Part shown: one piece after another, positions 1 to 64,000 of the stretch
How positions within the stretch are numbered: the stretch's first letter is position 1
Layout of the letters: the number at the start of each line of letters is the position of its first letter
Source: Gammaproteobacteria bacterium
GTDB lineage: Bacteria > Pseudomonadota > Gammaproteobacteria > Nevskiales > Nevskiaceae
Direction: 5' to 3'
Length of the DNA stretch: 64,000 nucleotides
Assembly (NCBI GenBank): GCA_016182805.1
Contig: JACPFV010000013.1
Span: 1-64,000 of the forward strand
Translations under genes and position numbers: made by a program
The notes under the pieces: model-generated
Database searches by the model: none
What the model saw: only the letters and a program-made list of their open reading frames with translations
Told to the model about the DNA's origin: nothing

Positions 1-1047
1 GAACAGGGCGGCGATGCGTTTTTCCAGGCGCAGGCGGATGTCGGCGCCGGCGGCGACCAGGTCGCGCAGGCAGTGCGCGAACAGGATCGCGTCGCCCGGC
101 CCCTGCTCGCCGTAGACGACGATGCGCCTGCCTTTCGGCGAGCTGCCGTCCCAGAGCGGAGGGAGCGCCTCCCTCGCCTGCGCCGACGGCCGCCAGCCTT
201 TCCACTGGTCTGCTGTCCGCAGGCGCCAGTCGTGTTCGTCCCAGCCTTTGGCGTACTCGCCGACCATCAACAGAGCCAGCGCATATTGCTGGTGAATCTC
301 GGGGTTATTCGGTGCTAGTGCAGCCGCCATGCGGTCGTACTCGCACTCGCGTTCATAGTCGCCGCGGTGGTGCGAGGCGGCGGCCAGACAGGCCAGGGGG
401 TGTGGGTTTTTGGGTTCCAGGGTGCGTGCGCGCTCGAAGTGCGCAAAGGCTTGGTCCCACATCCGCCTGCGTGCTTCCAGGCTGCCAAGAGTGCACAGGG
501 CCTCGACCGAGCGGTCGTTGAGGGCGACTGCCCTTTGTGCATGCTCCATCGCGTCTTCGTCCCGGCTCATGCGCAGAAGCAGCCTCGCCAGCGCCAAGCG
601 CGCGCGGAAAGCGTCGGGACGCAGGGCTACCGCTCGGCTAAGGTGAGCCGCCGCCGAACTCAGTTGCTCCAGTTCCGAATAGACGAAGCCGAGATTCTCG
701 TGCGCTTCGAAATACGAAGGATCGATACGTTCGGCGTGACGCAAATGCTCCAACGCCGGTTGTAAGCGCCGCAGCGTGAAGAGGACGGCACCGAGATTGT
801 TGCGAAACTCGGCGGAGTCGGGATTCAAAAGGACCGCCTTTTCCAGATAGGGCAGCGCCCGCTCGTGGTGCCCGAGTTTGTGCGTGGCGACTCCGAGCCA
901 ATGCGCTGCCACGGAATCGCCGGAATCCTTCTTCAAGAGCAGGGCAAACAGCTCGGCGGCTTTCTTGTGCTGACCCGATCTCAGGAGCTGAAGACCTTCC
1001 TGTAGACGTTGCCGTTGCGGCAGCGACGCTGTGCTTTGCCGGTTCAT
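1..1047 (-). CDS. TPR-repeat glycosyltransferase-like protein, 3' part cut by window edge
   Basis: The minus-strand frame is open from ATG at 1047 to the left edge (349 codons, no stop). Roughly the first 230 residues are tandem TPR helices with the usual spacing (A..LG.V, A...P....A). They are followed by the segment WDGSSPKGRRIVVYGEQGPG, which matches the start of the GT41/GT9-like domain found after TPRs in many bacterial O-glycosyltransferases. Its ATG overlaps the stop of the upstream gene by 4 bp (ATGA), so the two are co-transcribed. Glycosylation of flagellin is an inference from position next to fliC; the catalytic part lies outside the window. Confidence 0.7.
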   Translation of the reverse strand, partial: MNRQSTASLPQRQRLQEGLQLLRSGQHKKAAELFALLLKKDSGDSVAAHWLGVATHKLGHHERALPYLEKAVLLNPDSAEFRNNLGAVLFTLRRLQPALEHLRHAERIDPSYFEAHENLGFVYSELEQLSSAAAHLSRAVALRPDAFRARLALARLLLRMSRDEDAMEHAQRAVALNDRSVEALCTLGSLEARRRMWDQAFAHFERARTLEPKNPHPLACLAAASHHRGDYERECEYDRMAAALAPNNPEIHQQYALALLMVGEYAKGWDEHDWRLRTADQWKGWRPSAQAREALPPLWDGSSPKGRRIVVYGEQGPGDAILFAHCLRDLVAAGADIRLRLEKRIAALF

Positions 1048-1760
1048 TGTCCGAGAAGCCCTCGTTCCGCGATCCAGAGATCGGCGAATTGGACGTTCTG
1101 CCAGTTGGGAAACCATGGGCCGCCGCGGGTGTAGTGAATTACCTTGGGTGGCCCTGACTCGGGCATACGGCTCCAACCTTCGAGCCAGTTCCACGTTTCC
1201 GGCAAGGAGCCGATCTGCTCATCTTGCAGCCATTGAAAGCGATGCAGAAATGCTCCCGTCTGGCTGTTGACGAGATCGGGGGTAAGAATGCGGTTGGCCG
1301 CATGCCCGCAGTTGTACAGCACGAGACTCGACCAATTCTTGCGTGGATACAACGTTTGCGTGCGGCCGTCCATCTTCGTTTCCTCGCGCGGACGGTGGTC
1401 ATGGTGTACGCACATCAAAGCGCAGCGTTCGTCGGCGAGGGCGAACAAATCCTGCACGTCGGCACGCCACAGAACATCGCAATCGCAGAAAAGCGCCCAT
1501 CCCTGGTAATCCATAAGATATGGGATCAGGAATCGGGTGTACGTGAATTCGGTCGAGGCCAGAGGATCGCGTTCACGGGTGTAGATGCCCTTGGCGCGCA
1601 GTTCTTGCTGTTTGAGGGGGGTGATGTTCACCGATCCATGCGTGCGGCGCTGCAATGAATGGCGGCAGACCTGCCACGCGATATCCTCGCGGCTGTCCCA
1701 GCCGACGAATACATTGAGAGGGCTGCGCGGCGATGGCCGCCACTGTTCTTTTCGAACCAT
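1044..1760 (-). CDS. Putative glycosyltransferase (GT8-like, DxD motif)
   Basis: The protein is 238 aa. It begins with a beta-strand-like NVFVGWDSRED and carries DCDVLW, a plausible metal- and nucleotide-sugar-binding DxD motif of GT-A enzymes. A late VIHYTRGGPW provides a His typical of GT8 C-termini. The frame is open further upstream, but ATG at 1760 is preferred because GAGGAG lies about ten bases before it and conserved sequence begins soon after. It overlaps the TPR gene downstream (ATGA). There is no signal peptide, so it is probably cytoplasmic. The acceptor is unknown; flagellin is suggested only by the neighbouring fliC. Confidence 0.6.
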   Translation of the reverse strand: MVRKEQWRPSPRSPLNVFVGWDSREDIAWQVCRHSLQRRTHGSVNITPLKQQELRAKGIYTRERDPLASTEFTYTRFLIPYLMDYQGWALFCDCDVLWRADVQDLFALADERCALMCVHHDHRPREETKMDGRTQTLYPRKNWSSLVLYNCGHAANRILTPDLVNSQTGAFLHRFQWLQDEQIGSLPETWNWLEGWSRMPESGPPKVIHYTRGGPWFPNWQNVQFADLWIAERGLLGQ

Positions 1761-1961
1761 GAAGTTGGAATCTCCTCGTCCGCCGTACCCCTCTGCTGGA
1801 TTCTGCCTTCGCGTAACTCTCCCGGGAAAGGCCGGGGGCCGGACTTGGATCAAGAGGCAAGTCTTGTGCCCTGCGAGCCGAGCAAGCAAGTGCCGGGGAG
1901 TCGTTTCGAGTGATCGTGCGCACGGTGCAACATAATGATTTTTAATGAAAATTATATGGAC

Positions 1962-1988
1962 TAAAGTTTCTGCGTCGGCGGCCGAAAA
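1962..1988 (+). promoter_or_regulatory. Sigma-28 (FliA) promoter P1 of fliC
   Basis: TAAAGTTT at 1962-1969, an 11-base spacer, then GCCGAAAA at 1981-1988. The FliA consensus is TAAAGTTT-N11-GCCGATAA, so 15 of 16 positions match with exact spacing. Confidence 0.8.
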
Positions 1989-2028
1989 CGAGAACCAGCG
2001 CTCAAGCGCGGCTGGATTGGACGGGGGC

Positions 2029-2055
2029 TAAAGAAATTTTTCTACCGTCCGATAA
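2029..2055 (+). promoter_or_regulatory. Sigma-28 (FliA) promoter P2 of fliC
   Basis: TAAAGAAA at 2029-2036, an 11-base spacer, then TCCGATAA at 2048-2055. This is 67 bp downstream of P1. Initiation would give a leader of about 100 nt before the fliC ATG. Confidence 0.75.
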
Positions 2056-2163
2056 CGATGACAGCGGCGACACCCGGTCACCCAGATTCAAGTCCGGTCC
2101 GGTCGCTGGCGGACCTGGACCCCGGCTCTGGCCGGCCTGGAATTGAACTTAGGAGGAACCAAA

Positions 2164-3651
2164 ATGGCTTTGAACATCAACACCAACGTGCTGTCGCTCA
2201 ATGCCCAGCGCAACCTGGTCGAGTCCGGGAACGCGCTGGGCGTCGCCCTGCAGCGTTTGTCGTCCGGCCTGCGCATCAACAGTGCCAAGGATGACGCCGC
2301 CGGTCTGGCGATTTCCGAGCGTTTCACTGCGCAGATCAAGGGCCTGTCGCAGGGCATCCGTAATGCCAACGACGGCATTTCGCTCGCGCAGACGGCCGAA
2401 GGCGCCCTGGTGCAGGTGACCAAGAACCTGCAGCGCATCCGTGAGTTGGCGGTGCAGTCGTCCAACGACACCAATTCCGCTTCCGATCGGGCCTCTCTGC
2501 AGGAGGAGGTCATTCAACTTCAGGCGGAAATCGAGCGCGTCGCCACGCAGACCAATTTCAACGGCAAGAAGGTGCTCGACGGCACGTTCTCCGGCCAGTT
2601 GTTCCAGGTTGGCGCCAACGGCAACGAAACGATTGGCGTGACGGTCGGCAGCACGAAGGTCGCCAGCATCGGCAATTACTCGACCACCGGCGAGTCCGGG
2701 ACCGGCACCATTTCGGCAGCGGCGAGCAGCACGGCCCTGCCATCCGTCAACAATGTTGCGGCGCAGAACATCACCGTCAGCGGCAACCTGGGAACCTCAA
2801 CGGTAACCGTAGCCACTGGCGCAACGGCTCGCGCGATTGCGAGCTCCGTCAATGGACTGACGTCCGACACGGGCGTGACCGCGTCCGCACGCACCACCGC
2901 GACATTGAAGAGCCTCAGCGTCGCGGGTACGGTGACGTTCAATCTGTATGGTAGCAATACGTCTGGTGAGGCGATCTCCGCGGTTATTGCCGATACCAGC
3001 GATCTGACGGCGCTTGCGGATGCGATTAACGCGAAAGCGGGGACGACGGGCATCACGGCCACTGCGAGCGGTAGCTCTGTGACCCTGACCAGCGTTGAGG
3101 GCTACGATATCGGTCTCGATACGTTTGCCAATAGCGCCGCGACGACGACGGACACGATCAACTTCGAAGGTGCTTCCGGGGCCTCGGTGGTTCTGGATGA
3201 GGACGCCACGGCGACCGGCACCGACTCTGCGAGGACCGGCGGCACGGTCACGTTCAAGAGTTCCGAAGCGTTCACGGTGCTAAGTTCTTCGGGCTCGACG
3301 GTGGTCGAGAACAATACGGCGACATTTGGAAGCCTGTCCGCGGTCGGATCGGTTGACATCGGCTCTCAAACAGGTGCGAGCAATGCGCTCAACGTCATCG
3401 ACGGCGCCCTGGACTTCGTCAACAAGGTGCGCGGCAAGCTCGGTGCGGTGATCAATCGCTTCGAGGCCACGGTGGCCAACCAGGCCACCACGGTTGAGAA
3501 GTTGAGCGATTCCCGCGGCCGAATCCTGGATGCGGACTTCGCGGCGGAAACGGCGGCCCTGACCAAGGCGCAGATCCTGCAGCAGGCGGGCACGGCGATC
3601 CTGGCGCAGGCCAACCAGTCTTCGCAGAATGTCCTGTCGCTCCTGCGATAA
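2164..3651 (+). CDS. fliC: Flagellin
   Basis: The major filament subunit, 495 aa. Residues 1 to about 140 are the conserved D0/D1 domain ([38 protein letters not shown]). The last 80 or so residues are the C-terminal D1/D0 ([20 protein letters not shown], ending NVLSLLR). The Ser/Thr/Ala-rich centre (about 180-405) is surface-exposed D2/D3 and contains segments resembling the flagellin_IN motif also seen in FliD. ATG at 2164 is chosen for AGGAGG seven bases upstream; an in-frame ATG 21 bases earlier lacks such a site. Expression should be FliA-dependent. A strong terminator follows. Confidence 0.97.
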
Positions 3652-3666
3652 GGTAAGGCGGTGAGG

Positions 3667-3709
3667 CCCCGGGGCATGGATAGAAACCAATATCCAGCCC
3701 CGGGGTTTT
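3667..3709 (+). terminator. Rho-independent terminator of fliC
   Basis: A stem of about 15 bp with one bulge (3667-3682 against 3691-3705; CCCCGGGG plus TGGATA/TATCCA), an 8-base loop and TTTT. It lies just after the fliC stop and separates fliC from flaG. Confidence 0.8.
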
Positions 3710-3755
3710 CCCCGTTCTAGCAGCCGGAGTTGGGGGGTTATGAAGGACGATTGAG

Positions 3756-4160
3756 ATGGACATAACCCAGTTGAGTGCTTCGCCCGTTGTCTCGCAGGCG
3801 CAGACTGCGAGCGGCGGGTTTTTGCGTTCTGCGGCCGGCGAAAAGCCGGTTACTCCCGAGGTGGCGGCGAAGGCCCAGGCGGTGCAGGCCGAGCAGGCGA
3901 CGCGGGAATCCGACGCGCAGACGGCGGTGGAGTCCGATGAACTCCAGGTGGCGGCCGACTCGCTCAATACCTCGCTGTTCGGCGCCGGTACCAGCCTTAA
4001 GTTCAAGATCGACCAGGACCTCAACCGAGTCGTGGTCTCGATTGTCGATGCCGACTCCGGAGACGTGATCCGGCAGATTCCGCCGGAGGAATTGCTGCGT
4101 CTGGCGCGGCTGGCAAAGGAGGGGGGCGGTTCGGTGTCGCTGCTCGACGAGTTTGCATGA
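3756..4160 (+). CDS. flaG: FlaG family protein
   Basis: 134 aa. The C-terminal 50 residues (LKFKIDQDLNRVVVSIVD, VIRQIPPEELLRLA) are the conserved FlaG domain, and the N-terminal half is Ala/Glu-rich and variable. FlaG affects filament length in polar flagellates, though its exact mechanism is not settled. The position between fliC and fliD is the standard one. Confidence 0.9.
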   Translation: MDITQLSASPVVSQAQTASGGFLRSAAGEKPVTPEVAAKAQAVQAEQATRESDAQTAVESDELQVAADSLNTSLFGAGTSLKFKIDQDLNRVVVSIVDADSGDVIRQIPPEELLRLARLAKEGGGSVSLLDEFA

Positions 4161-4265
4161 GCGAGCACAGTTCTTGCCTTTGCGGAAATGTGATCCCGGT
4201 TTGGGCATGTCGCTCCGACTGGCAGTAAACTGCGTTAAATGGGCTATATCCGACGGTAAGCAGCC

Positions 4266-5654
4266 ATGGCGAACCTGAGTTCCATTGGTCTCGGCTCCGG
4301 CATCGACCTGGGCAACCTGCTGCAGCAGATCGTTTCCGCATCGCGCGCGCCAACCGAGACGCGGTTGGCGCAAACGGAAGCCAGGACGCAGGCGAAGATT
4401 TCGGCGATCGGCACGTTTCGTTCCGCGCTGTCGGATCTGCGGACCGCGGTGGAGGCATTGAAGGAAAGCGAGCTCTACAGCAAGCGCACGGCAACTTCGA
4501 CGGAAACGGATCTGTTCTCGGCCACCGCCGAGAACACGGCGAGCATCGGCGTCTACGATATCGAGGTCGTGTCGCTCGCGACCGCGCACAAGCTGAAGTC
4601 GTCCGCGGCCGGCTTGACGAGCACGACGGTCATCGGAACCGGCACCTTGACGATCTCGGTCGGCGGCAGCAGTTTCGACGTCGAGATCGACAGCGACAAC
4701 GACGAACTGAAGCAGATCCGCGATGCGATCAACGACGACCCGGACAACACCGGCGTGAGAGCGACCCTCGTCTCGGACGACGCCGGCGCGCATTTGGTCC
4801 TGACTGGGACGGAAACGGGCCTCGCCAACGCCATCGAAGTAACCGCCAGTGGCGGAGATGGCGGTCTGAACCAACTGGTTTACGATCCAGGCGTGCTGGA
4901 GAACCTGACGGAGGAAACTCCGGCAGCGAATGCCTCAATCAACATCGATGGCGATGCCTATACGGGATCGGACAGCAACACGATCACCGACGCCATTGAC
5001 GGCGTCACCATCAACCTCCTCAAGGGGGAACCGGGCACGACCGGCCAGCTCAAGATCACGCAGAACAATGGAGCAGTGACCTCCGCGGTAAATACGTTCG
5101 TCACGGCGTACAACAAGGTCATCAAGACGATTGGCGATTTGACGCGCTATGACGCGGCCGCGAAGAGGGGCTCGGTGCTGACCGGCGATTCGCTGCTGCG
5201 TACGACGGAGTCAACCCTGCGGAGCATCGTGACCGGTCAGGTAAGCGGCTTCTCAATCACCTACTCGACCTTGTCGTCTCTGGGTATCACCTTGGGGACG
5301 TCGGGTAGCTTGGCGGCGGATAGCACCAAGCTGACGGCGGCGCTCGATGCGGACCCGTCGGTCGTCGAAGACCTGTTCAGCTCCACGTCGGGCTTCGCGA
5401 CCAAGCTCGATTCGGCGCTGGACAAGCTGCTGGATACCGGCGGCGCCGTCGAGGCCAGCACCAGCTCGCTGGAAACGACGCTCAAGGACATCAACAAGCA
5501 GCGCGCGGCGCTGGACCTCCGCACGGCGGCACTCGAAGAGCGCCTCCGCGCCCAGTTCACGGCCATGGACAGCCTGGTCAGCAAGCTGAAGAATACGTCC
5601 AGCTTCCTCACTGCCCAGTTGGCCAAGCTGCCGGGTGCCCGCAGCGCCAGCTAA
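4266..5654 (+). CDS. fliD: Flagellar hook-associated protein 2 (filament cap)
   Basis: FliD forms the cap under which flagellin folds at the filament tip. The 462-aa product starts with the conserved ISSIGLGSGIDL-type segment, has an N-terminal coiled region, a central flagellin_IN-like region, and a C-terminal heptad-rich part (KDINKQRAALDLRTAALEER, TAMDSLVSKLKNTSSFL) that mediates cap assembly. It is followed by its secretion chaperone genes fliS and fliT in the usual order. Confidence 0.95.
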   Translation: MANLSSIGLGSGIDLGNLLQQIVSASRAPTETRLAQTEARTQAKISAIGTFRSALSDLRTAVEALKESELYSKRTATSTETDLFSATAENTASIGVYDIEVVSLATAHKLKSSAAGLTSTTVIGTGTLTISVGGSSFDVEIDSDNDELKQIRDAINDDPDNTGVRATLVSDDAGAHLVLTGTETGLANAIEVTASGGDGGLNQLVYDPGVLENLTEETPAANASINIDGDAYTGSDSNTITDAIDGVTINLLKGEPGTTGQLKITQNNGAVTSAVNTFVTAYNKVIKTIGDLTRYDAAAKRGSVLTGDSLLRTTESTLRSIVTGQVSGFSITYSTLSSLGITLGTSGSLAADSTKLTAALDADPSVVEDLFSSTSGFATKLDSALDKLLDTGGAVEASTSSLETTLKDINKQRAALDLRTAALEERLRAQFTAMDSLVSKLKNTSSFLTAQLAKLPGARSAS

Positions 5655-5708
5655 GAATCAAGTTCCCGAGTTATCCGCCGATCAACTGGGGACCCAGGAG
5701 TTCGTGAT

Positions 5709-6140
5709 ATGACGTACGCCCGTTTCGACGCCCTCAAGCAGTACCGCCAGACCGGCGTGGCCGGCAATGTCGAGGAGGCGAGCCCGCACAAGCTGATCGC
5801 CATGCTGTTGGAAGGGGCGATCGAGCGCATCGGCCGCGCGCGCACGGCGATGGCGGCCAAAGACGTCACGACCAAAGGCCGCTTGATCGGCGAAGTCATC
5901 GACATCGTCGGCGGTTTGCACGGCAGCCTCAACATGGAAGCGGGCGGCGAACTGGCGACCCGGCTGGCGACCCTTTACGACTACATGTCGCTCCAGCTGG
6001 TCAAGGCCAACTTGCACAACGATCCCAAGCTGCTGGACGAGGTGACGGGGCTGATCAGGGAAATCAGCGGCGCGTGGAACGCGATGCCCGACCAGTACAA
6101 GAAGCAGCAGCAAGCCGGGATGGCAGGCGCCTCCCCGTGA
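5709..6140 (+). CDS. fliS: Flagellin export chaperone FliS
   Basis: 143 aa. Hallmarks are YRQTGVAGNVEEASPHKLIA near the N-terminus and four-helix-bundle segments (LNMEAGGELATRLATLYDYM). It binds the C-terminal D0 of FliC in the cytoplasm to prevent premature polymerisation. AGGAG precedes the ATG. Its stop overlaps the fliT start (GTGA), so the two are translationally coupled. Confidence 0.95.
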   Translation: MTYARFDALKQYRQTGVAGNVEEASPHKLIAMLLEGAIERIGRARTAMAAKDVTTKGRLIGEVIDIVGGLHGSLNMEAGGELATRLATLYDYMSLQLVKANLHNDPKLLDEVTGLIREISGAWNAMPDQYKKQQQAGMAGASP

Positions 6141-6454
6141 CCCCCGCCGACCGTGCCCGTGCGCTGGCCGATGTGCTGGCGCACTCGCACGACCTCGAGG
6201 CGGCGGCGCAGGCCGAGCGCTGGGACGAGGCGCTGGCGGTTCATGATCGGCGCCAGGCACTGATCGCCGAACTTCTCTCCGAAGGCTCGACCCCCGAGCA
6301 GCAACGCGAGCTGGCACGGCTGATCCAGGACGTGCTGGAAGCCGACCGCCATCTGCTGGGGCGCCTGGAGGCTGCGCGCGACGCGATGGCCAAGACCCTG
6401 GCCGACATGCAGCACGGGCGCAGCGCCGTCAACGCCTATCGCGCCGGCGGCTGA
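6137..6454 (+). CDS. fliT: FliT-like flagellar chaperone
   Basis: 105 aa, all helical, beginning at GTG 6137 that overlaps the fliS stop. An open frame extends 21 codons upstream inside fliS, but the overlap start gives the usual FliT size. The pattern W(D)EAL...HDRRQALIAELL followed by a second long helix fits FliT, the FliD chaperone. Sequence conservation in this family is low, so the call rests on length, helix pattern and the fliD-fliS-fliT order. Confidence 0.75.
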   Translation: MTPADRARALADVLAHSHDLEAAAQAERWDEALAVHDRRQALIAELLSEGSTPEQQRELARLIQDVLEADRHLLGRLEAARDAMAKTLADMQHGRSAVNAYRAGG

Positions 6455-6456
6455 AA

Positions 6457-7011
6457 ATGGTCGGCGCTTTGCCGGAAGGGGTTTACTGCGAGGATGTGCT
6501 GCCGATGACCTGGCAGCCGCTGGCGGAGCCGCTGTCGCGGGTCGAAGTCGAGCGCATGGAAGAGAGCAGCGTGCACGTCTTGCGCGGCGTGACGGCGCTC
6601 GAAGAGCGCATGCCGGAGGTGAAGGACGAGTCGACCCAGGAGTTCCTGGAGCAGAGCGGGCTGGTCGACAAGATCAACCTCGCCATCGAGATGCTGGGGC
6701 ACCTCCTGACGCTGCATAACCCCTTGCCGCCGGCGGTGCCGGTGAGGCTGTCCGGACAGGCGATCGAATGGGACGTGGCGTCGGCGGCGCCATCCCCCGG
6801 CAGCCGCGGCGTCGTGTGCCTGCACATCCATCGCTACGTGCCGCAGCCGCTGCGGCTGGCGGGCACCGTGCGCGACACCGAGCTGCTTCCCGACGGCACG
6901 ACCCAGGTCTGGGTCGAATTCGATCCCATGGGCGAGCCGCTGGCCAACGCCTTGCAGCGGCACGTGTTCCGCCGGCATCGGCGCGCCATCGCGGGGGCGC
7001 GGCGCGCCTGA
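6457..7011 (+). CDS. PilZ-like domain protein at end of flagellar cluster
   Basis: 184 aa, starting two bases after the fliT stop. The N-terminal 100 residues are helical, with a heptad-like stretch around EEFLEQSGLVDKINLAIEML-type sequence. The C-terminal half is predicted beta (VCLHIHRYVPQPLRLAGTVR, QVWVEFDPMGEPLANALQRH) and ends in an Arg-rich helix. This resembles the atypical PilZ proteins encoded after fliS/fliT in Xanthomonas. The canonical c-di-GMP-binding RxxxR...DxSxxG signature is not visible, so nucleotide binding is doubtful. The call is by architecture and context. Confidence 0.55.
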   Translation: MVGALPEGVYCEDVLPMTWQPLAEPLSRVEVERMEESSVHVLRGVTALEERMPEVKDESTQEFLEQSGLVDKINLAIEMLGHLLTLHNPLPPAVPVRLSGQAIEWDVASAAPSPGSRGVVCLHIHRYVPQPLRLAGTVRDTELLPDGTTQVWVEFDPMGEPLANALQRHVFRRHRRAIAGARRA

Positions 7012-7322
7012 CCGCGCCGTCGCCGGTGCCCCAGCACCGGCCGATGCAAATTTACGGCTTGCATCCGGACTGACGTGAACTGCATCATAGTTTCGCGCGC
7101 CTCATCCACGCCGACCACTTCATCCGACAAGGTCAAGGAATGCGGGAGCGGTGCGCGGGCAGAATTGCCGCTTTCGGGAGGAGACCTTGCGTTGGCATCG
7201 CTTGGGGGCGTTGGGCCGGCCGTGCGCCGGCGTGTCTCGCCGTGGGTGCGCGGGTACCGATGACGGCATCCACGTTTATATCTAATGATGGGGCCGAGCG
7301 GGCTCCGCTAGGCTCCAGGGCC
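7012..7322. other. Intergenic region with a hairpin after the flagellar cluster
   Basis: A 311-base spacer. A perfect 8-bp stem (GCCGGTGC, loop CCCA, GCACCGGC; 7022-7041) may end flagellar transcription, although no T-run follows. The open frame running from 7140 into the regulator shows no conserved residues and is treated as leader. Nothing else is recognised. Confidence 0.4.
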
Positions 7323-7955
7323 ATGCGGATTCTGCTCGTCGACGACCACGTCCTGCTGCGTGCCGGCCTGCGCTGCCTGTTGCAGGTCATGCCGAAAGCC
7401 GAGGTGGTCGGCGAAGCCGACCAGGGGCCGCACGCCATGGAAATGGCCTCGCGCTGCAAGCCGGACCTGATCCTGCTGGACCTTTCGCCGCCCGAGGCGC
7501 GCAGCTTCGAGACGCTGGCCGACCTGCGCCGGCGCTACCCGGATGTGCGGATCCTGATCGTGTCCGCCCACGAGGAAGGGCATAACGTCCGCCACGCGCT
7601 GCTGAGCGGCGCCAACGGCTACCTGGTGAAGAACGCATCGCCCTCCGAGCTGGAGTTCGCATTGCAGGCGCTCGCGCGTCACCACACCTTCGTCAGTCCG
7701 CGCGTGTCGCACGGCCTCGTGGACCGGCGCGACGACGCGCGCGACTCGCAGGACGCGCGGCTCAGCCAGCGCCAGCGCCAAGTGCTGCGCCTGATCGCGC
7801 GCGGCCGTTCGACCAAGGAGATCGCGCACGACCTCGGCCTCTCCGTGAAGACGGTGGAAACCCATCGCGCCCGCCTGATGGAGGTGCTGGAAGTGCGCGG
7901 GACGCACGGGCTGCTGCGGTACGCGTTGCAGGCGGGGTTTGACCGGATGGCGTAG
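7323..7955 (+). CDS. NarL/FixJ-family response regulator (orphan)
   Basis: 210 aa. The receiver domain carries the acidic pair (MRILLVDDHVLLR), the phospho-acceptor Asp in LILLDLS and the conserved Lys in GYLVKNAS. The C-terminal LuxR-type HTH is clear (LSQRQRQVLRLIARGRSTKE then LGLSVKTVETHRARLMEVL). ATG at 7323 is chosen because the receiver domain begins there; upstream in-frame starts add unconserved sequence. No kinase gene is adjacent, so signal and targets are unknown. Confidence 0.85.
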   Translation: MRILLVDDHVLLRAGLRCLLQVMPKAEVVGEADQGPHAMEMASRCKPDLILLDLSPPEARSFETLADLRRRYPDVRILIVSAHEEGHNVRHALLSGANGYLVKNASPSELEFALQALARHHTFVSPRVSHGLVDRRDDARDSQDARLSQRQRQVLRLIARGRSTKEIAHDLGLSVKTVETHRARLMEVLEVRGTHGLLRYALQAGFDRMA

Positions 7956-8069
7956 GGGTTCCGCCGCGGCGGTCCCTCATCCCCGGCCCTTCTCCCGGCG
8001 GCTCCGGCATCCCTGCCTCACGCCGCACTTCCGCCGTCCTGGCGGTCGGAGGGGGAAGGGAGCAAGCCC

Positions 8070-9281
8070 TCACTTGACCAACTGGTTCAGGTCGAAGATC
8101 GGCAGCAGGATCGCCAGCACGATCACCAGCACGATCGCGCCCATGGTCAGGATCAGCAGCGGCTCGAAGATGCCCATGACCGCGGCGATCAGCGTTTCCA
8201 CCTCGCGCTCCTGATTTTCCGCGGCGCGGTCGAGCATGTCGTCCAGCTTGCCGGAGGCCTCGCCGCTGGCGATGAGGTGGATCGTGATGGGGGGGAACAG
8301 CTTGCTGTCGGCCAGGGAGCGATTCAGCGTCGCGCCCTCGCGCACGCGCAGGGTGGCGGTCTCGATCGCCTCGCGCATCGGCAGGTTGGCGACCACCTGG
8401 GTGCCGATGCGCATGGCGTCCAGGATCGGCACGCCGCTGCCGAACAGGATGCCGAGCGTGCGCGTGAAGCGCCCGGTGTTGGCGCCGCGGGTCAGCCGGC
8501 CGATCATCGGCAGGCGCAGCTGCCACAGGTGCACCCGGCGCCGGAAATCCGGGTTCAGCATCAGCCGCGAGAATACGAACAATCCGAGTGCGATGGCGAC
8601 GACCAGCGCCGCGCCGTACTCGCGCAGGAAGTCGGACAGGGCGATCAGCCCGCGCGTCAGCGGCGGCAGCTGCTGGTCGATGTCCTGGAACACCTCGACG
8701 ACCTTGGGCACGACGTAGGTCAGCAATAGCGACACGACGCCGATCGCCACCAGGGTCAGGATCGCGGGGTAGAACGTCGCCAGCAGGATCTTCTGCTGCA
8801 TCGCCTGGCGCCGCTCGACGTAGTCCGCCAGCCGCTCCAGCACGCCGTCGAGCTTGCCGGACTGCTCGCCGGCCTCCACCGTGGCGCGGAACAGCGGCGG
8901 AAACGCGCCGGGAAACAGCGCCAGAGCCTGTGCCATGCTGTTGCCCTCGACCACGCTGGCGCGCACGCCCAGCACGGTGCGGCGCACGCGGCTGCTCTCC
9001 GTCTGCTGCGAGACGGCGGTCAGCGCCTCGTCCAGCGGCAGGCCCGACCGCACCAGCGTCGCGAGCTGGCGCGTGAACAGCGCCAGCTCGGTCTGGCTCA
9101 TGCCGCCGCGGCGGAAGAAGCTGCGCTGCTCGGTGCGGCGCTCCGCGACTTCCTGCAGCTCCAGCGGCGCCAGCCCGCGGTCGCGCAAGGACTGCCGCGC
9201 GTGGCGCGGCGTGTCGCCCTCGATCAGGCCCTTTTCCTGGCGACCGCTTGGGCTGAGCGCTTGGTATTCGTAAACGGGCAT
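8070..9281 (-). CDS. gspF: Type II secretion inner-membrane platform protein GspF
   Basis: 403 aa from ATG at 9281 (MPVYEYQALSPSGRQEKGLI), the standard GspF start and length. It contains two T2SSF domains (LALFTRQLATLVRSGLPLDE; TRTLGILFGSGVPILDAMRI) and three membrane segments, including LALVAIGVVSLLLTYVVPKV-like and the C-terminal LTMGAIVLVIVLAILLPIFD region. It anchors the GspE ATPase. It is the last gene of the gspC-D-E-F run; no gspG follows. A longer frame upstream overlaps gspE and is a shadow. Confidence 0.95.
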   Translation of the reverse strand: MPVYEYQALSPSGRQEKGLIEGDTPRHARQSLRDRGLAPLELQEVAERRTEQRSFFRRGGMSQTELALFTRQLATLVRSGLPLDEALTAVSQQTESSRVRRTVLGVRASVVEGNSMAQALALFPGAFPPLFRATVEAGEQSGKLDGVLERLADYVERRQAMQQKILLATFYPAILTLVAIGVVSLLLTYVVPKVVEVFQDIDQQLPPLTRGLIALSDFLREYGAALVVAIALGLFVFSRLMLNPDFRRRVHLWQLRLPMIGRLTRGANTGRFTRTLGILFGSGVPILDAMRIGTQVVANLPMREAIETATLRVREGATLNRSLADSKLFPPITIHLIASGEASGKLDDMLDRAAENQEREVETLIAAVMGIFEPLLILTMGAIVLVIVLAILLPIFDLNQLVK

Positions 9282-9295
9282 CGGGCGGCGCCGCG

Positions 9296-10801
9296 CTACT
9301 CTTCGATGGTGACGCGCAGCACTTCGCGCAGCGTCGTGTATCCCGCGATCACCTTGTTGCGCCCGGACTGCAGGATGCCGGGGCCGCGCTCGCGCGCGTA
9401 GCGCTCCAGCGCCTGCTCGGAGGCGCCGTCGTGGATCATGGCTTCGAACTGGCGGTCGACCTCGATGATCTCGTGGATCCCCGTGCGGCCGAGAAAACCG
9501 GTGCCGCGGCACTGCGGGCAGCCCACCGGCTTGCACAGCGTCAGCGTGCGCTGCGGTTCCAGGCCGAGCTGTTCCTTGTCGGTCTGCGACGCCTCGTACG
9601 GCTCCTTGCAGTGCTTGCACAACCGGCGCACCAGGCGCTGCGCCATCAGGCCGATCAGCGAGGACGAGAGCTGGTACGGCTCCACGCCCATGTCGCGCAG
9701 GCGGGTGACGGCGCCGACCGCAGTGTTGGTGTGCAGGGTGGACAGCACCAGGTGGCCGGTCTGCGAGGCCTGCACCGCGATCTGCGCGGTCTCCAGGTCG
9801 CGGATTTCGCCGACCATCACCACGTCCGGGTCCTGGCGCAGGATCGCGCGCAGGCCGCGCGCGAACGTCATCTCCACCTTGGTGTTGACCTGCGTCTGGC
9901 CGACGCCGTCGATGTAGTACTCGATCGGGTCTTCCACCGTCATGATGTTGCGGCTGCGGTCGTTGAGCACCGACAGCGCCGAATACAGCGTCGTGGTCTT
10001 GCCCGAGCCGGTCGGGCCGGTGACCAGGATGATGCCGTACGGCCGGTGGATGATGCGGCTCAGGATGCCGATCTGGCTTTCGTCTATGCCGAGCTGCTCC
10101 AGGTCCAGGCGCTCGGCCTGCTTGTCCAGGATGCGCAGTACCACGCGCTCGTGGTGCTGGCCGGTGGGGATCGTGGACACGCGCACGTCCACCTTGCGAC
10201 CGCCGAAGGCGCGCGAGATGCGGCCGTCCTGCGGCAGGCGCTTTTCGGCGATGTCGAGCTTGGCCATGACCTTGATGCGCGACACGATGCGCGGCGCCAG
10301 CGCCTTGGGTGGCGACATCACCTCGCGCAGCACGCCGTCCACGCGGAAGCGCACGGTGAGGCGGTTCTCGAAGGTCTCGATGTGGATGTCGGAGGCGTTC
10401 TCGCGGATCGCCTCGACCAGCAGGCCGTTGATGAACTTGATGATCGGCGCGTCGTCGTTGCTTTCCAGCAGGTCCTGCGTTTCCGACAGCGCCTGCGCCA
10501 GCGTGTCGAGGTCGGCTTCCTCCTCCTGCAAGCCTTCCATCAGGCCGGAGGCGGTGCCGGTCTGGCCCTGGTAGGTGCGCGACAGGATGTTGTCGAATTC
10601 CTCGGCCGGCACCGTGCGCAGCTTGAGCGGCTTCTGCAGGAATCGCTGCGTCTCCTGCACGGCGTCCAGCGACACGCCGGGACGGCACACCGCGGCGACG
10701 CGGTCGCCGAGGTCCTCGGTCACGATCAGGCCGTGACGCTTGGCAAAGGCGAACGACGGACGGCGCAGCCCGGCTTCCATTCCAACTCCAACCGCGCTCA
10801 C
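9296..10801 (-). CDS. gspE: Type II secretion ATPase GspE
   Basis: 501 aa. It has an N-terminal domain that contacts GspL/GspF, a Walker A GPTGSGKTT near residues 261-269, an Asp box and Walker B region (VVMVGEIRDLETA), a His box (LHTNTAVGA) and a four-Cys zinc finger (CKHC...CPQC) typical of GspE. It powers pseudopilus assembly. The GTG start at 10801 overlaps the gspD stop (GTGA); ATG at 10780 is an alternative. Confidence 0.95.
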   Translation of the reverse strand: MSAVGVGMEAGLRRPSFAFAKRHGLIVTEDLGDRVAAVCRPGVSLDAVQETQRFLQKPLKLRTVPAEEFDNILSRTYQGQTGTASGLMEGLQEEEADLDTLAQALSETQDLLESNDDAPIIKFINGLLVEAIRENASDIHIETFENRLTVRFRVDGVLREVMSPPKALAPRIVSRIKVMAKLDIAEKRLPQDGRISRAFGGRKVDVRVSTIPTGQHHERVVLRILDKQAERLDLEQLGIDESQIGILSRIIHRPYGIILVTGPTGSGKTTTLYSALSVLNDRSRNIMTVEDPIEYYIDGVGQTQVNTKVEMTFARGLRAILRQDPDVVMVGEIRDLETAQIAVQASQTGHLVLSTLHTNTAVGAVTRLRDMGVEPYQLSSSLIGLMAQRLVRRLCKHCKEPYEASQTDKEQLGLEPQRTLTLCKPVGCPQCRGTGFLGRTGIHEIIEVDRQFEAMIHDGASEQALERYARERGPGILQSGRNKVIAGYTTLREVLRVTIEE

Positions 10802-12915
10802 GGGGCGAGGGCTTCTTCCGGTGCGGGGGCCGGGGCAGGGGATTCCGCGGCGGGCTCTTCGGCCGCCGGGCTTTCCGCCGGCGTCTCGCGCGGCGCCTCG
10901 GCTGCCGGCGCCTGCGGCGCCGGAGCCACTTGGGGCGAAGGGGCGCTATGTAAGGCCGCGGGCTTGGCCGAGGCCTGCTCCGTCGGCCCGATGCAGAACT
11001 GCTCGTACTCCGGCAGCCGCGGACGGGTGCCGCCGGTCAGCGGCGCCACGCGGTTGGCGCGGATCTGGTCGTCGCGCACCGAGTCGTACTTGCGGCGCGT
11101 GTAATAGTCGGCGTCGGCGATGCCGCGCAGGATCGCCGGGCGGATGAAGACCATCAGGTTGCGCTTGAGCTTCTTGACCGACTTGCTCTTGAACAGCGCG
11201 CCGATCAGCGGGATCTTGCTCAGGAACGGCACGCCGCTCTCGTTCTCGGTCAGCGTGTCGTCGATCAGGCCGCCGATCACCAGGATCTGTCCGCTTTCGA
11301 CGTTGACCGTGTTGGTCAGCGTTCGCTTGGTCGTGACCAGGTCGCTGGCGCCGGCGACACCGCCAGCCAGCAGGCTGGAAATTTCCAGGTTGACCTTGAG
11401 CTTGATGTTGTTGCCTTCGTTGATCTGCGGCGTGATACCCAGCGTCAGGCCCACGTCCTTGCGCTCGATGGTCTGGAACGGGTTTACCACGCCGGCGGTG
11501 CCGGTGGTGGTGCCGGTCTGGGTGAAGCGGCCGGTGAGGAAGGGCACTTCCTGGCCGGCCGCGAACTTGGCCTCCTCGTTGTCCATCGTCACCAGCGTCG
11601 GCGTGGACAGGATGTTGGTGTCGCCGTCGCCCTGGAGCGCGCGCAGCAGCAGGCCGAAGCTGGTGCCATCCTTGTTGATGCGGCCGCCGGCCGCCACCGC
11701 GCCGGTGCCCAGGTTGTTGATCGCGCCGGCGATGGCCGTGGACGAGCCGCTGATGGCGGCGCCGGCCAGGCCGAGCGTCCCGCTGTTCAGGATGTTGGCG
11801 GCGGCGATGCGGTCCTCGTTGAACACCGCCCAGTCGACGCCAAGCTGGCTCTGCTTGTCCGCCGACACCTCGGCGATCACGGCCTCAACCAGCACCTGCG
11901 CGCGCTGGATGTCGAGCTGCTCGATCACGTTGCGGATCGCGCGCATGGTCTTGGGCGGCGCGGTGATGACCAGCGCGTTGGCCTCCTTGTCCGCCAGGAT
12001 GCGCGCGCGGCCGTCGCCGCCGACCGCGGCGGCACCCTGCGCGGCGGGTTTGCCTTCCGTCGCCTGCTGGTGCTGGGCATAGCCTTCCAGGATCGGGGCG
12101 AGGTTCTCGGCGCTGGCATAGCGCAGGTACACGACCTGCGTGGCGCCATCCTCGGCCAGCGGCACGTCGAGGTGCGCGATGATATCCAGCAGCTTCTGGC
12201 GCGCCGCCTTGTCGCCGCCGATCAGCACGGCGTTGGAGCGCTCGTCGGCGATGATGGTCGCCGGCTTCACGCTGGCGTCGGCCTGCTTGTCCTGCTGGGC
12301 CAGCGTGGTGAGGATGCGTACCACCTCGGACGCCGCCGCGTGCTGCAGGCGCACCAGCTCGATCTCGCGGTCGCCGCTCTGATCCAGCTTCTGGATGATC
12401 TTCTCGATGCGCTGCACGTTGGCGGCGCGGTCCGAGATGATGAGCATGTTGGACGGCGCGTACGCCGCCAGGTGCGCCCACTGCGGCACCAGCTGGCGCA
12501 GCAGCGGCACGAGCTGCTGGGCCGAGCCGTTCTGCACCTCGTAGACGTGCGTCACCACGTCGTCGTCCGGCCGGCCGACGCCGCTGGACATGGGGCTGCC
12601 GCCGTCGGTGCGGGCGCTGACCTCGGGCACGATCTTGATGACGTCGCCCGCCGGAACCGCGGCGAAGCCCTTGACCTGCAGGACCGCCAGGAAGGTCTCG
12701 TATACCGCGTCCGCCGACATCGGCGAGGACGAGATCACCGTGACCTTGCCCTTGATCTTGTCGTCGACGATGAAGTTCTTGCCGGTGACTTCGCTCACCG
12801 TGGTGATGAGCGTGTTGATGTCCGCGTCCTTCAGGTTGAGCGTGACGGCGGCGTAGGCCGGAAGAACGGCGGCGAACAGCGCCAGCAGGCCGAGACAGCG
12901 GCGGGTGATCGGCAT
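10798..12915 (-). CDS. gspD: Type II secretion outer-membrane secretin GspD
   Basis: 705 aa. A signal peptide (to about residue 22, AVLPAYA) is followed by N0-N3 domains (LNLKDADINTLITTVSEVTG and repeated KH-like N domains) and the C-terminal secretin core (VPFLTGRFTQ, VGLTLGITPQI, GQILVIGGLIDD). An Ala/Pro/Glu-rich tail of about 60 residues follows the S-domain region. It forms the multimeric outer-membrane channel. No lipobox is visible in the signal peptide, so the targeting route is unclear. Confidence 0.95.
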   Translation of the reverse strand: MPITRRCLGLLALFAAVLPAYAAVTLNLKDADINTLITTVSEVTGKNFIVDDKIKGKVTVISSSPMSADAVYETFLAVLQVKGFAAVPAGDVIKIVPEVSARTDGGSPMSSGVGRPDDDVVTHVYEVQNGSAQQLVPLLRQLVPQWAHLAAYAPSNMLIISDRAANVQRIEKIIQKLDQSGDREIELVRLQHAAASEVVRILTTLAQQDKQADASVKPATIIADERSNAVLIGGDKAARQKLLDIIAHLDVPLAEDGATQVVYLRYASAENLAPILEGYAQHQQATEGKPAAQGAAAVGGDGRARILADKEANALVITAPPKTMRAIRNVIEQLDIQRAQVLVEAVIAEVSADKQSQLGVDWAVFNEDRIAAANILNSGTLGLAGAAISGSSTAIAGAINNLGTGAVAAGGRINKDGTSFGLLLRALQGDGDTNILSTPTLVTMDNEEAKFAAGQEVPFLTGRFTQTGTTTGTAGVVNPFQTIERKDVGLTLGITPQINEGNNIKLKVNLEISSLLAGGVAGASDLVTTKRTLTNTVNVESGQILVIGGLIDDTLTENESGVPFLSKIPLIGALFKSKSVKKLKRNLMVFIRPAILRGIADADYYTRRKYDSVRDDQIRANRVAPLTGGTRPRLPEYEQFCIGPTEQASAKPAALHSAPSPQVAPAPQAPAAEAPRETPAESPAAEEPAAESPAPAPAPEEALAP

Positions 12916-12919
12916 AGTT

Positions 12920-13819
12920 CTAGTTGAGGGTGACGTTGATGGTTTGCGGCTGTCCCGCGCGCTCGACGGTGAGCGTGACCTGACTGACGGAACTCAACTC
13001 GCCGAGCAGCTGCAGCGCCCGCGCCGGATCGTTCAATTCTACGCCATTGACTGCCGTGACCAGATCGCCCGGCCGCAGCCCGGCGCCGGAGAACACCGAG
13101 CGATCGCGCCCCGGGTAGATGCGGTAGCCCTTGAGCTGGCCGCCGACGTTGGCCGGCTGCACGCGGATGTACTCGGACGCCTTGGCCGGGTCCTTGAGCA
13201 CTTGGTCGCGGATCTGGCCGAGCGTGGGCGCCGCGTCCACGGACGCCGTGTCGACCGGCGCGCTGGCTTCCGCCAGCGGGGAGTAGCCGCCGCCCTCGGA
13301 CGGCTTGTCGCGCTCAAGGCGCAGCGTTTCCAGCCGGCCGTCGCGCTCCAGGATCACGCGGTCCGGGAAGATCGCCTGCAAGCGCACGCCGCGCGCCACG
13401 TCGTCGCCGACCGCGTACGGCTCCTCGCCGCCGCTGCCGCCGGCGATCAGGGCACGCGAGTCGCGCTCGCGCGTGCCGGCCAGGATACCCACCAGCGTGA
13501 GATTGAGCCGGGTTTCGGGCGCCTCCAGCAGCGCGGTCTGCGTCGGCTCCGGCGCGCGGTACTCGCCGAACAGCCTGGCGCCGACGATCAGGTTGACGTC
13601 CACGGCGTTCGGGTCGCGCGCCGCCGGCCCGGCCGGCGCCGCCACCGGCAGTGGCGTCCAGGCGGCGCCTTCCGGCGGAGGAATCAGCTGCCACATCAGG
13701 TCCGCCGCCGCGCGCGCGCCGAGTACGACGAAAACAAGGGTCGCCAGGCGCGGCAACGTGCGCCCGTAACGCTCGTAAATCGGCACGAGCGCGTGCAGGA
13801 AATTGCTTGGAATCTGCAT
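12920..13819 (-). CDS. gspC: Type II secretion protein GspC with PDZ domain
   Basis: 299 aa from ATG 13819. A short cytoplasmic segment, one membrane helix (LATLVFVVLGARAAADLMWQ), a homology region (LFGEYRAPEPTQTALLEAPE, LVGILAG) and a C-terminal PDZ-like domain (GLRPGDLVTAVNGVELNDPA) are present. GspC links the inner-membrane platform to the secretin. It is first in the gspCDEF run, divergent from the cyclase gene with a 109-bp shared promoter region. The open frame upstream of 13819 lacks conservation. Confidence 0.9.
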   Translation of the reverse strand: MQIPSNFLHALVPIYERYGRTLPRLATLVFVVLGARAAADLMWQLIPPPEGAAWTPLPVAAPAGPAARDPNAVDVNLIVGARLFGEYRAPEPTQTALLEAPETRLNLTLVGILAGTRERDSRALIAGGSGGEEPYAVGDDVARGVRLQAIFPDRVILERDGRLETLRLERDKPSEGGGYSPLAEASAPVDTASVDAAPTLGQIRDQVLKDPAKASEYIRVQPANVGGQLKGYRIYPGRDRSVFSGAGLRPGDLVTAVNGVELNDPARALQLLGELSSVSQVTLTVERAGQPQTINVTLN

Positions 13820-13928
13820 GGATATCGAGGCCACACAGAATGATAACCGATGGCGCGCGGCGATTGCCCCCGGCGGGGACTTCGACCAAACTGCCGGCTG
13901 CGAGAAGAAAGCGAATCGGGAGCACCGC

Positions 13929-16154
13929 ATGAAGCGCACTCTGATCCGTCTGGGCGTCAGCGCGGTCCTGTTCGTCGTGTTCCTGCTCCACACCGGCGAG
14001 TGGATGCGCTTCCGCCTGCTCGACACGCTGGAGAACTTCACCTACGACGCGCGCGTGCTGCTCACGCTGCCGAACACCGTGGACCCGCGCATCGTGATCG
14101 TGGACGCCGACGAGAAGAGCCTCGCGGAGGTCGGGCAGTGGCCGTGGCCGCGCGACCGGTTCGCGCAACTGCTCGCCATCCTGTTCGACCATTACCGCGT
14201 GAAGGCGGTCGGCTTCGACTTCACCTATCCGGAGCCCGACGGCAAGTCGCCGCATCGCGTGCTGGCCGACCTGGCGCAGACCGAGATCGCCGCCTTGCCC
14301 GGCTTCCAGGACACCGTCGGCGCCATGGGCGGCCGCCTGGACTACGACCAGCAGATGGCCGACGCGATCCGCGGCAAGCCGGTCGTGCTGGGCTACTACT
14401 TCATCCCGCGGCTGCTCAAGGACGCCAAGCCGCGCACCGGCGGCATCTGCTCGCCGGTGCTGGACCGCGGCGCCGCGGGCCTCTACGGCGTCGAGTACCT
14501 GCGGCCGGAGGGCTATTACGGCAATCTGCAGGTGCTGCAGGATGCCACCCCGTACTGCGGCTTCTTCGACAACCCGACCCTGGACGACGACGGCGTGACG
14601 CGGCGCGCGCCGCTGATCCAGATGTTCGACGGCCAGGTCTATCCCTCGCTGGCGCTGGCGCTGGCGCGGCTGGCGCTGGGCAACCCGGCGGTCGGCTTCG
14701 AGTTCGATCCGCCGGAGGCGCGCGGCGCGCTGAACCTGGAGCGCCTGCGCGTCGGCCCGGCCGCCGCCGCGGTGGACGCGCGGGCGGCGGTGATGGTGCC
14801 GTACCGCGGCCCGGAGGGCAGCTTCCCGTATGTGTCCGTCGCCGACGTGCTCAAGCAGCGGGTGGACGCGGAGACGCTGCGCGGCAAGCTGATCCTGCTC
14901 GGCACCAGCGCCCCCGGCCTCAAGGATTTGCGCGTGACCCCCGTGGCCAAGGCGTACTCCGGCGTGGAAGTGCACGCCAACATCATTTCCGGCCTGCTCG
15001 ACGGCCGCATCAAGCAGAAGGCGCCGTACTACGCCGGCATCGAGACCATGCTGATGTTCGTCATCGGCCTGACGCTGGCGCTGGGCTTTTCGCGCCTGTC
15101 GCCGCTGGGCAGCGCCGGCCTGACGATCGCGCTGCTGGTGGCCGTCACCGGGCTTTCGTTCTGGCTGTGGGGCGACGCCAACTTCATCATGCCGCTGGGC
15201 GTGCCGGTCGTGTTCACGCTGCTGGTGTTTCTCGGCCAGCTTCTGTACGGCTACTTCATCGAGTCGCGCGGCAAGCGCGAGATCTCCAAGCTGTTCGGCC
15301 AGTACGTGCCGCCGGAGCTGGTCGAGGAAATGGCCGGCCATCCGGAGCATATCTCGATGGAAGGAGAGAGCCGCGAGATGACGGTGCTGTTCTCCGACGT
15401 GCGCAACTTCACCACCATCTCGGAGAAGCTCGACGCCAAGGATCTGGCGGCGATGATGAACGCCTACCTGACCAAGCAGACCGGCGTCATCCAGAAGTAC
15501 CGCGGCACCATCGACAAGTACATCGGCGACGCCATCATGGCGTTCTGGGGCGCGCCGCTGCCGGACCAGGACCACGCGCGGAAAGGCACCCTCGCCGCGA
15601 TGGCCATGGTCGGGGCGGTGCGCGAGCTGGACGCGGAGTTCGAGAAGCGCGGCTGGCCCCGGCTCAACATCGGCGTGGGCGTCAACAGCGGCAAGATGAA
15701 CGTCGGCAACATGGGGTCCGAGTTCCGCATGGCCTATACTGTGATGGGCGACTCGGTGAACCTCGGCTCGCGCCTGGAAGGTCTGACCAAGGAGTACGGG
15801 GTTCCGATCCTGGTCAGCCAGTACACGCGCGATCTGCTGCCGTCGGACTGGGCGTTCCGCGAGGTGGATCTGGTGCGCGTCAAGGGCCGCCACGAACCGG
15901 TGGCGATCTATGAGCCGATGGGCCCCAAGGAGCAGCTCGACCCGGCGCTGCGCCAGGACCTGGCGCGGCATCGCGGCGCCATGAAGCTGTACCGCGCGCA
16001 GAAATGGGACGAGGCGGAGCAGGAGTTCTTCAACCTGAAGCAGTCCGGCCGGCCGCATCACATCTACGACCTGTTCCTGGAGCGCATCCTGTTCCTGCGC
16101 GAAAACCCGCCGGGAGCGAATTGGGACGGCGCGTTCACCTTCACGCACAAGTGA
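13929..16154 (+). CDS. CHASE2-domain adenylate/guanylate cyclase
   Basis: 741 aa. An N-terminal membrane anchor is followed by a periplasmic CHASE2 sensor (about 40-360), three closely spaced membrane helices (about 365-450) and a class III cyclase domain from about residue 480. The catalytic metal Asp residues are visible in [13 protein letters not shown] and [14 protein letters not shown], and [14 protein letters not shown] carries the Asp usual in adenylate cyclases. The product is thus probably cAMP. ATG at 13929 follows GGGAG. Divergent from gspC. A cNMP-binding protein gene lies at 43.8 kb, a possible effector. Confidence 0.88.
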
Positions 16155-16194
16155 CCGCGCCATTGGCGCGGTCATCCCGGCGAAAGCCGGGATG
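16154..16194. repeat. Two adjacent hairpins, REP-like
   Basis: ACCGCGCC-ATT-GGCGCGGT (16154-16172) abuts CATCCCGGC-GAAA-GCCGGGATG (16173-16194). Both stems are perfect. The second has the GNRA-like loop and composition of dispersed REP elements. The first includes the last base of the cyclase stop. They may stabilise or attenuate mRNA. Confidence 0.6.
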
Positions 16195-16231
16195 CGGCGC
16201 CGTCATGCCGGAACTACGGAGAACAAAATAA

Positions 16232-17395
16232 ATGAACAGATTCGATTGGCACGATCCTTTGCTGCTGGATGCCCAACTCACGTCGGACGAGCGCGCCGTG
16301 CGCGACGCCGCGCAGGCCTATGCCCAGGAGCGGCTGCTGCCGCGCATCAAGAAGGCTTTCCGCGAGGAGCACTTCGAGCCGGCGATGATGGGCGAGCTGG
16401 GGGAGCTGGGCATGCTCGGCGTCGCGCTCGAAGGCTACGGCTGCCCGGGCGGCAACCACGTCCAGTACGGCCTGGTCGCGCGCGAGATCGAGCGCGTGGA
16501 TTCCGGCTACCGCTCGGCGCTGTCGGTGCAGTCGAGCCTGGTGATGTATCCGATCCACAGCTATGCCGGCGAGGCGCACAAGCGCACGCTGCTGCCGCGG
16601 CTGGCCAAGGGCGAGCTGATCGGCTGCTTCGGCCTCACCGAGCCCGATCACGGCTCCGATCCGGGCGGCATGCGCACGCGCGCGAAGAAGCTCAAGGACG
16701 GCTGGAGCCTGTCCGGCACCAAGACCTGGATCACCAACGCGCCCGTCGCCGACCTGATGGTGGTCTGGGCCAAGGACGAGGCCGACGCGATCCGCGGCTT
16801 CATCCTGGAGCGCGGCATGAAAGGACTGTCGACGCCGGCGATCGAGGGCAAATTCAGCCTGCGCGCCTCCCTCACCGGCCAGATCGTGATGGACGAGGTG
16901 CACGTGCCGGACGAGAACCGGCTGAACGTCGAGGGCCTGAAGGGGCCGTTCTCCTGCCTGAACAAGGCGCGCTACGGCATCGCCTGGGGCGCCATGGGCG
17001 CGGCCGAATTCTGCTGGCAGGCGGCGCGCGACTACGCGATGAACCGCAAGCAGTTCGGCCGCCCGCTGGCGGCGAACCAGCTGATCCAGAAGAAGCTAGC
17101 CGACATGCAGACCGAGATCGCGCTCGGCCTGCAAGGCGTGCTGCGCCTGGGGCGCCTGCTGGACGAGGGACAGGCGGCGCCGGAGATGATCTCGCTGCTC
17201 AAGCGCAACAACGCGGCCAAGGCGCTGGACGTGGCGCGCACCGCGCGCGACATCCACGGCGGCAACGGCATCGCGGACGACTACCACGTCATCCGCCACC
17301 TGCTGAACCTGGAAACGGTGAACACGTACGAGGGGACGGCAGACATCCACGCGCTGATCCTCGGGCGCGCGCAGACCGGAATTGCGGCGTTTTAG
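16232..17395 (+). CDS. gcdH: Glutaryl-CoA dehydrogenase
   Basis: 387 aa acyl-CoA dehydrogenase. It oxidatively decarboxylates glutaryl-CoA to crotonyl-CoA in lysine/tryptophan catabolism. FAD-binding signatures are [17 protein letters not shown] and [13 protein letters not shown]. The catalytic Glu sits in [20 protein letters not shown], a C-terminal motif characteristic of GcdH. It stands alone, between hairpins at 16154-16194 and a terminator for the opposing gene, so it is probably monocistronic. Confidence 0.9.
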
Positions 17396-17400
17396 AGCGG

Positions 17401-17428
17401 AAAAAAGAGGGGCGGCCGCGGCCGCCCC
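17401..17428 (-). terminator. Terminator for the minus-strand gene at 17453
   Basis: A perfect 10-bp GC stem (17409-17428, CGGCCG centre) is followed, reading the minus strand, by TCTTTTTT. It sits 24 bp after the stop at 17453 and between convergent genes. Confidence 0.75.
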
Positions 17429-17452
17429 GATTCCGACTGGAAATTCGCTTCC

Positions 17453-18499
17453 TTACCGCAAGGTCGGCGCCCGCAGCGCGTCCGCTTGCAGGCGCCGGCT
17501 CGTCTCGACCAGGTCCGGGTTGTCGAACGGCAGGCGCGTGAACTGCACCAGCTCGTACGCCCGGGTCGTGTGGACGTTGGTCGTCACCGGCCCCAAGGCA
17601 TTGGGCATCGCGGTCGTCGAGGCCAGGGCGACGGACGCCAGCGATACCGCGCCGGAAACCTGGCGGTCGTGGAACGCCAAGCCGTAGAACGACAGCTCCA
17701 GCCACTGCTTGCCGGGCGCCAGCTCCTTCGCGGCCTGCGCCGCCGCAAACGGCTGGCCCAGCGCATCGGCCAGCGTGCCGGACAGATGCACGCGTCCGGG
17801 CGCCAGCACCTCCAGCTCGGCGGCGACGACCAGGTTGCCGTCGCGCACCGCGTCGGTGTATCGGCCGGTCAGGCGCGCCGCGGGATTGCTGAACTGAAAG
17901 CCGCCGGCGGCGCGCCGCAGCTCGCCGCTGGACAGCACCGCATCCACCTTCACCATCACGCTGTCGGCCGTGCCGAGCGCGGGCGCGCGCCGGGCGGGCA
18001 GGGTGTAGCGCGCGGTGTAGATGCCGTCGCCGGCCAGCGTGTCGGGGGCGCGGCCGTCGTCCCGGTACGTCACCGTGCCGAGCGCGCCCAGGGTGCGGCC
18101 GATCAGCTCGCCGCCGACCTTGGCGCCGGTGACGGCGGAACCGGGCGTCGGTGCGCTCTCGACCAGGCTCGGCGCGCCGCCGGTGTGGGTCAGCGAGGCG
18201 AACAGCGTGACCGCGGCGCCCGGCAGGGCGCCGACGGTCGAAGCCCACACCGTCAGGCGCGGGCCGGCGCCGTTGGGACCGAGCCGCGACTGCCGGCTGG
18301 GCTGGCGCGCGTCGAGCAGCGGATCGACGCCGCCGGCCTCGATGACGATGGACGAATGCGGATAGCGCGCGAGCTGCGCGTAATCCTGCGCCGCGCGCAG
18401 GGCCAGCGGCGCCGGCGTGGCGTCGGCCCATGCGGCGCCGGCCAGGAAGGCCAGGCCGAACGGTGCGAGGCAGGACAACAGCTTTTGGGTGCTCTTCAT
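17453..18499 (-). CDS. Exported DUF4785-like protein
   Basis: 348 aa from ATG 18499, where a signal peptide begins ([20 protein letters not shown], cleavage near AWA-DAT). The mature part opens with [20 protein letters not shown], resembling DUF4785 proteins of Legionella and Xanthomonadaceae, and the rest looks like beta-sandwich domains ([19 protein letters not shown] is typical of Ig-like folds). It is next to a secreted hydrolase gene 20 bp upstream, so the two are probably an operon. Export is well supported; function is unknown. Confidence 0.6.
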
Positions 18500-18519
18500 T
18501 TTGCGTTCTCCCGTCCGGA

Positions 18520-19530
18520 TCAATACAGGACCGCGATGAACTGCGCGGTACTCATGGCGCTTTGCACGGTCGTGTTCGGCGCGCACTTCACGCCGCTGCA
18601 TGTCCAGATCCCGTCCGGAATCTGCTTGCGCACGTCGCGGTCGGCGTCGTTGCGCTCGTCGTCGTGGTTCTCGTGTGAAGCGTCCAGGTTGCGGAAGCCG
18701 GAGGTCTCCTGCTTGTAGCTGTTGTTGCAGGCGTTGGAGTTGTCGTAGCTGGCGGTGGCCGAGCCGTTGCAGGCGAAGATCGAGGCGTACTGCACGATGC
18801 CGTCGTCCTCGCCGGTGAGGCAGGCGCTGGGGCCGAAGATCGCCTCGTAGCCGCCGGTCAGGTAGATGTTCTTGGCCGGGGCGTTGGCGAAGCTGCGCAC
18901 TTGCACGTCGTCCGTCGTTCGCAGCCAGTAGGTGGGGTCGTCGCAGTCCTGCACCCACCAAGCCATGAAGTTGCAGCCCCAGGACGAGTCGCCGCAGACG
19001 GCGTCCGCCGCCTCGGAGCCGCGATGGGCGCCGCCTGTGGTGACGACGAGGCTCAACCGGGTGGCGACAGTGTTGAACGGCGCGCCACCGTAGTTGTAGT
19101 TGGGGTCGGAGGAGTCGTTGTTGCCCAGGATGAAGTCCATCACCGTGCCGCCCATCGAATGAGCGACGACCCAAAAGGTCCCGCCGTTGGCGTAGGTGGT
19201 GGCGCAGCGCCGCCCGCCGCCGTCGGCGCCGCCGTTGGTGGCGTTGGCGATCTCGTTGGCAACTTCTCCGGCTGCCTGCGCGTCCCAATAGGGTCGAGTG
19301 CCGTTGTAGCCGACGACGTAGTACGAGGTGGCGAACTGCTTGGTCGCCTGCTTGATGAAGTCCTGGCTGCCGCTCACCCAGTAATTGCGGGCGGCGGTAT
19401 AGCTGGTGTAGGTGTCGCTATTGGTTTGCTTGCCATGCACGAAGATCAGACATGGCGCTGCGGCGGCTGGCCAGGCTGCCGAAAACAGCAAAAAGCCGGA
19501 TGCGGCCCAAAGGGCCTTGATTCCACGCAT
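18520..19530 (-). CDS. Exported alpha/beta-hydrolase (lipase/esterase-like)
   Basis: 336 aa with a signal peptide (FLLFSAAWPAAAA). CLIFVHGKQTNS gives the oxyanion-side HG motif, and WVVAHSMGG is the nucleophile elbow with Ser as nucleophile. Acid and His candidates (LTGEDDG; ENHDDE) are present but not certain. Several Cys suggest disulfides in a periplasmic or secreted enzyme. It precedes the DUF4785-like gene, and both could be type II secretion substrates given gspCDEF 5 kb away; this is inference. Confidence 0.65.
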   Translation of the reverse strand: MRGIKALWAASGFLLFSAAWPAAAAPCLIFVHGKQTNSDTYTSYTAARNYWVSGSQDFIKQATKQFATSYYVVGYNGTRPYWDAQAAGEVANEIANATNGGADGGGRRCATTYANGGTFWVVAHSMGGTVMDFILGNNDSSDPNYNYGGAPFNTVATRLSLVVTTGGAHRGSEAADAVCGDSSWGCNFMAWWVQDCDDPTYWLRTTDDVQVRSFANAPAKNIYLTGGYEAIFGPSACLTGEDDGIVQYASIFACNGSATASYDNSNACNNSYKQETSGFRNLDASHENHDDERNDADRDVRKQIPDGIWTCSGVKCAPNTTVQSAMSTAQFIAVLY

Positions 19531-19739
19531 GAAACCCCCATTTCTCGCACTGCACCAACAAGCAAAGGCCCAAAGGCCGCGCGGTGTTGTCGGAGGCGCG
19601 TGTCCTCGAGCCGCCTGCGGGTCTGCTTGCCCGCTCGCCGGCGGGTTTGCCCCGCCAATAGGGTGCCTTTTCTACTCCTCATGACGAAGATTGTGAAGTA
19701 CTCTGCCCCTGGGTTGCCGTTAGTTCTATCATCGCGGAC

Positions 19740-20063
19740 ATGAGTGGACCGGAACGCGAGGAAGATTCGGGTCAGGGTCTGGCCGTCGAAACCGCCAAGC
19801 CCAAGACCAAGCAACCGCCGCTGTTCAAGGTGGTGATGATCAATGACGATTACACGCCTATGGAATTCGTGGTCCAGGTGTTGCAGACGTTCTTCTATCA
19901 CCCCCGCGAGAAGGCGGTGCAGATCATGCTGCAAGTGCACACTCAGGGCCGTGGCGTGGCCGGCGTCTATCCGGCCGAGATTGCGGAGACCAAGGTGGCG
20001 CAGGTCAATGCCTATGCCCGCCGTCACCAGCATCCGCTGCTGACCGTCATGGAGAAAGCATGA
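19740..20063 (+). CDS. clpS: ClpS N-degron adaptor
   Basis: 107 aa. The core [20 protein letters not shown] with the NDD substrate-pocket motif, and [20 protein letters not shown], are diagnostic. ClpS binds N-terminal Leu/Phe/Tyr/Trp and hands substrates to ClpA. The stop overlaps the clpA ATG (ATGA), so the two are translationally coupled. Confidence 0.97.
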
Positions 20064-22351
20064 GCATCCTGTCCGACGAACTGCAAAAAGCCCTGGACGC
20101 CGCGTTTCTGGCTGCCCGCGGCGACGGGCACGACCTGCTCACCGTGGAGCATCTGCTGCTCGCCCTGCTTGCCGACGCCAACGTCAGCGAGGTGCTGACC
20201 GCGGCCGGCGCCGACCTCGAGGCGCTGGAGCACAGCCTCAAGGAATACATCGGCAAGAACGTGCAGGCCAACAAGGACGAAAGCGGCAACCGCGAGGTGC
20301 AGCCGACGCTGTCGTTCCAGCGCGTGCTGCAGCGCGCGATCTATCACGTCCAGTCCGCCGGAAAAAAGCAGGTCAGCACGCTCAACGTGCTGGTCGCGAT
20401 TTTCAGCGAGAAGGACACGCACGCCGTGTTCCTGCTCGGCGAGCAGGGCGTCACGCGCCTGGACATCGTCAACTACATCGCGCACGGCATCGCCAAGAAC
20501 AGCCCGGCGCCGTCGGAGCAGTCCTCCGGCGATTCCGAAGAAAAGGAGGCCGGCGGCGAGCGCGCGCCCGGCGGCAAGACCGCGCTGGAGCAGTACGCCA
20601 CCAACCTGAACCTGCGCTCGGCCAAGGGCCAGATCGACCCGCTGATCGGCCGCGAGCCGGAAATCGAGCGCGTGATGCAGACGCTATGCCGCCGCCGCAA
20701 GAACAACCCGCTGCTGGTGGGCGAGGCCGGCGTGGGCAAGACCGCGATCGCCGAGGGCCTGGCCTGGCTGATCCAGCAGGGCAAGGTGCCGGAGGCATTG
20801 AAGAAGTCCACCGTGTTCAGCCTGGACCTCGGCGCGCTGATCGCCGGCACCAAGTACCGCGGCGATTTCGAGAAGCGTCTCAAGGCGGTGCTGGGCGAGC
20901 TGCAGCAGATCCCCGGCTCGGTCCTGTTCATCGACGAGATCCACACCATCATCGGCGCCGGCGCCGCCAGCGGCGGCGTGATGGACGCGTCCAACCTGAT
21001 CAAGCCGATGCTGCAATCGGGCGACCTGCGCTGCATCGGTTCCACCACCTACCAGGAATACCGCGGCATCTTCGAGAAGGACCGCGCGCTGGCGCGCCGC
21101 TTCCAGAAGATCGACGTGCCGGAGCCATCGGTGGAGGAGACGATCAAGATTCTGGAGGGCCTGAAGGAGCGATTCGAGGAGCACCATCAGGTGCACTTCA
21201 CCAAGGCCGCGCTGGAGTCCGCGGTGCAGCTCGCGGCGCGCCACATCACCGACCGCCACCTGCCGGACAAGGCGATCGACGTCATCGACGAGGCCGCCGC
21301 GCGCCTGCGCCTGCTGCCGGAAGGCAAGAAGCGCAAGACCGTGCAGGTCAAGGACATCGAGGCGACCGTCGCGCGCATCGCGCGCATTCCGCCCAAGAGC
21401 GTGTCGGCGGACGACCGCGACCGCCTGGCGACGCTGGACCGCGACTTGAAGCTGGTGATCTTCGGCCAGGACGCGGCAATCGAGATGCTGTGCTCCAGCA
21501 TCAAGCTGTCGCGCTCGGGCCTGGGCAACCCCGACCGGCCGATCGGCCAGTTCCTGCTCGCCGGCCCGACCGGCGTGGGCAAGACCGAGGTCACCAAGCA
21601 GCTCGCGCACCTGATGGGCATCGAGTTGCTGCGCTACGACATGTCCGAGTACATGGAGCGCCACACGGTCAGCCGGCTGATCGGCGCGCCGCCGGGCTAC
21701 GTCGGCTTCGACCAGGGCGGCCTATTGACCGACGCGGTGCTCAAGCACCCGCACGCGGTGGTGCTGCTCGACGAGATCGAGAAGGCGCACCCGGACGTGT
21801 TCAACCTGCTGCTCCAGGTGATGGACCACGGCACGCTGACCGACAACAACGGCCGCCACGTGGACTTCCGCAACGTGATCCTGGTGATGACCACCAACGC
21901 CGGCGCGCAGGAATCGGCGCGGCGCTCGATCGGCTTCTCAGAGCAGGACAACACCACCGACGCGATGGAGGTCATCCGCAAGGCCTTCGCGCCGGAGTTC
22001 CGCAACCGCCTGGACTCGATCATCCCGTTCGCGCCGCTGAACGCGCAGACCATCGGCCGCGTGGTGGACAAGTTCCTGATGCAGCTCGAAGAGCAGCTAT
22101 CGGCCAAGCACGTGCACCTGGAAGTCCTGGAGGACGCCAAGGCCTGGCTGGCGGAGCACGGCTACGACGTCAAGATGGGCGCGCGCCCGATGGCGCGGGT
22201 CATCCAGGAAAACATCAAGCGCCCGCTGGCGGAGGAGCTGCTGTTCGGCAAGCTCGCCAACGGCGGCAGCGTCACCGTCGGCGTGAAGGACGACAAGCTC
22301 GAGTTGGAGATCGAGGCGAAGGAGAAGCCGGAGGTTTCGGAGCCGGCGTAG
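20060..22351 (+). CDS. clpA: ATP-dependent Clp protease ATPase subunit ClpA
   Basis: 763 aa AAA+ unfoldase that partners ClpP. It has an N-domain (ClpS-binding, about 1-145), a D1 ATPase with Walker A GEAGVGKT near 219 and Walker B VLFIDEIH, and a D2 ATPase with GPTGVGKT near 501 and [11 protein letters not shown]. There is no long middle coiled-coil, which distinguishes ClpA from ClpB. With ClpS, Aat and Bpt nearby it forms a complete leucyl N-degron route, except that clpP is not in the window. Confidence 0.97.
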
Positions 22352-22372
22352 CCGATCTGCCGGATCCCGGAT

Positions 22373-22393
22373 AGCGGCCCCATGCGGGCCGCT
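22373..22393. terminator. Hairpin between convergent clpA and infA
   Basis: AGCGGCCC-CATGC-GGGCCGCT, a perfect 8-bp stem 20 bp after clpA. There is no clear T-run on either side, so termination is plausible but unproven. Confidence 0.35.
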
Positions 22394-22421
22394 TCCGGGG
22401 TGAACGCGCTCTATAGCGCGG

Positions 22422-22640
22422 TCACTTGTCGCGGAAGGTGATGCGTCCCTTCGTCAGATCGTACGGCGTCAACTGCACTGTGACCTTGTCGCCGGTCAGG
22501 ATGCGGATGTAGTTCTTGCGCATGCGGCCCGAGATGTGCGCTGTGACCACGTGGCCGTTTTCCAGCTTCACGCGGAACGTCGTATTCGGCAGCGTTTCCA
22601 CAACGGTGCCGTTCATCTCGATATGGTCTTCTTTCGGCAT
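22422..22640 (-). CDS. infA: Translation initiation factor IF-1
   Basis: 72 aa, full length, an S1/OB-fold protein. [20 protein letters not shown] and [18 protein letters not shown] are canonical. It binds the 30S A site during initiation. It lies on the minus strand between clpA and bpt, an arrangement seen in several gammaproteobacteria. Confidence 0.98.
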
Positions 22641-22709
22641 AGCGCCTCGGATGCGTAAGGAGGCGCAATTATGGGCAAACGCCGGCCGTGCTTCAATGCG
22701 CGGATCGGG

Positions 22710-23420
22710 TCAGCCTGCGGCCACGACCTCCTGCCACCCTCCCGGCGTAAGTTCTTCCAGCGGCTGGAAATTCCTCTTGTAGTCCATTTTTTCGGAGCGC
22801 GGCACCCAATAGCCGAGGTAGAGGTGGGGCAGGCCCCATTGCCGCGCCTGGCGAATCTGCGCCAGCACGGCGTATGTGCCCAGGCTGCGGGCGCCCTCGG
22901 CGGTCTCGTAGAAGGTATAGACGGCGGACAGGCCATGGGGCACGCGGTCCACGATCGCGGCGGCGACCAGGCGCCCGGCGGCGCGAAAGCTCCAGACCTG
23001 CGCTTCGCCCCACGGGCATTCGAGGAAGCTGTGGAAGGCGGAGCGGTCTTCCGGGTCCATCCCGCCGTCCGGGTGGCGCTGGCGCAGGTAGCGGCGGTAC
23101 AGCGCGTAATGCTCGTCTTCCAGGCGTTCGCCCTGCTCCACGACGAGGTCGGCATTGCGTTTCTCGCAGCGCCGCTGCGCGCGGGTCGGGGCGAACGACG
23201 CCACCGGGACCCGCACCGGGCGGCATTCGCGGCAGGCGAGGCAGGCCGGCCGGTAGACGTAGGCGCCGCTGCGGCGGAACCCCATTTCCAGGAGGGCGCC
23301 GTAGCGCCCGGGGTCGAGCCGGAAATGCGGATCGATGAACACGCTGCGCGCTTCGCGGCTCGGCAGGTAGCTGCACGCGTGCTGCGTGCCCATCAGGAGC
23401 CGTACCTGCGAGCTGGTCAT
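22710..23420 (-). CDS. bpt: Aspartate/glutamate leucyltransferase (Bpt)
   Basis: 236 aa. It transfers Leu to N-terminal Asp/Glu, creating primary N-degrons for ClpS. The N-terminal Cys motif (CLACRECRPVRV) and the GCN5-like C-terminal half (SAVYTFYETAEGARSLGTYA, HLYLGYWVPRSEKMDYK) match the ATE/Bpt family. ATG 23420 overlaps the aat stop (ATGA). A longer frame upstream is a shadow of aat. Confidence 0.93.
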   Translation of the reverse strand: MTSSQVRLLMGTQHACSYLPSREARSVFIDPHFRLDPGRYGALLEMGFRRSGAYVYRPACLACRECRPVRVPVASFAPTRAQRRCEKRNADLVVEQGERLEDEHYALYRRYLRQRHPDGGMDPEDRSAFHSFLECPWGEAQVWSFRAAGRLVAAAIVDRVPHGLSAVYTFYETAEGARSLGTYAVLAQIRQARQWGLPHLYLGYWVPRSEKMDYKRNFQPLEELTPGGWQEVVAAG

Positions 23421-24163
23421 GGCGCCGGCAGGTGCTCGCGGCCGCCGGGCACGTCGAGGTCGAAGCGCCACACGCCGGTGCGGCCGCCGCTTTCCACGGC
23501 CTGCGCCAGCCGCGCCAGGAAGCGGTCGCGCGGCCATTCGACCGCGCCCAGGCTGAGCAAGTGCGCCGAGGAGATCTGGCAGTCGATCATCTCGAAGCGC
23601 CAGGCGGCGAGCTGGCGGCACAGCCAGTAGAGCGCGATCTTGGAGCCGTCGTCGGCGCGCGAGAACATGGACTCGCCGAAGAACGCGCGGCCGATGGAAA
23701 CGCCGTACAGCCCGCCGATCAGCTTGCCGTGGCGCCAGACCTCCACCGACTGGCAGAAGCCGTGCCGGTGCAGCTCGGCGTAGGCGGCCTTCATCTCCGG
23801 GCCGAGCCAGGTGCCGCGCGAGCGCAAGCGCGGCGCGCCGCACGAATGCAGGACGTCGTCGAAGGCGCGGTTGAGCGAAACGGCGTAGTCGTCGGCTCGC
23901 AGGCGGCGGCGCAGATTGCGCGAGGCGTGGAATTCCGTCGGTACCAGGATGGCGCGCGGGTCCGGGCACCACCACAGGATCGGCTCGTCCGGGTTGAACC
24001 ACGGAAAGATGCCCTGCGAGTAGGCGCGGATCAGGCGCGTGACCGACAGGTCGCCGCCGATCGCCAGCAGCCCGTTGGGGTCGCGCAGCGCGAGCTGCGC
24101 GGACGGGAACGGCTGGCGCGGGTTGCGCGGGTCGAGCCAGTGCAGGCGGATCGGGTTATCCAT
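23417..24163 (-). CDS. aat: Leucyl/phenylalanyl-tRNA--protein transferase
   Basis: 248 aa. It conjugates Leu/Phe to N-terminal Lys/Arg. Diagnostic segments are LLAIGGDLSVTRLIRAYSQG, IFPWF, WWCPDPRAIL, GGLYGVSIGRAFFGESMFS and DCQISSAHLLSLGAVEWPRD. ATG 24163 is chosen because MDNPIRLHWLDP is where family similarity begins. It is transcribed with bpt, whose product modifies acidic termini. Confidence 0.95.
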   Translation of the reverse strand: MDNPIRLHWLDPRNPRQPFPSAQLALRDPNGLLAIGGDLSVTRLIRAYSQGIFPWFNPDEPILWWCPDPRAILVPTEFHASRNLRRRLRADDYAVSLNRAFDDVLHSCGAPRLRSRGTWLGPEMKAAYAELHRHGFCQSVEVWRHGKLIGGLYGVSIGRAFFGESMFSRADDGSKIALYWLCRQLAAWRFEMIDCQISSAHLLSLGAVEWPRDRFLARLAQAVESGGRTGVWRFDLDVPGGREHLPAP

Positions 24164-24270
24164 GTGCCCGCCAAGGTAATGGCCGCCGCGGCCGGCGGGC
24201 AACCATCAAAACATCCTGCCGCCACCGTCCGGTCGTGCAGCCGGACGGCGCGGAGGGGACGAAGGCCGGA

Positions 24271-24609
24271 TCAATGGAAGGTGAGATGCGCGGTCGGCAG
24301 ATCGCGCAGTACCCACTGCACACACGTGTCATGCTCGAAGCGGCTGATCTGCTCGCTTTCGCCGTCCGGCGGGCGCGCCTCGGCGAGGCGGCCGTCGGAG
24401 TCGAAACCGAGGCAGGCGCCGGCGGTCTGAATGCGGAGATCCTCGTTGTTGGGCTCGTCGAGGACTGTGACCTGGAGGTAACGCAGCTGCCGCTTGGCGA
24501 ACTCCGGCATGCGCCGGGCGCCGGCCGCGACCAGCGCGGCCTGTTCCGCCGAGAACTCGCGAATCCCGCCCTCGGGTGTCAGCACGAAGTGACGAGTCTG
24601 ACCGTTCAT
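24271..24609 (-). CDS. Conserved hypothetical protein, 112 aa
   Basis: Not recognised. From ATG 24609 it encodes MNGQTRHFVLTPEGGIREFS, with many charged residues and beta-type strands (QLRYLQVTVLDE, ACLGFDSDGRLAEA, CVQWVLRDLP). No signal peptide or membrane helix, so it is probably cytoplasmic. Codon use and GC resemble the neighbours. It lies divergent from ftsK across a 142-bp spacer. Confidence 0.6.
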   Translation of the reverse strand: MNGQTRHFVLTPEGGIREFSAEQAALVAAGARRMPEFAKRQLRYLQVTVLDEPNNEDLRIQTAGACLGFDSDGRLAEARPPDGESEQISRFEHDTCVQWVLRDLPTAHLTFH

Positions 24610-24751
24610 AACCGTATTAGCGGCAAATCTGGCACGCAATTTAGACCTGCTCCCTATATGAAGGTTTATTCCGCCCGTTTCAAGGATGCGCCGCAAATTT
24701 CCACCTATACTTTGACGCAGCGCACATCGCGCAAAAGGGGCATTCCGAGAA

Positions 24752-27067
<2,316 letters not shown>

Positions 27068-27074
27068 ACTTGTT

Positions 27075-27170
27075 ACCGCGGAGAGCGCGGAGTTCGCAGA
27101 GGAAAATATTCTTGGGATACGTCATGAAATCGTTTCATTTTCTCTGTGCTCTTTGCGTTCTCTGCGGTGA
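27075..27170. repeat. Fold-back repeat overlapping the lolA start and signal peptide
   Basis: The left arm (27075-27105, ACCGCGGAGAGCGCGGAGTT onward) and right arm (27138-27170, ending TCTCTGCGGTGA) are imperfect inverted repeats of about 30 bp. Many mismatches would be G-U pairs in RNA. The arms have the CGGAGA/AGAG composition of a dispersed intergenic repeat common in proteobacteria. The right arm encodes most of the LolA signal peptide. Confidence 0.65.
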
Positions 27171-27759
27171 ATCCGTCGCGGCAGCCGAACCCGCCCAGGA
27201 CGCCTTGCAGCAGTTCGTGGACGGCGTGCAGAACCTGTCCGCGCGCTTCGAGCAGGTGCAGACGGACGACAAGGGCGAAGTGATTCAGAAAAGCTCCGGC
27301 ACCATGCGGCTGGCGCGTCCGGGCAAGTTCCGCTGGAGCTACGAGAAGCCGTACGAGCAGCTCATGATTTGCGACGGCCGCACCATCTGGCTGTACGACC
27401 CGGACCTGGCGCAGGTCACGGTGCGCGAGGCCAAGGATGCGCTGGCCGGGACGCCGGCGGAACTGCTGTCCAAGGGCGGTGCGATCGGCGGCCAGTTCCG
27501 GATCGAGGACGCCGGCGTCGCCGACGGCGCGCGCGTCGTGCGCCTGATCCCCAAGGCCGCGGACAGCGACTTCAAGTCCATCGAGCTTTGGCTCAGGGAC
27601 GGCACGCCCACGCGCATGCGCTTCGCCGACCAGCTCGGCGGGACCAGCGAGGTGACGTTCGGCGACATCCGCAAGAACGCCGGCGTGGACGACAAGCAGT
27701 TCCGGTTCGAAGTGCCCAAGGGCGTGGAGATCATCCAGGCCGATTCGCCCGCGCCGTGA
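27124..27759 (+). CDS. lolA: Outer-membrane lipoprotein carrier protein LolA
   Basis: 211 aa periplasmic chaperone that ferries lipoproteins from LolCDE to LolB. The mature part shows LSARFEQVQTDDKGEVIQKS, GTMRLARPGKFRWSYEKPYE and DGRTIWLYDPDLAQVTVRE. The signal peptide MKSFHFLCALCVLCGESVAA is unusually Cys-rich because it is read from a dispersed repeat. No other start exists downstream before the mature domain. The stop overlaps the vanZ-like start. Confidence 0.93.
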   Translation: MKSFHFLCALCVLCGESVAAAEPAQDALQQFVDGVQNLSARFEQVQTDDKGEVIQKSSGTMRLARPGKFRWSYEKPYEQLMICDGRTIWLYDPDLAQVTVREAKDALAGTPAELLSKGGAIGGQFRIEDAGVADGARVVRLIPKAADSDFKSIELWLRDGTPTRMRFADQLGGTSEVTFGDIRKNAGVDDKQFRFEVPKGVEIIQADSPAP

Positions 27760-28136
27760 TCCGTCCCGAGCTGCGCCACCCGTTGCTGTGGCACGTCATC
27801 GGCCTGACGTACCTGGCTTTGATCGTCTGGCTGTCCCTGACGCCGAGCCCGCCGTCCGGGGTTCACATCTGGGACAAGGCCTCGCATTTCATTGCTTACA
27901 CCGGCCTGGCGGGATGGTTCGGCGCCGTGTACCGCCCGGCGCGTCATGTTGCCGTGATCGCGGCGGCAATCCTCGCCGGCGTCGGACTGGAAGTTCTTCA
28001 GGGCTGGTCGGGCCTGCGGCAGTTTGAATACGCCGACATGCTGGCAAACGCGCTGGGTGCGTCGGCCGGAGTTCTGCTGGCACGCTCGCCGCTGGGCGAA
28101 GCCTTGATCGCCTGCGAGCGCCTTGTTCATGGATGA
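27756..28136 (+). CDS. VanZ family membrane protein
   Basis: 126 aa from GTG 27756, which overlaps the lolA stop (GTGA). It has three to four membrane helices with the family pattern WLSLTPSPPSGVHIWDKASH and GLEVLQGWSGLRQFEYADML, where LE.LQ and D...N are conserved. The function of VanZ-like proteins outside teicoplanin resistance is unknown. Translational coupling to lolA suggests an envelope role. Confidence 0.8.
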   Translation: MIRPELRHPLLWHVIGLTYLALIVWLSLTPSPPSGVHIWDKASHFIAYTGLAGWFGAVYRPARHVAVIAAAILAGVGLEVLQGWSGLRQFEYADMLANALGASAGVLLARSPLGEALIACERLVHG

Positions 28137-28166
28137 GTGGCATGGGTTTCGATAACCTGCCACTTT

Positions 28167-28264
28167 GCCATCCATGGCGGGGCCGCTGATGCCGTCCGAG
28201 ACCCCGGCCCGGCCATCCATGGCCGGGCGCGCACCGGCGCGGACTGACATTGAGTCAGTCCGCG
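28167..28264. repeat. Cluster of three palindromes across the rarA 5' end
   Basis: GCCATCCATGGC (28167-28178), CCCGGCCATCCATGGCCGGG (28208-28227), and an 11-bp-arm hairpin, CGCGGACTGAC-ATTGA-GTCAGTCCGCG (28238-28264). The second is a near copy of the palindromes at 51652 and 54872. Read as protein the first two both give PSMAG. Confidence 0.65.
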
Positions 28265-29592
28265 AAACCCCGGTGCGCCCTCTAGCCGACCGCATGCGCC
28301 CGAAATCGCTCGACGAGATCGCCGGCCAGTCCCACCTGATCGGCCCCGGCGCGCCGCTGCGCAAGCTCTTGGAGGGCGGCAAGGTGCCCTCGATGGTGTT
28401 CTGGGGGCCGCCGGGCACCGGCAAGACCACGCTGGCGCGGCTGGTGGCGAGCCAGTCGGAGTGCCAGTTCATCGCGCTGTCCGCGGTCATGTCCGGGGTC
28501 AAGGACATCCGCGAGGCGGTGGCGCAGGCGCAGCAGGCGCGGGCCGCCAGCCCGCCGGCCGGCGTCAATGAAAAGACTCGAATGTCGCCGGCACTCGCGC
28601 ATGGCGCTTCGCGGCGCACGGTGCTGTTCATCGACGAGATCCACCGCTTCAACAAGGGGCAGCAGGACGCGCTGCTGCCGTACGTCGAGGACGGCACCGT
28701 CATCCTGGTCGGCGCGACCACCGAGAATCCCTCGTTCGAGCTGAACGCCGCGCTGTTGTCGCGGCTGCGCGTGTTCGTGCTCAAGTCGCTGGGCGACGAG
28801 GACCTGCTCGCGCTGCTGCGGCGGGCACTGTCCGATCCGGAGCGCGGACTCGCCGCCGAGCTGCCGCAGAGCTGGCTCGACCGGATCGTGGAGCTGGCCG
28901 ACGGCGATGCGCGCCGCGCGCTGATCCTGCTGGAAACCGCGGTGGAGCTGGCCCGCGCGGAAGGGCGCGCCGACGACGCCGCGCTGGACAAGCTGGTCGG
29001 CCGGAGCTGGCGCCGCTTCGACAAGCAGGGCGAACAGTTCTACGACCAGATCTCCGCGCTGCACAAATCGGTGCGCGGCTCCGATCCGGACGCCGCGCTG
29101 TACTGGTTCGCGCGCATGCTCGACGGCGGCGCCGACCCGCGCTACCTCGTGCGCCGGGTCACGCGCATGGCGGCCGAGGACATCGGCCTGGCCGACCCGC
29201 GCGCGCTGCGCCTGTGCCTGGACGCCTGGGACACCTTCGAGCGCCTGGGGTCGCCGGAAGGCGAGCTGGCGATCGCGGAGGCGCTCGTCTACCTGGCCTG
29301 CGCGCCCAAGAGCAACGCGGTTTACGCGGCCTTCGGCGCCGCGAAGCAGGCGGTGGCCGAGCACGGCACGCTGGACGTGCCGCTGCACATCCGCAATGCG
29401 CCGACCCGGCTGATGAAGGACCTCGGTTACGGCAAGGGCTACCGCTACGACCACGACGAGCCGGAGGCGCACGCCGCCGGCCAGCAGTTCCTGCCGGACC
29501 GGCTCGCCGGCACGCGCTTCTACGAGCCGGCGCCGCGCGGGCTGGAAATCAAGATCGCGGAAAAGCTGGCGCAGCTCAGGAAGAAGGCCTGA
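28189..29592 (+). CDS. rarA: Replication-associated recombination protein A
   Basis: About 467 aa AAA+ ATPase (MgsA/WRNIP1 family) acting at stalled forks. PLADRMRPKSLDEIAGQ begins the conserved region. Walker A GPPGTGKTT, Walker B LFIDEIHRFNKGQQD, sensor GATTENPSFELNAALLSRL and the C-terminal tetramer domain follow. Start is uncertain: TTG 28165, ATG 28174, 28189 or 28219, GTG 28273 and ATG 28294 are all in frame, and the first stretch is palindromic repeat. About 22 extra residues lie between Walker A and B (28548-28613). The 3' end overlaps the convergent MFS gene by 17 bp. Confidence 0.9.
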   Translation: MPSETPARPSMAGRAPARTDIESVRETPVRPLADRMRPKSLDEIAGQSHLIGPGAPLRKLLEGGKVPSMVFWGPPGTGKTTLARLVASQSECQFIALSAVMSGVKDIREAVAQAQQARAASPPAGVNEKTRMSPALAHGASRRTVLFIDEIHRFNKGQQDALLPYVEDGTVILVGATTENPSFELNAALLSRLRVFVLKSLGDEDLLALLRRALSDPERGLAAELPQSWLDRIVELADGDARRALILLETAVELARAEGRADDAALDKLVGRSWRRFDKQGEQFYDQISALHKSVRGSDPDAALYWFARMLDGGADPRYLVRRVTRMAAEDIGLADPRALRLCLDAWDTFERLGSPEGELAIAEALVYLACAPKSNAVYAAFGAAKQAVAEHGTLDVPLHIRNAPTRLMKDLGYGKGYRYDHDEPEAHAAGQQFLPDRLAGTRFYEPAPRGLEIKIAEKLAQLRKKA

Positions 29593-30784
29593 GCGACGGC
29601 TGCGGCAGCCGCAGCACCGCCAGGATCGTCGCCACGGCAAAGGCCGCTCCGGCCAGGAATGTCGCCGATGCGCCAACCCCGCTCCACAGCGCGCCGGCCA
29701 GCAGGCTGGCCGGCAGCAGCATGACGCCGCGCGCGAGATTCATCACGCCGAACGCGGTGCCGCGCAGCGCCGCCGGGGCGTAGTCGGCCACCAGCGCGTT
29801 GAGCAGCCCCTCGGTCAGGCCCATGTGCAGGCCCCACAGCAGCACGCCGGCGGCCACGCCCGTCAGGCCGTCGCCGAAGGCCAGGCACAGGTCCGCCAGC
29901 ACCATCACGCCGCAGCCCAATGCCAGCAGCGAGCGGCGAGACAGCCGGTCCGACAGCTTGCCGAACGGATACGCCGAGGCGGCGTAGGCCAGGTTCATCA
30001 GCACCAGCACCAGCGGCACGTACGCCAGCGCCCAGCCGGCGTCCTGCGCGCGCAGCACCAGGAAGGCCTCGGAAAAGCGCGTCAGCGTGAACAGGGCCAC
30101 GACCGCGACCAGGCCCCACAGGCGCGGCGGAAAGGAGCGCCAGGAAAAGCCGGCCAGCGGGCTGGCGCGGCGGGCGTGCGGATGCGGCGGCGGCTCGCGC
30201 ACCGCCAGCCACAGTACCGCGACGCAGACGAACGCCGGGATCACGGCCACCCAGAACACCAGCCGCATGTCGCCGTTCGAAAGCAGCATCAGCCCGATGG
30301 CCAGCAGCGGGCCCAGGAACGCTCCGACCGTGTCCAGGGATTGGCGCAGCCCGAACGCCGCGCCGCGCTGCTCCGGCGCGGTCAGGTCCGCGACCAGCGC
30401 ATCGCGCGGCGCGCCGCGGATGCCCTTGCCGATGCGGTCGGCGAAGCGCGCGGCCAGCACGGTCATCGCGCTGTCGGCCAGCGGGAACATCGGCTTGGTC
30501 AGCGCCGCCATGCCATAGCCGAGCAGAGCGAGAGGTTTGCGCCGGCCCCAATGGTCCGACAGCGCGCCGGAGAACAGCTTGGTCAGCGCGGCGGTGGATT
30601 CGGCGACGCCTTCGATCAGGCCGACGGTCAGCGCGCTCACGCCGACCACGGTGACAAGGAAGGCCGGCAGCAGGCTGTGGATCATTTCCGAGGAAATGTC
30701 CATGAACAGGCTGACGAAACCCAGGGCCCATACGCCCGCGGGCAGCGCAAGCGGTCGCTTCGCGTTCTGAAAATCGGCGGTCAT
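29576..30784 (-). CDS. Major facilitator superfamily transporter
   Basis: 402 aa with about twelve hydrophobic helices. Loop 2-3 signature GALSDHWGRRKPLALLGYGM and its second-half counterpart GKLSDRLSRRSLLALG are visible, with a polar central loop (PPPHPHARRAS). RIGKGIRGAPRDALVAD is typical of a subgroup of uncharacterised MFS permeases. Substrate unknown. Convergent with rarA and divergent from crcB. Confidence 0.85.
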   Translation of the reverse strand: MTADFQNAKRPLALPAGVWALGFVSLFMDISSEMIHSLLPAFLVTVVGVSALTVGLIEGVAESTAALTKLFSGALSDHWGRRKPLALLGYGMAALTKPMFPLADSAMTVLAARFADRIGKGIRGAPRDALVADLTAPEQRGAAFGLRQSLDTVGAFLGPLLAIGLMLLSNGDMRLVFWVAVIPAFVCVAVLWLAVREPPPHPHARRASPLAGFSWRSFPPRLWGLVAVVALFTLTRFSEAFLVLRAQDAGWALAYVPLVLVLMNLAYAASAYPFGKLSDRLSRRSLLALGCGVMVLADLCLAFGDGLTGVAAGVLLWGLHMGLTEGLLNALVADYAPAALRGTAFGVMNLARGVMLLPASLLAGALWSGVGASATFLAGAAFAVATILAVLRLPQPSLRPSS

Positions 30785-30852
30785 GGCGCGATTGTGCCGG
30801 GTCGGGCGCGCGCCAAGCTATCATCCGCCGAAGTCAATCGGGGGAACCGTCT

Positions 30853-31233
30853 ATGCCGGCAGTACTGGCCGTGGCTCTGGGCGGCGCGCTGGGCAGCGTG
30901 CTGCGCTTTTCCACGGTGCTTTGGGCGCGCCGTTTCGGACACGAGTTTCCCTGGGGAACCTTGTTGGTCAATGCCGCCGGAAGTTTCCTGATCGGCGTGA
31001 TCTGGGCCTACTTCCTGGACCGGCCGGACACGCCCGAGTGGCTGCGCCTGGGCCTGATGACCGGGATCATGGGCGGCTTCACCACGCTCTCGTCCATCTC
31101 GCTCGAGACCGTTCTGCTGGCCGAGTCCGGCGCCTGGAGCGCGGCAGCCGTCAACGCGGCGGCCAACCTGGGACTGGGGCTCGCCGCGTGCGCGGCCGGC
31201 CTCGCGCTCGCGCGGCCTATCTTCGCGCCGTAA
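30853..31233 (+). CDS. crcB: Fluoride efflux channel CrcB/Fluc
   Basis: 126 aa with four membrane helices. Conserved GGALGSVLRF, FPWGTLLVNAAGSFLIG and GIMGGFTTLSSISLET are present; TTLS replaces the usual TTFS, but the Thr/Ser track is retained. It functions as a dual-topology dimer exporting fluoride. I find no fluoride riboswitch upstream. serS follows after 33 bp. Confidence 0.92.
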   Translation: MPAVLAVALGGALGSVLRFSTVLWARRFGHEFPWGTLLVNAAGSFLIGVIWAYFLDRPDTPEWLRLGLMTGIMGGFTTLSSISLETVLLAESGAWSAAAVNAAANLGLGLAACAAGLALARPIFAP

Positions 31234-34329
<3,096 letters not shown>

Positions 34330-34333
<4 letters not shown>

Positions 34334-34686
34334 GGCTGCTGATTGTGGATGACTCCAACATCATCCGCAGCCGCATCGCGCGCGCGCTGCGCGACCGCAG
34401 CTACCAGACCGTCGGCTTGGCGCGCAGCGGGGAGGAGGCTTTGGCGATCTTCCGCGCGACGCTGCCGGATGCGGTCACCATGGATCTGACCATGCCGGGA
34501 ATGGATGGCATCGAGTGCATCCGGCGGCTGATGCGCCTGCGCCCGGACACCCGGATCCTCGTGGTCTCCGCGTTGGCGGACAAGGCGACGGCCATCGAAG
34601 CGCTCAAGGCCGGCGCGCGCGGCTTTCTGCAGAAGCCCTTCGGCGAGGACGAGCTCCGGGACGCAATGACCACGCTGATGGAGTAG
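34330..34686 (+). CDS. CheY-like single-domain response regulator
   Basis: 118 aa, receiver only. It has the acidic pair in LLIVDDSNIIRS, phospho-acceptor in VTMDLTMPGMDG, Ser/Ala switch region LVVSALAD and Lys in GFLQKPFGEDE. There is no output domain. It is translationally coupled to the CheA-like kinase and eight bases before the CheX-like gene, so it is the likely phosphotransfer partner of both. Confidence 0.9.
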
Positions 34687-34693
34687 CCGGCGC

Positions 34694-35170
34694 ATGGACG
34701 CGGCCGACCTGCAGGCAATAGTTGACGGCGCGAAGGCCTTCTTCACGCAGAACACCTGCGTCGAGCCGGAAGTCGGCACGCCCTTCCTTGAGGACAGCGG
34801 CGGTCGTCCCGGCGGCGAAGTCACCGGCGTCACCGGCGTCATCGGCATTTCCGGCCCACAGCGCGGCTGGGTCTGCTTCAGCGCGCCGCAGGCTCTGTTG
34901 CGCCACGTGCTGATCCTGCTGGGCGAACGCGACACCGGCCCGGCCAACACGCGCGACCTCGCCGGCGAGATCGCCAACACCATCGCCGGGAACGCGCGCC
35001 GGCACTTTGGGCGCAACTTCCTGATCTCGGTGCCCTGCGTGTTTGCGGGAACCTTCGAGGGCGTGCAGCGCGGTCCAAAGCCGCGCGCGGTCGTGATCCC
35101 ACTGCGCTGGCGGATCTTCACCGCCTCGATTGTCGTGAATCTGGCCGAAGACTCGATCCGGCCCTACTGA
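34694..35170 (+). CDS. cheX: CheX-like CheY-P phosphatase
   Basis: 158 aa. The CheC/CheX/FliY signature E..N is visible in DLAGEIANTIAGNARRHFG, once, as expected of CheX rather than CheC. The rest alternates beta strands and helices (GVIGISGPQRGWVCFSAPQA). CheX dimers dephosphorylate CheY-P. Its place directly after a CheY-like gene supports that role here. It ends five bases before the convergent DUF934 gene. Confidence 0.8.
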   Translation: MDAADLQAIVDGAKAFFTQNTCVEPEVGTPFLEDSGGRPGGEVTGVTGVIGISGPQRGWVCFSAPQALLRHVLILLGERDTGPANTRDLAGEIANTIAGNARRHFGRNFLISVPCVFAGTFEGVQRGPKPRAVVIPLRWRIFTASIVVNLAEDSIRPY

Positions 35171-35175
35171 GGGCC

Positions 35176-35670
35176 TCAGCCTGCGCGCCGCCGCGCCCAC
35201 ACCGGCGGCTGGCCGTCGGCGGCCGTCTGGTACGGCACGGCGAAGTCCTTGAACGCCGTCAGGCAGACCTGCAGGTCCTGGTCGGCGCGCGGGACGATGG
35301 CGTCGATGCCGCAGCGGTCCATGTAATAAATCTGGTCGCGCATCACGTCGCCGACCGCCCTGATCTCGCCCTTGAACCCCAGCCGCGTGCGCAGCAGCGC
35401 GGCCTGCGAGAAGGCGCGGCCGTCGCCGAAGGCCGGGAATTCAACGGCGATCAGCGGACGGTCGGAAATCTCCGGCCACAGCGCGATCACGTCTTCGGTG
35501 TTGGGGATGCGCACGCCGATGCTGGCGTCGCCGGTCTTGGCGGCGTCGCGCACCTCGCGCCAGCGCTTGAGCGAGACGACGATCCGGCCGCTGGAGGGCA
35601 GGGGCGCCTCGTCGGGCAGCGCGGTCCAGTCGTCGGCGACGATCTGCCGGTTGCGGATGATGTTGCCCAT
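35176..35670 (-). CDS. DUF934 protein linked to sulfite reductase
   Basis: 164 aa. RIVVSLKRWREVRDAA, GVRIPNTEDVIALWPEI, IAVEFPAFGDGRAFSQAALL and IDAIVPRADQDLQ match the DUF934 family that accompanies cysI in many proteobacteria. ATG 35670 shares one base with the cysI stop (TGATG). Molecular role unknown; an electron-transfer or assembly accessory to CysI is often suggested from gene linkage only. Confidence 0.85.
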   Translation of the reverse strand: MGNIIRNRQIVADDWTALPDEAPLPSSGRIVVSLKRWREVRDAAKTGDASIGVRIPNTEDVIALWPEISDRPLIAVEFPAFGDGRAFSQAALLRTRLGFKGEIRAVGDVMRDQIYYMDRCGIDAIVPRADQDLQVCLTAFKDFAVPYQTAADGQPPVWARRRAG

Positions 35671-37358
35671 CACGCCTCCACCGCTTCGCGCTGCGCCGTT
35701 TTTTCCGGGTACAGCCGCTCCTTGAACGGCTTCATCCCGACGCGGCGATAGGTTTGCAGGAACGTCTCGTCCACGCCGGCGCGCTGCTCCAGGTAGACCT
35801 TGATGATGGTGTCCACCGCGTCGACGATGCGCTCGCGGTCGAAGGACGGGCCGGTGCGGTCGCCCAGGCTGGCGTCCTCCTCGGACGAGCCGCCGAGCGT
35901 GACCTGGTACCACTCCTCGCCGTGCTTGTCGACGCCCAGGATGCCGATGTGGCCGACGCTGTGGTGGCCGCAGCCGTTCATGCAGCCGGACATCTTGATC
36001 TTGATGTCGCCGACGTCGTAGAGGTAATCGAGGTCGCCGAAGCGGTCCATGATGTCCTGCGCCACGCCGATCGAGCCGGCGTTGGCCAGCGAGCAGAAGT
36101 CCAGGCCCGGGCAGCAGATCAGGTCGGTGAGCAGGCCGATGTTCGGCGTCGCCAGGCCCAGCTCGCGCAGGCGCTGCCACACCGCGTAAACGTCCTTCTG
36201 CGGCACGTCGGCCAGCACCAGGTTCTGGTCGTGCGCGACGCGGATCTCGCCGAAGGAGTGGCGCTCCATCAGCTCGGCCAGCGCGTCCATCTGCCCCGCC
36301 GTGCAGTCGCCCGGGGCGACGCCCGGCGCCTTCAGCGACACCCACACGATCTTGTGGCCGGGGACGCGGTGGTCCTTGACGTTGCGCTTGACGAAGGCGG
36401 CGAACGCGGAGTCGCCGGCCAGGGCCTTGGCGAAGCTCGTGTCCCGCGCCGCGCCGGCGTCGTAGGCGTGCGGCGTGAAGTGCGCCTTCATGCGCTCCAG
36501 GTCCTCGCGACGCAGCGTGAGCCGCGGGTCGCCGCGCAGCTGCGCCCACTCGGCCTCCACCAACTCGGTGAACTTCACCTGGCCGACGTCCTTGACCAGG
36601 ATCTTGATGCGCGCCTTGTGGATGTTGTCGCGCCGGCCCAGGCGGTTGTACACGCGCAGGACCGCCTCCAGGTAGGAGAACAGGTCCGCCTCGGGCAGGA
36701 ACTCGCGGATTTGGTACGCCAGGATCGGCGTGCGGCCCAGGCCGCCGCCGACGTGGATGCTGTAGCCCAGCTCGCCCTGCGCGTTGCGCACGATGTACAC
36801 GCCGATGTCGTGGATCATCGTCGCGGCGCGGTCGTTGGCGGTGGCGGAAAATGCGATCTTGAACTTGCGCGGCAGCCAGGAGAATTCGGGGTGGAAGGTC
36901 GCCCACTGGCGCGTCAGCTCGCAGTACGGGCGCGGGTCGACCAGCTCGTCCCTGGCCACGCCGGCGAGGTGGTCGGCGGTGATGTTGCGGATGCAGTTGC
37001 CGGAGGTCTGGATGGCGTGCATCTGCACGCTCGCCAGCTCGGCCAGGATGTCCGGCACGCGCTCCAGCGCGGGCCAGTTGAACTGGATGTTCTGGCGCGT
37101 GGTGAAGTGCCCGTAACCCTTGTCGTAGGTGCGCGCGATGTGCGCCAGCTTGCACACCTGACGCGTCGAAAGCAGGCCGTAGGGGATGCTGATGCGCAGC
37201 ATCGGCGCGAATCGCTGGATGTACAGGCCGTTGCGCAGGCGCAGCGGGCGGAACTCGTCCGCGGTCAGCTTGCCGGCCAGATGGCGTTGCGTCTGGTCGC
37301 GGAACTGCGCGACGCGCTCGTCCACCAACCGCTGGTCGTATTCGTCGTACCGGTACAT
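35670..37358 (-). CDS. cysI: Siroheme-dependent nitrite/sulfite reductase (CysI-type)
   Basis: 562 aa from ATG 37358 (MYRYDEYDQRLVDERVAQFR). The 4Fe-4S/siroheme cysteines are CPGLDFC and CMNGC. Siroheme pocket segments include YGHFTTRQNIQFNW and IQTSGNCIRNITAD. It reduces sulfite to sulfide. No cysJ flavoprotein is encoded here, so the donor is probably ferredoxin or another protein. Operon with DUF934; cysB and cysG lie just upstream. Assimilatory nitrite reduction is an alternative, less likely given context. Confidence 0.9.
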   Translation of the reverse strand: MYRYDEYDQRLVDERVAQFRDQTQRHLAGKLTADEFRPLRLRNGLYIQRFAPMLRISIPYGLLSTRQVCKLAHIARTYDKGYGHFTTRQNIQFNWPALERVPDILAELASVQMHAIQTSGNCIRNITADHLAGVARDELVDPRPYCELTRQWATFHPEFSWLPRKFKIAFSATANDRAATMIHDIGVYIVRNAQGELGYSIHVGGGLGRTPILAYQIREFLPEADLFSYLEAVLRVYNRLGRRDNIHKARIKILVKDVGQVKFTELVEAEWAQLRGDPRLTLRREDLERMKAHFTPHAYDAGAARDTSFAKALAGDSAFAAFVKRNVKDHRVPGHKIVWVSLKAPGVAPGDCTAGQMDALAELMERHSFGEIRVAHDQNLVLADVPQKDVYAVWQRLRELGLATPNIGLLTDLICCPGLDFCSLANAGSIGVAQDIMDRFGDLDYLYDVGDIKIKMSGCMNGCGHHSVGHIGILGVDKHGEEWYQVTLGGSSEEDASLGDRTGPSFDRERIVDAVDTIIKVYLEQRAGVDETFLQTYRRVGMKPFKERLYPEKTAQREAVEA

Positions 37359-37419
37359 GGCCTTCCCCACCGCTTTTGTGCGGCGCGGCAAGATTAGCAG
37401 GGACTCGGGCGCTTATGCG

Positions 37420-37454
37420 GCCAAAGAAGAAAGCCGCCTAATTCTATAGCGGCT
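37420..37454 (-). terminator. Probable terminator downstream of cysB
   Basis: On the minus strand AGCCGC, an 11-base loop and GCGGCT (37454 to 37432) are followed by TTCTTCTTT. It lies 126 bp beyond the cysB stop and upstream of cysI, which is read in the same direction. Confidence 0.45.
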
Positions 37455-37579
37455 GAGAATATGGGCCTTGTATGTTCAACCGCGACCAGCACGGCGGTGT
37501 CTGAATGTCGTTGAGGCGGCCAGACCGGTCCGTGCAGTTTGTTTGCGCCTTGGGCCGGGACGAGGCGCGCTATACGCTC

Positions 37580-40906
<3,327 letters not shown>

Positions 40907-40910
<4 letters not shown>

Positions 40911-41764
40911 GGCGCCGGGCCAGGCCGGCGGCAGCGGCCGCCGTCGTCGCGCTGCTCGCCGCGCTCTATGCGTGGCTGCTGCCGCTCGACTCTCCGGACG
41001 TCTATGCCGGCCTGCCGGGAATCCAGAGCTGGGGCTTGAAGCTCAGCTCCCACACCTTGCAGAACCCCGGCTTCGCCATCGGCTACTCCGAGTGGTACCG
41101 CGCGCCGCTGTGGGTGGCGTTCCGCGCCCGCGCGCTGCCGCCCGGCAAGGCGGGCCAGCGCCCGGAGCGCTTCGGGGTGGACGAGCGCACGCTGGCGCGC
41201 GTCAGCGCCGAGGACTACAGCGGCAGCGGCTATGACCGCGGCCATCTGGCGCCCAATTTCCTCATCGCGCGCCTGTACGGGCGCGACGCGCAGCGCGCGA
41301 CTTTCGACATGAGCAACATCGCGCCGCAGACGCCGCGGCTCAACCAGCTGCTGTGGCAGCGCATCGAGGAGGCGGAGGCCGACATCGTCGCGCCGGCCGC
41401 CGGTGAACTGTGGGTCGTCGCCGGGCCGGTCTTCGGCGCGCGTCGCCTGCATTCGGGCGTGGCCGTGCCGGAGGCGTTCTACCGCATCTGGCTGGACGAT
41501 CGGCCGCGCCGCGTCCTGGCCTTCCTGGTGCCGCAGGATGTGTGCGGGGACGAGCCGCTGGAGCGCTTCGTCGTCACGGTGGACGAGGTCGAACGCCACA
41601 CCGGGCTGGATTTCTTCCACCGCCTGCCGGACGCCGAGGAAGCGGCGCTGGAAGCCGCGCCGGCCGATCCGGGCTGGGGACTGTCGCGCTTCGGCCGCGC
41701 CCCCGCGCGCTACGCCAAGAGCTTCCGCGGGTCGCCCTGCCGGCCGGAAGTGCGCGCGCCATAG
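40907..41764 (+). CDS. Membrane-anchored DNA/RNA non-specific endonuclease (NUC1 family)
   Basis: About 285 aa. An N-terminal hydrophobic anchor (AAVVALLAALYAWLLPL) precedes a beta-beta-alpha-metal nuclease domain. The signature YDRGHLAPN holds the general-base His, and MSNIAPQTPRLNQ holds the metal-ligand Asn region. The conserved tail LDFFHRLPD is typical. The active site should face the periplasm. TTG 40907 overlaps the cysG stop (TTGA); a GTG at 40862 inside cysG is an alternative. A role in nucleic-acid scavenging is inference. Confidence 0.85.
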
Positions 41765-41782
41765 GGCGCGGCGGCGGGGCGC

Positions 41783-43666
41783 TCAGCTCGCCCGCGACGC
41801 CAGCGTCCGCTCGTCCAGGTCCTTGGCGCGCAGGCGCTTCTGGATCGCGCGCTGGATGCCGCTGGCGTCGAGGCCGCATTGCGCCATCAACTCCTCGCGC
41901 GTGCCGTGCTCGACGAAATGGTCGGGCAGGCCGAGGTTGAGCACCGGCACGGACAGGTGGTGCGACAGCAGCAGCTCGTTCACGCCGCTGCCGGCACCGC
42001 CCAGGCGGGCGTTGTCCTCGACCGTGACCAGCAGGTCGCTCTCGTTGGCCATGTCCAGGATCGTCTCGGCGTCGAGCGGCTTGACGAAGCGCATGTCGAC
42101 CACGGCGGCGTCGAGGATCTCGGCGGCTTCCAGCGCCGGATGCACCATCGCGCCGAAGGCCAGGATGGCGACGCGCGGGCGGCGGCGGCCGTGCGCCTCG
42201 CGCACGATGCGCGCCTTGCCGACCGGCATCGTCTCCAGGTCGCGGACGACGGCGGTGCCGGGGCCGCCCCCGCGCGGGTAGCGCACGGCGCTGGGGTGCT
42301 TGAGCGCCAGGCCGGTGGACAGCATGCGGCGGCACTCGTTCTCGTCGGATGGCGCCATTACCACCATGTTGGGTATGCAACGCAGGTACGACAGGTCGAA
42401 GGCGCCGTGATGCGTCGCGCCGTCGGCGCCGACCAGGCCGCCGCGGTCCAGCGCGAACACCACCGGCAGGTTCTGGATCGCGACGTCGTGGATCAGCTGG
42501 TCGTAGGCGCGCTGCAGGAAGGTGGAGTAGATCGCGACCACCGGCTTGAGGCCCTCGCAGGCCATGCCGGCGGCGAGCGTCACGGCGTGCTGCTCGGCGA
42601 TGCCGACGTCGAAATAGCGGTTCGGGTAGCGCTCCGCGAACTCGACCAGGCCGGAGCCTTCGCGCATCGCCGGCGTGATACCGACCAGCTTGGGGTTCTT
42701 CTCGGCGGCGTCGCACAGCCAGTCACCGAAGACCTGGGTGAAGCTGGGCTTGGACGGCCCTTTCCTGGCGGGAAACGCGCCGGTGACCGGGTCGAACTGG
42801 GTGACGCCGTGGTACTTGATCGGATCGTGCTCGGCCGGCTCGAAGCCCTTGCCCTTGTAGGTGATGACGTGCAGCAACTGCGGTCCGCGCGCGTCCTTGA
42901 GCAGGTTCAGCTCCTCGATCAGGGCGCCGAGGTCGTGGCCGTCGATCGGACCGCGGTAGCGGAAGCCCAGCGTCTGGAACAGCGAGCCGGGATGGTCGAT
43001 GTGCGCCTCGTTGTAGCCGTCGTCCTCGGGCGGGCGGGCGCTGTGCGGCGCCTTGAGGCCGAGCTTTTGCACCAGGCGCGCCGAGCGGTCGCGCAGGGCG
43101 CCGACGTTTTCCGAGATGGACATGTCGTTGTCGTTGTAGATCACGATCATGTCCAGGCCGAGGTGGCCGGCGTGGTTCAGCGCCTCGAACGCCATGCCGG
43201 CGGTCATGCCGCCGTCGCCGATCACGGCGACCACGCGCCGCTTCTCGCCGTTCAGGCGCGCCGCGGCGGCCATGCCGGCGGCGGCGGAGATCGAGGTGGA
43301 CGAATGGCCGGCGCCGAAGGCGTCGTACTCGCTTTCCGCGCGCTGGCAGAACGGCGCCAGGCCGCCCAGGCGGCGGATCGTCTCCAGCTGCGCGCGGCGG
43401 CCGGTCAGCATCTTGTGCGGGTAGGCCTGGTGGCCGACGTCCCAGATCACGCGGTCGCGCGGCGTGTCCAGGCAGTAGTGCAGGGCCATGGACAACTCGA
43501 CGGTGCCGAGGTTGGCGGCGAAATGGCCGCCGATGCGTCCCAGCGTCTCGATCAGGTGGCGGCGCAGCTCCACGGCCAGCGGCGCGAGCTGGTCGCGCTG
43601 CAGGCGGCGGAGGTCCTCGGGCGTATTGACGCGGCCCAGCAGGGCGTAACCGGGTATGTCGGTCAT
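41783..43666 (-). CDS. dxs: 1-deoxy-D-xylulose-5-phosphate synthase
   Basis: 627 aa, full length. It condenses pyruvate and glyceraldehyde-3-phosphate in the MEP isoprenoid pathway. Thiamine-diphosphate site [20 protein letters not shown] with downstream NDN, N-terminal [17 protein letters not shown], and the transketolase pyrimidine domain ([19 protein letters not shown]) are all present. ATG 43666 ([20 protein letters not shown]) is the family start. ispA, a later enzyme of the same route, is less than 700 bp away on the same strand. Confidence 0.97.
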
Positions 43667-43813
43667 GGGGCGGGGAGAATAAGGCAATGCAATATTATCG
43701 GGCGCGGCGCGAGCCTTGGGAACTGGCCCCGGCGGCTTCCGGACCGCCGGCCGCCGATCCGCCGGTTGCGCTATCGTTACCGGGCATCCCAACGCTGCGG
43801 CAGACGCCCCATC

Positions 43814-44281
43814 ATGTCCAATCCGGCGCCGAACCTGGACGAGCTGCTGCTACGCCTGCTGGGCGGGGTCCGCCTGTTCGAGGGGCTGGGCCGCAACGAT
43901 CTCGCGTCGCTGCTTGTACTGGCGCAGAAGGCCCAGTTCGACGAAGGCCAGGGGGTGTTCAACGAGGGCGACCGGGGCGAGTGGATGTTCGTGCTGATCT
44001 CAGGCCGCCTCGAGGTGTTCAAGGCCGGGGCGGACGGCAATCCGGTGTCGCTGGCGTACATCGAGCCGGGCGATGTCGTCGGCGAAATGTCGCTGCTGAT
44101 GAACTCGGCGCGCGCCGCCTCGGTGCGGGCGACGGCACCGTCGGTGGCGTTGAGCTTCTTCAAGAATTCGCTGGACCAGCGGCCGGCGCTGGCCGCGCAG
44201 GTGTACGCCAACATGGCGCGCCTCCTGGCGCGGCGCCTGGCCCGAACGAACCAGGAACTGGTGACGTTGCGCGAGTCCTGA
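43814..44281 (+). CDS. Cyclic-nucleotide-binding domain protein
   Basis: 155 aa. A single cNMP-binding beta-roll ([40 protein letters not shown]) with GE at the ribose-phosphate site and SARAASVRA, where a Ser-Ala before the Arg is close to the usual R.A phosphate-binding cassette. There is no DNA-binding domain. The C-terminal helix ([13 protein letters not shown]) may mediate protein contacts. Possible effector of the CHASE2 cyclase at 13.9 kb. It sits on the plus strand between dxs and ispA. Confidence 0.85.
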
Positions 44282-44284
44282 CCG

Positions 44285-45172
44285 TCAGCGGTCGCGCCCT
44301 TCGATGCGGCTGGCCAGCCACAGCAGCGGCTCGGCCTTGTCGCCGAACACCCGTGCCGCGCCGCGCGCCTCCCCGAACAGGTCGCGCGCGCGTGCCTTGG
44401 CGGCGGACATGCCCATCACCGAGGGGTAGGTCGGCTTGTTGTGGTTGCGGTCCTTGCCGGCGGTCTTGCCGAGGTTGTCGGAATGGCCCTCCACGTCCAG
44501 TACGTCGTCCTGGATCTGGAACGCCAGGCCCAGGTACTTGCCGTAGCGGTCCAGCGCGTCCAGGTGGCCGGTGGCCAGCGGCGTCTTGGCGTGGCAGGCC
44601 ATCAGCACGCAGGCGCGGATCAGGGCGCCGGTCTTGTGGATGTGCATGGCCTCCAGCTCGGCCACGGTCAGCGAGCGGCCGGTGGCGTCGAGGTCCATCT
44701 GCTGGCCGCCGGCCATGCCCCGCGAGCCGGAGGCGTCGGCCAGCAGTTCGATCGTCTTGAGCCGCTGCAAAGGCTCCAGCCCGGCGTCGTGGTCGCGCGC
44801 CAGGACGTAGAACGCCAGCGATTGCAGCGCGTCGCCGGTCAGGATCGCGGTGGCCTCGTCGAACTGGCGGTGCACCGTCGGGCGGCCGCGGCGCAGATCG
44901 TCGTCGTCCATCGCCGGCAGGTCGTCGTGTACCAGGGAGTAGACGTGGATCAGCTCGACCGCGAGCGCCGCCGGATCCAGCACGCGCGGGTTCACGCCCA
45001 GGACTTCGCCGGCGGCGTAGATCAGCAGCGGGCGCAGGCGCTTGCCGCCTTCCGCGGAGTAGCGCATGGCCTCGTGCAGGCGCGCCGGCATCTGGCTGGG
45101 CGGCGGCAGCCAGTGGGCGAAGCCGTCGTCCAGGCGCTGCAGGTACGACGGCAGGCGCTCGGCAAAACTCAC
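44285..45172 (-). CDS. ispA: Farnesyl diphosphate synthase (polyprenyl synthetase)
   Basis: 295 aa. The first Asp-rich motif VHDDLPAMDDDDLRRG and second FQIQDDVLDV are intact; the two residues before the first DD fit a short-chain (C15) product. GGKRLRPLL binds isopentenyl diphosphate. GTG 45172 overlaps the xseB stop (GTGA), the common xseB-ispA arrangement, usually followed by dxs as here apart from the intervening plus-strand gene. Confidence 0.94.
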   Translation of the reverse strand: MSFAERLPSYLQRLDDGFAHWLPPPSQMPARLHEAMRYSAEGGKRLRPLLIYAAGEVLGVNPRVLDPAALAVELIHVYSLVHDDLPAMDDDDLRRGRPTVHRQFDEATAILTGDALQSLAFYVLARDHDAGLEPLQRLKTIELLADASGSRGMAGGQQMDLDATGRSLTVAELEAMHIHKTGALIRACVLMACHAKTPLATGHLDALDRYGKYLGLAFQIQDDVLDVEGHSDNLGKTAGKDRNHNKPTYPSVMGMSAAKARARDLFGEARGAARVFGDKAEPLLWLASRIEGRDR

Positions 45173-45417
45173 GCGTCGCCGCCTTGCGTCGCGGCCGGCG
45201 TCGCTCCCACACCCATCAACTGCTTGACCCGCAGCTCGGCGGTTTCCAGCGCGTCGCGGCACTGCCGGGTCAGGGCGACGCCGCGCTCGAACAGCTTGAG
45301 CGACTCCTCCAGCTTGAGGTCGCCGCGCTCCATGCGCTGGACGATGTCCTCCAGTTCCTGCAGGGCCTGCTCGAACTGCGCGACGCGGTCGGGTTCGGCG
45401 GCGGGCGGCTTGGCCAT
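45169..45417 (-). CDS. xseB: Exodeoxyribonuclease VII small subunit
   Basis: 82 aa. FEQALQELEDIVQRMERGDL and ESLKLFERGVALTRQC are the diagnostic two-helix pattern. XseB binds several copies per XseA large subunit, which is not in this window. Coupled to ispA and divergent from parE. Confidence 0.95.
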   Translation of the reverse strand: MAKPPAAEPDRVAQFEQALQELEDIVQRMERGDLKLEESLKLFERGVALTRQCRDALETAELRVKQLMGVGATPAATQGGDA

Positions 45418-45525
45418 GAAAAAGCGGCGGGCGAATGTGGGCCCGCTAGTGTAGCCGTTGCACCGGTGGGACTCATCCGTTACTTTGCCCGCCGTTTCGG
45501 CATTCGCCACCGTTCCCAGAGTGAC

Positions 45526-47412
45526 GTGAGCAAATACAGCGCAGAAGAGATTGAAGTCCTGTCCGGCCTCGACCCCGTGCGGCGCCGGCCGGGCATGTAC
45601 ACCGACACCTCGCGCCCGAACCACCTGGCGCAGGAAGTCGTCGACAACGCGGTGGACGAGGCGCTGGCGGGGCACGCGCGCTCGGTGGCGGTCACGCTGT
45701 TCGCCGACGACTCGCTGCAAGTGCTGGACGACGGTCGCGGCATGCCGGTGGACGTGCACCCGGTGCACAAGGTCACGGGCGTGGAGCTGATCCTGACCAA
45801 GCTGCATTCAGGAGCCAAGTTCTCGAACCAGACGTACAAGTTCTCCGGCGGCCTGCACGGCGTGGGCGTGTCGGTGGTCAACGCGCTTTCGACCCGGCTC
45901 GACGTGCGCGTCTGGCGCGGCGGCGCCGAGTACCTGATGACCTTCAAGGACGGCGAGAAGGCGTCCAACCTGAAGCAGGTCGATACCGCGCCCAAGAGCC
46001 GCAGCGGCACCCAGGTGCGATTCTGGCCGGATGCGAAGTACTTCGAGACGCCCAAGTTCAACATCGCGCGCCTCAAGCACGCGCTGCGCGCCAAGGCGGT
46101 GCTGTGCCCCGGCCTCAAGGTCGGCTTCGAGGACGAGGCGACCAAGGAGCAGATTGCCTGGCAGTACGAGAACGGCCTGGTCGATTACCTCATGGAAGGC
46201 GTCGCCGGCAATTCCGTCGTCCCGGCGCAGCCCTTCACCGGCAAGCTGCAAGGCGAGCGCGAGGAAGCCGAGTGGGCGCTGCTGTGGGTGCCCGAAGCGA
46301 ACGGCGAATTGATCCAGGAAAGCTACGTCAACCTGATCCCGACGCCGCAGGGCGGCACCCACGTCAACGGCCTGCGCAGCGGACTGACCGAGGCGATCCG
46401 CGAGTTCTGCGAGTTCCAGAACCTGCTGCCGCGCGGCATGAAGCTCGCGCCCGAGGACGTGTGGAGCGGCTGCGCCTACGTGCTGTCGGTCAAGATGCAG
46501 AACCCGCAGTTCGCCGGCCAGACCAAGGAGCGCCTGTCCTCCGGCGAATGCGCGACCTTCGTCTCCGGCGTCGCGCACGACGCCTTCGGCCTGTGGCTGA
46601 ACCGGCACCCGGAGACCGGCCGCGAGGTCGCGCAACTGGTCATCGCCAACGCGCAGAAGCGCCTCAAGAGCGCCAGGCAGGTCGAGCGCAAGAAGATCAC
46701 CAGCGGCCCGGCGCTGCCGGGCAAGCTGGCCGACTGCGTCAGCGACGACGTAGGCAAGACCGAATTGTTCCTGGTGGAAGGCGACTCCGCCGGCGGCTCG
46801 GCCAAGCAGGCGCGCGACCGCAACTTCCAGGCGATCATGCCGCTGCGCGGCAAGATCCTGAACACCTGGGAGACCGACGCCGGCGAGGCGCTGGCCTCGC
46901 AGGAGATTCACGACATCAGCGTCGCCATCGGCGTGGATCCGGGCAGTGCCGACATCTCGGGACTGCGCTACGGCAAAGTCTGCGTGCTGGCCGACGCCGA
47001 CTCCGACGGACTGCACATCGCCACGCTGCTGTGCGCGCTGTTCCTGCGGCATTACCGTCCGCTGGTCGAGGCCGGGCACATCTACATCGCCATGCCGCCG
47101 CTGTTCCGCGTGGACGTGGGCAAGCAGGTGTTCTACGCGCTGGACGAATCCGAGCGCGACGGCGTGCTCGACCGCATCAAGGCGGAGAAGCTGAAGGGTC
47201 AGGTTTCCGTCACGCGCTTCAAGGGCCTGGGCGAGATGAACCCGATGCAGTTGCGCGAAACGACGATGACCCCGGATACGCGCCGCCTGGTGCAGCTTTC
47301 GCTGGACGACGACCCGGCCACGCACAAGCTGATGGACATGCTGCTGGGCAAGAAAAACGCGGCGCTGCGTCGCGACTGGCTGGAAAAGAAGGGCGACGAG
47401 GCTGAGATTTGA
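45526..47412 (+). CDS. parE: DNA topoisomerase IV subunit B
   Basis: 628 aa, full length. The GHKL ATPase (EVVDNAVDEALAG, VLDDGRGMPVDVH, KFSGGLHGVGVSVVNALS) is followed by the TOPRIM domain (LFLVEGDSAGGSAKQARDRN, LADADSDGLHI) and C-terminal RFKGLGEMNPMQLRETTM. With ParC it decatenates daughter chromosomes. GTG 45526 (VSKYSAEEIEVLSGLDP) starts at the conserved N-terminus. parC is 1 kb downstream, separated by the toxin-antitoxin locus. Confidence 0.96.
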   Translation: MSKYSAEEIEVLSGLDPVRRRPGMYTDTSRPNHLAQEVVDNAVDEALAGHARSVAVTLFADDSLQVLDDGRGMPVDVHPVHKVTGVELILTKLHSGAKFSNQTYKFSGGLHGVGVSVVNALSTRLDVRVWRGGAEYLMTFKDGEKASNLKQVDTAPKSRSGTQVRFWPDAKYFETPKFNIARLKHALRAKAVLCPGLKVGFEDEATKEQIAWQYENGLVDYLMEGVAGNSVVPAQPFTGKLQGEREEAEWALLWVPEANGELIQESYVNLIPTPQGGTHVNGLRSGLTEAIREFCEFQNLLPRGMKLAPEDVWSGCAYVLSVKMQNPQFAGQTKERLSSGECATFVSGVAHDAFGLWLNRHPETGREVAQLVIANAQKRLKSARQVERKKITSGPALPGKLADCVSDDVGKTELFLVEGDSAGGSAKQARDRNFQAIMPLRGKILNTWETDAGEALASQEIHDISVAIGVDPGSADISGLRYGKVCVLADADSDGLHIATLLCALFLRHYRPLVEAGHIYIAMPPLFRVDVGKQVFYALDESERDGVLDRIKAEKLKGQVSVTRFKGLGEMNPMQLRETTMTPDTRRLVQLSLDDDPATHKLMDMLLGKKNAALRRDWLEKKGDEAEI

Positions 47413-47424
47413 GCGTGCTAGACT

Positions 47425-47451
47425 GTTACCGTCTTACCGGTAAGGCGTAAC
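47425..47451. promoter_or_regulatory. Palindromic operator candidate of the vapBC-like locus
   Basis: An imperfect palindrome, GTTACCGTCTTACC followed by GGTAAGGCGTAAC, centred on TTACCGGTAA and ending five bases before the antitoxin ATG. Antitoxin-binding sites of AbrB-type pairs are usually placed this way. The insertion downstream also contains one GGTAAC. Confidence 0.5.
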
Positions 47452-47456
47452 AATCC

Positions 47457-47826
47457 ATGAGCACCGTTAGCGTTTCCAGCAAGGGTCAGGTCGTTAGGCT
47501 CTGTAAATAAATAACGGTAACAACTGACTTGGTAAACAACCGGTCCGACCAGGCTCTCGAACGCTGAACCCGTCACCTTTATTTCTTGCCGCCGCCTTAT
47601 TCCAAAGGCGGTTCGGCAGCGCCTGGGTATCAAGGCCGGTTCGCGACTGGAACTCAGCGAGTCCGGCGGTGAACTGCGGCTGAAACTGGCCGAACGCGCT
47701 GGAAAAGCCGCAACGGTCGAGGAGGGTCTCGGCCTTGCGCGCTACAAGGGTCCGCCGATTTCAATCGAGGATATGAACGAGGCCGTGAGCGAACACGTCC
47801 GCCGCAAGTGGAAAAAGCGCGCGTGA
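47457..47826 (+). pseudogene. AbrB/VapB-type antitoxin gene disrupted by a 100-bp insertion
   Basis: ATG 47457 reads MSTVSVSSKGQVV, then enters the insertion and stops at TAA 47508-47510. The remainder, from 47599, reads IPKAVRQRLGIKAGSRLELS and on to 47826. Removing 47497-47599 (the element plus one TTA) joins GTT-ATT-CCA and restores an uninterrupted 88-aa SpoVT/AbrB antitoxin with the diagnostic SSKGQVVIPKAVR motif. No ATG, GTG or TTG precedes the distal fragment in frame, so functional antitoxin is not expected. The stop overlaps the toxin start (GTGA). Confidence 0.85.
47497..47596. mobile_element. 100-bp MITE-like insertion with TTA target duplication
   Basis: It begins GGCTCTGTAAATAAATAACG and ends ...GCCGCC. 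The two ends are imperfect inverted repeats: 14 of the outer 21 positions match when the right end is reverse-complemented. TTA flanks it on both sides (47494-47496, 47597-47599). There is no coding capacity. It is AT-richer than its surroundings. A non-autonomous derivative of an IS with 3-bp TNA duplications (some IS5 subgroups) would fit, but no parent is identified. Confidence 0.65.
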
Positions 47827-48218
47827 TCGGCCTCGATACCAATGTGCTGGTGCGCTTCTATACCGCCGACGATCCTCGTCAGGCATCGATCGCGGAACGG
47901 GTGCTGAAGCGTGCCGACACCTTGTTCGTGCCCAAATCGGTTGTGCTCGAACTTTATTGGGTTCTGGCCAGCGTTTACGAAACGCCCGCCGCCCGCATTG
48001 TGGATGTCCTGCGTCACCTGATGAGCCTGGAACATGTCCGGATTGAGGACGAGGAAACCGTTGCCGCTGCCGTTGCGGGTTTCGAGGCGGGACTGGAGTT
48101 CGAAGATGCGCTGCATGTCGCATCGTGCCGGAGTTGCGAGCGCGTGCTGACATTTGACCGCAAGCGGGCGGGTCGTGCCCGGCGGCTTGAGTTGCCGCCT
48201 TGCGAAGTGCCCGAATAA
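47823..48218 (+). CDS. VapC-like PIN-domain toxin ribonuclease
   Basis: 131 aa from GTG 47823, overlapping the antitoxin stop; GTG 47808 is an alternative. All four PIN acidic positions are present: Asp in IGLDTNVLVRF, Glu in VVLELYWVL, Asp in EFEDALHVA and Asp in LTFDRKR. The gene is intact and should encode an active Mg-dependent RNase, despite the broken antitoxin gene directly upstream. It may be silent if translation depended on coupling. Confidence 0.88.
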   Translation: MIGLDTNVLVRFYTADDPRQASIAERVLKRADTLFVPKSVVLELYWVLASVYETPAARIVDVLRHLMSLEHVRIEDEETVAAAVAGFEAGLEFEDALHVASCRSCERVLTFDRKRAGRARRLELPPCEVPE

Positions 48219-48415
48219 GGCCGGCGCGGACGGCTTGCTCCCGAGCGGAATGCCCGATCCGGGTATGTGCATACCCAAAGTGGGCATGTTCTTGTCGATA
48301 GCGTACCGCGGTAGACGAGGACGGCCGGCGCCTGTTTGCGATGGTCAAGGAAAAGAGCTGGCGCGCGATCGACTCCCGGTTGCCGCCGAATGAATCGAAA
48401 GTGAGTGATCGACGA

Positions 48416-50653
48416 ATGCAAACCCTCGAAACCGAAAAGATCCCGCTCCGCACCTTCGCGGAAAAGGCGTACCTCGACTACTCGATGTACGTCGTGCTGG
48501 ATCGCGCGCTGCCGCACATCGCGGACGGCCTGAAGCCGGTGCAGCGCCGCATCGTCTACGCCATGAGCGAGCTGGGCCTGTCGGCCCAGGCCAAGCCGAA
48601 GAAGTCGGCGCGCACGGTGGGCGACGTCATCGGCAAGTTCCATCCGCATGGCGACTCGGCCTGCTACGAGGCCATGGTCACGATGGCGCAGGCGTTTTCC
48701 TACCGCTATCCGCTGGTGGACGGGCAGGGCAACTGGGGCTCGCCGGACGACCCCAAGTCCTTTGCCGCCATGCGCTACACGGAGGCGAAGCTGGCCCCGT
48801 ACGCGGCGGTGCTGCTGTCCGAGCTGGACCAGGGCACGGTGGACTGGCTGCCGAACTTCGACGGCACGCTCAAGGAGCCGCGCCTGCTTCCGGCGCGACT
48901 GCCCAACATCCTGGTCAATGGCACCACTGGCATCGCGGTCGGCATGGCCACGGACATCCCGCCGCACAACCTGCGCGAGCTGGCTGCCGCTTGCTTGCAT
49001 CTGCTGAAGCACCCCAACGCGCACTGGGATTCGCTGTGCGAGATGGTGCCAGGGCCGGATTTCCCCTCCGGCTGCGAGATCGTTTCCTCGCCGGAGGAGA
49101 TCCGCAAGGTATACGAGGAAGGCACCGGCCAGATCCGCGGGCGCGCTCGCTGGGAGAAGGAAGACGGCAACATCGTCGTCACCAATCTTCCGCACCAGGT
49201 CTCGCCGGCCAAGATCCTGGAGCAGATCGCCGAGCAGATGCGGGCCAAGAAGCTGCCGCTGGTCGAGGACCTGCGCGACGAATCGGATCATGAAAACCCG
49301 ATCCGCCTGGTGATCGTGCCGCGCTCCAACCGCGTGGAACCGGACGCGCTGATGGCGCACCTGTTCGCGACCACCGAGCTGGAAAAAAACTTCCGCATCA
49401 ACCTCAACATGATCGGCCTGGACGGCCGGCCGCGGGTCAAGAACCTCAAGGAAATCCTGCTCGAGTGGCTGGACTACCGCATCGCCACCGTGCGCCGGCG
49501 CCTGGAGCACCGGCTGCAGAAGGTGGGCGACCGCCTGCACATCCTGGCCGGCCTTTTGATCGCCTACCTCAACCTGGACGAGGTGATCCGCATCATCCGC
49601 ACCGAGGACGAGCCCAAGCCGGTGCTGATGACGCGCTTCAAGCTGTCCGAGATCCAGGCCGAAGCGATCCTGGAAACCAAGCTGCGCCACCTCCAGAAGC
49701 TGGAGGAGATGAAGATCAAGGGCGAGCAGAAGGAGCTGGCCGAGGAGCGCAAGCGGCTGGAAGAGCTGCTGCATTCGGAGCCCAAGCTCAAGAAGCTCAT
49801 CGGCGACGAAATCAAGGCCGACGCCGACAAGTACGGCGACGAGCGGCGCTGCCCGATCGTCGTGCGCCCGGCGGCACAGGCCTTCGAGGCGACGGAGATC
49901 GTGCCGGCCGAAGCGATCACGGTGGTCCTGTCCAAGGCCGGGTGGATCCGCGCCGCCAAGGGACACGAGGTCAACCCGGCCGAGCTGGACTACAAGGCGG
50001 GCGACGAGTACCTGGCGTCGGCCCAGGGCCGCAGCAACCAGCTCCTGATCCTGATCGATTCCAAGGGCCGCTCGTACACGCTGCCGGCGCACGAGCTGCC
50101 GTCCGCGCGCGGCCACGGCGAGCCGGTCACGACGCGCCTGGACCTCGGCGACGGCGCGCGCATCGTCGGCCTGATGCTGGGCGATGCCGCCGAGAAATGC
50201 GTGCTGGGCGCCGACGACGGCTATGGCTTCGTCGCGCCGCTCGGCGAGCTGCAATCGCGCCTGCGCGCCGGCAAGGCGGCGGTCTCGGTCGGCGAGGGCG
50301 CCACCGCGCTGACGCCGGCCAGGCTGCGCGATCCGGCGGCGGACCAGATCGCCTGCGTGACGGCGGAGGGCCGTCTGCTGGTATTCCCGGCGTCGGAGCT
50401 GCCGGAAATGGCCAAGGGCAAGGGCAACAAGCTGGTGACGCTGAAAGGCGAGGACCGCATCGTCGCCTGGGGACCGCTGCCGTCCGGCGCCAGCCTGGTG
50501 CTGCTGTCCGGCAAGCGCACGCTGACCTTGAAGCCGTCCGACTGGGCGGCCTACAAGGGCGCCCGCGCCAGCCGCGGCGGCCATCTGCCGCGCGGATTCC
50601 AGAGCGTTCAAGGACTTACGGTCGAATTGCCGAAGGCGGCCGGCGGAAACTAA
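48416..50653 (+). CDS. parC: DNA topoisomerase IV subunit A
   Basis: 745 aa, the usual ParC length. [20 protein letters not shown] opens the breakage-reunion domain, and the catalytic Tyr is expected in [12 protein letters not shown]. The quinolone region reads [13 protein letters not shown], with Ser and Glu analogues at the wild-type resistance positions. The C-terminal domain is a short beta-pinwheel. ATG 48416 is chosen because conservation starts there; ATG 48341 lacks an RBS. The gene follows the toxin after 200 bp. Confidence 0.95.
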
Positions 50654-50716
50654 GGCCTTGATTTTTGGGTCGAAGCCCCCAGATTCCCCCTTGCGTTCAA
50701 ACTTCGGAAAGGAGCC

Positions 50717-51601
50717 ATGAAAAGAGTCCTGCTGTTCCTCGCGACCAACCTCGCGGTCATCGTCGTTCTGAGCTTCGTCGCCTCCCTGCTGGGCGTGAAC
50801 CGCTGGCTCACGGCGCAGGGCATGAACTACGAGGCGCTGCTGGCGTTCGCCGCGGTGTTCGGCTTCGGCGGCGCGTTCATCTCGCTGCTGATCTCCAAGC
50901 CCATGGCGAAATGGACCACCGGCGCGCAGATCATCACGCAGCCGCGCAACTCCGCCGAGTCCTGGCTGCTGGCGACCATCCAGCGCCAGGCGCAGCAGGC
51001 CGGCATCGGCATGCCGGAGGTCGCGGTCTACGAGTCGCCCGATCCCAACGCCTTTGCCACCGGCGCCAACCGCAACAACGCGCTCGTCGCGGTATCCACC
51101 GGCCTGCTGCGCAACATGAGCCAGGACGAGGTCGAGGCGGTGCTGGGGCACGAAATCAGCCACGTCGCCAACGGCGACATGGTGACGCTCACTCTGATCC
51201 AGGGCGTGGTCAACACCTTCGTGATCTTCCTGGCGCGCGTGGTCGGCTACTTCATCGACCAGGTCGTGCTGCGCCGCGGCTCCTCGGAGGAGGCGAGCGC
51301 GCCGGGCATCGGCTACATGTTCACCGTGATGATCCTGGAGATCGTGTTCGGCGTCCTCGCCAGCATGATCGTGGCCTGGTTCTCGCGCCAGCGTGAGTTC
51401 CGCGCCGACGCGGGCGGCGCCCACCTGGCCGGCCGCCGCAAGATGATCGCCGCGCTGGAGCGCCTGAAGGCCGCGCACGAACTGCCGAGCCAGTTGCCGG
51501 AGCAGATGAAGGCGTTCGGGATTCGTGGGGCTTCGGTGGCGAAGCTGTTCATGTCGCACCCGCCGCTGGAAGCCCGGATCGCCGCGCTTCAGGCGGGATA
51601 A
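50717..51601 (+). CDS. htpX: Membrane protease HtpX
   Basis: 294 aa zinc metalloprotease of the inner membrane. It has two N-terminal helices ([38 protein letters not shown]), the HEISH zinc site in [14 protein letters not shown] and two further helices. It takes part in membrane protein quality control with FtsH. GGAAAGGAG stands six bases before ATG 50717. Confidence 0.96.
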
Positions 51602-51651
51602 GTATCGTCCTGATTTGTTCCGGGCCAGGAAATGTGACTTCCTGTCTATGA

Positions 51652-51671
51652 CCGGGCCATCCATGGCCCGG
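51652..51671. repeat. REP-like palindrome, copy A
   Basis: CCGGGCCATCCATGGCCCGG, a perfect inverted repeat with 9-bp arms, identical to 54872-54891 and nearly so to 28208-28227. The preceding CTGTC..GA also matches the 54872 copy. It lies between htpX and the convergent fimX-like gene. Confidence 0.7.
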
Positions 51672-51680
51672 GGTTTCAAA

Positions 51681-51710
51681 CGGGGCGCCCAATGGGCGCC
51701 CCGAGTATTT
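51681..51710. terminator. Bidirectional terminator between htpX and fimX-like gene
   Basis: CGGGGCGCCC-AAT-GGGCGCCCCG is a perfect 10-bp stem (51681-51703). AGTATTTT follows on the plus strand; only a short TTTG follows on the minus strand. Confidence 0.65.
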
Positions 51711-51716
51711 TGGGGT

Positions 51717-53810
51717 TTACCGCGGCAGGTCGGTGGACAGGAGCACGACCTCCGGCTCCTGGATGTGGTGGCCCTGGATGTAGTTGACGCCCATCTGCCA
51801 CAGGCGCGCCATGACGTTGGCGTCCTCGACGTGGGACACGATGGTGCGGATGCCCTTCTGCTTGGCGATCTCCATCAGCTCCGACATCTTCTTCTGCAGC
51901 TTGGCGTCGTTGAAGCTCTTGGTGAAGGAGAAGTGGAAGCGCAGGAAGCCGGCGGGGATGTGCTCCAGGATCTGCGCGGAGTTGTTGCCGATGCCGAAGT
52001 GGTCCAGCGCGATCTCGCCGCCGAGTTGGCGCAGCGCCTGGGTCAGCGCGCGCGCCTTGGCGATGTGGTTCTGCAGCACGATCTCCTGGATCTGGAACAC
52101 CATCTCGTCCTTCTTCAGCGGCCGCTGCTTGAACAGTTCGCGCAGCCAGGCGACGAAGTTGTCGGCGTCCTTGAGCGTTTCCTCGGACACGCGCACGAAC
52201 AGCGAGGACACCTCGCGCGCGCCCTCGCGCTTGGCCAGCACCTTGAGCGCGCGCGCCACCACCCAGCGGTCGATGGTCTTGATGAGGCCGTGCTTTTCCG
52301 CCACCTGGATGAACTCCTTGGCGTGGATTTCCTTGCCGGTCTCGTCGAGCATGCGCACCAGCACGTCGAAGTGCTGCCGCGTGTCGCCTTCCAGGCTGGC
52401 TATGGACTGGTAGGCCAGCTTGAGGCGGTTGTCCTGGATCGCCTTCTGGATGCGCTGGATCCACATCAGTTCCTCGCGCTCCGCGACCGTGACCTGCGCG
52501 GCCGGGCCGACCACGACCACCTTGTTGCCGCCCTGGCCGGACAGCTTGCGCGCCTCGCGCACCGCGTCGGCGACCATGGTCTTGGGCGCCTCCTTGCCCG
52601 ACAGCGGATAGGCGGCGATGGAGACGGACACGTGCGCCTCGTGCCCGGCAGTGCTGAAGATCTGCGCGGCGACGTCCTTGCGCAGGGTCTCGGACAGCGC
52701 CTCGATGTCCGCGACCCTGGGCCGGTTCGCGACCAGGGCCAGCTCGGAGGTGGAGAAGCGGAGGGCCTGCTCCCTGGGTGTCAGGCGCTGCTTGAGCAGC
52801 AGCAGGAGCTGCGTCATGAGCTGCTCGGCGTCGCGGTAGCCGAGGCGGTCCTCGATGGTGTCGTAGCCATCCACCGCCACCGCCAGCAGGCCGAGGACGC
52901 CGGGCGTCCTGGCGGAGTCCCAGCCGGCCAGCGCGTCGAACAGGGCGATGCGGTCGGGCGGCGCGGGCGCGGCCGGGGGAGGGGGCGCGGCGGCGGGCAC
53001 GGCCACCGGCGCGGGCGGCGCGGCCTCGGCGCGGATCAGCAGCTCGATGAACCGTTCGTCATTGAGCGTGCCGAGTGTCATGCGCGCCTTCGCGTTCAAC
53101 GCCCGGCCGTCCTTCGTCTGCAGGCCCAGCTCGATCGGCGTGTCCGGCTTGAGCTTGCCCTGCAGGAACAGCTTGAGCGTCTGCTTGGCCTGCGTCTGCG
53201 CCTCCGGGCGCACCAGGTCCATCATCGGCGAGCCTTCCAGCGCCTCGGACGACTCGTGGCCCAGCAGCGTGGCGAAGGCGGCGTTGACGTGCGTGAGGAT
53301 GCCCTCCTGGATGTGCACCACCGCATCGGTGGACTCGGCCATGAGGTTGCGGTGCCGCGCCTCGAAGTCCGCCAGCCGCACGCGCGTGTTGCGCAGCTCG
53401 CGCAGGTGCTGGTGGTGCAGCAGCTCGCGGATGCACACCAGCTCCAGGTGGTGCAGGTGCTTGAGGTCGGCGTGCGAGACCAGGTCCTTGGCGCCGGCGG
53501 CGATCGCGCCGATCGTCTCCTGCGGCGACAGGCGCAGGCCCATCAGCACGATCGGCAGGTCCGGCGCGATGCGGTTGCACAGGGCGATGACGTCCTGCGG
53601 CGAAGCCTCCGGCACGCCCTCGGCGCACAGGACCAGGTCGGGCGGGCTGCGGCGCAGCACGTCTTCGACGTCTTCGAGGTCGGTGACCCAGGCGGCGCGC
53701 ACCGGATGGCCGGCGTTGCGCAGGTGGCTCTCGATGCGCTTGGCGATCTCCTCGCTCTCGCACACGACGAGAAGGACGGCGCTTTGAATGGTCGAGGCGT
53801 CGGCAGCCAT
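51717..53810 (-). CDS. fimX: FimX-like REC-PAS-GGDEF-EAL protein (degenerate)
   Basis: 697 aa, close to FimX of Pseudomonas. Order: receiver-like (1-130; the phospho-acceptor region reads LVLCAEG, lacking Asp), PAS (about 155-260), Ala/Pro linker, GGDEF-like (about 300-430, no GGDEF motif) and EAL-like (from about 450). EAL is replaced by DVLVRM and the DDFG motif by LDHFGIG, so phosphodiesterase activity is unlikely. The end VNYIQGHHIQEPEVV is characteristic of FimX, which binds c-di-GMP and promotes type IV pilus assembly at the pole. Confidence 0.82.
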   Translation of the reverse strand: MAADASTIQSAVLLVVCESEEIAKRIESHLRNAGHPVRAAWVTDLEDVEDVLRRSPPDLVLCAEGVPEASPQDVIALCNRIAPDLPIVLMGLRLSPQETIGAIAAGAKDLVSHADLKHLHHLELVCIRELLHHQHLRELRNTRVRLADFEARHRNLMAESTDAVVHIQEGILTHVNAAFATLLGHESSEALEGSPMMDLVRPEAQTQAKQTLKLFLQGKLKPDTPIELGLQTKDGRALNAKARMTLGTLNDERFIELLIRAEAAPPAPVAVPAAAPPPPAAPAPPDRIALFDALAGWDSARTPGVLGLLAVAVDGYDTIEDRLGYRDAEQLMTQLLLLLKQRLTPREQALRFSTSELALVANRPRVADIEALSETLRKDVAAQIFSTAGHEAHVSVSIAAYPLSGKEAPKTMVADAVREARKLSGQGGNKVVVVGPAAQVTVAEREELMWIQRIQKAIQDNRLKLAYQSIASLEGDTRQHFDVLVRMLDETGKEIHAKEFIQVAEKHGLIKTIDRWVVARALKVLAKREGAREVSSLFVRVSEETLKDADNFVAWLRELFKQRPLKKDEMVFQIQEIVLQNHIAKARALTQALRQLGGEIALDHFGIGNNSAQILEHIPAGFLRFHFSFTKSFNDAKLQKKMSELMEIAKQKGIRTIVSHVEDANVMARLWQMGVNYIQGHHIQEPEVVLLSTDLPR

Positions 53811-53830
53811 GCGTACCCTGGTCTAGATGC

Positions 53831-54841
53831 TCACCATGGTACAACGGTTTTGGCCGGAGCCCCCGTGTCCTCGCGCACAAGCCGCGGCACCAGATAGCCG
53901 GGCAGGCGGGCGGCCAGCTCGCGCATCAGCGGCTGCGCCCGGGATTCGTCCACTTCGAAATGCGCCGCGCCCTGTACGCGGTCGAGCAGGTGCAGGTAGT
54001 ACGGCAGCACACCCAGCGCGAACAGGCGCTCGGACAGGTCGTGCAGGGCTGCGGCCGAGTCGTTGACGCCGCGCAGCAGCACCGACTGGTTCAGCAGGGT
54101 CAGGCCGAGCCCGCGCAGGCGGGCGACCGCCGCGGCGACCGTTTCGTCCAGCTCCTGGGCGTGGTTGGCGTGCAGCACCACCACCTTCTGCAGGCGCCCG
54201 CGGCCGAGCCAGGCGAGCAGGGCCTCGTCCACCCGTTCCGGCAGCACGATGGGTTGGCGCGTGTGCAGGCGCAGGCGCCGCACGTGCGGCAGGAATTCCA
54301 GTGCCTCGGCGAACTCGGCGAGCTTCGCGTCCGGCAGGGACAGCGGGTCGCCGCCGGACAGGATCACCTCCTGGATCGAGCGGTCCTGCGCCAGTTCCTT
54401 CAGCGTCTCCTGCCAGTGGTCGCGCGCGGCCAGCGCGTCGGAATACGGAAAGTGCCGGCGGAAGCAGTAGCGGCAGTGCACCGCGCAGGCGCCGGTGGCG
54501 ATCACCAGCGCGCGGCCGTGGTACTTGTGGACGAGGCCACCGGGCCGCAGCTTCTTCAGGTCGCCCACGGCGTCGCGGCCAAAGCCCGGCACCTCGCGGC
54601 CTTCTTCGGCCTGCGGCCACACTTGCAGGAACAGGGGGTCCTGCGGATCGCCCTTGCGCATGCGCGCCGCGAAGCCGCGCGGCACGCGCAGCGGGAAGTC
54701 GCGCTGCGCCGCCGGGTTCAGGGACGGCAGTGCCGGGTCGAGTCCGAGGCAATCGAGCAGTTCCGCGGGGCGGGTGATTGCCCGCGACAGCTCGCGCTGC
54801 CAGGCCGGTATCTGTCGAGGCGCGGCGTTTGTCTGTATCAT
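53831..54841 (-). CDS. epmB: EF-P beta-lysylation enzyme EpmB (lysine 2,3-aminomutase-like)
   Basis: 336 aa radical-SAM protein converting alpha-lysine to beta-lysine for EF-P. The cluster motif is [11 protein letters not shown], with [14 protein letters not shown] as the GGD SAM-binding motif and PLP-type region near the C-terminus ([20 protein letters not shown]). ATG 54841 ([19 protein letters not shown]) is the family-like start. Divergent from efp across a 77-bp spacer containing a palindrome. Confidence 0.94.
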
Positions 54842-54871
54842 TGCGCGCCATTTTGACATCCCTGTCGAAGA

Positions 54872-54891
54872 CCGGGCCATCCATGGCCCGG
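54872..54891. repeat. REP-like palindrome, copy B, in the efp leader
   Basis: CCGGGCCATCCATGGCCCGG, identical to 51652-51671, located 27 bp before the efp ATG in the epmB-efp spacer. It would form a hairpin near the efp translation start region. Confidence 0.7.
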
Positions 54892-54918
54892 AGATTCGGA
54901 AACAGCCAGAGAGATTCC

Positions 54919-55485
54919 ATGAGCACCGTCAGCACCAGCGACATGAAGGCCGGCGTCAAGATTCTGATCGACGGCGTGCCGTTTTCGATCGTCGAAAACG
55001 AATACGTGAAGCCGGGCAAAGGCCAGGCGTTCAACCGCGTCAAGATCCGCAACCTCAAGACCGGCCGCGTCATCGAGAAGACCTGGCGCTCCGGCGACAG
55101 CTTCGAGGCGGCGGACGTCGAAGAGCGCGACCTGCAGTACCTCTACACCGACGGCGAGTTCTGGCACTTCATGGACCCGGCCAACTTCGAGCAGCACACC
55201 GCCGACAAGACCGCGGTCGGCGACGCCGCCCAGTGGCTCAAGGAGCAGGACGAGGTCCGCATCATGTTCTGGAACGGTCAGCCGCTGACCGTGACCCCGC
55301 CCAACACCGTCACGCTCAAGATCGTCGAAACCGATCCGGGCGTGCGCGGCGACACCGTGACCGGCGGCACCAAGCCGGCCAAGCTCGAAACCGGCGCGGT
55401 GGTGAAGGTGCCCCTGTTCATCAACGAGGGCGAGGTCATCAAGGTCGACACGCGCACCGGCGAGTACCTGTCGCGCGTGAAATGA
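54919..55485 (+). CDS. efp: Elongation factor P
   Basis: 188 aa, three OB-like domains. It relieves ribosome stalling at polyproline. The modified lysine is K34 in [12 protein letters not shown], matching the EpmA/B (Lys) type rather than the Arg-rhamnosylated type. The ATG follows AGAGAG. The stop overlaps epmA (ATGA), so target and modifying ligase are co-expressed. Confidence 0.97.
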
Positions 55486-56447
55486 AGCCCGATTGGCGCC
55501 CCGGCGCCAGTCTCGAAACGCTCAAGGCGCGGGCGGAGCTGCTGGGCTCCATCCGCGCCTTTTTTCATGCCCGCGGCGTGATGGAAGTCGACACGCCGAT
55601 CCTGTCGCGCCACGCCACCGTGGACCGGCACATCGAGAGTTTCCACGTGCCGGGGGCCGGCCTCTGGCTCCACACCTCGCCGGAGTTCGCGATGAAGCGC
55701 CTGCTCGCCGCCGGCAGCGGGCCGATCTACCAGCTGTGTCACGTGTTCCGGGCCGAGGAGGCCGGCCGCTGGCACAACCCGGAGTTCCTGATGCTGGAGT
55801 GGTACCGGCCGGGCTGGGACCATCATCGGCTCATGGACGAAGTCGAGGCGCTGATGCGGGCCGTCGGCGTGGGCCGGGAGGCGGCATTCGAGCGCCTCAG
55901 CTATCGCGAGGCGTTCCGGCGCCACGCCGGCCTCGATCCGTTTTCGGCCGGCCTTGCGGAACTGCGCGAGGCTCCGGTGCGGCGCGGCTGCGCCCTGCCC
56001 GAGGGGCTGGCGGAACCGGATTTCGCGGACCGCGACCTGTGGCTGGACCTCCTGATGTCCGCCGCGGTCGGCCCGCGGCTGGGCGGCGGCACGCCCTGTT
56101 TCCTGTACGACTTTCCGGCTTCGCAGTCCGCGCTGGCGCGCGTCCGCCTGGACGACCCGCCGGTGGCCGAGCGCTTCGAGCTGTTCTGGAACGGCACCGA
56201 GCTGGCCAACGGCTTCCACGAACTGGGCGACGCCGCCGAGCAGCGACGCCGCTTCGAGGCCGACCGGGGCTGGCGCCGCGAGCGCGGCCGCGCCGTGCCG
56301 CCGTACGATGCGAATCTGATTTCCGCGCTCGGCGCCGGTTTTCCGGATTGCGCCGGCGTGGCGCTGGGCGTGGATCGGTTGCTGATGCTGCTGCGCGGCC
56401 TGCCGGACCTGGCGGCGACCTTGGCGTTCGATTCAGCGCGTGCCTAG
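55482..56447 (+). CDS. epmA: EF-P--(R)-beta-lysine ligase EpmA
   Basis: 321 aa class II LysRS paralogue lacking the anticodon domain. Motif 2 is [20 protein letters not shown] and motif 3 is [16 protein letters not shown]. It attaches beta-lysine to EF-P Lys34. Coupled to efp. Its stop TAG is within the left edge of a 60-bp palindrome. No epmC hydroxylase gene is adjacent. Confidence 0.94.
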
Positions 56448-56502
56448 AGCCTGTTATGTAGTTGGCAACGCAGCGACCGGCAACTACATAACAGGCTCTA
56501 GG
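56443..56502. repeat. 60-bp near-perfect palindrome between epmA and a TauE-type gene
   Basis: Arms 56443-56464 and 56481-56502 are perfect 22-bp inverted repeats (CCTAGAGCCTGTTATGTAGT onward) around a 16-base loop. CTAG occurs at both outer edges. The left edge supplies the epmA stop and the right arm the last residues and TAG stop of the convergent permease. It looks like a minimal MITE or joined IS ends. Confidence 0.75.
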
Positions 56503-57269
56503 TCCCAGGCGTAGCGCACGATCAGCGCGCCGACCACGGCCAGGAACAGCGCGCGCACGAAGCCGCTGCCTTTCTTGATCGCCAGGCGCGACCCGATCGC
56601 CGCGCCGGCGATGTTGAACACCGCCATCGGCAGCGCCACCGCGTACAGCACGTGGCTGTTGAGCGCGAAGTAGCCGATGGCGGCGAGGTTGGTAGTGACG
56701 TTGACGATCTTGGCCGAGGCCGAGGCGGCCAGAAAGCTGAAGCCGAACAGGCCGACGAAGGCGAAGATCAGGAAGCTGCCGGTCCCCGGGCCGAAGAAAC
56801 CGTCGTAGAAGCCGATGGCGCCGCCGGTGGCGAGCCCCACCCAGAACTGCTGGCCGGGGTTGAGCCGCGGCGCGTGCAGCTTGCCCAGGTCCTTTTTCCA
56901 TATCGTGTAGGCCAGCACCGCGACCAGCATCGCCAGAATCATCGGGCGCAGCAGCGCCGGGTCGAGGCTCGCCACGGTCTGGGCGCCGACGTAGCCGAAC
57001 GCCAGCGCGGCGGCGCAGGTCGGCAGGGTGGCGCGCCATTCCATCTGCACGTGGCGCATGTACTGCACGGTGGCGAAGGTCGTGCCCCAGATGCCGGCGA
57101 ACTTGTTGGTGCCGAGCAGGGTGGCGGCCGGCACCTGCGGCAGCAGCACGAACAGGGCCGGAACCTGGATCAGGCCGCCGCCGCCCACCACCGAATCGAC
57201 GAAGCCGGCGAGCAGCGCGAACGCGAGCAGCGGCAGCAGCTCCGGCGTCGGCAGGGGCGTTTCGGGCAC
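56484..57269 (-). CDS. TauE/SafE (YfcA-like) permease
   Basis: 261 aa with about eight helices. GFVDSVVGGGGLIQVPALFV and GFYDGFFGPGTGSFLIFAFV are the two Gly-rich family repeats; GTNKFAGIWGTTFATVQYM is the conserved TNK segment. GTG 57269 is the only sensible start. The last five residues (LEPVM) come from the palindrome, so the original C-terminus may differ. Substrate unknown. It is a different paralogue from the one at 38.7 kb. Confidence 0.85.
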   Translation of the reverse strand: MPETPLPTPELLPLLAFALLAGFVDSVVGGGGLIQVPALFVLLPQVPAATLLGTNKFAGIWGTTFATVQYMRHVQMEWRATLPTCAAALAFGYVGAQTVASLDPALLRPMILAMLVAVLAYTIWKKDLGKLHAPRLNPGQQFWVGLATGGAIGFYDGFFGPGTGSFLIFAFVGLFGFSFLAASASAKIVNVTTNLAAIGYFALNSHVLYAVALPMAVFNIAGAAIGSRLAIKKGSGFVRALFLAVVGALIVRYAWDLEPVM

Positions 57270-57282
57270 GGGCGCGGGGCGC

Positions 57283-57615
57283 CTACAGGAGTTTCCCGAT
57301 CACCATCGGGATGGCGTAGCGCTTGCCTCCCAGCAGCCGCGTGAGCAGCGTGCCGAGCCACTCGCGCGAGCTGGAGATGGTCTTGATCTCGACGTAATGC
57401 ATGTCGCCGTTCTGGCTCAGTTCGTAGCGCTCGATGGTGGCGACCACCGCATCGTGCTCGCCGCGCAGCAGCGCTTCGAGCATGAGGCGACCGGTCTCCG
57501 TGTCGAGCACGCAGTCGGTGACTTCGCCGTACTCGCGGAAGCGGTCGTTGAGATACGCCCGGAGCGCCAGCGACAGGGCGGCGTCCTTGACCGTGCGCGC
57601 GACGATGCCGAGCAC
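57283..57615 (-). CDS. Conserved hypothetical protein, 110 aa
   Basis: Not recognised as a named family. GTG 57615 begins MLGIVARTVKDAALSLALRA. It reads like an amphipathic helix, beta strands (VTDCVLDTETGRLMLEALLR, AVVATIERYELS) and a Lys/Arg-containing tail (LLTRLLGGKRYAIPMVIGKL). No signal peptide. It is packed between the permease (13 bp) and phoH (7 bp), implying a shared transcript. Soluble single-domain protein likely. Confidence 0.6.
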   Translation of the reverse strand: MLGIVARTVKDAALSLALRAYLNDRFREYGEVTDCVLDTETGRLMLEALLRGEHDAVVATIERYELSQNGDMHYVEIKTISSSREWLGTLLTRLLGGKRYAIPMVIGKLL

Positions 57616-57622
57616 GGGCGGC

Positions 57623-59029
57623 TTACAGGACGTCCGAGGCGTGCGCCGCCAGCCGCGAGCGTTCGCCGCGGGCCAGGGTGATGTGGCCGCCGTGCTGCCA
57701 GCCGCGGAAGCGGTCCACCACGTAGGTCAGGCCGGACGTCGTCTCGCTCAGGTAGGGCGTGTCGATCTGCGCCAGATTGCCCAGGCAGACCATCTTGGTG
57801 CCGGGGCCGCAGCGCGTGATCATCGTGCGCATCTGCTTGGAGGTCAGGTTCTGCGCCTCGTCGATGATGATGTAGCGGTTGAGGAAGGTGCGGCCGCGCA
57901 TGAAGTTGAGGCTGCGGATCTTGATGCGCTTGGCCAGCAGCTCGTTGGTCGCGGCGCGCTCCCAGTCGCCGGCCTCGCTGGTCTGGGTCAGGACCTCCAG
58001 GTTGTCCATCAGAGCGCCCATCCAGGGCGTCATTTTTTCCTCTTCGGTGCCGGGCAGGAAGCCGATGTCCTCGCCCAGCGGCACGGTGACGCGCGTCATG
58101 ATGATCTCACGGTAGCGCGGCTCGTCCAGGGTCTGCGCCAGGCCGGCCGCCAGCGTCAGCAGCGTCTTGCCGGTGCCGGCGGCGCCGAGCAGGGTCACGA
58201 AATCGATGTCCGGGTCCATCAATAGATTGAGTGCGAAATTCTGCTCCCGGTTCTTGGCGTGGATGCCCCATACCGGCGTCTTGCCGGCGCGGTAGTCGCG
58301 GGTCACCCGCAGCTCCGCCTTGCCGGCGTTCACCGACGCCACGCGCAGCTCCAGGCCGCCGGCGTCCTCGTCCGGCAGGAACAGGAACTGGTTCGGGTAC
58401 CAGTCCTTCACCAGCGGGCCGCCGATCCGGTAGCAGGCCTGCCCGGACTTGTCCTGCCAGGACTCCATGCGTTCGCCATGCGTCTGCCAGAAATCGGCCG
58501 GAAGGTTGTCGTAGCCGGTCGGCAGCAGCTCCAGGTCTTCCAGCACCTGGTCGTTGTAGTAGTCCTCGGTGTGGATGCCGACGATCGCCGCCTTGATGCG
58601 CAGGTTGATGTCCTTGGACACCAGCGTGACGCGGCGGTCGGGATGCTGCGTGCGCAGCGCCAGGACCGTTTGCAGGATGCTGTTGTCCGGCTTGTTGCCG
58701 GGCAGCACGTCGGGCAGGACCGCTTCGGACGGGCGCGTCTGGAAGTACAGCCGGCCGGACGCCGGCGTGCCGGCGCGCTCGTTCTGCTGGATGGCCGGCA
58801 GCGGCAGTCCGTGCTCGATCTGCGTGTGGTCCTTGTCGCGCATCAGGTCGTCGAGGAAGCGGCTGACCTGGCGCGCGTTGCGCGAGACTTCGGAGGTGCC
58901 CTTCTTGGCGGCGTCCAGCTCCTCCAGCACCACCATCGGGATGAACAGGTCGTGCTCCTCGAAGCGGAACAGCGACGAGGGGTCGTGCATCAGCACGTTG
59001 GTGTCGAGGACGAAGATCTTTTTCTTCAT
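57623..59029 (-). CDS. PIN-PhoH fusion ATPase (PhoH2-like)
   Basis: 468 aa. An N-terminal PIN RNase domain (KKIFVLDTNVLMHDP, with Asp and VLEELDAAKKGTSE) joins a C-terminal PhoH RNA-helicase-like ATPase: Walker A LLGAAGTGKTLL and Walker B RYIIIDEAQNLT. This architecture corresponds to PhoH2 proteins, RNA helicase/ribonucleases sometimes tied to toxin-antitoxin systems; here no antitoxin gene is adjacent. ATG 59029 begins at the PIN domain. Confidence 0.92.
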   Translation of the reverse strand: MKKKIFVLDTNVLMHDPSSLFRFEEHDLFIPMVVLEELDAAKKGTSEVSRNARQVSRFLDDLMRDKDHTQIEHGLPLPAIQQNERAGTPASGRLYFQTRPSEAVLPDVLPGNKPDNSILQTVLALRTQHPDRRVTLVSKDINLRIKAAIVGIHTEDYYNDQVLEDLELLPTGYDNLPADFWQTHGERMESWQDKSGQACYRIGGPLVKDWYPNQFLFLPDEDAGGLELRVASVNAGKAELRVTRDYRAGKTPVWGIHAKNREQNFALNLLMDPDIDFVTLLGAAGTGKTLLTLAAGLAQTLDEPRYREIIMTRVTVPLGEDIGFLPGTEEEKMTPWMGALMDNLEVLTQTSEAGDWERAATNELLAKRIKIRSLNFMRGRTFLNRYIIIDEAQNLTSKQMRTMITRCGPGTKMVCLGNLAQIDTPYLSETTSGLTYVVDRFRGWQHGGHITLARGERSRLAAHASDVL

Positions 59030-59040
59030 TGCGCCGTCTT

Positions 59041-59505
59041 TCAAAGCGCCTTGGCCGCTTCCAGCACTTCCACCGCGTGGCCCTTGACCTTCACGCCGCG
59101 CCACTCGCGGCGCAGGATGCCCTTGGCGTCGAACAGGAAGGTGCTGCGCTCCACGCCCATGTACTTCCTGCCGTACATGCTCTTTTCCTTGATGACGCCG
59201 AAGGCCTTGCAGGCGGCCTCGTCGGCGTCGGACAGCAGGGCGAACGGAAAGCCGAACTTGGCCGCGAAGTTCTCGTGCGAGCGCACGCTGTCCTTGGACA
59301 CACCCAGGATCTCGACCCCGGCCCTGGCGAACTCCGCGTGCAGGTCGCGGAAGTCCTGGCCCTCCTGCGTGCAGCCCGGCGTGTTGTCCTTGGGGTAGAA
59401 GTAGACCGCCAGCTTGCGGCCCTTGAGCGTCGGCAGGGCGATGGAATGGCCGCCGGTGGCGGGGAGCGTGATGTTGGGGATGGCGTCGCCGGGTTTCAGG
59501 CTCAT
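59041..59505 (-). CDS. bcp: Thiol peroxidase Bcp/PrxQ
   Basis: 154 aa peroxiredoxin. The peroxidatic Cys is in FYPKDNTPGCTQEGQDF. The resolving Cys normally five residues later (CxxxxC in E. coli) is replaced by Gln, so this is a one-Cys type unless Cys in DEAACKAFGV substitutes. ATG 59505 overlaps the gcvR stop (ATGA). Confidence 0.95.
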   Translation of the reverse strand: MSLKPGDAIPNITLPATGGHSIALPTLKGRKLAVYFYPKDNTPGCTQEGQDFRDLHAEFARAGVEILGVSKDSVRSHENFAAKFGFPFALLSDADEAACKAFGVIKEKSMYGRKYMGVERSTFLFDAKGILRREWRGVKVKGHAVEVLEAAKAL

Positions 59506-60056
59506 GTCTTGATCGGGTCGAGCATGCCGTCGGCGTTCAGCTCGTCGCACAGGTCCATGAACGACTCGCGCAGCGCCTGCGGGTGCTGGTTTACCGGCAC
59601 GTGCAGCACCATCTGCACGCTGACCATGCCGGCGCCGGTGTAGGTGGACTGGTACTTCTGCGTCGCGATCTCGGCCAGTTGCACGTCCTGGCTCTGGAAG
59701 AACTCGACCAGGTGCACCAGCAGGTCCTGCTGCTGCGGCGCGATCACCTCGGCCGCGTACGGGCGGAACTCGGCGTTCTGCTCGCGCGTGCCGCAGCGGG
59801 TGAACTGCACCTGCAGGTCCAGCTTCTGCGCGATGCCCGGCAGCGCCGTTTCCAGGCGGCCGAGGGCACTCCAGTTGCCCGACACCAGCAGGGCGGCGGC
59901 CACGCGGTCGCCGACCGGGGCGATGCGGCAGTCCTCCACCTCGCAGCCGCGCTCGCGGATCGCCTTGAACAGGTCCAGCGCCAGCTGCGGCCGGGGCCGC
60001 GCGAGGACGGAGACGGAGAGATAGTTTTCGACAGGGGGCATTGAATTCTTGGACAT
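59502..60056 (-). CDS. gcvR: Glycine cleavage repressor-like ACT protein GcvR
   Basis: 184 aa with two ACT domains: YLSVSVLARPRPQLALDLFK with CRIAPVGDRVAAALLVSG, then AEVIAPQQQDLLVHLVEFFQ with AGMVSVQMVLHVPVNQHP. GcvR antagonises GcvA in E. coli. There is no DNA-binding motif, as expected. Translationally coupled to bcp, divergent from dapA, the standard gammaproteobacterial order. Confidence 0.85.
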   Translation of the reverse strand: MSKNSMPPVENYLSVSVLARPRPQLALDLFKAIRERGCEVEDCRIAPVGDRVAAALLVSGNWSALGRLETALPGIAQKLDLQVQFTRCGTREQNAEFRPYAAEVIAPQQQDLLVHLVEFFQSQDVQLAEIATQKYQSTYTGAGMVSVQMVLHVPVNQHPQALRESFMDLCDELNADGMLDPIKT

Positions 60057-60174
60057 CTGCCAAGCCGCAGTTTAATGGCCTTTGCCCCGTGCGGAAACAG
60101 CGCGGCGGCCGGGGCTACGCCGGAGAAAGGCCCAAGCGTATACTTCGCCGCCTCCTTCCCCACCCGAATACCCA

Positions 60175-61056
60175 ATGATAAAGGGCAGTATCGTCGCGCT
60201 GGTCACGCCGATGCACGCCGACGGCCGCGTGGACGTCGACAGCCTGCGCAAGCTGGTGGAATGGCACGTGGCCGAGGGTACCGACGCCATCGTCGCCGTC
60301 GGCACCACCGGCGAATCGGCGACGCTGGACGTGGACGAGCACGTCGACGTGATCCACAGCGTCGTGCGCTTCGCCGCCGGGCGCGTGCCGGTGATCGCCG
60401 GCACCGGCGCCAATTCCACCTCGGAGGCGATCGAGCTGACGCGCGCGGGCAAGAAGGCCGGCGCCCAGGCCTGCCTGATGGTCACGCCGTACTACAACAA
60501 GCCGCCCCAGGAAGGGCTCTACCGGCACTACAGGAAAGTCGCGGAATCGGTCGATGTCCCGATCATTCTCTACAACGTGCCCGGCCGCACCGGCTGCGAC
60601 ATGCTGCCGGCCACGGTGCAGCGCCTGGCGCAAATCCCCAACATCGCCGGCCTCAAGGAGGCCAAGGGCGAGCTGTCGCGCATCAAGGCCCTGCTGGATC
60701 TGAAGCTGCGTCCCGACTTCGCCCTGTATTCAGGCGACGACGCCACCGCGCGCGAGTCGATCCTGATGGGCTGCCACGGCGACATCTCCGTAACCGCCAA
60801 CGTCGCCCCGCGCCCGATGCACGAGATGTGCGCCGCCGCCCTGGGCGGGGACCGCAAGCGCGCCGAGGAGGCCGACGCCCGGCTGGAGGCGCTGCATCGA
60901 ACCTTGTTCGTCGAGCCCAATCCAATCCCGGTGAAGTGGGCCTTGCAGCAGATGGGCCGCATCCCCGCGGGAATCCGCCTGCCGCTGGTGCCGCTGGACC
61001 CCGTCCACCACGAAACCGTCAGGAGCGCGCTGCGCGCCGCCGGAGCCTTGCCGTGA
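60175..61056 (+). CDS. dapA: 4-hydroxy-tetrahydrodipicolinate synthase
   Basis: 293 aa TIM barrel catalysing the first step of lysine/DAP synthesis. Schiff-base Lys is in IAGLKEAKGELSR, with Tyr in VTPYYNKPPQEGLYRHY and ILYNVPGRTGCDM, and Thr pair in AVGTTGESATLD. ATG 60175 (MIKGSIVALVTPMHADGRV) is canonical. The stop overlaps the lipoprotein start (GTGA). Confidence 0.97.
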   Translation: MIKGSIVALVTPMHADGRVDVDSLRKLVEWHVAEGTDAIVAVGTTGESATLDVDEHVDVIHSVVRFAAGRVPVIAGTGANSTSEAIELTRAGKKAGAQACLMVTPYYNKPPQEGLYRHYRKVAESVDVPIILYNVPGRTGCDMLPATVQRLAQIPNIAGLKEAKGELSRIKALLDLKLRPDFALYSGDDATARESILMGCHGDISVTANVAPRPMHEMCAAALGGDRKRAEEADARLEALHRTLFVEPNPIPVKWALQQMGRIPAGIRLPLVPLDPVHHETVRSALRAAGALP

Positions 61057-61418
61057 ACCCGACCCGTATCCTCGCCGCCGTGTTCGCGGCGGCGCTCGCA
61101 TCCGGCTGCTCGTCCACCTCCCACTGCAAGGGCGAGCAGGACTACCAAAAAGCCCAAACCGTGCCGCCGCTGGCCGGCGTCGACGGCCTGAAGCTGCCGG
61201 AGTCGCCGTCGCCGCTGCGCATCCCGCCCAAGGCCGAGAGCGAGGTCGCGTTCGGCGAGCAGTACAAGACCGACAACGGCAAGACCCGCTATCGCTGCCT
61301 CGACATCCCGCCGCGGCTGGAACTGCCCGAAGACAGCGCCGAGCCGGCGCCGAAGGCGGAGGAAAAGCCGAAGCCGGATGCCGCGGACGTCAAGCCGCCG
61401 GCCCTGCCGGGCTACTGA
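61053..61418 (+). CDS. Small lipoprotein downstream of dapA (BamC-like position)
   Basis: 121 aa from GTG 61053. The lipobox ASGC after a short hydrophobic signal predicts lipidation at Cys. The mature part, [20 protein letters not shown], echoes the unstructured N-terminal segment of BamC (NlpB), which also follows dapA in E. coli, but no helix-grip domains follow. A Lys/Pro/Glu tail ends the protein. A minimal BamC-related lipoprotein is a possibility, not established. Confidence 0.65.
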
Positions 61419-61426
61419 AATCCCCG

Positions 61427-61455
61427 TGCGACGGGCCGCGCATTTCGGCTAGAAT
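61427..61455 (+). promoter_or_regulatory. Probable tRNA-Ser promoter
   Basis: TAGAAT at 61450-61455 with TGCGAC 17 bases upstream and a GC-rich discriminator (GCGCGCCC), as in stringently controlled tRNA promoters. The first tRNA-Ser 5' fragment begins about 30 bases downstream; the intact tRNA begins 287 bases downstream. Confidence 0.5.
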
Positions 61456-61484
61456 GCGCGCCCTCAACCGCTTCACCCGGGTTC

Positions 61485-61499
61485 GGAGAGGTGTCCGAG
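61485..61499 (+). pseudogene. tRNA-Ser 5' fragment 1
   Basis: GGAGAGGTGTCCGAG, identical to the first 15 bases of the intact tRNA-Ser at 61742. It lies where a tRNA would be expected relative to the promoter, but the sequence then diverges. Confidence 0.7.
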
Positions 61500-61597
61500 G
61501 GCGGGGGCTGTTGGCGAGGCCAGGAAGGCCGAGCTTACAGCCAGCTTCAACCACGAGAGCGTTGAAGCATCGATTTGCTGGAGAGGTGTCCGAGTGG
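61495..61597 (+). repeat. Tandem direct repeat, copy 1, ending in tRNA-Ser 5' fragment 2
   Basis: 103 bp identical to 61657-61759, at a period of 162 bp. It contains GGCC-AGGAA-GGCC, the hairpin GCTTCAAC...GTTGAAGC (61544-61568) and, at its end (61580-61597), the first 18 bases of tRNA-Ser. The 59 bases between copies (61598-61656) hold a long hairpin, GGCGCCGC with inner CGCGAGC-ACT-GCTCGCG (61602-61638). Confidence 0.8.
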
Positions 61598-61656
61598 GTG
61601 AGGCGCCGCGCCTCGCGAGCACTGCTCGCGGCGGCGCCGAACGCCTGAGGCAGGAG

Positions 61657-61759
61657 CCGAGGGCGGGGGCTGTTGGCGAGGCCAGGAAGGCCGAGCTTAC
61701 AGCCAGCTTCAACCACGAGAGCGTTGAAGCATCGATTTGCTGGAGAGGTGTCCGAGTGG
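61657..61759 (+). repeat. Tandem direct repeat, copy 2, running into the intact tRNA-Ser
   Basis: Identical to 61495-61597. Its final 18 bases are the start of the functional tRNA-Ser (61742-61759). Confidence 0.8.
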
Positions 61760-61834
61760 TTGAAGGAGCACGCCTGGAAAGCGTGTATACGGTCACAAGC
61801 CGTATCGCGGGTTCGAATCCCGCCCTCTCCGCCA
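61742..61834 (+). tRNA. tRNA-Ser (anticodon GGA)
   Basis: 93 nt including an encoded CCA. Acceptor stem GGAGAGG pairs with CCTCTCC (61824-61830), G discriminator, long variable arm (TATACGGTCACAAGCCGTAT region) as in class II tRNAs, T-loop GTTCGAATC, anticodon GGA at 61776-61778. It reads UCC/UCU. Confidence 0.95.
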
Positions 61835-61855
61835 GTTTTGGATTTCTACAATAGA

Positions 61856-61880
61856 GCGCCTTCGGGCGCCTTTTTCTTTT
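61856..61880 (+). terminator. Terminator of tRNA-Ser
   Basis: GCGCC-TTCG-GGCGC (61856-61869) with a UUCG tetraloop, then C and a TTTTTCTTTT tract. Confidence 0.8.
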
Positions 61881-61917
61881 CCGTATCCGACCCTACTCGG
61901 TTGCCGGGTAGCTCATA

Positions 61918-61935
61918 ATATGACACTTGACATAT
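61918..61935. promoter_or_regulatory. Candidate TetR operator, overlapping the tetR promoter
   Basis: ATATGACA-CT-TGACATAT, a near-palindrome (7 of 8 arm positions) that overlaps a TTGACA -35 element (61928-61933). It starts 44 bp before the tetR ATG and shares ATATGAC with the site at 62580. Confidence 0.5.
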
Positions 61936-61961
61936 ATTGTTTGCCCTGCTAACGTGGAGTC

Positions 61962-62549
61962 ATGAGCAGGACTATCGCAGCCAAGAGTGACCGCACCCGG
62001 CGCCGCATACTGAGTGCCGCGGCCACTGCGTTTCGTGAGCATGGCGTGGATCAGGTCGGGGTTCGCGATGTAATGAAGCGCGCGGGCCTGACTCGGGGCG
62101 GGTTTTACTTTCACTTTGCCGACAAGGAAGCCTTGCTCACCGAGGCGATACGGGAGGCGGCGCAGAGCAATACTGCGAGCCACATCGGCTGGACCGAGGG
62201 CGCCCCGCAGGGGCAGAAGCTCCAGGCCTTCGTCGAGGGTTATCTCAGCGAGGACCACCGTGACCAACCGGAACTGGGGTGCGTCGTTGCTGCCTTGGGC
62301 GGTGAGATAGGCCGCGCCAACGCGAAGCAGCGCAAAGCCTTCACCGAAGGGATCGACGTCACCCTCGAGCGGATCGCGGAGTATCTGCCTGGCGCGACCA
62401 CGGCCGAGCGCCGGGCGAAGGCGGGGCTGCTGATGTCTTCCATGGCCGGCGTGTTGATGGTTTCGAGAAGCCTTTCCGATCGCAGCCGCAGCGACGCATT
62501 GCTGGCAGCCGCCCGGCAATTCTTCTCCAGAACTTTCGGCGGAGCATGA
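61962..62549 (+). CDS. TetR/AcrR-family regulator of the RND pump
   Basis: 195 aa. The N-terminal HTH reads RRRILSAAATAFREHGVDQV then MKRAGLTRGGFYFHFADKEA. The ligand-binding half (CVVAALGGEIGRANAKQRKA) resembles the TetR group that follows a Gly-Gly-Phe-Tyr-Phe recognition helix in many efflux regulators. It is followed after 63 bp by an RND adaptor gene, so repression of that operon and of itself is likely. Confidence 0.9.
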   Translation: MSRTIAAKSDRTRRRILSAAATAFREHGVDQVGVRDVMKRAGLTRGGFYFHFADKEALLTEAIREAAQSNTASHIGWTEGAPQGQKLQAFVEGYLSEDHRDQPELGCVVAALGGEIGRANAKQRKAFTEGIDVTLERIAEYLPGATTAERRAKAGLLMSSMAGVLMVSRSLSDRSRSDALLAAARQFFSRTFGGA

Positions 62550-62579
62550 CGACATGTCCCGCTTTCCTCGTGCCATAAA

Positions 62580-62597
62580 ATATGACCGTGGTCCTAT
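62580..62597. promoter_or_regulatory. Candidate TetR operator upstream of the RND operon
   Basis: ATATGACC-GT-GGTCCTAT, a near-palindrome with the same 8-2-8 layout as 61918-61935. It overlaps a TATTAT -10-like hexamer (62595-62600) just before the AAGGAG ribosome binding site. Confidence 0.5.
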
Positions 62598-62612
62598 TAT
62601 AAGGAGCGTGCT

Positions 62613-63743
62613 ATGAGCCATGTCCTCGGTGATCGCGCCGGGCCGTCCGGTTTGGCCTACCCCATCGCGTTGGCCTTGCCGTTGGCGCTGGCCGCTTGCG
62701 TTGACGCGGCGCCAGCCGATCCGCGCACCGAGGCGCCGCTGGTCCGCGCCGCCGTCGTCCAGGAGGCCGCCCCGGCGTCGCGTTCGTTTTCCGGGACCGT
62801 AGCCGCCCGGGTGCAGAGCGACCTGGGGTTTCGCGTCTCCGGCAAGGTGCTGGCCCGGCTCGTGGATGCCGGGCAAGCCGTCAAGCGCGGTCAGCCGCTC
62901 ATGCGCATCGACGCCATCGACTTGAAGCTTGCTGCAGTTGCGCAGGAGGAGGCAGTCACGGCGGCACGCGCGCGGGCGCTGCAGGCCGCAGAGGATGAAG
63001 CCCGCTACCGCGACCTGCTGGGCACCGGCGCCGTCTCGGCTTCGGCCCATGACCAGGTCAAGGCCGCTTCGGATGCCGCCAAAGCGCAACTCAGTGCCGC
63101 GGAAGCCCAAGCCGACGTTGCCCGCAACGCGAGCCGTTACACGGAACTCGTGGCCGATGCGGATGGAATCGTTATGGAAACGTTGGCCGAGGCCGGCCAG
63201 GTGGTCGGCGCCGGGCAGCCTGTGGTACGCCTCGCCCATGCCGGGCGTCGGGAGGCGGTTGTGCAGTTGCCGGAGACCCTGCGTCCTGCGCTCGACTCGG
63301 TCGTACAGGCCACACTCTTCAGCAGAGAGGCCGTCAGCGTTGCGGCCAGACTGCGGCAGCTCTCGAATGTGGCAGACCGATTCACGCGCACTTTCGAGGC
63401 GCGGTATGTGCTGGAGGGGGAGCTGGCCAACGCACCATTGGGCAGCACGGTTACGATCCGGATCGCAGGCGAGCAGCCGCAAGACAGCTTGCAAGTGCCG
63501 ATCGGTTCCCTGTTCGACGTGGGCAAGGGACCCGGCGTATGGGTCATCGACGGCGAACCGGCAAAGGTTTCCTGGCGCCCGGTCGCGATCCATGAGCTCG
63601 AGGACGATGGCGCGCGTGTCTCCGGTGCACTCAAGCAAGGCGATCGCATCGTTGCGCTCGGCGCGCACCTGCTGCGCGACGGCGAGCCCGTCCGCGTCGC
63701 CGGCGAGGTCGCCGCCGCTGCAGCCGCGGGAGCCAGCCCGTGA
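62613..63743 (+). CDS. RND efflux periplasmic adaptor (membrane fusion) lipoprotein
   Basis: 376 aa. A signal with lipobox LALAAC predicts lipidation. Barrel-sandwich halves (SDLGFRVSGKVLARLVDAGQ, RGQPLMRIDAIDLK; VADADGIVMETLAEAGQVVG) flank a coiled hairpin (residues about 100-175). It links the inner-membrane pump to an outer-membrane channel. AAGGAG precedes the ATG. The stop overlaps the pump start (GTGA). Confidence 0.92.
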   Translation: MSHVLGDRAGPSGLAYPIALALPLALAACVDAAPADPRTEAPLVRAAVVQEAAPASRSFSGTVAARVQSDLGFRVSGKVLARLVDAGQAVKRGQPLMRIDAIDLKLAAVAQEEAVTAARARALQAAEDEARYRDLLGTGAVSASAHDQVKAASDAAKAQLSAAEAQADVARNASRYTELVADADGIVMETLAEAGQVVGAGQPVVRLAHAGRREAVVQLPETLRPALDSVVQATLFSREAVSVAARLRQLSNVADRFTRTFEARYVLEGELANAPLGSTVTIRIAGEQPQDSLQVPIGSLFDVGKGPGVWVIDGEPAKVSWRPVAIHELEDDGARVSGALKQGDRIVALGAHLLRDGEPVRVAGEVAAAAAAGASP

Positions 63744-64000
63744 GCCCCGATGTGAACGAGAGCCGCTTCAACCTGTCGGCGCTCGCCGTACGCGAGCGCT
63801 CCGTGACTCTGTTCCTGATCTTCCTGATCTCGCTGGCGGGGCTTGTTTCGTTTTTCAAACTGGGGCGCGCCGAGGATCCGGCCTTCACGATCAAGGCGAT
63901 GACGATCGTCACGGCCTGGCCGGGAGCCACCGCTCAGGAAATGCAGGACCAGGTCGCGGAGAAGCTCGAAAAGCGCATGCAGGAACTGCGCTGGTACGAC
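63740..64000 (+). CDS. RND efflux permease, 5' part cut by window edge
   Basis: 87 codons visible from GTG 63740: SRFNLSALAVRERSVTLFLI, first membrane helix (FLIFLISLAGLVSFFKLG), then AEDPAFTIKAMTIVTAWPGA and QDQVAEKLEKRMQEL, the standard start of the HAE1/AcrB-type porter domain. Substrate cannot be judged from this part. Confidence 0.9.
   Translation, partial: MSPDVNESRFNLSALAVRERSVTLFLIFLISLAGLVSFFKLGRAEDPAFTIKAMTIVTAWPGATAQEMQDQVAEKLEKRMQELRWYD

Follow-up and report, generated by a model that had tools for sequence, protein, structure and literature searches.

Two tandem units in a tRNA-Ser gene, very probably from insertion of a dispersed hairpin-rich repeat with a target duplication restoring the gene

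In this study, we examined a 64,000-nt stretch of DNA (the window) from a draft assembly of 65 contigs that is 80% complete, in which a tRNA-Ser(GGA) gene is preceded by copies of its own beginning. The 15-nt 5' end of the gene, GGAGAGGTGTCCGAG, starts at 61485, 61580 and 61742; the second copy is longer, with 18 nt ending in TGG, and the last alone runs into a full tRNA, the single intact one found at the locus by ARAGORN and Rfam. Positions 61495-61597 are identical to 61657-61759 over 103 bp, at a spacing of 162 bp, and 257 bp of extra DNA (61485-61741) lie between the beginning of the first copy and the intact gene. This confirms the extra tRNA 5' ends of 15 and 18 bases and the exact repeat of 162-bp period reported in the original prediction. 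Among the local direct repeats of the 64-kb window the 103-bp repeat is unique of its kind, the runner-up being a 23-bp match within a coding stretch, and the region folds much more strongly than its shuffles (z = -6.6). The features of the locus are as follows, where element denotes the repeated body and R1 the covariance model built from element copies.

61450-61455, forward strand: -10-like box TAGAAT, the putative original tRNA-Ser promoter, judged from sequence and from spacing in relatives
61485-61499, forward strand: first tRNA-Ser 5' copy, 15 nt, an exact repeat of GGAGAGGTGTCCGAG, probably at the ancestral position and forming the left target duplication
61500-61579, forward strand: element copy 1, headless, beginning after CCGAG and identical to 61662-61741
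61580-61597, forward strand: second tRNA-Ser 5' copy, 18 nt, an exact repeat ending in the D-loop GG
61598-61741, forward strand: element copy 2, complete, GTGAGG...TTTGCT, matched by model R1 at 61596-61654 (E = 6.6e-7)
61615-61629, forward strand: inner head hairpin GCGAGCACTGCTCGC, with 7 exact copies in the genome against 0 for a reversed-pattern control, and with covarying pairs
61643-61664, forward strand: variant second hairpin CCT-GA-GGC-AGGA-GCC-GA-GGG, seen in the sequence in place of the usual CCGGCCATGGATGGCCGG
61668-61704, forward strand: hairpin GGCTGT...GAGGCCAGGAAGGCCGAGC...ACAGCC, from sequence and fold
61707-61729, forward strand: tail hairpin CTTCAAC...GTTGAAG, from the fold, in the locus-specific tail
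61742-61834, forward strand: intact tRNA-Ser(GGA), probably restored by the right target duplication (ARAGORN; Rfam RF00005, 59 bits)

The motif CCGAG is shared by the tRNA 5' copy and the interior of the element. Element copy 2 has 110 bp in common, at 80% identity, with an element before murG, where the hairpin at 61668-61704 shows a compensatory change to GGTTCT...AGAACC; the variant second hairpin module is also found in the first murG element and in L006.

Comparison with relatives indicates which of the three tRNA starts is the original one. The nearest -10-like box in relatives lies 17-64 nt upstream of the tRNA, mostly 30-51 nt. Since TAGAAT stands 35 nt upstream of the first 5' copy, as in the relatives, the first copy would be the original tRNA start and the 257 bp an insertion, which agrees with the earlier suggestion that promoter and tRNA would be normally spaced without them. 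No extra tRNA 5' copy was found at any of 19 tRNA-Ser(GGA) loci from other genera (L009-L027; 18 of the same family and one of another, with less than 600 bp readable upstream for L009 and L012), and the leader of the relatives is without any repeat body; the unit is thus not an ordinary conserved tRNA leader.

Other arrangements were observed at tRNA-Ser genes of other families. In G052 (locus L038) a diverged hairpin element, GGGCGAG..., is flanked by the same 18-bp tRNA-Ser 5' duplication, which occurs there twice, apparently an independent use of the same tRNA-Ser target. In genus g17 of the sister family f6, one or two extra tRNA-Ser(GGA)-like genes lie upstream of the intact gene (L028 1385-1930; L029 1373-1763; L030 1063-1222; L031 2122-2300; L032 1179-1342; L035 1222-1403). 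Most have their own TACAAT-like box upstream; they retain both acceptor and anticodon arms, apart from a few changes at the ends of the acceptor, and carry a hairpin insert of 80-170 nt exactly in the T-loop, the variable arm being enlarged in some. They are either pseudogenes or genes for a tRNA-like RNA.

A genome search found the insert body at unrelated loci of the same genome, the best match being the ftsW-murG junction, where the murG start occurs three times with two different elements between and the last copy alone runs into murG. The repeat is dispersed, non-coding and structured, about 90-175 bp long, and has two conserved hairpins and a GTGAG start placed after a target GG. Sixteen aligned copies share the order GGGTGAG, an outer stem around a variable inner hairpin, GAACGC and CCGGCCATGGATGGCCGG, with at least one compensatory change at 17 of 23 base pairs. 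A CsrA-type GGA loop was considered and dropped, as the loop is not strictly GGA. Model R1 found 27 copies in the draft source genome, 9 of them adjoining tRNA genes, and detected the element in 38 of 61 related genomes with a maximum of 59 copies per genome, several members of the same family having none. A 29-bp core recurs exactly in more than 116 stretches of named Lysobacteraceae and Nevskiales, including Luteimonas, Lysobacter, Pseudoxanthomonas, Xanthomonas, Stenotrophomonas, Solimonas, Nevskia and others, these genus names for element hosts coming from the core search alone. Copies flank tRNA-Gly, tRNA-Ser(CGA), tRNA-Ser(TGA), tRNA-Arg and tRNA-Pro, or come after stop codons. In all clean cases the 5' start (GTGAG) is conserved and the 3' tail variable. 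The tail of the tRNA-Ser element has no second place in the genome, and the tails of six G000 elements gave only self-matches and weak matches of 14-17 bp (E above 2) in a genome search, and the idea that they are donor flanks carried along was rejected. Only tRNA was matched by Rfam in the window, no other family passed the threshold in eight element loci, and no description of the element was found in the open-access literature.

Replication slippage, by which a hairpin-rich tRNA leader would be duplicated in tandem with no mobile element involved, could draw on the 103-bp identity of the two units, on hairpins that favour slippage, and on comparable tandem units at ddl, mutL, tRNA-Pro and, in the diverged form of the element, tRNA-Ser of G052. 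However, the repeated body lies at unrelated loci and in other genera, and the relatives' leader lacks it. Slippage is contradicted by these dispersed copies and would hold for the second step only, so that as an account of the whole locus it is unlikely. Arrays of three to five head-to-tail elements at a spacing of about 118-120 bp were also observed in Lysobacteraceae (L260-L339; for example, L333 1513-1824, L263 6340-6882 and L296 7563-7988).

The short-read origin of the 65-contig draft would be compatible with an assembly artefact, but the same anatomy recurs in dozens of genomes, isolates and complete chromosomes among them, and the two units differ in that the first is without the head hairpin. 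Misassembly, one of the explanations offered earlier, is accordingly barely credible. Another was an integration scar. tRNA genes are classic attachment sites, and partial tRNA copies do flank the insert, as might be expected of the scar of a tRNA-targeting genomic island or phage. The inserts, in contrast, are non-coding and only 90-175 bp long; they occur at the 5' as well as the 3' end of tRNAs, and also at protein genes (murG, ddl, purA, mutL, ftsZ), and neither an integrase nor an att repeat derived from the tRNA 3' end was found. The search proposed in the original prediction for the unit elsewhere bore out one half of the expectation, since other tRNA-Ser genes carry the element, and not the other, neither the tRNA-Ser unit nor the exact core having a match among phages, plasmids and viral contigs. 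A scar in the tRNA-integrase sense is therefore highly improbable.

Insertion after GG at a staggered break that is then filled in predicts that the sequence preceding the element is found again behind it. In a right-anchored repeat test (score 12 or more, with mismatched pairs as controls), such target duplications were found at 10 of 46 elements and at 0 of 358 controls, and, with gaps allowed, at 19 of 104 against 6 of 411; independent named genomes gave 11 of 82 against 0 of 809. Some of these counts take in units of tandem arrays and thus not all are independent insertions. The duplications vary in length from 15 to 310 bp (the gene names other than tRNA being a reading of translated ends): 15-20 bp at tRNA-Ser, Gly, Arg and Pro; 26-39 bp at ftsZ ends, a terminator, murG and a second tRNA-Pro; 54-78 bp at a lytic-transglycosylase-like 3' end, ddl, purA, mutL, ubiG and SRP RNA; and, the longest, 310 bp at 94% identity in a cinA-like gene. 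Where the case is clean, GG closes the left duplication and (G)TGAG or GCGAA opens the element. The duplication restores the essential gene, tRNA or terminator that was struck (murG, ddl, purA, mutL, ftsZ, tRNA-Gly, Arg, Pro and Ser), and the anatomy of the tRNA-Ser locus is repeated at tRNA-Gly, tRNA-Arg, two tRNA-Pro, two more tRNA-Ser and murG.

About 85% of element copies are without a target duplication. Given that most copies lack one, and that copies at the 3' ends of genes frequently cut the gene short and bring in a TGA stop, insertion does not always entail a duplication. Duplications are seen mainly where something is rescued; their presence at tRNAs and essential genes is accounted for by survivorship. 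Three sites in genus g7 illustrate the range. At the first, G027 has the element, flanked by the two copies of a duplicated terminator arm, and the site is empty in G032; the second is filled in G027 and G007 and empty in G018 and G032; at the third, filled in G027 only, the last codons are cut off and a TGA is supplied, with no visible duplication. Filled and empty sites within one genus imply that insertion has been recent and repeated. The element start was often observed exactly at a gene end, the TGA of GGGTGA being the stop codon, as at L099 (a sucCD-like junction), L085 (after nqrF), and L103 and L206 (after an rtcB-like gene). The frame of this TGA is open upstream in 102 of 155 cases, against 80 and 59 for the other two frames.

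It might be asked whether the tRNA 5' copies and hairpins were kept as a leader that regulates tRNA-Ser supply. The strong fold would suit this, as would the recurrence of tRNA-Ser(GGA) 5' copies with other inserts in the sister family (L028-L032, L035, L038). At murG and ddl, moreover, the reading frames of the relic gene starts continue across the element and end 4 or 8 nt into the real start, in the manner of translational coupling (L002 1480-1769; L125 1440-1649; L186 371-583, reverse strand). On the other side, the relic starts at mutL and purA are closed at once by the element TGA, so that the notion of relic starts always being kept translated holds for murG and ddl and fails for these two; and a role specific to tRNA-Ser leaves unexplained why the same element is also found behind stop codons and at many genes of other kinds. 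We regard a regulatory leader as quite improbable.

The 257 bp very probably consist of two tandem units of this dispersed, non-coding, hairpin-rich mobile repeat, inserted in tRNA-Ser with a target duplication that restored the gene. This is in line with the earlier proposal of an insertion after the tRNA 5' end followed by duplication, now backed by a dispersed family with the same anatomy at many loci. Comparison of the loci shows that an element with the GTGAG start was placed directly after the GG of the tRNA D-loop, and that the 18 bp from the first tRNA nucleotide to this GG lie on both sides, as from a filled-in staggered break; through this 18-bp duplication the intact tRNA stays downstream. 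The element and the duplicated tRNA end may then have been duplicated in tandem, and the head of the first copy may have been lost by deletion between CCGAG repeats. The 103-bp identity is what suggests a tandem duplication as the last step, the alternative being two separate insertions. The tRNA would be transcribed with a leader longer by about 257 nt and trimmed by RNase P, presumably retaining its function. In Lysobacterales and Nevskiales, numerous tRNAs and essential genes seem to be struck by the same mode of insertion, the survivors being those in which the duplication spans the gene boundary.

With regard to what moves the element, we favour a nuclease or transposase acting in trans and cutting after GG, a plausible reading that falls somewhat short of probable. 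Template switching during replication at GG microhomology comes second, as a tentative possibility, and an RNA or cDNA route third, as a doubtful one. Equally doubtful is a SINE-like or template-switch element, in which a short structured sequence would be copied via RNA or single-stranded DNA into DNA nicked after GG, the 3'-GG of the nick pairing with the complementary end of the element; were this true, duplications could be of any length, and essential genes and tRNAs could be colonised without death of the host. No autonomous partner was found among RAYT, reverse transcriptase and IS1634 transposase genes. R1 had no match in 30 Y1_Tnp loci, and RAYT counts do not track the element: G021 (59 copies) and G014 (26) are without Y1_Tnp, and G005, G006 and G017 have Y1_Tnp and no copies, so that RAYT as mobiliser was rejected for lack of co-occurrence and of linked loci. 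RVT_1 is present in 20 of 61 genomes and absent from the element-rich G036, G003, G022 and G032, which speaks against a reverse transcriptase as far as present-day gene content goes, past presence being possible. An IS1634 transposase exceeded the cut-off in G021 and G060 only, of 61 genomes, and was rejected as mobiliser, being absent from nearly all element-rich genomes.

The element resembles several known systems in part. Like REP/SMAG repeats, it is dispersed, palindromic, intergenic and abundant in Xanthomonadaceae and relatives (PMC3733652, PMC2817692). REPs, which are associated with RAYT (Y1) transposases, are 20-40 bp long and mostly have a GTAG or CGTC end (PMC3733652, PMC2817692), whereas the element, with about 90-175 bp, several hairpins, a GTGAG start after a target GG and long target duplications, is no 20-40-bp palindrome with such an end, and none of the RAYT loci examined carries it, nor do RAYT counts follow it. 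In IS1634/IS1549, target duplications are long and variable (8-514 bp), and the review offers no model of the mechanism (PMC2266710). The element shares long variable duplications (15-310 bp) with these; in contrast to their transposase genes of 1.5-2 kb with terminal inverted repeats, it has no gene and no recognisable inverted repeats, and the transposase is missing from nearly all genomes rich in it. Like MITEs, it is short, non-coding, presumably moved in trans and flanked by target duplications, but it has neither their terminal inverted repeats nor their short duplications of fixed length. The likeness to eukaryotic SINEs is an analogy only: the element, known here from DNA sequence, is short, structured and non-coding, with variable target duplications and a defined insertion end as in retroelements, and unlike SINEs it has no reverse transcriptase that tracks it. 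Rickettsia palindromic elements are palindromic inserts too, tolerated in-frame inside genes, and are not known to come with gene-restoring duplications.

The damage to serS pointed out in the original prediction is real insofar as the gene is split by a single frameshift (window 31267-32581), with the N-terminal part and the first catalytic half in frame 1 and the remainder of that domain in frame 3. In line with the remark there that the coincidence with the tRNA-Ser locus may be chance, serS is without the element; the frameshift is either a draft-assembly error or a real lesion, with no link to the element.

In the open-access literature, only IS1634/IS1549 are on record with long, variable target duplications, without a mechanism. 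Here a non-coding repeat has such duplications in two bacterial orders, where the ends of essential genes, of tRNAs and of the SRP RNA are affected, which suggests a way for a mobile repeat to enter essential genes and yet spare them. Dozens of natural filled and empty sites are available for working out the mechanism, and where these genomes show tRNA pseudo-ends or duplicated gene starts, insertion footprints rather than errors are to be read in them.
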